Positions 1 through 32,312 of a DNA stretch of 32,312 nt are shown in pieces. Made by a program: the position numbers and the translations under genes. The stretch is from Phycisphaeraceae bacterium. GTDB lineage: Bacteria > Planctomycetota > Phycisphaerae > Phycisphaerales > Phycisphaeraceae. The DNA lies in assembly GCA_028280965.1 (NCBI GenBank), contig JANQKT010000078.1:1-32312 (forward strand), written 5' to 3'. Every line of letters starts with the position of its first letter. Position 1 is the first letter of the stretch. The notes beneath the pieces were generated by a model. It saw only the letters and a list, made by a program, of their open reading frames with translations. It had not been told where the DNA came from and did no database searches.

Positions 1-152
1 CCGGACACCGCCGGGGCGCCGGTCTGGGTGAACGGCGCGAGCGCGCTCGCGTCGTCGAAGGTGTAGTCCGCGACCGGGGTCAGCGCCGCGTGAGCGGACG
101 AAACAGCCACAGTGCCGGCGGCAAGGCCGGCGAGAAGGGTACGAATCCTCAT
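1..152 (-). CDS. Secreted protein, N-terminal fragment (cut by window edge)
   Basis: The gene runs off the left edge, so only about 50 residues are visible. They begin MRIRTLLAGLAAG and show a basic start, a hydrophobic stretch and an AHA-type signal peptidase site near residue 22. The mature part begins with a V-A-D-Y-T-F-D-D sequence that resembles the first strand of LamG/concanavalin-type domains in planctomycete surface proteins; that resemblance is only suggestive. The start is well supported: a GGAGG ribosome binding site lies 8 bases upstream of the ATG at 152. The protein is probably exported and may belong to the PEP-CTERM surface set seen later in the window, but the C-terminus that would show this is missing. 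Confidence 0.7.
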   Translation of the reverse strand, partial: MRIRTLLAGLAAGTVAVSSAHAALTPVADYTFDDASALAPFTQTGAPAVS

Positions 153-650
153 ATTTGCTTTCCTCCGAGAGATGGAGAGTTTGGCACCTGATTATGCCAA
201 TGTGTGTTGTCGGTACACAGAATGAGCACCGCACAACGGTAATACACCTGCCTTCTGGAGGAAAATTTACTCTGTCATTAGGCCAGGGTCAATAACTAAA
301 TATAAGTAATCCCAAAATGATGGCAATTCAGGAAAGATATGAGCAACAGGAGTTCCCCGACGTACTTGCCATTCTAAAGACTTGACATGTTGTGTACAGA
401 AACAGTACGGGTGGACACTCCAAGCGATCGATCTCACCACTTGGCAGGCTTGTATCGCTTTAAGCGGCATGTATCGTTGTTTGCCGAGAACATTTGCATC
501 GCCTACCACATGACGAAGGCCATACGGAATCAAGACAGCGTTAGGCAGGCCGGCACCGTCTCTTTTTAGTCGTTCCTAGTTGTTGTGTTCAGCGGGCGGT
601 GAAAGCGTGGGGAAGCGGTTCGTCTGGGGGTCGGGGTGTAGCAGGCAGGA
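153..650. other. Intergenic region, no gene supported
   Basis: About 500 bases of lower GC than the flanking genes. Short open frames exist on both strands (up to 88 residues) but have no recognisable domain, no clear ribosome binding site and no biased codon use. The promoter of the leftmost gene should lie in the first 100 bases of this stretch. No RNA gene or repeat was identified. Confidence 0.5.
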
Positions 651-2558
651 TCAGTACGCCGCCGTCTCTGACAGATCCATCGGCTCGGACCAGCCGAGCG
701 CCGCGTTGATCGCCAGCGCCGTGTCGATCATCGCCAGGTGCGAGTAGGCCTGGGGGAAGTTGCCCAGCTGCCGGCGGTTCTCGAACGTCAGGTCCTCCGC
801 CATCAGGCCCAGGTGGTTCGTGCATTCGAGCAGGTCTTCAAACATCTTCTGTCCTTCCTCGACCCGGCCGATGCGGACCAGGGCCTTGGCCATCCAGAAG
901 GCGCAGATCGTGAACGCGCTGTTGGTCTCGCCGAAATCGTCGAGCGCCTTGTAGCGGTAGAGCAGACCGTCGCGGCCGAGCTCTTCGAGTGTCTTATCTA
1001 CGGTCGAGATGAAACGCGGGTCATCCGGCTCGCAGAAGCCGTAGTCGAGCATGAGCAGGTTGGACGCGTCCATGTGCTCGCTGCCGTAGGACTGGGTGTA
1101 GGCGCCGACCTTCTCGTTCCAGCCGTCCTTCTCGATACCCGCCTTGATCTCGTCGGCGAGTTGGCGGTGCTGCTCGGCCCAGCCGGTCCGGCCGAGCGCG
1201 ACGGCGATCTTCACCGCCCGGTCCACCGCGACCCAGCAGAGGACTTTCGAGAAGACGAAGTGCCGCTTCTCGCCGCGGATCTCCCAGATGCCGCGGTCCG
1301 GGTCCCGCCACTGCCGCTCGACGGCGCGGGCGATCGAGCGCACCTGCGTCCAGACCGTCTCGACCTCGTCAAACCGCCGGGCGAAGTGCGGCAGCGTCTG
1401 CCAGATCACGTCCATCACCGCGCCGTAGATGTCGTGCTGCTTCTGGTGGTACGCCGCGTTGCCAGTACGAACGGGTTTGCTGCCCATGTACCCGTCGAGG
1501 TGGTCGAGGGTCTTCTCGGTGAGCGTGCGCTCGCCGCGGATGCCGTACATGATCTGCAGCTCGTCGTCCTTGGTCGGCACGGTGTCCATGACCCAATCGA
1601 CGAAGCGGTGTGCCATGTCGGCGTGGCCGATGCGGCGAAGCACCGACACCGTCATCGACGCGTCGCGGATCCAGCAGAAGCGGTAGTCCCAGTTGCGCAC
1701 CTCGCCGATCGATTCGGGCAGGGAGGTCGTGGCGGCGGCGACGACCGCGCCGGTCGGGCCGAACTGCATGAGCTTGAGCGCGAGCGCCGAGCGCACAACC
1801 ATCTCCTGATACCTCGGCGGGCGGCAGGTGTGCAGCGCCCAGTTGAACCAGTACGCCCGCGTCTTGGTCAGCATGAGCTGGATCAGCTCGTGCGTCGGCT
1901 CGCGCAGCTTGTCGTTGTAGCTCAAGAGCAGGAAGCGTTCCTCGCCGAGCTCCATGAACCCGCCGTCGAGCACGGCGTGCGTGTCCAGGTCCGTGTGCAG
2001 GTAGACCGACTCGTAGACCTCTTCGCCGTCAACGATCTTCTCGACGGTGCTCTTGATCCGGCCGGGGCCGATGACGTGGCTGGTCGTCGGGAACTCGGCG
2101 AACTCGAGGCGCGGGTCGTAGTTGACCTTGAAGCGCGGCCTGCCCCAGACGCGCTTGAGCACGCGGATAAAGTCCGGCGGGTTGCAGGGCTCGGAGTCGT
2201 CGCCGTTGAGCCGGTAGCGCGGCATGAAATCGATGAGCTCAAAGCCCCCGGCGTCGGACTCGAAGCGCGTGACCAACACGTTGGTCGCGTGCTCGTAGCG
2301 CTGCCAGGTGGCCCTGCCGTTCTCGATGGCGACGCCGAACTTCCCACCCTTATCTTTCGAAAGCAGGTCGCAGAAGATCGCGCCCGAGTCGAAGTCGGGC
2401 AGGCACATGAAGACGACCGAGCCTTCGTGGTCGATCAGCGCGCAGGTCCGCCCGTTGCCGACCACGCCCATGTCGTAGCCGACGCTGGTCATCTTGGGCG
2501 GCGGCTGGCCGTTGGGGTCCATCCGCCAGGTCGTCACTTCGTCTTGCTGCTGGGTCAC
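651..2558 (-). CDS. Glycoside hydrolase family 15 protein (glucoamylase/trehalase-like)
   Basis: This 635-residue protein has the layout of bacterial GH15 enzymes: an N-terminal beta-sandwich (about 25-240) followed by an (alpha/alpha)6 barrel (about 250-620). Family motifs are plain: NWDYRFCWIRDAS at 289-301, DRGIWEIRG at 421-429 with the expected acidic catalytic residue in GIWE, HFVFSKVLCWVAVDRA at 433-448, and NFPQAYSHLAMIDTA near the C-terminus. GH15 members hydrolyse terminal alpha-glucosidic bonds in starch, maltosaccharides or trehalose; the substrate cannot be told from sequence alone. No signal peptide is seen, so it is probably cytoplasmic and may act on glycogen or trehalose. The start is GTG at 2558 with an AGGAC box upstream. 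It lies 41 bases downstream of queG on the same strand, so co-transcription is possible. Confidence 0.9.
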   Translation of the reverse strand: MTQQQDEVTTWRMDPNGQPPPKMTSVGYDMGVVGNGRTCALIDHEGSVVFMCLPDFDSGAIFCDLLSKDKGGKFGVAIENGRATWQRYEHATNVLVTRFESDAGGFELIDFMPRYRLNGDDSEPCNPPDFIRVLKRVWGRPRFKVNYDPRLEFAEFPTTSHVIGPGRIKSTVEKIVDGEEVYESVYLHTDLDTHAVLDGGFMELGEERFLLLSYNDKLREPTHELIQLMLTKTRAYWFNWALHTCRPPRYQEMVVRSALALKLMQFGPTGAVVAAATTSLPESIGEVRNWDYRFCWIRDASMTVSVLRRIGHADMAHRFVDWVMDTVPTKDDELQIMYGIRGERTLTEKTLDHLDGYMGSKPVRTGNAAYHQKQHDIYGAVMDVIWQTLPHFARRFDEVETVWTQVRSIARAVERQWRDPDRGIWEIRGEKRHFVFSKVLCWVAVDRAVKIAVALGRTGWAEQHRQLADEIKAGIEKDGWNEKVGAYTQSYGSEHMDASNLLMLDYGFCEPDDPRFISTVDKTLEELGRDGLLYRYKALDDFGETNSAFTICAFWMAKALVRIGRVEEGQKMFEDLLECTNHLGLMAEDLTFENRRQLGNFPQAYSHLAMIDTALAINAALGWSEPMDLSETAAY

Positions 2559-2599
2559 GCGCGGTCCTGCCTCGTCCTGTGGTTAACAGGGGTATCGGC

Positions 2600-3739
2600 T
2601 TATTCGGGCGTCAACCCTAACCGCTGACAGACCGCTTGCGCAGTCGAGCGCACCAACGCCGAGTCGTTATCGGCCGAGGCCAGCTCGACAACTTGTTCGC
2701 GGAGCGCCGGCTCGTCGCGCTCGGCCAGCGCGTTGCCGGCTGCGATCAGCGCGTTGCGTTGCATCATCTCGAGCTTGATGCGTTTGAGCGCCGAGCCGGT
2801 GAACGCCCGCCGGCGGTCTTCCGCCGTCCAGCACAGTAGGTCGAGCAGCTCGAAACGGCCGTTGACCCCGTGCGTGTTGTAACGCGCGTGGACGTCCAGC
2901 GGGTCGTAGCCCGACGCGGCCGCGTCGAGCCGCCTGCGATTGTGCGGGCACACATCCTGACAGATATCGCAGCCCGCCAGCCAGTCGCCCATCGGCTGGT
3001 GGTACTGCTCGTCGATGGGCCCGCGGTGCTCGAGCGTGAGGTAGCTGATGCACCGTCGGGCGTCGAGGCTGTAGCCCTCGGGCGCGATCGCGTCGGTCGG
3101 GCACGCATCGATGCAGCGTGTGCAAGACCCGCAATGGTCGGTCGGCGGCCCAAGCGGGGCGGGGAAGCCGGCGATCTCGCTAGTCTGCATCGGCAGCGTC
3201 GTTACGATGGTCCCCAGCAAAAAGTAGGACCCGTGCCGCGGGTTGATCATCAGCGTGTGCTTGCCGGTCCAGCCCAGGCCGGCCCGCGTCGCGAGTTCGC
3301 GTTCGAAGATCGGCGCGGTGTCGGTCGTCGCGCGGTAGGTGTGGCCGGGGTATGTTTCTTCGAGCGCGTTGCATATCCGGTGTAGCCTTTTCTTCAAGAC
3401 CTTGTGGTAGTCATCGCCCCAGGCGTATTTTGCAACCTTGCCGACGGCGTGCTGGTTGCTGGTGATTCGTGGCTGAGTGATATGATACGCATCCGCCACG
3501 ACGACCACGCTCACCGCGCCCTCGACCAGTCTGCCCGGGTCAACACGAACCTCAGCGTGCTCGGCGAGGTAGTGCATCTCCCCGTGCTTGCCCTCGGCCA
3601 ACCAGCGCTTGAGGTCGTCCGCATAGGCGCTCGGCTCGGCGGAGGCGACCCCGCACAGCGCAAAGCCCTGCTCAAGCGCGAGTGCCTGCGCGCGGCCAGC
3701 GGCCTTGAAGGATTCATGCTCAGTATGAGGCACCGTCAT
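2600..3739 (-). CDS. queG: Epoxyqueuosine reductase QueG
   Basis: QueG carries out the last step of queuosine synthesis, reducing epoxyqueuosine in the anticodon of tRNAs to queuosine with a cobalamin cofactor and two [4Fe-4S] clusters. This 379-residue protein has the usual length. The first ferredoxin-like motif has cysteines at 203, 206, 209 and 213; the second has cysteines at 257, 260 and 264 with an additional cysteine at 230. The conserved stretch TDTAPIFERELATRAGLGWT (139-158) is typical of the family and includes the region of the active-site aspartate. HEAT-like helices make up the C-terminus. It is transcribed divergently from nuoD across a 156-base gap and precedes the GH15 gene. 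Nothing suggests damage. Confidence 0.95.
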   Translation of the reverse strand: MTVPHTEHESFKAAGRAQALALEQGFALCGVASAEPSAYADDLKRWLAEGKHGEMHYLAEHAEVRVDPGRLVEGAVSVVVVADAYHITQPRITSNQHAVGKVAKYAWGDDYHKVLKKRLHRICNALEETYPGHTYRATTDTAPIFERELATRAGLGWTGKHTLMINPRHGSYFLLGTIVTTLPMQTSEIAGFPAPLGPPTDHCGSCTRCIDACPTDAIAPEGYSLDARRCISYLTLEHRGPIDEQYHQPMGDWLAGCDICQDVCPHNRRRLDAAASGYDPLDVHARYNTHGVNGRFELLDLLCWTAEDRRRAFTGSALKRIKLEMMQRNALIAAGNALAERDEPALREQVVELASADNDSALVRSTAQAVCQRLGLTPE

Positions 3740-3895
3740 CCGCCTGCCATCGTAGCCGCCGTGTCAAACGCGGGCGTACAAGCTCTCAGCCACTCGCCCG
3801 CCCGGGTGTGGGTCGGCGGCGACAAGCCGCACGACTGGACGCCCCGCGCCCCGCAACTACAATCTGAGGATACGTTTCGCCGATCAGGACCGATC
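3740..3895 (+). promoter_or_regulatory. Divergent queG/nuoD intergenic region with candidate nuoD promoter
   Basis: The region must carry promoters for both divergent genes. A TACAAT at 3858-3863 is a good -10 candidate for nuoD; the hexamer 17 bases upstream (CTGGAC, 3835-3840) is a poor -35 match. Transcription would begin near 3870, and an AGGA box at 3886-3889 then serves the ATG at 3896. The frame stays open upstream of that ATG into the antisense of queG, but the NuoD family alignment and the ribosome binding site favour 3896. Confidence 0.35.
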
Positions 3896-5179
3896 ATGCC
3901 CTACGACCTCAAGCCCATCGACATCGATGTCGAGACGACCCCGTACCTCGAGGGCCGCGAGGACATCGCCGGCGACCGCTGGACGCTCAACTTCGGGCCC
4001 CAGCACCCCGCGACGCACACGACACTCCGCATCGTCATGGAGCTCGACGGCGAGCGCGTCGCCCGCGCCGTCCCGCATATCGGCTACCTGCACTCGGGCT
4101 TCGAGAAGCTCGGCGAGGCCCTCGACTACAACCAGTACGTCACCATCGTCTCGCGGATGGACTACGTCTCGCCGATCTGCAACGACATCGCCTGGCACCA
4201 CGCGGTCGAGAAGCTCTTCGACATCGGCATCACCCCGCGGTGCAAGGTTGTCCGCACGATCCTCTTCGAGCTCGGCCGGATCCAGAACCACCTGATGTGC
4301 GTCGGCGCCGCGGCGCTGGACCTGGGCGCGTTCACCGGCTTCCTCTACGGCTTCAACGAACGCGAGCGCATCTACGACATCATCGACTTCATCTCAGGCC
4401 AACGCTTCCACCCCGACTACACCCGCGTCGGCGGGACGATGCAGGACCTGCCGGATGAGGCGCTGTTCAAGAAGATGGTGAAGAACTTCATCACCGAGCA
4501 GATGCCGCCGGCGCTGGAAGACCTCGAGGGCCTGCTCAACCGCAACCGCATCTTCCGCGACAGGACCGAGGGCATCGGCACGCTCTCGCGCGAGGAGGCG
4601 ATCGCCTGGTCGCTGACCGGCCCGCTGGCCCGCGCGTCCGGCGTCAAGCGCGACCTGCGTAAGGATGACCCCTACCTCTGCTACGCCGACAACTGGGACG
4701 GGCAGGGCAGCAGCGCCGTCAAGTTCAAGGTCCCGATCGCCACGACCGGCGACGTGTTCGGCCGGTTCCTCGTGCGCGTCGAAGAGATCAAGCAGTCCGT
4801 CGAGATCATCAAGCAGCTCATCGACGACATCCCCGGCGGGCCGATGAACACCGACGCGGATGGCAAGGCCGTCAAACCCGGCAAGGACCTGGTGTACGGC
4901 TCGATCGAGGGCCTGATCCAGCACTTCGAGCTGGTCATGACCAACCGCGGCTGGGAGGCCCCGATCAACGAGGTCTACGCCTGCGTTGAGTCGCCCAACG
5001 GCGAGCTGGGCTACACCATCGTCGCCGACGGCGGGCCGCGCCCCTGGCGCGTCAGCGTCCGCCCGCCTTGTTTTATCAACTACCAGACCTTCAGCCGGAT
5101 GCTCGAGGGGCACCTGCTGGCCGATACGGTCGCGATCCTCGGCTCGATCAACATCATCGCGGCGGAGCTGGATCGATGA
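3896..5179 (+). CDS. nuoD: NADH-quinone oxidoreductase subunit D
   Basis: NuoD is the 49-kDa-type subunit of respiratory complex I. With NuoB and NuoC it forms the connecting module that shapes the quinone site, on the cytoplasmic side of the membrane. The 427-residue product is of normal length and begins shortly before the family signature NFGPQHPATHTTLR (32-45), followed by PHIGYLHSGFEKL (60-72). It ends with GSINIIAAELDR, a hallmark NuoD terminus. The TGA stop overlaps the ATG of the next gene (ATGA), which suggests translational coupling. Notably nuoA, nuoB and nuoC are not upstream; queG is. The subunits needed to complete the enzyme must be encoded elsewhere in the genome. Confidence 0.96.
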   Translation: MPYDLKPIDIDVETTPYLEGREDIAGDRWTLNFGPQHPATHTTLRIVMELDGERVARAVPHIGYLHSGFEKLGEALDYNQYVTIVSRMDYVSPICNDIAWHHAVEKLFDIGITPRCKVVRTILFELGRIQNHLMCVGAAALDLGAFTGFLYGFNERERIYDIIDFISGQRFHPDYTRVGGTMQDLPDEALFKKMVKNFITEQMPPALEDLEGLLNRNRIFRDRTEGIGTLSREEAIAWSLTGPLARASGVKRDLRKDDPYLCYADNWDGQGSSAVKFKVPIATTGDVFGRFLVRVEEIKQSVEIIKQLIDDIPGGPMNTDADGKAVKPGKDLVYGSIEGLIQHFELVMTNRGWEAPINEVYACVESPNGELGYTIVADGGPRPWRVSVRPPCFINYQTFSRMLEGHLLADTVAILGSINIIAAELDR

Positions 5180-5358
5180 TCGCAAACAAGTGGCTATTTG
5201 CATTTGGTTTTGGATTAGCCTTACCTGGCAGCAACATGATCCTGCATGGTGTGTTTGACCGAGCAGAGGATATAACGATCTGGGGGATCATCTTGCTGAT
5301 AGCAGGCGTTGCATTGATTGGGTATTCGATAGACGATAGTTCTGACAAGAATACATAG
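5176..5358 (+). CDS. Small two-helix membrane protein
   Basis: A 60-residue protein whose ATG overlaps the nuoD stop codon by four bases. It has two hydrophobic segments, about residues 5-25 and 33-52, with a short DRAED loop between and a DDSSDKNT tail, so it should be a hairpin in the membrane. I do not recognise the family. Its base composition is clearly poorer in GC than nuoD and nuoE, which hints at a later arrival or relaxed selection. Its position between nuoD and nuoE suggests co-expression with complex I, but no subunit resembles it. Confidence 0.6.
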   Translation: MIANKWLFAFGFGLALPGSNMILHGVFDRAEDITIWGIILLIAGVALIGYSIDDSSDKNT

Positions 5359-5359
5359 C

Positions 5360-5557
5360 ATGGACCGCAGCCACTTCCATCCCGTCGGCCCGCTCGGCTC
5401 GGTCCTCATCGGGCTCGTGCTGATCGCGCTGCACTTCGCCCGTGTGTTCCCCGGGCTCTGGGCCGTCGGCATGCTCGGCTTCGCGTTCGCCTTCGGCGGG
5501 GCCATTATGCTCATCGCCCGCATCATGAGCGACAAGAAGAAAGAACTGCCCAAGTAA
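5360..5557 (+). CDS. Small two-helix membrane protein
   Basis: A 65-residue product that starts one base after the stop of the preceding small gene. Two hydrophobic segments are visible, about residues 12-32 and 35-56, ending in a basic DKKKELPK tail that should stay in the cytoplasm. GC content matches the nuo genes, unlike the gene before it. I do not recognise it as a known complex I subunit; it is far too short for NuoK and lacks NuoK motifs. The tight packing between nuoD and nuoE is the best evidence that it is translated. Confidence 0.6.
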   Translation: MDRSHFHPVGPLGSVLIGLVLIALHFARVFPGLWAVGMLGFAFAFGGAIMLIARIMSDKKKELPK

Positions 5558-5582
5558 CAACAACCTCGATGCCCGCAAAACC

Positions 5583-5614
5583 TCGGACATCGAACATCCC
5601 ACATCGGACATCCA
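5583..5614 (+). repeat. Short CGGACATC/GAACATC tandem motif before nuoE
   Basis: CGGACATC occurs at 5584-5591 and again at 5605-5612, with GAACATC and CCACATC between them. This yields a degenerate 7-8 base tandem array of about 30 bases in the gap before nuoE. It stays open in the nuoE frame, so a start at 5569 would translate it. I take it to be a spacer repeat rather than coding sequence. Confidence 0.45.
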
Positions 5615-5616
5615 CC

Positions 5617-6141
5617 ATGGCCTGGATCACCAAAAACTCAGCCACCATGCAGATCGATCGGCGGGACGAGCCCTACCTCACCGCCGAGATCAAGGCAGAC
5701 TTCGAACAGCGCATGTTCCCGCGCTACCCCACCAAGCAGGCCTGCACGATCCCGCTGTTGCACGCCATCCAGGACCTGCACAACTGGCTGCCGTACCAGG
5801 CGATCGAAGAAGCCGCGGAGTTTCTCGAACTGCCCGCGTCTACTGTGCTCGACACCGCGACCTTCTATGAAGAGTTCTTCCTCGAACCCCGCGGCAGGTA
5901 CACGATCTGGGTCTGCCAGTCCGTCTCCTGCGAGATCATGGGCCACAACAAGCTGGTCGAGAAGCTCAGCGAGAAGCTCGGTATCGGCCCGCATGAGACG
6001 ACCGACGACGGCAGATTCACCCTGATGAACGTCGAGTGCATCGGCGCCTGCGGCGGGGCGCCCTGCGCCCTGGTCAACCACAAGCTGCACGAGAACCTGA
6101 CGGCCGACAACGTCGAGCAGATCCTCGACGGGCTCGAATAA
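5617..6141 (+). CDS. nuoE: NADH-quinone oxidoreductase subunit E
   Basis: NuoE is the 24-kDa-type [2Fe-2S] subunit of the NADH dehydrogenase module of complex I. The ligands are present as C100 and C105 (CQSVSC) and C141 and C145 (CIGAC), the usual thioredoxin-like ferredoxin pattern. The helical N-terminal part around residues 20-90 includes DTATFYEEFF, a family motif. With the start at 5617 the product has 174 residues, normal for the family. An upstream ATG at 5569 would add 16 residues encoded by a spacer repeat and is less likely; a start at 5647 is also possible. No strong ribosome binding site is visible for any of the three. Confidence 0.95.
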   Translation: MAWITKNSATMQIDRRDEPYLTAEIKADFEQRMFPRYPTKQACTIPLLHAIQDLHNWLPYQAIEEAAEFLELPASTVLDTATFYEEFFLEPRGRYTIWVCQSVSCEIMGHNKLVEKLSEKLGIGPHETTDDGRFTLMNVECIGACGGAPCALVNHKLHENLTADNVEQILDGLE

Positions 6142-6188
6142 TCCGCATGCAGCTGAGCACGCACACACAGCCGCCCTACAATGTTTCT

Positions 6189-6431
6189 ATGGGATGGTTC
6201 CAAAAACTCTGCCGCAACGCCGGGCTCTTGGTCCACGGCATCAAGGACCCGATCAAGAAGGACGCGCAGGCACGCGGGACCCGACAGGTCGTCAAGAAAG
6301 AAACAGAAGAAAAGCAGATCGACGAGAACATCACCCTCCGCCGGACGGTCATCGAAGAGATCGAGATGAAGCCCGGCGCGGACAAGAGCAAGCTCTCAAC
6401 GGAGCAGCAGACGAACGACCCAAAGTCGTGA
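6189..6431 (+). CDS. Small soluble hypothetical protein between nuoE and nuoF
   Basis: An 80-residue, highly charged protein. It begins MGWFQKLCRNAGLLVHGIKD, with a short amphipathic or weakly hydrophobic start, and has a central KQIDENITLRRTVIEEIEM segment and a polar tail. From memory, small proteins with a similar start and a (V/I)TLRRTxIEEIE core occur widely in planctomycetes with no assigned function; this is recall, not a search. An in-frame ATG at 6147 would add 14 residues, but the MGWF start fits the recalled family better. It lies between nuoE and nuoF, in the same direction, which may be incidental. Confidence 0.6.
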   Translation: MGWFQKLCRNAGLLVHGIKDPIKKDAQARGTRQVVKKETEEKQIDENITLRRTVIEEIEMKPGADKSKLSTEQQTNDPKS

Positions 6432-6443
6432 CATCACAACATG

Positions 6444-6520
6444 TGTCGTGGGTGGCGCGTAGCGTCCCGTGCAAGGCACAGCAGACGCCGATCACGGGAC
6501 GCTACGCGTCACCCGCGACA
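6444..6520. repeat. Palindromic intergenic repeat, copy 1
   Basis: Two 28-base arms, 6444-6471 and 6493-6520, are inverted copies of each other with 26 of 28 positions matching and a 21-base loop. The core is GCGTAGCGTCCCGTG and its complement. A related copy lies at 9925-9999. The length, the lack of coding capacity and the position between genes fit a REP/BIME-like or non-autonomous mobile element. The transcript of the nuoE-nuoF region would fold into a long hairpin here. Confidence 0.8.
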
Positions 6521-6538
6521 CAAAATCAAAAGCCATCT

Positions 6539-7894
6539 ATGCCCCTCGAACAACCCATCCTGCTGACCAACATCCCCACCCCGCCGTGGGGCGACTTCGC
6601 CGACCGCAAGACGCTGTCTTACGCCGACTACACCAAGGCCGGCGGCTACGCGGCGCTCGAGCAGGCGGTCGGCATGGCCCCCAAGGACATCCTCGAGGTC
6701 GTCAAGGCCGCCGAGCTCCGCGGCCGCGGCGGCGCGGGCTTCCCCGCCGGGATGAAGTGGTCCTTCCTCCCGCCCCAGGACGGCGGGCAGCGCTTCCTCG
6801 CCATCAACTGCGACGAGTCCGAGCCGGCGACCTTCAAGGACCAAGTCCTCACCGAGTTCGACCCGCACATCGTCATCGAGGGCATCGCGATCTGCATGAT
6901 CGCCTGCCAGCTCGACACCGCCTACTACTACATCCGTGGCGAGTACCACCACCACCGCGAGATATTCGAGAACGCGATCCGGGAAGCCTACGACAACGGC
7001 GTCTTCGGCGAGGGCTCGCGCATCGGCAAGGTCAACGACCGCTGGCCGAACCTCTACCTCCAGCGCGGCGCCGGCGCCTATATCTGCGGTGAAGAGACCG
7101 CGTTGCTCGAATCGCTCGAGGGCAAGCGCGGCTGGCCGCGCATCAAGCCGCCGTTCCCCGCCGTCGCCGGCGCGTTCGGCCGGCCGACGATCATCAACAA
7201 CGTCGAGACCCTCGCCACCGTCCCGCCGGTCCTGACCCACGGCGCCGACTGGTTCAAGTCCTTCGGCAAGGGCCGGCCCGAGGGCGCGCCGCCCAACGTC
7301 CCCGCCTCCTTCGGCACCAAGCTCTTCGGTGTCTCCGGCCCCGTCAAGCGCCCCGGCGTCTACGAAGAACACCTCGGCGTCACCCTCAAGACCCTCGTCG
7401 AAGACTACGGCCAGGGCATGCTCCCGGGCAAGAACTACAAGGCCGCGTTCCACGGCGGGATCTCCATGGGCATCCTCGACACCGACGAGTACGAGGCCGA
7501 GATGGACTTCGACATCGGCAAGAAATACAACAACCTCGGCCTGGGCACCGCCTGCCCGACCATCATCCCGCATGACGTCTCGATGGTCGCGATGGCGAGG
7601 AACTGCGCCCGCTTCTACAGCCACGAGTCCTGCGGCCAGTGCACCCCCTGCCGCGAGGGCGGCAACTGGCTCTACAAGATCCTCACAAGGATCGAGCAGG
7701 GCGACGGCACGATGAAGGACCTGGACATGCTGCTGGAGATCGCCTCGAGCATGGGCTCGATGCCCGGCACCACGATCTGCGGCCTCGCCGACGGCGCCAA
7801 CTGGGCCGTGCGGACGATCGTGAACAAGTTCTGGTCGGAGTTCGAAGACGCGGTCAGCAAGGAGCGGTTTGTGAGTATATCTGCAGTGGGATGA
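6539..7894 (+). CDS. nuoF: NADH-quinone oxidoreductase subunit F
   Basis: NuoF is the NADH- and FMN-binding 51-kDa-type subunit of complex I, carrying one [4Fe-4S] cluster. The 451-residue product has the FMN/NADH loop RGRGGAGFPAGMKW (61-74), the CDESEPATFKDQ motif (91-102), GAGAYICGEETALLESLEGK (177-196), and cluster ligands C365, C368, C371 and C414. The start at 6539 follows the palindromic repeat; the frame is open upstream but would translate that repeat. The last residues, ERFVSISAVG, look unrelated to the family, and GC content falls sharply from here on. The usual nuoG partner is absent, so the 3' end may mark a recombination point. Confidence 0.95.
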   Translation: MPLEQPILLTNIPTPPWGDFADRKTLSYADYTKAGGYAALEQAVGMAPKDILEVVKAAELRGRGGAGFPAGMKWSFLPPQDGGQRFLAINCDESEPATFKDQVLTEFDPHIVIEGIAICMIACQLDTAYYYIRGEYHHHREIFENAIREAYDNGVFGEGSRIGKVNDRWPNLYLQRGAGAYICGEETALLESLEGKRGWPRIKPPFPAVAGAFGRPTIINNVETLATVPPVLTHGADWFKSFGKGRPEGAPPNVPASFGTKLFGVSGPVKRPGVYEEHLGVTLKTLVEDYGQGMLPGKNYKAAFHGGISMGILDTDEYEAEMDFDIGKKYNNLGLGTACPTIIPHDVSMVAMARNCARFYSHESCGQCTPCREGGNWLYKILTRIEQGDGTMKDLDMLLEIASSMGSMPGTTICGLADGANWAVRTIVNKFWSEFEDAVSKERFVSISAVG

Positions 7895-7945
7895 TATCTC
7901 CTACCAAATAAAACCCCTACTTTAAACGTCGTTCAATTAATAATT

Positions 7946-7974
7946 TTGTTATTATTCTGCACCTGTTGTATATA
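7946..7974 (+). promoter_or_regulatory. Candidate sigma-70-type promoter of the PEP-CTERM gene
   Basis: In an AT-rich 127-base gap after nuoF, TTGTTA (7946-7951) and TATATA (7969-7974) are separated by 17 bases; TATACT at 7971-7976 is an alternative -10. Initiation near 7981 would leave a leader of about 40 bases before the ATG at 8022. Confidence 0.4.
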
Positions 7975-8021
7975 CTGCGTCATACCTATGAATTTATCGT
8001 TCATGATAATTTAGAGAAACT

Positions 8022-8726
8022 ATGAAACTTTTATCTTGTATCTTTCCATGCTTTGTCTTGGCGTGTGTACTAAGCGATTTTGAAGCAAACGCTGGCGGCG
8101 TTACCTTTACTTTCACAGAATCCAGTGGAAGAGTTTTTATGAATGCTTCAGGCACGCTGGATACGTCTAATTTAGTCACTGCCCCGAACAGACCGACTTG
8201 GGGTGGAGTAGGGATCGAATCAGGTGGTGGTCAGAACTCTAACATCATGGGTGATGCGATAGTTTCTGTACCCCGCTCTACACAAGACACTTGGCTTCAA
8301 TTTAGTGAAGGCACTGATGTATCCCCATGGTATGGCGACATGTTTACTCTCAGTAGATACTTTTGGACTTCCACCGGCACTACAGAATTCGGAACATATC
8401 ATCAGACAGATAATGGAGTGAATTATCCTGGCCTGATTGTTAGTTCCGCCGACCTCAATGGCACTTTGTGGACGCCTGATAACCGCTGGGAAATATCAGG
8501 CACATTCGAATCGCTTGGTATGACACCGGGCGACTATACGATCACCGATGCGGCCACCAACGAATTCATTTCAATTCAAATCGTTCCAGAGCCTGGCACA
8601 GCGATTGCTCTATCTATAACCGGATTGCTTGTGATACTAAGGCGAAACAGCCCTCGGCGGATGGCCGTGGCCGGGTGGCAGGGGCAGAGGCTCGGCGGTG
8701 CCCCGGAACGACTGACGCTTGATTGA
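8022..8726 (+). CDS. PEP-CTERM sorting-domain protein with extended tail
   Basis: A 234-residue exported protein with an N-terminal signal peptide (cleavage probably after EANA, near residue 24), a middle part with no family I recognise, and a PEP-CTERM tail at about 188-210: VPEPGT, a hydrophobic helix and a basic RRNSPRR cluster. PEP-CTERM tails are recognised by an exosortase, which should be encoded elsewhere. Translation normally ends just after the basic cluster; here about 21 more residues follow, encoded by a palindromic element. The gene is much poorer in GC than its neighbours, apart from the palindrome, which suggests acquisition by transfer. A weak GAGA box precedes the ATG. Confidence 0.8.
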   Translation: MKLLSCIFPCFVLACVLSDFEANAGGVTFTFTESSGRVFMNASGTLDTSNLVTAPNRPTWGGVGIESGGGQNSNIMGDAIVSVPRSTQDTWLQFSEGTDVSPWYGDMFTLSRYFWTSTGTTEFGTYHQTDNGVNYPGLIVSSADLNGTLWTPDNRWEISGTFESLGMTPGDYTITDAATNEFISIQIVPEPGTAIALSITGLLVILRRNSPRRMAVAGWQGQRLGGAPERLTLD

Positions 8727-8778
8727 TCACTGACATCCCGTTCCGGGGCTTCGCAAGCTCAGCCGCCTGCCACCCGGC
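8670..8778. repeat. Palindromic element overlapping the 3' end of the PEP-CTERM gene
   Basis: Outer arms GCCGGGTGGCAG (8670-8681) and CTGCCACCCGGC (8767-8778) are perfect inverses, as are inner arms GCCCCGGAACG (8700-8710) and CGTTCCGGGGC (8739-8749). The 109-base element is GC-rich and unlike the AT-rich gene it joins. Its sequence differs from the 6444/9925 repeat, so it is a second family. It supplies the stop codon of the PEP-CTERM gene and lies 20 bases before the next gene. Confidence 0.8.
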
Positions 8779-8797
8779 GTCTGGGTAACATGCGGCG

Positions 8798-9922
8798 ATG
8801 CTCTCAACCGTTCAATCTCTTATCCGGCAAGGCATCGACGACCAACTCCACCTCGGGGCACAGGTGTGCGTGTCGCGTGAGGAAGAGGTGGTTGAAGAAC
8901 TTGCTTCTGGAGATGTAACCGAGCCGGCACTGCGTTCTGGCCCGGCTTGTGGGGCGATCAACAGTGAATCAATCGCCCTCTGGATGTCCAGCGGCAAGCC
9001 CGTCACCGCGGTCGCGATCCTGCAACTCCTCGAGCACGGGGAGATCGAGCTGGACGACCCCGTCGCGGCATTTTTGCCGACATTCGCGGCGCACGGGAAG
9101 CAGGGGGTCACCGTCCGGCACCTGCTGACGCACACCGGCGGGATACGGTCCGCCGACTTCAAGTTCCCGCGCGATGACTGGGGCACGATCATCGCGGCGA
9201 TCTGCGACTGCAAGCCCGAGTGGGAGCCCGGCGAGCAGGGCGGGTACCACACGCAGACGTCCTGGTTCATCCTCGGCGAGTTGGCCCGGCTGGTCGACGG
9301 CCGGCCGATCGATCAGTACGTGCGTGAAGAAATTTTCCTGCCGCTGGGCATGAACGATTCCTGGGTCGGCATGCCCCCGGACGTTTTCACCGGCTATGAA
9401 CAAGCGGGCAGACTGCTGGCGATGCCGGTGACCAGCGCCGGGCGGTTCGCGGCGAACAACAAGGTCTCGGCCGAGTGGAACACCCGCCCCCGGCCCGGCG
9501 GCAACGGGATGGGGCCTGTGCGCGAGCTGGTCATGTTCTACGAGATGCTGCTCGCCGGCGGGCAACGCAACGGTGTGCGCATCCTCCAGCCTGAGACGGT
9601 CGCCTTGATGACGTCACGGCAACGCGCCGGCATGGTCGATCAAACCTTCAAGCAAACCGTCGATTGGGGTTTGGGTGTTTCGATCAATTCTGCGCATTTA
9701 GCACCCAATGGTGCCTGGCACCTCATCCCGTACGGCTACGGCCCGCACGCCTCGCGCGACACATTCGGCCACGGCGGGGCGCAGTCGTCCATCTTCTTCG
9801 CCGACCCTGTGCACCGACTTGCGGTCGGCATCGTCTTCAACGGCATGCCCGGCGAGGCGAAGCACCAGCAGCGCGTGAACGCGGTGCTGGAGGCGCTATA
9901 TGAAGACTTGGAGCTGGTTTAG
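8798..9922 (+). CDS. Serine hydrolase, beta-lactamase class C / penicillin-binding fold
   Basis: This 374-residue protein has the class C beta-lactamase/D-alanyl-D-alanine carboxypeptidase fold. The catalytic S-x-x-K motif is SSGK at 64-67, a tyrosine motif GYHTQTSW lies at 149-156 (Y150), and the third motif is the HGG of DTFGHGGAQS near residue 325. The motifs LLTHTGGI (109-116) and ELDDPVAAFLP (84-94) are typical of the family. Members include beta-lactamases, esterases, peptidases and transesterases; the substrate cannot be assigned here. There is no signal peptide, so it should be cytoplasmic, which argues against a role as a resistance enzyme. The gene stands alone between two palindromic repeats. 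Confidence 0.88.
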   Translation: MLSTVQSLIRQGIDDQLHLGAQVCVSREEEVVEELASGDVTEPALRSGPACGAINSESIALWMSSGKPVTAVAILQLLEHGEIELDDPVAAFLPTFAAHGKQGVTVRHLLTHTGGIRSADFKFPRDDWGTIIAAICDCKPEWEPGEQGGYHTQTSWFILGELARLVDGRPIDQYVREEIFLPLGMNDSWVGMPPDVFTGYEQAGRLLAMPVTSAGRFAANNKVSAEWNTRPRPGGNGMGPVRELVMFYEMLLAGGQRNGVRILQPETVALMTSRQRAGMVDQTFKQTVDWGLGVSINSAHLAPNGAWHLIPYGYGPHASRDTFGHGGAQSSIFFADPVHRLAVGIVFNGMPGEAKHQQRVNAVLEALYEDLELV

Positions 9923-9924
9923 CG

Positions 9925-9999
9925 TGTCGCGGGTGACGCGCAGCGTCCCCTGCGGATGCACCAATCATGATTCGCGCGGGATGCTTCGCGTCTCCGGCT
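9925..9999. repeat. Palindromic intergenic repeat, copy 2
   Basis: The left arm (9925-9949) matches the complement of the right arm of the 6444-6520 repeat at 24 of 25 positions. The right arm (about 9975-9999) is a degraded inverse. It begins three bases after the stop of the hydrolase gene and ends just before the ComM fragment. It may act as a transcription end structure for the hydrolase, which has no other visible terminator. Confidence 0.7.
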
Positions 10000-10010
10000 A
10001 AACATGAAAA

Positions 10011-10244
10011 CTATCTCTCCCGATCCAACAACCGATAGCTGATCGCCTCCGCGACGTGCGCTAGCTGCACCGACTCACTTGCATCCAGGTCCGCGATCGT
10101 CCGCGCGATCCGGCGGACCTTGTCGCAGGCTCTTGCGCTAAGACCAAGCTCGGCCATCGCCTGCTTGAGCACATCCTTGCCCGCGTCGTCGAGCGCAGCG
10201 TGCTGATCCAGCTCGCGGCCGATCAGCAGCGCGTTGCTTAGCAC
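10011..10244 (-). pseudogene. ComM/YifB-type AAA ATPase, C-terminal fragment (copy 1)
   Basis: The 77 residues match only the last domain of ComM/YifB Mg-chelatase-like ATPases: KVRRIARTIADLDAS and AEAISYRLLDRER are the classic C-terminal helices. Full-length members have about 500 residues; the Lon-like domain, Walker A and B motifs are all missing. Similarity to the second copy (30727-31200) begins at about NALLIGREL; upstream residues are unrelated, so the break lies near 10235. The nucleotide sequences of the two copies have clearly diverged while most amino acids agree. I read it as a relic, though a short translated product starting at GTG cannot be excluded. Confidence 0.75.
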
Positions 10245-10337
10245 TGCGGCGGCTGATGCGATGCGAGTGGATACGCCGTGTTCGGGATCAGTCGGGATGG
10301 TTGGGGGTTGATGTGTTTTGTCGTCTCGAGGACGCGT

Positions 10338-13300
10338 TCAGCTCGGAGCGTTGCCGGTGTCCTTGTTAGGGATACGGAGTGGTGGATCGTCGTCCGAATC
10401 GGGCCGGCTCATCAGGTAGCCCGCGCTGGCGTCCCAGATCTTCAAGTGATTCGCCGCGTTGCAAGAAGCCAGCCTGAGCCCGTCCGGAGACCAGGCCAGC
10501 CCCGTGATCTCCCCAATGTTCCCCTCCAGGCTCAGGGGGGATTCTCCGGTTTCCCAGGCCCAGATCCTGACCTGGTTGGCCATAGCTGAACTGGCAAGCC
10601 GCTCACCGCCCGGGTGCCATGCCAGCAGCGGCGCGGACTCGCCACGGCCCTGGAGACGGCGGATGATCCTCGGCGGGTCTACCGACCAGATCCCGATGCT
10701 CCCGTCCGTATGGCCGGTCGCAAAGCGGTGACCCTCGGGATGCCAGGCGTGGGTCCGTGCGGGGGCTAGGTCGCCGGGTCTTTCGATCGACAACGGCCTG
10801 TCCTGCCGGGTGTCCCAGGCCCCAAGCGGGTGGTGCTCGCCCGTCGCCAGCAGGTAACGCCCGTCCGGGCTGAACGATAGGGCAGCGCGTCCCGGGTCCA
10901 CCCCATCGGGCGGTCGGAGCACTTGTTTTCGTTGCCGGGCTTTGATGTCCCAGAGCGCGATCTCGCCCGCGGCGGTGAGCAGGGCGACCTGGTTGCCTTC
11001 AGGCTGCATCGCGGTTGCTATAGCCCGGGTGCCGGGTAATTGGATCGTGTGTTCCGGCTGCTGCTCGTCGGATATGACAGCGTCCAGGAAACGGATGGAT
11101 GAGCCGGTCGGCCCGTCGGAGACGACCATCAGGCGGTGCGGGGCGCTGCCGTCCCATTCGAAATAATTGCCCTTGCCGATGGCGTGAAGGTCTGCTTCCA
11201 TAAGCAAGTCGTTGCTGTCGACGATCTGGGTCTTGACGCTGCCGTCTCCCAGGCGGATTGCGATCAGCCGGCTGTCGGAGCTGAACGCCAAGTCCTGGAC
11301 CGGTCCCATCTCGTAGTGATGCGTACGCTTTGCCTCGGGCAGGCCGGCACGGCGTAGCTCGAGCATGCCGTTCTCAAAGCCCACGGCGACGGTGTGAGTC
11401 ATCATGCTCCAATCCAGCGCGGTGATCTTTTGCTGATCCTTGTACCACACCAGGTGCACCTGGAGGGACAGGGGCAGGTCGACCATATGGAGTGACACAG
11501 ACTCGTCCTGCGCGTAGACCAGGCGGAAGCCGTGGGTCTCCCAGGCCATCGCCGAGACAACGCCGTCGTGCCCGGGCAGGTCGTGGGCGCGTGCAATGCG
11601 TGCACCTGATTCGACTTCCCAGACACGCAGATGCCCGTCACGGCTGCGGGTCGCCAACCAGCGGCTGTTGTTGTGCCAACGAAGCCCGGTGACAGCCGCC
11701 TTATGCCCGTCGAGTACCCGCGGCTTCTGATCGGGTCGGTCGGCCGACCAAACAAAGACTTGCCTCCCCTCCCCGATCGCGGCCACCCAACTCCCGTCGG
11801 GACTCAGCGCAGCGCAGATCAATCCCGAAGCTGTCGCGCGTACCGATGAAAGAGGTTTGATGTTTTCCAGGTCACCGACGTCCCACCAATGAAACACATC
11901 GTCATCGGTCAATGCGAACAAGCGCCCGGCCGACGGCTGCCACGAGATCCAGAGCACCCGGTTTGGCGGGTGAAGCTGCGCCAACTGCTCACCATCCCGT
12001 GTGTCCCAGAACCGGATCATGCCCTGCTCTGACAAGGTTGCGATCCGCTGCCCATCGCCATGCCAAAGGACTTGGCGGTGCGGCCCCGTTGGGTCGGGCA
12101 GATGACGGATCGTGGCGGTGTGCATCCCATCGCGGATGATGCTCCCGCCCCGGCCTTGATGAGCGATCGCCAGTTGCTTGCCGCTGGGGGAAAAACTCAC
12201 GTTCTGAACACTGCCTCGGCCGGGGACGCGCAGCGGTTCCATGTACGTCGCCGCGTAGTTGTAGTACCACTCCCAGCCGCGTAGGTCTTCCTTCCCGGCG
12301 AGCGGGGTTTTGGTGCGTAGGATGGCGTGGTGCGCGCCAAGCGCGAACGGACGGTTCCCCGTGATCGCATTGACCAGCCGGTTGCTGTAGGCGTAGGCGA
12401 GCCGGCGGTTCATCTCGGCGGCCCGGTCGGCCTCGTCCTTCGCGGCGTCGGCGGCGAGGCGCTCTTGCTCGGCGCGTTCACGTTCTGTATCGGCGATCTT
12501 GCGGAGCTGAGTCTGATGCCATGCCACGACCGGGCCGCCGATCCCGAGCGTGATCGCGAGCAATAGCCCCATGAGCGCAAACATCAAACGGGCCGGGTGC
12601 CGCTGGGCCAAGCGACTGAGCCGTTCAACCTGCCCCGGCGGGCGCGCCGCGATCGGGCGGTTGTCAAGCCAGGCGGTGAGGTCGTCGGCCAACGCCTTAG
12701 CCGAATCGTACCGCCGAGTTGGCTGCTTCTCCAGGCACTTCATCGTGACGGTCTCGAGGTCCCGGTCGATCGAGCGGTCGTGCTTTCGCGGGGCAAGCGG
12801 CTCGGCGTATCGAACCAGTTCCAGCGTGCGGGCCGTGGAGTCTGACCGCAGCGGCGGGGCCCCGGTGATCATCTCGTACAAGATGACACCGAGGCTGTAG
12901 ATATCTGCCGCCATCGTCACAGGGCGGCCATGCGGTTCGGCTTGTTCCGGAGCCATGTACTGAGGCGTGCCGTGGATCGATCCGGTCAGCAACTGGGTGG
13001 TCTGGTCGTCGAGCCTGCAAGCGAGCCCGAAATCGCTGATGTTGGGCTGCCCGGCCTCGTCCATCAGGATGTTGTCCGGCTTGAGGTCACGGTGGATCAC
13101 GCCGGCCTGGTGGGCGTACCAGACCGCCCGCGTGACCTTGAGCATGAGCTTGACCGCCCCGCGACGATCAAAGTCGCCCCGGCGTATCGCGTCGGCCAGG
13201 GTCCCGCCGCGGATCAACGCCATGCTGTAAAAATCGTATTTCCCGTGCCGACCGATGTCGTAGATCGGGACGATCTGCGGGTGCTCGAGCCCGGCGGCGG

Positions 13301-13754
13301 CTTCGGCCTCGGCGAGGAATCGCGCCCGAACCTTGGGAGACACGATGGTTGAGCCCAGCAGGATCTTGACCGCGACCTCACGGTTCAGGCTCTTCTGCCG
13401 GGCGCGATACACCACGGCCGTTGCCCCCCGGCCGATTTCCTCGATCAGCTCGTAATCATCCCCGACCTGGTCGATACCCCGACCGAGCCCGATCAGTAGC
13501 TGCACCTCTTCGTTGAGCTCGATGGCGAGCCGGGCCTGCTCGTCATGCAGCTCGGCGATCACGGCTGGGTTGAATGGGTCACCCGGGCGATCAGCCGCTT
13601 GGAGCAGGGTCATGAGGCGTTCGTACAACGCCGCGTCCTCACCACAAGCCGCCGACAGGAATGCTTCGCGGTCTGCCAGCACGCTGATATCCAGCGCCTG
13701 GTAGAAAAGGTGCTTTTCTCGTGCTTGACGATAGTTCGAGTTATAGTCTGGCAT
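10338..13754 (-). CDS. Membrane Ser/Thr protein kinase with C-terminal WD40 repeats
   Basis: This 1,138-residue protein has an N-terminal helical region (1-98), a Hanks-type kinase domain (about 101-365), one transmembrane helix (about 390-411), a charged coiled-coil stretch (about 415-455) and a long WD40 beta-propeller region (about 490-1,125). The kinase looks active: glycine loop IGRGATAVVYRA (107-118), K130, HRDLKPDN (221-228), DFG (241-243) and APE (268-270). WD40 units such as LAFSSDSRLIAIRLGDGSVK and SFSPDGRYLLATG recur about every 40-45 residues. The propeller probably binds protein partners or a signal; its side of the membrane depends on topology, presumably opposite the kinase. 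The upstream ECF sigma gene on the same strand, 105 bases away, is the likely partner. Confidence 0.93.
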   Translation of the reverse strand: MPDYNSNYRQAREKHLFYQALDISVLADREAFLSAACGEDAALYERLMTLLQAADRPGDPFNPAVIAELHDEQARLAIELNEEVQLLIGLGRGIDQVGDDYELIEEIGRGATAVVYRARQKSLNREVAVKILLGSTIVSPKVRARFLAEAEAAAGLEHPQIVPIYDIGRHGKYDFYSMALIRGGTLADAIRRGDFDRRGAVKLMLKVTRAVWYAHQAGVIHRDLKPDNILMDEAGQPNISDFGLACRLDDQTTQLLTGSIHGTPQYMAPEQAEPHGRPVTMAADIYSLGVILYEMITGAPPLRSDSTARTLELVRYAEPLAPRKHDRSIDRDLETVTMKCLEKQPTRRYDSAKALADDLTAWLDNRPIAARPPGQVERLSRLAQRHPARLMFALMGLLLAITLGIGGPVVAWHQTQLRKIADTERERAEQERLAADAAKDEADRAAEMNRRLAYAYSNRLVNAITGNRPFALGAHHAILRTKTPLAGKEDLRGWEWYYNYAATYMEPLRVPGRGSVQNVSFSPSGKQLAIAHQGRGGSIIRDGMHTATIRHLPDPTGPHRQVLWHGDGQRIATLSEQGMIRFWDTRDGEQLAQLHPPNRVLWISWQPSAGRLFALTDDDVFHWWDVGDLENIKPLSSVRATASGLICAALSPDGSWVAAIGEGRQVFVWSADRPDQKPRVLDGHKAAVTGLRWHNNSRWLATRSRDGHLRVWEVESGARIARAHDLPGHDGVVSAMAWETHGFRLVYAQDESVSLHMVDLPLSLQVHLVWYKDQQKITALDWSMMTHTVAVGFENGMLELRRAGLPEAKRTHHYEMGPVQDLAFSSDSRLIAIRLGDGSVKTQIVDSNDLLMEADLHAIGKGNYFEWDGSAPHRLMVVSDGPTGSSIRFLDAVISDEQQPEHTIQLPGTRAIATAMQPEGNQVALLTAAGEIALWDIKARQRKQVLRPPDGVDPGRAALSFSPDGRYLLATGEHHPLGAWDTRQDRPLSIERPGDLAPARTHAWHPEGHRFATGHTDGSIGIWSVDPPRIIRRLQGRGESAPLLAWHPGGERLASSAMANQVRIWAWETGESPLSLEGNIGEITGLAWSPDGLRLASCNAANHLKIWDASAGYLMSRPDSDDDPPLRIPNKDTGNAPS

Positions 13755-13859
13755 AGGCAGTTCTCGAGGCCGTTGTAGGCTAACTCGTTCTTTGACCAGA
13801 AAAAGAGACAGACCGATACCGCGATGTCGATCGTCTCTCGGCGGCCCATGCCAGCGATG

Positions 13860-14444
13860 CTATTTCGAAAGATATTCAGCTAACCAGCCCTTGGCATAAA
13901 CCCACTGCCGGTTTACCGTCCGAGTGGAAACCCCGGTCGCTTCTGCGATCTGCTCTTGAGTCATCCCGGCAAAAAACCTCATCTTGACCATGTTCGCAAT
14001 CGGCGGATCAATGGACTCCAATTCATGGAGCGCCTCGTCGATTTCAGCGAAGCACCCGTCGTCGGCAGGGACGTCCAGGTTGAGCGCGTCGAGCGAGGCC
14101 CGGCTAGCTGCCCCGCCACGCTTGAGCCGGTGTTTGGCACGGATGCGGTCGATCAAAACCCGGCGCATCGCTTCGGCGGCCGCACAGAAAAACTGGTTCC
14201 GGTTCGCCCATTTCGGATCGGCCCCCTCCTTGCTCAGCCGGAGGTAGACCTCGTGCACCAGTTCCGTCCGCGAGATGCTCTGGCCCGGCATCTGACGCGT
14301 CATGCGGAGCTCGGCGAGTTCGCGCAACGCGTCGTAGACCTGTGGGACCATCAGGTCGGTCGCGAATCGCTCTTCCGGTCCGGGCGGGTCATGCTCAACC
14401 ATTTCAACTACCACATCCAGCAGTGTATTGGTTACGCCAGCCAT
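13860..14444 (-). CDS. ECF-type RNA polymerase sigma factor (kinase-linked group)
   Basis: A 194-residue sigma factor with region 2 at about 60-110 (ELVHEVYLRL, then FFCAAAEAMRRVLIDRIRAK) and region 4 at about 135-190, with the helix-turn-helix MTQEQIAEATGVSTRTVNRQ at 161-180. The features match the planctomycete ECF group that is found beside Ser/Thr kinases. No anti-sigma factor is adjacent; the WD40 kinase downstream is the expected regulator, possibly by phosphorylating the sigma factor. That mechanism is inferred from context. No clear ribosome binding site is visible before the ATG at 14444. Confidence 0.9.
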   Translation of the reverse strand: MAGVTNTLLDVVVEMVEHDPPGPEERFATDLMVPQVYDALRELAELRMTRQMPGQSISRTELVHEVYLRLSKEGADPKWANRNQFFCAAAEAMRRVLIDRIRAKHRLKRGGAASRASLDALNLDVPADDGCFAEIDEALHELESIDPPIANMVKMRFFAGMTQEQIAEATGVSTRTVNRQWVYAKGWLAEYLSK

Positions 14445-14973
14445 AACCGAATCAGACTCTTTGCCATACTAGCATGGCTAGGTCCAAACCGGATGAAGCT
14501 CTGGTCTGATGGCGACCTTTACAACTCATCCGGGACCAACAAGCCCGTTCCCGCAACCCCATTTGTGTGAGCAGGCCTGGCATCTTGCCATTCACCAGCG
14601 CCTTGTGGCGGCATACAACGTGCTCCCAGACCCGCAAGGCCCCGGACAATGTGTTGTGCGGCTTGTTTAGTAGGTCATCGACCCTTCGTACACCACAAAG
14701 TACCCACTTTTGGTGTGTCGGATTCATCTGCCTGACAGCGAGATTACTTGTAACGGATGGCCCGCTTGCTCGCACAGGAATGCAACCAACAACCGGCCTG
14801 GAAAGTCGTAAGCGTAAAGGCGGGGTGAGACGAATTTCTGTGCCCACCCTGTTGGACTTAAACCCAGTGCTCAAAATCGATGCGCACCTTGGCGTACGGC
14901 TTCGTTGCGTTGCGTCGAATGGCCCCCAGAGCCCAGTGTGCCAACGGTGCCCGAAATCGGGAGAGAAACCCCC
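14445..14973. other. Intergenic region, no gene supported
   Basis: A 529-base gap between the divergent sigma gene and the PEP-CTERM block. It should hold the promoters of both. An open frame of 136 residues (14567-14977) is arginine-, threonine- and serine-rich, has no domain and runs over the start of the next frame, so I reject it. No hairpin with a clear role or RNA gene was recognised. Confidence 0.5.
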
Positions 14974-15120
14974 ATGAAGCCTCTAAAGCCTGCTTACCTC
15001 ACAGCTATGACAGCGTCAGCCGGCCTCGTCTCGACAAATAATGCTGCTACGTCGGCGTTAAGGGTTGAGGCATCGATTATGGACGCTGGCTGGCCTGGGT
15101 GCGGTGGTTGCCACCGGTAA
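14974..15120 (+). pseudogene. Short exported peptide or decayed surface-protein gene
   Basis: The 48-residue frame begins MKPLKPAYLTAMTASAGLVS, a plausible signal peptide, after a GGAGAG-like box 9-10 bases upstream. It then loses any recognisable pattern and ends CGGCHR. In the +1 frame the same region continues as WTLAGLGAVVATGNS, a hydrophobic stretch reminiscent of a membrane anchor, so this may be a surface-protein gene reduced by deletion and frameshift. A genuine small secreted peptide is the alternative. Confidence 0.3.
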
Positions 15121-15186
15121 TAGCGTGCCAACCGGCTTTTGTTCCTCTACCCCATACAGCAACAGGAAACGAGAAGAGACGAACCG

Positions 15187-16806
15187 ATGAATAAGACCAT
15201 CTACCACACCGCCGTGATCCTCACCACGATGGCGGCCCCGGCGACCCATGCCGCGGTCGTCGAGACCGGCGACGTGACCGAAGACAACCTCTTCAAGCGC
15301 GTCGGCGATAGCGGCGTCGGCACGCTGACCATCGACAACGGCTCCAGCATCGTCGAGACCCGGCGGGTGATCTTCGGCGACGACGCCCCCGGCGGCGACG
15401 GCACCGGGCTGGTCACCGGGGCCGGCAGCTCGTTGGAGATCAACGACGACCTGACCATCGGCGGCAGCGGCACCGGCAAACTGACCGTGTCCAACGGCGG
15501 GACCGCTTTCACCAAGCGCCCCCTCGGCGCCGACAGCGGCGTGGGTGAGGTAAGCATCGGCCAGGCCGCCGGCAGTGTCGGTGAGTTGATCGTCACCGGG
15601 ACCGGCTCGTCGTTCTCCGCCGACTCGATCTGGTTCTACATGGGCGGCAGCGGCACCGGCACGCTCAGCGTCGAGGACAACGCCACGATGATCGCCTTCG
15701 ACCAGACGATCGACAACCCCTTCTTCCGCACGACCCAGAACGCCGACGGCCAAGCCACCATCAACGTCCGCAGCGGCGGCCTGCTTGACATCACCGGCGC
15801 CGGCAACGACGTGATCCACCTGGGCGAAAAAGGCGAGGCGACGCTCAATATCGAGAGCGGCGGCCGCATGCTCGCCGGCCGGATGCGCATCGCCCAGCAG
15901 GACGACAGCTCCGCAGACATCAACATCACCGGCGCAGGCTCCGAGCTGCAGGCGGAGTTCTTCTTCGCCGCCCAAGACCCCAACACGGTGGTCACCATCG
16001 ACGTCCAGGACCAGGGCAAGCTCCACGTTACGCGGTGGCTGTACGTCGGCCAGGAAGGAACCGGGACGCTCAACGTCTCCGGCGGCAGCGTGATCGATGT
16101 CGATGAAGACCTGTTCGTGGGCGGTGAGATCGGTGCGCTCGCTGGCAACGGCTCGATGACCGTGACCGGGGGGGGCACGGTCACCGTCGACGACGACATG
16201 TACATCAGCACCGACATCTCCACCGGCGTGTTCTCCATCTCCGGCGACGGCAGCACGCTGACGGTCAATGATCGGCTCTATGTGGGCTGGGGTGCCGCGA
16301 GCTTCCCGGCCGACGGCACGCTCGAGGTCGGGCGTGGGGCGCTGATCGAAGCGCCCGCCAACGGCACCGGCAACAGCGGCCTCCGCTTCGCCATCGCCAG
16401 CAACGACAAAGCGACGATGCGCTTCATCATCGGCGACGACGGCACCGGCTCGATCGAGTCCGGCCTCATCGAGACCGGGGCGTTGCGCTTCGGGGGAGGG
16501 ACGGCCCTGCTGGATATCGACATCGACAACGGCGTCGTGCTCAGCCTCGGTGATACGTTCACGCTCATCGACTACGCCAACTGGGACGGCGGGCTCTTCA
16601 ACGGCATCGCCGACGATTCCGTCGTCTCCTTCGGCGGCTACGACCTCCTGATCAACTACGACGCCGACCTCGGCGGCGGCGACCTCGCGCTCACCGCCAC
16701 CGTTGTCCCCGAGCCCGCGTCGTTGGTTCTGCTGGGGCTGGGCGGAGTGGCACTGCTCGGGCGGCGACGCGGTCGCTCCGCTGAAGACCGTTCGGCTAAC
16801 GCTTGA
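15187..16806 (+). CDS. PEP-CTERM protein with T5SS/PEP-CTERM-associated beta repeats
   Basis: A 539-residue secreted protein: signal peptide (1-21, ending THAA), a long repeat region and a PEP-CTERM tail (VVPEPASLVLLGLGGVALLG followed by RRRGR). The repeats follow the pattern of the T5SS/PEP-CTERM-associated repeat: V/IGxSGxGTLTIxxGSS and TGAGSSLEI units every 40-50 residues, seen at least eight times, for example GGSGTGTLSVEDNATM and QEGTGTLNVSGGSVIDVDED. Such units build a beta-solenoid like that of autotransporter passenger domains. The protein should be sorted by exosortase and displayed or released at the cell surface. The ATG at 15187 fits the signal peptide; earlier in-frame starts do not. 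Confidence 0.88.
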   Translation: MNKTIYHTAVILTTMAAPATHAAVVETGDVTEDNLFKRVGDSGVGTLTIDNGSSIVETRRVIFGDDAPGGDGTGLVTGAGSSLEINDDLTIGGSGTGKLTVSNGGTAFTKRPLGADSGVGEVSIGQAAGSVGELIVTGTGSSFSADSIWFYMGGSGTGTLSVEDNATMIAFDQTIDNPFFRTTQNADGQATINVRSGGLLDITGAGNDVIHLGEKGEATLNIESGGRMLAGRMRIAQQDDSSADINITGAGSELQAEFFFAAQDPNTVVTIDVQDQGKLHVTRWLYVGQEGTGTLNVSGGSVIDVDEDLFVGGEIGALAGNGSMTVTGGGTVTVDDDMYISTDISTGVFSISGDGSTLTVNDRLYVGWGAASFPADGTLEVGRGALIEAPANGTGNSGLRFAIASNDKATMRFIIGDDGTGSIESGLIETGALRFGGGTALLDIDIDNGVVLSLGDTFTLIDYANWDGGLFNGIADDSVVSFGGYDLLINYDADLGGGDLALTATVVPEPASLVLLGLGGVALLGRRRGRSAEDRSANA

Positions 16807-16856
16807 TCCGTTGTTTTACTCACCACGCTTTAGAGAGAAACAGAGAGAGGCGAATG
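16705..16856 (+). repeat. Gene-end plus leader duplication, unit A
   Basis: The last 100 bases of the first repeat-rich PEP-CTERM gene, its stop codon and the 50-base leader of the next gene reappear, diverged but alignable, at 19148-19294. Conserved parts include GCGGTCGCTCCGCTG, TTGTTTTACTCAC and AGAGAGA followed by GGCGAATGA. Here the stop TGA (16804-16806) is intact. Confidence 0.7.
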
Positions 16857-18398
16857 ACCATGACCCGACGCACGAAGAACACGCTGACCATCGCGGCCTC
16901 ACTGAGCCTTGCGGCGGCCACGCCCGCCTCCGCCGGGATCACCGCCACCGGCGACGTCAATCCCAACCCGCCCGTTGCCGGCCAAGGCGTCGACGTCGGC
17001 GACTCCGGCGTCGGCAGCCTCACCATCGACGCTGGCAGCAGCTTCTCCACCGGCACAGCCGCCAATGACCAGAGCGTCGAGATCGGCGCCCAGGCCTCGG
17101 GCGACGGCACGGTCCTGATCGACGGCTTCGATTCCATCTTGGAAACGAACTTCCTCCGCGTCGGTGTTGCCGGCACCGCCTTGTTCACCGCCTCCAACGA
17201 AGCCGTCGTAATGGTCGCCAACGACTTCAGCATCAGCGGCGACAACACCGCGACCGTCACCGACGACGGGACCCTTTTTCAGGCCGGCGACTCAATCTTC
17301 CTGAACGGGCCCACCGCGGCCACGCTCAACGTGAAGGACATGGCCACCTTCGAGATCCTCCCCACGAACGCCGACAACCGCTTCTTCATCGGCAGCCAGG
17401 CCGGGCAGAAGGGCGTCGTCAACATCACGGGCGAGGGGAGCCTGGTGTTCTCCAACAACGGCACGGCCCCGTTCCGCACCTTCGTCGGGACGCAGCACGA
17501 CACCGCCCAAGGCGAGCTCAACATCCTCTCGGGCGGCAATGCCAGCCTCGGCCGGATCGACGTCGGCAACGACAGCGACAACAACGGCGCCAGCGGCGTG
17601 ATCAACGTGGGCGGGCCTTTCTCGTTCCTCAACGTTGTCCAGACCGTCACCGGGGACTCAACCGGCAACGGCGCCGGTGACATCAACCTCGGCACCGGCG
17701 GCCACGGCGTGCTCAACATCACCGGCGGCGCGGCCGTCAACGTGGCGGATGACATCTTTGTCGCCCTCGGCGACGAGTCGTCGGGCCAACTCAACGTGAT
17801 CGACGGCACGCTTGGTGTCGGCGACGGCCTGTTCGTCGGCTACAACGGCACCGGCCCGCTCACCATCGGTACAGGCGGCGAGGTCACCACCAACCGCTTC
17901 ATCGTCACCAACACCGACACCAACACCGACATCACGCCCGGCGACGCGGTGGTGACCTTCGAGCTCTCCAAAGATTCCTTCGGCGATGAGCTCAACGGCC
18001 TGATCTCCACTAAAGATTTCAGCTTCCGCAGCGGCACCCGAAGCCTCATCCTCGACCTCGAAGACCCCGCGGCATTCGAACTCGACGACGTCTTTCTCCT
18101 GGTCGACTACGACACCATCGGCCAGAACCTCAACGGCGCGGTCACGACCCAGGTCTTCGACAACGTCGGCGACGACCAGACCATCGTCTTTGAGGGCGTC
18201 GAGTTCCTCATCGACTACAACGACCCCAACTCCAGCGGCACCGCGCTGACCGCGACCGTCGTGACCGTCATCCCCACGCCGGGGTCGCTGGCGCTGCTGG
18301 GGCTGGGCGGGCTGTTGGTGCTCGCCCGCCGCGGGCAACGCGCCGGCGGTGAAAGCGCTGCCGGGTCACAGCGATGGTCGCGGCCGGCGGCCGTCTGA
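16854..18398 (+). CDS. PEP-CTERM-like protein with T5SS/PEP-CTERM-associated beta repeats, variant motif
   Basis: A 514-residue paralogue of the preceding protein with the same order: signal peptide (MTMTRRTKNTL..., cleavage after PASA near residue 26), repeats such as VGDSGVGSLTIDAGSSFSTG and GHGVLNITGGAAVNVADDIF, then a C-terminal anchor. The motif before the helix reads IPTPGSLALLGLGGLLVLAR, that is P-T-P in place of P-E-P, followed by RRGQR and an unusually long tail ending RPAAV. Whether exosortase accepts this variant is unknown. A GAGAGG box lies seven bases before the ATG at 16854. The neighbouring gene follows after 12 bases, so the block is probably an operon. Confidence 0.85.
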   Translation: MTMTRRTKNTLTIAASLSLAAATPASAGITATGDVNPNPPVAGQGVDVGDSGVGSLTIDAGSSFSTGTAANDQSVEIGAQASGDGTVLIDGFDSILETNFLRVGVAGTALFTASNEAVVMVANDFSISGDNTATVTDDGTLFQAGDSIFLNGPTAATLNVKDMATFEILPTNADNRFFIGSQAGQKGVVNITGEGSLVFSNNGTAPFRTFVGTQHDTAQGELNILSGGNASLGRIDVGNDSDNNGASGVINVGGPFSFLNVVQTVTGDSTGNGAGDINLGTGGHGVLNITGGAAVNVADDIFVALGDESSGQLNVIDGTLGVGDGLFVGYNGTGPLTIGTGGEVTTNRFIVTNTDTNTDITPGDAVVTFELSKDSFGDELNGLISTKDFSFRSGTRSLILDLEDPAAFELDDVFLLVDYDTIGQNLNGAVTTQVFDNVGDDQTIVFEGVEFLIDYNDPNSSGTALTATVVTVIPTPGSLALLGLGGLLVLARRGQRAGGESAAGSQRWSRPAAV

Positions 18399-18410
18399 CA
18401 GGAAAGACTA

Positions 18411-19295
18411 ATGGATTCGAATATGACCAAAGCCTTTTATGTTCTTGCCCTGGCCTGCGCCCTCGTATTGGGCGCGGCTCCGACGGCCGGCGCCGCCTTG
18501 GTCGTGGTCGGCAGCAGCCGGGCCCTCGATTTTCAGGGGACCCAGACCGACAACACCGTGAGCCCACCGGCGATCGTGGAGTCGGGCCCGGAGTACGAAG
18601 TCTCGGGTACCGCGCCGGTCCCTTACGCGCTGTCCGAGAGCATCATCGGCGACCCCGGCGACCCCAGCGGTTCGGTCTCCGCCACCTCGGACGTCGATGG
18701 CGGCAGCGGCGTCCGCTTCGCCCGGGCCACCTACGACGGGCCAGACGCTCGGGTCAACGCCGACGTCGACATCGAGATCGACAACGAGGACCTGGAGTTT
18801 GAGCTGGAGATCACCGGTATCACCGTCACCGCCGACGTCTCCGGTGACGCCGGCGCACTGCTCGAAACCGGTGGCGTAACCTACGACAGCATCACCGCCA
18901 CGCTCAACGGCACCGACCTGAGCCCGTCCACCACCCCCGCGCCCAACACCGTCCTCATCGATGAGGCGATCGGCGGCATCTTCGAGCTCACCGCGACGTT
19001 CAACGCCCAGACGATCGGCGGCGACGGCGACGTCGAACGATCCATCCAGGTCGCCGGCGTCGTGTTCGAAGTCCGGGTTTTCGAGAACGGCGTTTTGCAG
19101 TCCAGCGAAGTGAGCACGTTCGGCTTCGCCGAGGCGTCACTCACCGCGGTCCCCGAACCCGCGTCGCTGGCGCTGCTGGGCCTGGGCGGGCTGTACATGG
19201 TTGGGCGGCGGCGCGGTCGCTCCGCTGCGGATCATCCGGTTACCGCTCAATCCATTGTTTTACTCACACTTTTTCAGAGAGAGATTGGCGAATGA
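18411..19295 (+). CDS. PEP-CTERM sorting-domain protein with read-through tail
   Basis: A 294-residue secreted protein: signal peptide (about 1-28), an acidic beta-rich middle of no family I recognise, and a PEP-CTERM tail VPEPASLALLGLGGLYMVG then RRRGR. An AGGAAAG box seven bases upstream supports the ATG at 18411. The tail continues about 20 residues past the paralogous end point because the stop found in the first gene of the block (TGA) is CAA here (19248-19250). The frame runs through the former leader of the next gene and stops at TGA 19293-19295, overlapping that gene's ATG by three bases. The change converts a leader into coding sequence and couples the two genes. Confidence 0.82.
   Translation: MDSNMTKAFYVLALACALVLGAAPTAGAALVVVGSSRALDFQGTQTDNTVSPPAIVESGPEYEVSGTAPVPYALSESIIGDPGDPSGSVSATSDVDGGSGVRFARATYDGPDARVNADVDIEIDNEDLEFELEITGITVTADVSGDAGALLETGGVTYDSITATLNGTDLSPSTTPAPNTVLIDEAIGGIFELTATFNAQTIGGDGDVERSIQVAGVVFEVRVFENGVLQSSEVSTFGFAEASLTAVPEPASLALLGLGGLYMVGRRRGRSAADHPVTAQSIVLLTLFQREIGE
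19148..19294 (+). repeat. Gene-end plus leader duplication, unit B
   Basis: Diverged copy of the segment at 16705-16856, covering the PEP-CTERM coding end, the lost stop codon position (CAA at 19248-19250) and the leader of the next gene. It indicates that a gene junction was duplicated within the block, by unequal exchange between adjacent PEP-CTERM genes or by tandem duplication followed by divergence. Confidence 0.7.
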
Positions 19296-20140
19296 TGATC
19301 ACCCGATCCATGACGTTCTTCTTCGGTACCGCCTCGGCGGTGTTGCTTTCCTCCGGCACGGCCCACGCGTTGACAACCTTCGATAACGGGTTGTCGGACA
19401 CCATCGTCGACTACGCACTCAACGACTACATCCGCGTGAGAGACAGCTCGGTGGGGTCGCCGACGCGAGTGACATTCAACACCGGCGCGAACATCACCGG
19501 CACCGACTCGGCCGACGACACCGTCTGGACAGAGGACTCCTCCGAGGTGGTCATCAACGACGGCTTCTTCGAGGACGATGTTTCGGCTTATAACCAGTCG
19601 AGCATCTTCATCAACGGGGGAATCCTGGACGACGATGTCTACGCTGAGGGCAGCAGCACGATCACGATCACGGGCGGGTCGGTGGCTGACGACGTCGAAG
19701 CGACGCAAGGCAGCGCCATCTACATAAGCGGCGGCTCGATCGGTGAAGACATCGAAGCGAGCAACAACGCCACGGTCGATATCAGCGGCGGTGAACTCGC
19801 GGCGAACGGCGTCATTCATCTCGACTACGGGCTGGCCGTCGACGGCAACGGGCTCATCATCCTGCGGGGCTTGAGCTTCTCGGTGAACGGCAGCCCCGTC
19901 AGTTCAGGCTTCCTGGCTGAGGTCAGCGGCACGATCTCCGGCACGCTCGCCGACGGATCGGCGTTTACCAACCTCCCATTCGACAGGAACCCTTTCGACG
20001 ACGGCGGCGGGCCAGGCAGCATCCAGATCGATGTCATCCCCGAGCCGGGGTCCCTGGCGCTGCTGCTGGGGCTCGGCGGGGTGGTCCTGCTGAGGCGTTG
20101 GAATCGCCATGGGGAACATGACGCTGAAGCCCTCAACTAA
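19292..20140 (+). CDS. PEP-CTERM protein with 19-residue beta-solenoid repeat
   Basis: A 282-residue secreted protein with signal peptide (about 1-26, ending AHA), a repeat domain and a PEP-CTERM tail (VIPEPGSLALLLGLGGVVLL then RRWNRH). Residues 75-170 consist of one 20-residue and four exact 19-residue units with the pattern D-D-V-x-A-x6-I-x-I-x-G-G, e.g. DDVYAEGSSTITITGGSVA (114-132) and DDVEATQGSAIYISGGSIG (133-151). The alternating small, acidic and hydrophobic positions suit a narrow right- or left-handed beta-solenoid. The acidic turn positions could bind calcium; that is inference. The start overlaps the previous stop and is preceded by AGAGAGA and GGCGA. Confidence 0.85.
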   Translation: MMITRSMTFFFGTASAVLLSSGTAHALTTFDNGLSDTIVDYALNDYIRVRDSSVGSPTRVTFNTGANITGTDSADDTVWTEDSSEVVINDGFFEDDVSAYNQSSIFINGGILDDDVYAEGSSTITITGGSVADDVEATQGSAIYISGGSIGEDIEASNNATVDISGGELAANGVIHLDYGLAVDGNGLIILRGLSFSVNGSPVSSGFLAEVSGTISGTLADGSAFTNLPFDRNPFDDGGGPGSIQIDVIPEPGSLALLLGLGGVVLLRRWNRHGEHDAEALN

Positions 20141-20250
20141 AACCCACTAACTCGGTGGCTTGATAGCGGCAGAGAGCCCCGATGTGTTTCCTGTCCTTCC
20201 TGAGAACCCAACCATGGCCTCCCCCATGCGTGGCAATTGATCGTCCACTT

Positions 20251-20643
20251 ATGAATCATGTCAGTAGAAAAACGGAAGCGGCAGGAGGTTGGTCGCCATT
20301 CAATTTACTGTGGATGTCCCTGTTCGCTGTGTCGGTGTGGCCGTTGCTCGGGGTCGCGGCATGCCATCACCTGCTCGACGATCCCTCGGAAGCGGCGATC
20401 GTGTTCGGGGGGATCATCGCCATCCCGTTGTATCTCATCGCCTTGCTTGTCGGGCCGAGTGATACCGCCTTCATGGGCACGCTCATGCTCTTGTGGCTGT
20501 TAGCGTGGGCGATCCCTATGGGCTGGCTGATCAGGCACCGTCGGGGCCGGGCTTTCCAAAGCGCGTTTATCGCCGTACTCTCAGGCATTTCACTGGCCCA
20601 GGCCGCGCTGGGATACCTGATGATCTTGGGCAAGGGCGTGTGA
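20251..20643 (+). CDS. Small multi-pass membrane protein
   Basis: A 130-residue protein with four likely transmembrane helices: about residues 18-37, 48-68, 75-97 and 107-126. A basic loop RHRRGR lies between the third and fourth helices. I do not recognise the family. Two starts are possible: 20182, which would add 23 residues with cysteines and prolines, and 20251, which gives a normal polar N-terminus; neither has a good ribosome binding site. A strong hairpin follows 12 bases after the stop. There is no evident functional link to the PEP-CTERM block upstream. Confidence 0.6.
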   Translation: MNHVSRKTEAAGGWSPFNLLWMSLFAVSVWPLLGVAACHHLLDDPSEAAIVFGGIIAIPLYLIALLVGPSDTAFMGTLMLLWLLAWAIPMGWLIRHRRGRAFQSAFIAVLSGISLAQAALGYLMILGKGV

Positions 20644-20654
20644 CAAATGGATGC

Positions 20655-20686
20655 TCGGCAGGAGGTCCTAATCGACCGCCTGCCGA
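20655..20686 (+). terminator. Hairpin after the small membrane protein
   Basis: A 13-base stem (20655-20667 with 20674-20686) has 12 paired positions and a six-base loop. It is GC-rich and lies just after the stop at 20643. The run that follows, TGTGTTAC, is only a weak U-tract, so it may be an inefficient intrinsic terminator or an RNA-stabilising stem. Confidence 0.55.
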
Positions 20687-21032
20687 TGTGTTACAGGTCA
20701 GACCTGAACCCGAGGGGCGAATCACATGGGACATGCGCTGCATCGCTGGCAGATCAACACTAGCCCATGTCGCGCCGGCCGGTGCCGAGGGAGGCGGGGA
20801 CTCGGTGGCAAAACGAACGGCGGAGATTTTCTCCTCGTGCTGACCACGTCTACGGCACGGCGAAAGCACAGACAGCATATCCTGCCCCGCGAGCCGAGGG
20901 GCTGACAAACCATCAACGGTTTAGCTGAACATATACATACCCACCTATGAAGCCGGGTCTGTCAAGGGTGTTGGGTAGTGTTTCGGCTTGATGATCCAAT
21001 CTCCTATTCGAGCTCTCACGCTTACGTCTTGT
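20687..21032. other. Intergenic region with no supported gene
   Basis: About 350 bases without a supported coding region. A short perfect palindrome (CAGGTC A GACCTG) lies at 20694-20706. Small antisense frames exist but have no domain. The right side borders a helix-turn-helix gene remnant, so part of this stretch may be decayed sequence. Confidence 0.4.
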
Positions 21033-21104
21033 GCGTGGGAGGTAGGCGAGCACAAGCCTAACCCGAAGTCGATGCTGCCGATAAAGCAACCGCTCGATGA
21101 GTGA
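21033..21104 (+). pseudogene. Remnant of the double helix-turn-helix gene (3' end only)
   Basis: The last 24 codons match the 3' end of the gene at 31194-31616 without gaps; by my count 58 of 72 bases agree, including the stop codon. The translated remnant ends EHKPNPKSMLPIKQPLDE, against EHKPSPKSMLLIQQLLGE in the longer gene. Sequence upstream of 21033 is unrelated. It is a decayed fragment, not a gene. Confidence 0.7.
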
Positions 21105-21331
21105 TTTCGCGGCTCGACCAATCACCCCGAGTCGGTCCAGATCGCCCCCTTAAGTCGTACCTTTCAGACCGATCAAAGCCATTAAACGCACCATGGCCCT
21201 CGGGATCTATGGTCCGGTTGTTATGAGAGAATCAGGGGTGGTTGGATCGGATACAGCGCCGAGGGGAATACCCATTCATGCATCTATTTGTAGGATTGAT
21301 TGGCCTGAACGATTCTTCGTAAACGTATCAC

Positions 21332-22123
21332 TCAATCAGCGCGTCCTTGCAATATGCCTGGATTACCGCCGTGCCTGACGCTGTATTCTACATCGGGCTG
21401 ACTGTTAACGGTTGTACCCGGCACGTATACCTCCAACGCCACCGACCCGTCTACGCGTCCTGCATGTGTGCCTTGGGGTGTGTTGCTTGATGCTTCTGGC
21501 ACCGTCGGACCTCCGGAGTACCAGCCTTTTCCCGAAACCGTGTGTGGAACGAGAAGCCACCGCTGGCCGATCACGCCGATCGTGATGTCGGTCCAGATCG
21601 ATTGATCCGATGGTGCTTCTAGGTTCTCCGGCGGCGATTCGCTGCCTTGCCAACGCCAATCATCGATCGCGTGGGCCAGGTATGCGTAGCCCCATGTATG
21701 GTTGCCTTGAGCATTCGGCCAAGCTTCTTCATAGGTCAGGCCCACCCCTTCGGGCATCAAGGGGCAGTAGATCGACCGTGACCCGGTTTCTCCGGTATAG
21801 TCGTCGAGGTAGTCGTCCCAGATAAACCGTGAATCGGCATATTGGCCTCTACCAAGCGGGTGCCACGCACCGTGCGACGCCCAGTAAGGAAAGGTCTGGT
21901 TGTTCAGGTGGTCGCCACGCGTTGGGAATTGTCCGGCCGAGTCTGTGGCGCTGCTGGTCGCCGCGATAACCAGCTGTCTCAGGCTGCTCTTGCACTGCAT
22001 TTCCTGCGCCGAGATGCGTGCACGGCTTAGTGCCGGCAGCAAGATCGCAACCAAGAGTGCGATGACAGAGATCACCACCAGCAGTTCAATCAGGGTGAAA
22101 GCTTTGTTGCTGGATCGAGCCAT
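21332..22123 (-). CDS. Prepilin-like protein with N-terminal methylation motif
   Basis: A 263-residue protein beginning with the type IV prepilin/type II pseudopilin signature: [20 protein letters not shown] at 6-25, a short basic leader, the conserved glutamate at +5 of the mature form and a helix continuing [11 protein letters not shown] prepilin peptidase should cut before the F and methylate it. The globular part contains HAGRVDGSV near residue 220, related to the H-x-DG patterns of the large planctomycete prepilin-like families. A GGGAG box precedes the ATG at 22123. It is the last gene of the minus-strand cluster that begins with the BNR protein and ECF sigma factor. Whether it forms a pilus or a secretion pseudopilus is unknown. 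Confidence 0.85.
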
Positions 22124-22278
22124 CGAATACTCCCAATCCTGGAGTGCTACCGGGGATAGTTAGGCTATTGGCCAAGTCAATGGGGGGCGAGCATTCACAT
22201 ATAGGAGAAGTGGGTGTAATCCGATTGCAGGACTGGTTTCGGTGAAGACATTGTGGAACAGGCCAGGCTGGCGCGAAC

Positions 22279-22995
22279 CTAATACCGTGCCTGGGGGGCG
22301 CGTTCTTCATACTCGCCCATATCCGGTTGGAACCAATAGGCGATACGCGTGCCGCCGGTGGTCCATGTGTGGTTGTAGGTCATCTCGAAGAAATCGACCC
22401 ATTGGCCCGAGCCGTTGGCGTAGGAGTGGTTGCCGCCGGTGGGCAAGGTTTCTTTACCGTGGGAAGGCATGTCTTTGTAGACCGGCCGTTCTTCGAACCC
22501 CCATCGGCCGCTGATCTTCATCACGGTGCATGCGGACAGCGCGAAGCCGGGCTTGGCCTGATCGAGGGTGACCGGGCTAAAGCCTTTGTCAAAGGTGCCG
22601 CGGACGGTCTGCCATGTTTTTACACCGCCAAAGTATTGGTAGCCCATAACCATCTGGTCACTGAAGTCGGGCTCGAACTCGGGGATATAGTCTCGCCCGG
22701 GGTCGATCCAGTTATTCGAGGAGTAGCCGTAGTCGTCGAACCTTTCGGTTTCTTCGGGCAGCAGCGCGATCTGGACCAACTCGTTAAGGGCCGGGATGAA
22801 CTTGCCCTTGTCATCGGTCGCAGCGGCAGTAGAGGCGACCGCGATCTGTTGATGATTGCTCAGGCAGGTCGCGACGATGGCCGACTCGCGCGCCGCGGCG
22901 AGGGCGGGCAGCAAGATCGCGATCAGCAGGGCGATGATCGAGATCACAACGAGCAGTTCGATGAGCGTAAAAGCTTTGTTGGAAGCGCTTCGCAT
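22279..22995 (-). CDS. Prepilin-like protein with N-terminal methylation motif
   Basis: A 238-residue protein with the same plan as its downstream neighbour: [19 protein letters not shown] at the start, a hydrophobic helix to about residue 30 ending [11 protein letters not shown], and a globular part of about 200 residues. [17 protein letters not shown] near the middle of the C-terminal half resembles the H-(x)n-D/N-G motif of such families. An upstream in-frame start at 23046 would add 17 residues that do not fit a prepilin leader, so 22995 is preferred. Sequence identity with the neighbour is low outside the N-terminus, so the two are not a recent duplication. Confidence 0.84.
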
Positions 22996-23073
22996 TGGGC
23001 AACCTTGATTACGGGCAGTAGAAGCACCGCCGGCGGCGCGAACCACCGGCCGTGCGAAGGAGGATCAAGTTGT

Positions 23074-24102
23074 TTACACACGCCGGCACCGCACGGCGAG
23101 CAGGCCGCCCAGGCCGAGCAGTGCGAGGCTGGTCGGTTCGGGCACGGACGCGGATCCGCCCGGGCCGGTAAACGCGGCGAAGGCCAGGCCGAAGTCAGCG
23201 TCGTCCGTGTCGGTGTCGCCATCCAGGTCGGCCGCGGGGTTGCCCGTCGGGATGCCCGGGCCGGAGAATGCGGCAAAGAACAGGCCGAAGTCGGCGTCAT
23301 CGACGTCGCCATCAAGGTCCAGGTCTGCGGGGTCGTTGCCACCTCCTATCAGAGCCTGAACCTCGGGGGCACTGAGCGCGTTGTTGTATACGCGGATCTC
23401 ATCGACCAGCCGGCTCGCCTGGCCGCCCGCGCCGCCGCCGGTGCCCTCGTTACCGATCTCGATGTCTTCCAGGAGGATATCGGCCGCGGTCGTGACAGTG
23501 CCCCCGTTGCCGGCGACACCGTTCTCGTAGACGGTCAGGGTTCCGGCCCCGCCGTCATAAACCCAGGCGAAGTGGTTCCAGTCGCCGTTCTCGACGGTAC
23601 CGTCGGTGTGCCCCGCGTCCTGCCAGGCGTCGCCGTTCCAGATGCTGGGCCCGCCGGTGACGGTGTTCTGCCCCGGCGAGATGATGATCCGGTCACCGCC
23701 TGCGGGCATGCCGGTCGCGGTATTGCGGTTGTCAAACAAGTAAGCGTCGCCGGCAAAATCGTCTTCTTTGATCCACAGGGCGAGCGTCCAGCTGCCTGTG
23801 TTGTTGCCCGCGACCGGGAGGTTGAGGTTCACCCCGCCGTCCGAGCCGTTGCCGCCCACGCCGCCACCGGACAGGTCGAACACGTCTCCGCGTTCAAAAT
23901 CGGTCACTGCGCCATTGGTGAAGGTCAAGCCGCTGCCGGGGAAAGCGCCTTCGCTTTCGAACGCGTCGTTACCGTTGCCCGACGAGTCAGCGAGGCTGCC
24001 GCCGGTAAAGTCATACGCCCCGATTAGGACCGCATGCACGGGCAGGGTGAGCAGAGCCGACGCACATGCGGCGGCCATGAGGTGTTTGCTTCCAATCTTC
24101 AT
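23074..24102 (-). CDS. LamG-domain protein with dockerin-like repeats and PEP-CTERM tail
   Basis: A 342-residue secreted protein: signal peptide (1-24, ending VHA), a LamG/concanavalin-type domain (about 27-252), two EF-hand-like dockerin loops (NDPADLDLDGDVDDADFG at 256-273, and AADLDGDTDTDDADFG at 290-305) and a PEP-CTERM tail (VPEPTSLALLGLGGLLAVRC at 320-339). LamG domains commonly bind glycans; calcium binding by the D-x-D-x-D loops is expected from the family. A GGAG box six to ten bases before the ATG at 24102 supports this start over one 18 bases upstream. The next upstream gene is a close paralogue without the dockerin part. The dockerin-PEP segment is nearly the same as in the BNR protein at 27757-29991. 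Confidence 0.9.
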   Translation of the reverse strand: MKIGSKHLMAAACASALLTLPVHAVLIGAYDFTGGSLADSSGNGNDAFESEGAFPGSGLTFTNGAVTDFERGDVFDLSGGGVGGNGSDGGVNLNLPVAGNNTGSWTLALWIKEDDFAGDAYLFDNRNTATGMPAGGDRIIISPGQNTVTGGPSIWNGDAWQDAGHTDGTVENGDWNHFAWVYDGGAGTLTVYENGVAGNGGTVTTAADILLEDIEIGNEGTGGGAGGQASRLVDEIRVYNNALSAPEVQALIGGGNDPADLDLDGDVDDADFGLFFAAFSGPGIPTGNPAADLDGDTDTDDADFGLAFAAFTGPGGSASVPEPTSLALLGLGGLLAVRCRRV

Positions 24103-24197
24103 TGATTCATCTCCATTCATTCGGGAAAAGAAAGGTCATGTTGTGGGTCGGGGGATATGACACCCGTCTCGGGTCGCCTCGGCCACCAATCTCTTAC

Positions 24198-25010
24198 TTA
24201 CGCACGGCGGCGCCGAGAGACCAGCAGACCACCAAGTGTCAGCATTGCCAGCGAGGTGGGCTCGGGGATGTACAGGGCCTGGACCTCGTTCGCGGTCAGG
24301 GCGTGGTTGTAAACACGAATGCTGTCAACCAGCCGGCTTTCCTGCCCGCCCGCGCCGCCGCCGGTGCCTTCGTTGCCGATCTCGATATCTTCGAGCAGCA
24401 GGTCCGCGAACGCGGCCGCGGTCCCGCCGACGATGCCCGGGGCCCCATCGACATAGGCGGTGAAATTCGTCCCGTCGTAGACCCAGGCAACGTGGTGCCA
24501 GTCGCCGTCATTCACTGCGGGCGTACCACCATCTACCCAGACCGCACCGTTCCAGGCCTTGGGCCCTGCGGTGCCGCTGCCCTGTCCGATCGAGATGATC
24601 ATGCGGTCCCCTCCGGCCGGTGCGCCGGTCGCGGTGTTGCGGTTGTCGAAGATATAGGCGTCGCCTGAAGCGTCTGCTTCTCTAACCCACATTGCCAGCG
24701 ACCAGGCACCGGTGTTGTTGCCCGCGACTGGGAGGTTGAGGTTCACTCCGCCGTCCGAGCCGTTGCCGCCCAAGCCGCCGCCGGACAGGTCATACACGTC
24801 GCCGCGTACGCCGTCCACGACCGCGCCGTTAGTGAAGTTCAAGCCGCTGCCGGGGAAGGCTCCTTCGCTGACCGCGGCGTTATTCCCGTTGCCCGAAGAG
24901 TCGGCGAGGCTGCCGCCGGTGAAGTCATAGGCCCCGACCAAGGCCGCGCCGGCAGAATAGGACGCGGCGATCCCGAGGCACGAAACGGTAGGAAGTAGAT
25001 TCTTGTTCAT
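24198..25010 (-). CDS. LamG-domain protein with PEP-CTERM tail
   Basis: A 270-residue paralogue of the neighbouring LamG protein: signal peptide (about 1-23), a LamG domain that starts LVGAYDFTGGSLADSSGNGN and ends RLVDSIRVYNHALTANEVQA, then a PEP-CTERM tail (IPEPTSLAMLTLGGLLVS, RRRRA). The two LamG domains are easily aligned throughout. This one passes straight from the LamG domain to PEP-CTERM with no dockerin loops. A GGAG box six bases before the ATG at 25010 selects that start. Likely a surface-displayed carbohydrate-binding protein; ligand unknown. Confidence 0.88.
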   Translation of the reverse strand: MNKNLLPTVSCLGIAASYSAGAALVGAYDFTGGSLADSSGNGNNAAVSEGAFPGSGLNFTNGAVVDGVRGDVYDLSGGGLGGNGSDGGVNLNLPVAGNNTGAWSLAMWVREADASGDAYIFDNRNTATGAPAGGDRMIISIGQGSGTAGPKAWNGAVWVDGGTPAVNDGDWHHVAWVYDGTNFTAYVDGAPGIVGGTAAAFADLLLEDIEIGNEGTGGGAGGQESRLVDSIRVYNHALTANEVQALYIPEPTSLAMLTLGGLLVSRRRRA

Positions 25011-25206
25011 CTTCATCTCCAACTTGAGCACTGGGCCCGGTGAACGGCCATAAGCAGTGCTCTTCAACGCAAAGAGCACCATGGCACGATGTTTCTATTC
25101 AAACCGTGATCCGATTGATTCTCCCGGCATGTCCAGACATTGGCTCATCCTCGGGTTAGTGTTATGGAACGTGAACGGCACCGCTTCATTGGCTGCGCGC
25201 CGTATT

Positions 25207-26976
25207 TCAATCTCCGATCGGCCTCGAAGAATCTTCATTTAACAAATAGCGCATCTTGTTGTAGTGCGACTCGATATCGTTGACTGTAAGGGCGCGGTCG
25301 TAGATCGCCACCTCGTCGATCAAGCCCTCGTAAGGCCGCTTCTGCCGGGCCTCGGGCTGGGTCTGGTGGATCCCGATCTTGGTGACAAACTCGGTGTCCG
25401 GGAAGGCCGTGGTATCGTCCAGCACCGCCACGAGTTCGCCGTTGATGTAGAGCTTCGCAGAGGTGCGGTCCTTGACTGCGGCGATGTGCATCCATTGATC
25501 CACGGCCCAGCGTCGCTGCGAGTAGACCTCGGTGCCGGTTTCTGAAGAAGGCGGGTTTCGGTGGTAAAAACGCAGCAGGCCGCGCTCTGCACCGGCTTCC
25601 TCGGAGAGCCCGTGCAGCACCAGCCCGGATGCCGCGAGCGCTTCACGCTCCGGTGTCGTCATCGAGACCAGCGAGCCGTAGATCGCGAGCGCGTTGTTGG
25701 GTTTGGCCCAGCACTCGATTGTATAGGCCTCGGCGTTTCTCAGTTCGGAGATCGTCTGGTCAACACGGATATGGCCCGCCTGGTCGCTGGAGAATGACGC
25801 GGCGTTACCGACCGAGCCGATGCGCACGGTCGAGACGGCGCCGTCCGCAAAGCCAAAATACTTGCTGCCCATCTCGTTGATCGCGACCCCGCCCGCCAAC
25901 GACTCGAACCGGTAATACACCAAGGGGTTCAGGCTTGTGACGGACGACACGTATTGCTGCATCGCGTTCGAACTCGCATCCTCTAGGCTGCTAACAAACT
26001 GCGCGGGGGTCGATTCGATCTCCACGATCTGGGAACTGCCCGAGGTAACGATCCCACCCCGGCCGGCGCCGAGTTCGACCTCACTCGCTTCGTTGTCTGC
26101 GGTGCGGGGAGCAAGCGAGACCTTGCCTGTCATCACATGGACTTCGGTAAGGCCCTCGGAGGTCGTATGCACGCCGAACTCAGTGCCGAGGTCAACGATC
26201 GTTGCGCTAGGCGTATCGACGGTGAATCCTTTGCTGTCGGATGTCGGGCACTTGCCGACGATCCGGCCATACGCCAGGCGGACGCGGTGCTCGTCCACAA
26301 ACGCGATCTCACACGGCCCTTCGAGCACGACCACTGCGCCACGATGGGATTGGATCTGCGCCACACCACGCTCAAGCACCAGCCGCTGGCCGGCACGGAT
26401 CTCCGACCCCGCCTCGAGCTCGGTATCCCCGGTGCCGGTGTCTCCCGCCTGCCCCCACCGAACATTGAAAGCCCCCTCAAGCAAGGCGACAACGGGCATC
26501 TCCTGGACCTCAAGCCGCGGGGCTTGAGTGATCTGGGAATCGTCGGCGCCCGAACCAGGGTCCTCATCAATCCGAGGCACTGCGACCCAGAGCCCAAAGA
26601 GCAGGATCGCAGCGGCGGTTAACCAGGCAACCGATCGCGGGATGACGATGACTTTTTTCCCCCGCCGATCAGCATCCATGGCGGGCGCCGGGGCGGGTGC
26701 CAGTTTTTTCTTCTCGTCAACCCGATTGGTGATATCGACCAGCTGGATGTGCTCGGCATCAGGCTCAAGATCGCTCAGTTCTTGCCAGATATTGCTGATC
26801 TCATCCCGCTTGAATTCTTCGCCGATCCCATGCATCAGAATTGCAAGGCTTGCGACGTAGTCGGCGTTCTCCGGAGCCGAGACGATCCATGCCTCGACCA
26901 CCGCCGCCTGTTGTTCAGACAGCTCGCCATCCAGGAACGCGTAGACCCATTCATCATGGGGTTGAGCAGATTTCAT
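25207..26976 (-). CDS. FecR-LamG membrane protein, probable anti-sigma factor
   Basis: A 589-residue protein: a cytoplasmic helical N-terminal domain (about 1-75, W10 and FLDGELS at 14-20, typical of planctomycete anti-sigma starts), a proline/alanine linker, one transmembrane helix (about 114-134), a FecR domain (about 165-310 with AGSEIRAGQRLVLERG and VDTPSATIVDLGTEFGV) and a C-terminal LamG domain (about 350-575, ending GLIDEVAIYDRALTVNDIES). FecR proteins relay an extracytoplasmic signal to an ECF sigma factor. The ATG overlaps the stop of the sigma gene by one base (TAATG), strong evidence of coupled synthesis. The LamG domain is the natural candidate for the sensor and shares its fold with two surface proteins encoded next. 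Confidence 0.93.
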   Translation of the reverse strand: MKSAQPHDEWVYAFLDGELSEQQAAVVEAWIVSAPENADYVASLAILMHGIGEEFKRDEISNIWQELSDLEPDAEHIQLVDITNRVDEKKKLAPAPAPAMDADRRGKKVIVIPRSVAWLTAAAILLFGLWVAVPRIDEDPGSGADDSQITQAPRLEVQEMPVVALLEGAFNVRWGQAGDTGTGDTELEAGSEIRAGQRLVLERGVAQIQSHRGAVVVLEGPCEIAFVDEHRVRLAYGRIVGKCPTSDSKGFTVDTPSATIVDLGTEFGVHTTSEGLTEVHVMTGKVSLAPRTADNEASEVELGAGRGGIVTSGSSQIVEIESTPAQFVSSLEDASSNAMQQYVSSVTSLNPLVYYRFESLAGGVAINEMGSKYFGFADGAVSTVRIGSVGNAASFSSDQAGHIRVDQTISELRNAEAYTIECWAKPNNALAIYGSLVSMTTPEREALAASGLVLHGLSEEAGAERGLLRFYHRNPPSSETGTEVYSQRRWAVDQWMHIAAVKDRTSAKLYINGELVAVLDDTTAFPDTEFVTKIGIHQTQPEARQKRPYEGLIDEVAIYDRALTVNDIESHYNKMRYLLNEDSSRPIGD

Positions 26977-27521
26977 TACTGGGCCACCCCCAACCGGTCC
27001 TCGACGCAACGCGCGAGCGCCTTGCGGATCCGGTAAAAGACCTGGTTGATCGAACTCGATGTTTTGCCGGTACGATTAGCGATCTCAACCGTGCTCAAGC
27101 CGGTGTAGTAACGGTCGCGCAATAAATGGCGCTGACGCTCTGGCAGGTGCCGCATACAATCACGCAGTGCGCCTAAGCGGCTGTCCGCCTGTTCGGTGCT
27201 GCGGATATGCGCTTCCGCGAGCGCTTCGAGCGTGTCTGAATTCATGACAACGATGTTCTTGCGTTGCTGATGGTTGAAGTAATCAATCAGCCGGTATCGA
27301 GCAATCCCGATCAGCCAGGCCGAGAATGGGCGACTGCGATCGAATCGGTCGAAGTTCCGCGATGCCTCCCGGGCAACATCCTGCAACAGGTCTTCCGCGT
27401 CATGGAGGTTACGGATCGAGACACGGATAAACGCTGCGACCGTGTGGTGGTTGCTTAGCCACAGCTGGGTGAACGCTTCGACATCTGTCGTCGACTCGTG
27501 TTGTTTGCTCTCGTTAATCAT
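26976..27521 (-). CDS. ECF sigma factor coupled to a FecR-LamG regulator
   Basis: A 181-residue sigma factor of the type common in Planctomycetes and Verrucomicrobia. Region 2 spans about 20-85 (DAEDLLQDVAREASRNF, PFSAWLIGIARYRLIDYF); region 4 spans about 120-175 (LPERQRHLLRDRYYTGLSTV, EIANRTGKTSSSINQVFYRI). Its stop overlaps the start of the FecR-LamG gene. It probably transcribes its own operon and nearby surface genes on signal; target promoters could not be identified by eye. No good ribosome binding site precedes the ATG at 27521. Confidence 0.93.
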   Translation of the reverse strand: MINESKQHESTTDVEAFTQLWLSNHHTVAAFIRVSIRNLHDAEDLLQDVAREASRNFDRFDRSRPFSAWLIGIARYRLIDYFNHQQRKNIVVMNSDTLEALAEAHIRSTEQADSRLGALRDCMRHLPERQRHLLRDRYYTGLSTVEIANRTGKTSSSINQVFYRIRKALARCVEDRLGVAQ

Positions 27522-27684
27522 GGATCGATGTGGGGAAATGAATCATCGCCTCTCAATCATCAATACAGCGGCGGTCGATAACGGCTAACGCTGAATCCAA
27601 AACTTCTCGGCGGGCGCAATAGATTCACCCGCAATCTTTAACCCGATCTCGCTACAGCCGTGATCGGTATGGTGAGAATCACAA

Positions 27685-27711
27685 CCGTGCCCAGCCCATT
27701 GACAGGCACGG
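27685..27711 (-). terminator. Possible hairpin downstream of the BNR gene
   Basis: CCGTGCC (27685-27691) and GGCACGG (27705-27711) form a seven-base stem with a 13-base loop in the gap between the BNR gene end (27757) and the sigma gene start (27521). No U-tract follows on the minus strand, so it is a weak terminator candidate. The rest of this 235-base gap shows nothing else clear, and should contain the sigma promoter. Confidence 0.3.
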
Positions 27712-27756
27712 CTCATGCATCACAGTCAAGCGTTCGGAGATTGGGGCAACGCGACA

Positions 27757-29991
27757 TCAACGCCGCAGGGTCAACAACATGCCGACCCCGAGTAGTGACA
27801 GGCTCATCGGCTCGGGCACGTTCGCCGATCCGCCTGGGCCGGTAAACGCGGCGAAGGCGAGGCCGAAGTCCGCGTCGTCCACGTCACCGTCGTTGTCGAG
27901 GTCGGCGCCGGGATTAGCAGACGGGCCGTTGCCCGGGCCGGTGAACGCGGAGAAGGCGAGTGCATAGTCCGCGTCGTCCACGTCGCCATCCTGGTCCAGG
28001 TCCGCGGGGTTGCCGGGCAGCTCGCTGATTCGGGCAATTCCGATGCCGTCATACCAAGTACGCTGGTTCTGGCTGGTGCCCAAGCCCTTGCCGATAAAGA
28101 CCGATAGCTCTTCGTTGGACTCGAGTGAAGTCCTGCCGAGGTAGACCTGATATAGCACCAACTGGTTGTCGCTCAGGTCGACCGACAAGATCTCCGTGTT
28201 CTGGAAATCTGCGGTATCGACTTGCTCGGCGCCCTGCTCGCGGAACCAGATCAACTCGTCAGCAGAGAGCCCAGCGCGGATTTCCCATTGACCCGGCCCG
28301 TTAGACCAGAAGTAAGCAAACACATCGAATTCTCCTGCCGCGCCGTCGTTTGCGACGGTCGTCTTGAGTCTCGGAACACCGCTGTCCCCACCCATTTCAC
28401 CTGCGGTGATCACATTGCCTGCATTGCCGAAGCCGATTCGATTGTGCCATGTATTGTCATTCGCGCCCTGACCGGTTCCTACCGTGAAGAACACGAAATC
28501 GCTGGACGCAAATGTCGTATTGGCATTGCTGGCGTCGAAATACTGGATCTGTCCGCGGCTGATCTCGGCCTGCTCCACGATACCGACGATGGCCAGGTCG
28601 TAATCCAGGAAGCCCGCGCCGCGGTCATAGTTGCCAGGGTTCTCGGGGATGCCGTACCGCCCGCGCATCCAGACGACAGCGGTGTTGTCCGCGTCCCAGT
28701 CCGGGACGATCGGCCGGAGATTGTCAACCGACGAGTTCGAGGTGATGGGCGTCCAGGCAAATGTCTGCCCGCCGTCAGTCGTAACCCCCTTGTAAATCTC
28801 AAAATGCTGCTCGCCATCGGCCGAGCTGATCACCGGCGTGCCGGTCGCGGGGTCCACATTCGTAGAGAGGTAGACCGTATTGAGATCGTTGGGGTCCAGC
28901 GAGATATTGCCCGTGTAATCGGTCTGGCCAAAAAGCGCCGCCTGCCCGGCGAAGGCGATCTCGTTGACGTGCCACTGAGTGCCGTCAAACCGTGCATAGT
29001 GGTACCGCAGGTCGTTTGCTGAATTGTTGACCTGGGTTGAGAAGACGGCGTACGGGTTGCCGTTCGCGTCCAACTCAATGTCGCTGCCCCACGCCGATCG
29101 GCTCGTGCTGCCGGCATAGACCTGGGTACTGGTTTCAGGGGTGTTGGCCGCCGTGTCGAACACATTGTTGTCAATCACGTTCCCGAACGAGTCGTAGATC
29201 TTGCCGTCCCGGATCACCGCGTGGTAGAGGCTGGTGACGCGATTATTGGGGTGATCATTGGTGTGGATGAAATGGATTTCATCGATGCCGTTGGTTGCAT
29301 AATTCGCGTAGGGACGGGTATTGTTCCGTCCAACAGGGTCGGCGGGATTGTCGTTGAGGACGCGCCCGCCGTAGTGCCAGGTCGCCCCGCCATCTTCGGA
29401 GTAATTGAAGTTGGGATCGAAGCCGCGGGAGCGGTTGAAGTTATAGATACGCCCGTCTTCACCGGTAAGCTGGAAGACGCTGCTGTAGGTGGTTGACCCG
29501 GTGATGCCGCCCTGACCGGGCGGCGTATTATCGAAGGTCACCTCCGGCTGCCAGGCCGTGGGGTCGTTGGGGTTGGTCGAGACACGGAAGCGTGAGAGCG
29601 AATCCAGCCCGTGCGTCGCGTAGCCGGCGATGTATCGCCCGTCACTGAGCTGATCGAAAACAGGGTGGGCGTGATCGTTCCCGCCTTGACTCGGCCCCAG
29701 CGCGCTGTTGAGAACGAACTTGCTCCGCGCACCGTCGCCGTACGAATAGATCGCGACCTCGGCGTCCGCGTCCCGTCCGCCGGCGCCGTAGCTCTCGGTA
29801 ATCGAACCGACAAGCAGGATCCCGGCAGTCTTGTCCACAATCGCGCGCTCCTCAGAGAACCACGACCACGCTCCGTTGTCGTTGAACTGGATCAGATCGC
29901 CTGCGACCTGGTTTGTAGTAGCAGCACAGCTGTAGGAACCGGCCAGGCATAGGAGTGACAAGCCGATCGTGGATGAGGAATTCAGATGCAT
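27757..29991 (-). CDS. BNR-type beta-propeller protein with dockerin-like repeats and PEP-CTERM tail
   Basis: A 744-residue secreted protein: signal peptide (about 1-23), a large beta-propeller region of the BNR_4 type (about 30-480), a second beta-sandwich-like region (about 485-655), two dockerin-like calcium loops (ADLDQDGDVDDADYALAF and ADLDNDGDVDDADFGLAF) and a PEP-CTERM tail (VPEPMSLSLLGVGMLLTL, RR). NDHAHPVFDQLSDGRYIAGY (105-124) followed by ATHG is the characteristic BNR_4 blade. Several polysaccharide lyases, including ulvan lyases of families PL24 and PL25, share this fold, so a polysaccharide-degrading role is plausible but not shown. The ATG at 29991 fits the signal peptide better than one 12 bases upstream. 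It heads the minus-strand cluster. Confidence 0.85.
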   Translation of the reverse strand: MHLNSSSTIGLSLLCLAGSYSCAATTNQVAGDLIQFNDNGAWSWFSEERAIVDKTAGILLVGSITESYGAGGRDADAEVAIYSYGDGARSKFVLNSALGPSQGGNDHAHPVFDQLSDGRYIAGYATHGLDSLSRFRVSTNPNDPTAWQPEVTFDNTPPGQGGITGSTTYSSVFQLTGEDGRIYNFNRSRGFDPNFNYSEDGGATWHYGGRVLNDNPADPVGRNNTRPYANYATNGIDEIHFIHTNDHPNNRVTSLYHAVIRDGKIYDSFGNVIDNNVFDTAANTPETSTQVYAGSTSRSAWGSDIELDANGNPYAVFSTQVNNSANDLRYHYARFDGTQWHVNEIAFAGQAALFGQTDYTGNISLDPNDLNTVYLSTNVDPATGTPVISSADGEQHFEIYKGVTTDGGQTFAWTPITSNSSVDNLRPIVPDWDADNTAVVWMRGRYGIPENPGNYDRGAGFLDYDLAIVGIVEQAEISRGQIQYFDASNANTTFASSDFVFFTVGTGQGANDNTWHNRIGFGNAGNVITAGEMGGDSGVPRLKTTVANDGAAGEFDVFAYFWSNGPGQWEIRAGLSADELIWFREQGAEQVDTADFQNTEILSVDLSDNQLVLYQVYLGRTSLESNEELSVFIGKGLGTSQNQRTWYDGIGIARISELPGNPADLDQDGDVDDADYALAFSAFTGPGNGPSANPGADLDNDGDVDDADFGLAFAAFTGPGGSANVPEPMSLSLLGVGMLLTLRR

Positions 29992-30087
29992 GGTTTCACT
30001 CAATAGGCAATGTCTACACAGAGCACGGCTGCCCTGTTTGTAGCTACACGCGGTTGGTCGGTGAACGTATAGCCCAACCGAACACTT

Positions 30088-30107
30088 GGCTGTGTATTAA
30101 TACAGCC
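30088..30107. promoter_or_regulatory. Inverted repeat upstream of the BNR gene, possible operator
   Basis: GGCTGT (30088-30093) and ACAGCC (30102-30107) are perfect inverses around an eight-base AT-rich spacer GTATTAAT. The site is 97 bases upstream of the BNR start in a gene-free gap of about 330 bases (29992-30319) where a promoter must lie. It does not match an operator family I can name. No other feature is seen in this gap. Confidence 0.3.
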
Positions 30108-30319
30108 TCTAGAGCACAACAATAACGGCGGATTATTGATTTCAAGCACACGCGGGCTGTGCATGCGGGTCATACGATTCACACAAGAAGAGGCAATAAC
30201 TCTTTCGAGTGAACTCTCTTCCGCGCTACCGACGCTACGGCTCGCGTGGACTGGCCTGTCTCGCTGGCGGGCGGCGTGGCCTGCCGGGCGGTCTGGATCG
30301 GGTGTACCCTATAGAACTG

Positions 30320-30637
30320 GGCATTATGTTAGTGATCCTGAGCAAGGAGAGCGAAGACCATGACAAGCAGCCGGTGGTGTTCGATAAAGCTGGATACCAT
30401 GATCGGAATATCGTCGAGCGTTTAATCGGCTGGGTGAAAGAGTGTCGACGTATCTTCAGCCGCTACGATAAAACGGCCAAGTACTTCCTGGGCATGATCC
30501 GCATGGCCTTCATCCAACGCTACCGGCGGACCGAGGCAATGGAGGCGACCGATACCGCTCCGACTACTCCTGCAAGGCCATTCACCGAGCCTGCGAGAAG
30601 GCCGGGGGCCGAACAGGGGCATTATGTAAAGCCCTGA
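30320..30637 (+). mobile_element. IS5-type transposase remnant, C-terminal part and right end
   Basis: The translated segment contains VVFDKAGYHDRNIVERLIGW and VKECRRIFSRYDKTAKYFLG, the C-terminal DDE-fold segment of IS5-group transposases; the catalytic E is in NIVER. The catalytic aspartates and all of the N-terminal two thirds are missing. A likely terminal sequence GGGGCATTATGTAAAGCCCTG lies at 30616-30636. The 11-base sequence GGGCATTATGT occurs both at the left limit of the similarity (30319-30329) and at this right end (30617-30627). The element cannot move by itself. Confidence 0.75.
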
Positions 30638-30726
30638 CTGTTGGGCGGCAGTCCGCAAAGGCGTGCCGGATTCTACGTCGTCTCGTTTTGCGATAGGCTT
30701 CTGCCTGTAGGGTCGGCGTCCGTCCC

Positions 30727-31200
30727 TTACCTCTCTCGATCCAGCAACCGATAGCTGATCGCCTCCGCGACGTGCGAAAGTTGAACGGGCTCGCATGCGT
30801 CCAGATCCGCGATGGTTCGGGCGATGCGACGGACCTTGTCGTAGGCGCGTGCGCTCAGACCCAGTTCGGTCATAGCCTGTTTGAGCACGTCTTTACCAGC
30901 ATCGTCTAATGCCGCATAGTCGTCCAGCTCGCGACCGCTGAGCAATGCGTTGCGTTTAAGCGAGCCGCCATTGCGTTGGCTCTGGCGCTCACGGGCGGCG
31001 AGGACTTGCTCGCGCAACTGTGCGGAGGACGCTCCGTTGCGCTGGCCGGTGAGTTGTTGGTATGGCACGCGGGGAACCTCGACGTGGATATCGATGCGGT
31101 CGATCAGCGGACCGGAAAGCCTAGCGAGGTAACGGTCCATCTCGCGCTGACCGAACGCGTCGGCGGGCTTGTCGCCCTTGGGCGTGGGGTTCGTTGCCAT
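30727..31200 (-). pseudogene. ComM/YifB-type AAA ATPase, C-terminal fragment (copy 2)
   Basis: About 157 residues match the C-terminal third of ComM/YifB proteins: ATNPTPKGD (in place of the usual NPCPCGY), DRYLARLSGPLIDRIDIHVE, KVRRIARTIADLDAC and AEAISYRLLDRER. The Walker A and B motifs and the N-terminal domain are missing. Similarity stops at the ATG at 31200, exactly where a 22-base sequence shared with the neighbouring helix-turn-helix gene begins. The frame continues open upstream but encodes unrelated antisense residues. Full-length ComM proteins are helicases that promote branch migration during transformation; this fragment cannot do so. It is longer than copy 1 (10011-10244). Confidence 0.8.
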
Positions 31201-31207
31201 TTTGCTG
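31186..31207 (+). repeat. 22-base direct repeat at the ComM/HTH junction, left copy
   Basis: This 22-base sequence agrees with 31313-31334 at 20 of 22 positions, the first 13 being identical (GGGGTTCGTTGCC). The left copy lies on the break of the ComM fragment; the right copy is inside the first helix-turn-helix domain of the adjacent gene. It may be the site of the recombination that truncated ComM. Confidence 0.6.
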
Positions 31208-31616
31208 TTTGAGGCTAACTGCCGAAAAACCATTGCCTTACGGCTATCCGAGCCACCCCAAGACCCTCGGCGAGCACCTCCGCAAGGCCAGGATGGACCG
31301 TGCCATGAACCAGGGGTTCGTTGCCCATTTGCTGGGCTGCACCGAGCAGACGATCCGGTTCTGGGAGCAGGATAAGTGCAGGCCCCGGTCTCAGCAGATG
31401 GCCAAACTGATCGAATTCTTGGGCTATGACCCGCTGCCAGAGGTATCCACACTCGGGCAGCGGTTGCTCCGCTATAGGCAGCAGCATGGGCTGACCCAGC
31501 GTGGACTGGCCCGTAAACTGAAAGTCGATCCAAGCAGTATTTGGGCGTGGGAGACGGAAGAACACAAGCCTAGTCCGAAGTCGATGCTGCTGATACAACA
31601 ACTGCTCGGGGAGTGA
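31194..31616 (+). CDS. Double helix-turn-helix DNA-binding protein
   Basis: A product of up to 140 residues with two XRE-like helix-turn-helix units: one at about 25-78 (TLGEHLRKARMDRAMNQGFV, then LLGCTEQTIRFWEQDK) and one at about 86-138 (LGQRLLRYRQQHGLTQRGLA, then KVDPSSIWAWE). This tandem arrangement with a KPLPYGYPSHPKTLGEHL lead-in is common in bacterial genomes near mobile DNA; the role is unassigned. The start is uncertain: TTG at 31194, a further TTG at 31209, or ATG at 31293, which would cut into the first domain. The 5' part overlaps the ComM fragment and may have been lost. A terminator hairpin follows. It may be expressed, but a decaying state is possible. Confidence 0.6.
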   Translation: MPFCCLRLTAEKPLPYGYPSHPKTLGEHLRKARMDRAMNQGFVAHLLGCTEQTIRFWEQDKCRPRSQQMAKLIEFLGYDPLPEVSTLGQRLLRYRQQHGLTQRGLARKLKVDPSSIWAWETEEHKPSPKSMLLIQQLLGE

Positions 31617-31687
31617 TCTCGCCTGACAAACTAAACATATACTCGAGCTACGAGACCGCCGAGGCGCTTGGTAGCAGGGTGGTCAGC

Positions 31688-31714
31688 AAAACGCCCTCAC
31701 CAACAAGGCGTTTT
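31688..31714. terminator. Bidirectional intrinsic terminator
   Basis: AAAACGCC (31688-31695) pairs with GGCGTTTT (31707-31714) around an 11-base loop. A-tract and T-tract flank a GC core, so it can work in both directions. It is about 70 bases after the stop of the helix-turn-helix gene. Confidence 0.55.
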
Positions 31715-32046
31715 CGGGACGGAAGGCGACATGAACCGACACCTCTCGCTGACCGCGCTGACTTCGTACCCGGTACTGAGCTGCAACAGATAGCGCTGTA
31801 CGGATATAAAAAGGGCCCTCACGCCGAGATCGGAGTTTCGACGTGCGGGGCACCGTGCGTGCGTGAGTTTAGATGCAGCGTACTGCTCCGGCGGGCAACC
31901 ACGCATCATCTACGGAACTAACGGGTGGCACCACAAACGGGGGCAGGTCAGGCTTGCCCGCCAATCTGGTTGGTTGCTACCCTGTTTGAAATCTCGTGTG
32001 ATCCGAAAAATTGTACTTACGCCAACATTATGGTTGCAGATCACGC
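31715..32046. other. Intergenic region, no gene supported
   Basis: About 330 bases before the truncated right-edge gene. Short frames have no recognisable domain. A sigma factor gene, expected before a FecR-type anti-sigma gene in this phylum, is not present here; no clear remnant of one was found. Confidence 0.45.
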
Positions 32047-32312
32047 ATGAGTGACGCCACGCCGCCGCCTATGGATGCCGACCGGCTCATCGGCCTCGCC
32101 GACTCCTATCTCGCGGGGAGGCTGGACGGTGATCAGCTTGCTGAGTTGGAGAACGAGCTCAAGCGGTCTGCAGCCGCGCGTCAGTGCTTCTGGGAGGTTG
32201 TAGAGCAGGCGGTGGTGATGCGCGAGGTCTTCGGCCCCGGTGCGCAGCGGTTTGATTTCTCTGACAGCGCGCGGTCCGACGATTTCCTGGCACTGCTCTC
32301 GGACCTGGATGT
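32047..32312 (+). CDS. FecR-type anti-sigma factor, N-terminal fragment (cut by window edge)
   Basis: The visible 88 residues begin MSDATPPPMDADRLIGLADS and continue YLAGRLDGDQLAELENELKR then SAAARQCFWEVVEQAVVMRE. The L-x-x-x-Y-L-A-G-x-L pattern and E-L-x-x-x-L-x-x-x-x-x-A-R-x-x-F helices are typical of the cytoplasmic N-terminus of planctomycete FecR/anti-sigma proteins. The membrane helix and FecR domain would lie beyond the window. No sigma gene precedes it, so it may work with a distant partner or be orphaned. An alternative start is ATG at 32071. No clear ribosome binding site is visible for either. Confidence 0.7.
   Translation, partial: MSDATPPPMDADRLIGLADSYLAGRLDGDQLAELENELKRSAAARQCFWEVVEQAVVMREVFGPGAQRFDFSDSARSDDFLALLSDLD

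Follow-up and report, generated by a model that had tools for sequence, protein, structure and literature searches.

REPINs, described as small non-autonomous elements built of two inverted REP hairpins, and the RAYT transposases that accompany them form an arrangement that is already known, also from planctomycetes. By the published definition, a REP carries the 5' tetranucleotide GT[AG]G. In the assays reported in PMC8266576 this foot acts as a guide: changed feet of the Mb enzyme alter the cut dinucleotide, GTGG moving the cut to CC, and changes at the third base of the foot stopped cutting by the Sm enzyme. Residues Q95 and R104 of E. coli TnpAREP have been named for foot recognition (PMC8266576, PMC6006769), and REPs are described as fading after RAYT loss (PMC3686654). 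Here we compare with these systems a palindrome family from a planctomycete, which we assign to them with a probability of about 0.9.

Two palindromes in the window

The window, the whole stretch of 32,312 nucleotides analysed here, is one contig (C154) of a 4.16 Mb assembly in 263 contigs (G000). The original prediction had placed palindromes at 6444-6520 and 9925-9999, the first near perfect and the second with one decayed arm; both are real, and core and coordinates proved right within a few bases. Copy 1 (6442..6522, unstranded) consists of two REP arms in inverted orientation, separated by about 27 nt. Its feet, GTCG, lie at 6445-6448 on the plus strand and 6516-6519 on the minus strand, and its 30-nt inverted repeats (6442-6471 and 6493-6522) are 93% complementary. 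Folded as single-stranded DNA it reaches -42.1 kcal/mol (z -10.4), a value that none of 200 shuffles equalled. Copy 2 (9924..10003, unstranded) combines an intact left arm, with the foot GTCG at 9926-9929 and no differences from the arm consensus, and a decayed right arm that differs from it at 4 positions and whose foot, at 9998-10001 on the minus strand, reads TTAG; the fold of copy 2 is marginal (z -1.84; 9 of 200 shuffles equally good).

Both copies are intergenic. Copy 1 sits within the nuo gene run, between a small ORF after nuoE (6189..6431, plus strand, start codon set by comparison), which ends just before it, and nuoF (Complex1_51K; 6539..7894, plus strand) downstream. ORFs resembling the small one precede nuoF in several relatives, and a family search with a longer version of it returned no match. 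Copy 2 lies directly past a beta-lactamase-family hydrolase (PF00144; 8798..9922, plus strand), whose stop codon is 1-2 bases ahead of it. Rfam at its gathering threshold had no matches in the window. Other repeats occur nearby: a long palindrome of another family at 8656-8780, at the end of the PEP-CTERM ORF 8022-8726, to which a stretch in the sister genome G003 is similar (L222 4215-4317), and a 226-nt direct repeat, 80% identical between 10012-10237 and 30728-30953, the first copy of which directly follows copy 2.

Recombination between the two copies had been suggested as a way of moving the block from nuoF to the hydrolase, a suggestion that is not supported. G001 and G002 keep this gene order, with a hydrolase homologue after nuoF, and neither has such a palindrome upstream of nuoF; the direct identity between the window copies amounts to one 30-base arm with 4 mismatches. 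We rejected copy-copy recombination as the origin of the block because the gene order is the same in those two genomes. In G012 and G013 (L131, L125) the gap before nuoF holds palindromes with the foot GTTTAG and a stem of a different type from copy 1; this could reflect either a favoured site or an old element with a changed stem.

A genome-wide population of inverted pairs

The palindromes had been proposed as members of a repeat family, to be given up in favour of local hairpins should the genome hold no further copies. A BLAST search with copy 1 returned 75 matches, both strands counted, and a pattern for the arm with at most 3 mismatches matched 267 times in G000, against 13 for a reversed-pattern control; these counts rule out local hairpins only. 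These are short imperfect palindromes in many copies, as REPs and REPINs are. We took a census of the loci around the best ~100 of the 267 arm matches, which gave 64 inverted pairs, a set in which decayed copies are under-represented and one copy, in which contigs C99 and C143 seem to meet, may be counted twice, together with 34 single arms, some of which are chance matches or a related motif. When the pairing rule was altered slightly, the counts were 66 pairs and 22 single arms. Spacers measured 22-31 nt in 59 of the 64 pairs and 43-50 nt in the other 5, the kind of preferred distance expected of a REPIN. Contigs C99, C143, C263, C97, C119, C202 and C199 end inside or beside repeat copies. 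Tandem GGGTGACGC 9-mers expand one REP arm at L010 (about 1480-1510) and L017 (about 1490-1510), and the weaker arm matches include a related, distinct motif, GCCGGCGACGCGTAGCGTCGCGGC (L016 2776; L084 2745 and 2792; L087 663; L111 530).

A single arm folds as an unpaired four-base foot followed by CGGG, a 2-nt bulge, ACGC, a 3-nt loop, GCGT and CCCG, and a whole pair, either copy 1 or a consensus sequence, folds as one long hairpin. The two arms of a copy agree beyond shuffling at three of the four variable positions tested, namely foot base 1 (49/66), a bulge base (46/66) and a loop base (43/66), with foot base 3 showing no excess (48/66 against 47.4 expected). In a separate test on 39 copies we counted 25 changes shared between arms, compared with a shuffle mean of 8 and a maximum of 17. 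As the arms of one copy co-vary, the pair, judged from sequence comparison, seems to be the inherited unit.

The copies are predominantly extragenic: by a crude GC3-based gene caller, 52 of the 64 pairs lie between called genes, 4 at contig edges and 8 within ORFs as called. Window copy 1 was wrongly counted with these 8, since the nuoF frame stays open upstream. The 52 intergenic pairs lie between 25 convergent, 24 tandem and 3 divergent gene pairs, and the remaining gaps of 90 bp or more in these loci comprise 5 convergent, 25 tandem and 12 divergent ones, so that convergent or tandem gaps hold 49/52 pairs as against 30/42 of the other gaps. The check on orientation and position that had been asked of the family thus found inverted pairs near gene 3' ends, usually a few bases after a stop codon. 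Insertion there would be least harmful, which may be how copies come to collect after gene ends. The same placement, often between convergent genes, could be read as that of terminators or mRNA-stability hairpins selected at gene ends with no role for a transposase. We consider this very improbable: a crude scan found no stem-plus-T terminator at either window copy, the nuo gene run encloses copy 1, the sequence is more conserved than a hairpin requires, and copy number goes with the presence of the transposase, as described below.

A RAYT-type transposase between two copies

A Y1_Tnp search of G000 found three genes. One of them, on contig C177 (831-1427, minus strand), lies between REP pairs at 726-820 and 1443-1542, both of them inverted pairs with wider spacers, and the REP-associated transposase that was to be looked for is present with copies on both sides, the arrangement expected of a RAYT gene. 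It is flanked on both sides likewise in G003 and G015. Its protein scored 53 bits (E 3.2e-14) against REP_Tyr_transpos (NF047646), under the NCBIfam cut-off of 80, and just below the Pfam cut-off; all 19 aligned relatives match REP_Tyr_transpos. H105, H107 and Y175, the HxH and Y motifs, are invariant across the 19 aligned rows (this protein and 18 relatives), giving the HUH motif and catalytic tyrosine of this enzyme class, and a Y..NP motif corresponds to the class 2 motif described in PMC6006769. The predicted model (pLDDT 81.6) matches IS200/IS605 transposases and E. coli TnpAREP (4er8; E 2.3e-5). Foldseek ranked 4er8 11th, with ISDra2 at the top, and fold by itself is thus not enough to classify the enzyme; we place it as a RAYT because of the family match, the Y..NP motif and the flanking REPs.

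The other two genes are flanked by other repeats. The original prediction spoke of a second palindromic repeat family, and the present one is indeed one of several in the genome. A second RAYT, on C257, scores 100.9 bits against NF047646, above the cut-off, and is flanked by a different palindrome family, GACAGGCAGGAATGCCTGTCCCCC (L045 3450-3556 and 4038-4163), with 68 genome matches against 0 for the control and many copies paired about 70 bp apart. The third, a Y1-type gene on C60 (L046 2049-2731), has the inverted repeat AAGACCGCCGATG... on both sides.

REP-like arms, inverted pairs across the genome and a flanked transposase together lead us to regard the window palindromes as REPIN-type elements, a population very probably copied by the C177 enzyme, a single-domain RAYT/TnpAREP-type HUH/tyrosine transposase. 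The transposase would cut single-stranded REPs and copy the pair, with the foot guiding the choice of cut dinucleotide by analogy with the published assays. What speaks against a REPIN/RAYT system is a foot mostly outside GT[AG]G, a transposase below the family cut-offs, a fold nearest to ISDra2 and, as set out below, the failure to see a clean empty site or excision product and the absence of copies of this family beside the transposase gene in three relatives. One could instead see a TIR-type MITE of an IS200/IS605-like or TIRYT transposon, in which the whole long palindrome would be recognised and not footed REP arms. The pair does form one long perfect hairpin, the top fold matches are IS200/IS605 enzymes, and tyrosine transposases flanked by long TIRs have been described (PMC3733652). 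Against this, single arms occur alongside pairs (34 to 64 in the census around the best ~100 of 267 matches), an arm by itself has REP anatomy, and in relatives the GTTTAG foot of the REPs is retained across differing stems. A MITE of this type is therefore improbable in our estimation, and we hold with high confidence that the system works like a REPIN/RAYT.

Copy number follows the transposase in relatives

Among 61 genomes, G000 included, 27 have a transposase match. With at most 2 mismatches the arm pattern matched 216 times in G000, 175 in G003, 80 in G015, 41 in G013, 33 in G004 and 26 in G018; copy number exceeds 20 in 6 of the 61 genomes, and every one of these has a transposase match. 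In G001 and G002, of the same genus as G000, no transposase was matched, and the arm counts are 9 and 17, with 5 and 4 for the control. That copy number tracks the transposase agrees with the fading of REPs after RAYT loss (PMC3686654). At the locus itself the association is incomplete, as no copy of the window's REP family adjoins the transposase gene in G004, G013 and G018. Palindromes with a GTTTAG foot on other stems occur in many of the more distant relatives, and in a group of RAYTs found throughout planctomycetes, with 219 loci in a single scan, the REPs retain this foot as their stems differ. Within 250 bp of the best 80 of the 219 loci, GTTTAG or GTGTAG was found upstream of 57, downstream of 53, on both sides of 50 and on either side of 60, as against 10 for control windows. 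GTGTCG and GTTTCG were not enriched near the same best 80 transposase genes (41 versus 38 in the control).

The transposases of the sister genomes G000 and G003 are 70% identical. We compared insertion sites between the two, and 14 of the 64 G000 sites had both flanks in the part of G003 that was compared, about 0.7 Mb. Ten of these 14, window copy 1 among them, are filled in G003 as well; the remaining 4 look empty, though a precise junction is lacking at each, and the 14 resolved sites showed neither a clean empty site nor an excision product.

A population-wide change of the foot

Feet in G000 are mostly GTCG or TTCG, and seven relatives carry GTAG or TTAG. Exact KTAG/KTCG arms number 17/74 in G000 and 103/4 in G003, with 6/0 in G001, 3/0 in G002, 20/0 in G004, 29/0 in G013, 50/0 in G015 and 11/1 in G018. 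Given the A feet of the seven relatives, the simplest reading is that C arose in the window's species. Most G000 feet fall outside GT[AG]G (most of the KTAG arms listed there are TTAG), and those of G003, mostly GTAG, fall inside it. The comparison with REP-type repeats in the original prediction is supported by the genome-wide inverted pairs near gene 3' ends and by the transposase; with the strict foot mostly missing in G000, though present in its sister, we call the system a variant and not a plain member. In a partial survey of the REPIN/RAYT and planctomycete REP literature, covering few subscription papers, we found no report of a C foot.

At the 10 shared sites, 19 of 20 G000 arms have C at foot base 3 and 18 of 19 G003 arms have A, orthology being loose at three of these sites (L010, L012 and L036). 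Either old copies were rewritten, through conversion or re-insertion into existing REPs, or the same gaps were filled separately by each species. Coinciding boundaries at L020, at L015 and at the window copy favour the rewriting of old copies.

A quick tree of 81 transposases places two changes of the foot from A to C. The first event is in the window's species, whose sister, L231, has an A foot (support 95). The second is in a planctomycete clade of L246, L247 and L249 (support 100), whose sister L267 has an A foot (support 80); in the genomes of this clade 32 of 33 listed REPs have a C foot and one a G. We then compared residues between 4 C-foot and 50 A-foot rows, 27 rows being unassigned. 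At positions 3, 61, 130, 155 and 164 (of 198) the 4 C-foot rows share a residue found in less than 20% of A-foot rows. By profile alignment, W154 and W159 correspond to W94 and W99 of E. coli TnpAREP, which puts 155 opposite Q95 and 164 opposite R104. Relative to its sister species, the window's species has Ala155 changed to Ser, Gly157 to Lys and Lys164 to Ser, and Ser155, Lys157 and Ser164 are also those of the C-foot clade L246, L247 and L249. Ser155 and Lys157 occur together in 4/4 C-foot rows and 0/50 A-foot rows; Ser155 alone was rejected as the foot reader, being present in 4 of the 50 A-foot rows.

These observations allow the tentative proposal, in our view less likely than not, that guide and reader switched jointly in the window's species. 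The foot would have gone from GTAG/TTAG to GTCG/TTCG across the population, old sites included, along with changes in the transposase segment that aligns with the foot-reading region of E. coli TnpAREP, with old copies rewritten in concert and the enzyme now choosing CG and not CT as its cut dinucleotide. By the foot-guide logic of PMC8266576, GTCG would predict a cut at CG. The far end of a pair would carry the complement of the foot, CTAC before and CGAC now, and a change in both arms would keep guide and cut site matched. A rival reading, for the foot change only, is that an inert tail drifted neutrally and that two lineages share the transposase residues by coincidence; to this we give roughly even odds. 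Drift is easier to accept in that there are only two events, so that an independent-pairs sign test on the residue link (two pairs) cannot reach 0.05, that positions 61 and 130 separate C-foot from A-foot rows as well as 155 does, and that L267 has Ser155 and Ser164 despite its A feet. It is harder to reconcile with a foot base whose conservation equals that of the stem in either genome (109/129 arms with C in one, 70/74 with A in the other), with the base having changed at shared sites too, and with third-base changes abolishing or redirecting cutting in published assays (PMC8266576).

The system bears on how transposases recognise REPs and on how populations of tiny elements change jointly. 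G000 and G003 share insertion sites and differ in one foot base plus a few residues of the segment aligned with the foot-reading region, and so offer a natural test of an enzyme's DNA choice.

Comparison with known systems

One close likeness is to the REPINs and RAYTs of Pseudomonas fluorescens SBW25 as described in PMC3116915, which also have inverted REP pairs with spacers of narrowly limited length, joint change of the two arms, a cognate transposase beside copies and single arms that are likely remnants. The present family differs from them in phylum, in sequence and in its G000 foot, GTCG/TTCG against GT[AG]G. As in Rhodopirellula baltica and other planctomycetes with GTAG REPs and RAYTs (PMC3733652), the REPs here come with tyrosine transposase genes and as several families in one genome; GTCG, TTAG and Phycisphaera are absent from the main text of that paper, figures apart. 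With E. coli TnpAREP (4er8) and its REPs, as presented in PMC8266576 and PMC6006769, it shares the HxH and Y motifs, a similar predicted fold, the unpaired foot and the bulged stem, whereas Q95, E100, H101 and R104 are not kept in the C177 protein and the E. coli foot is GTAG. The family itself is a further case of a known kind, and what stands out is the population-wide change of foot together with the shared transposase residues.
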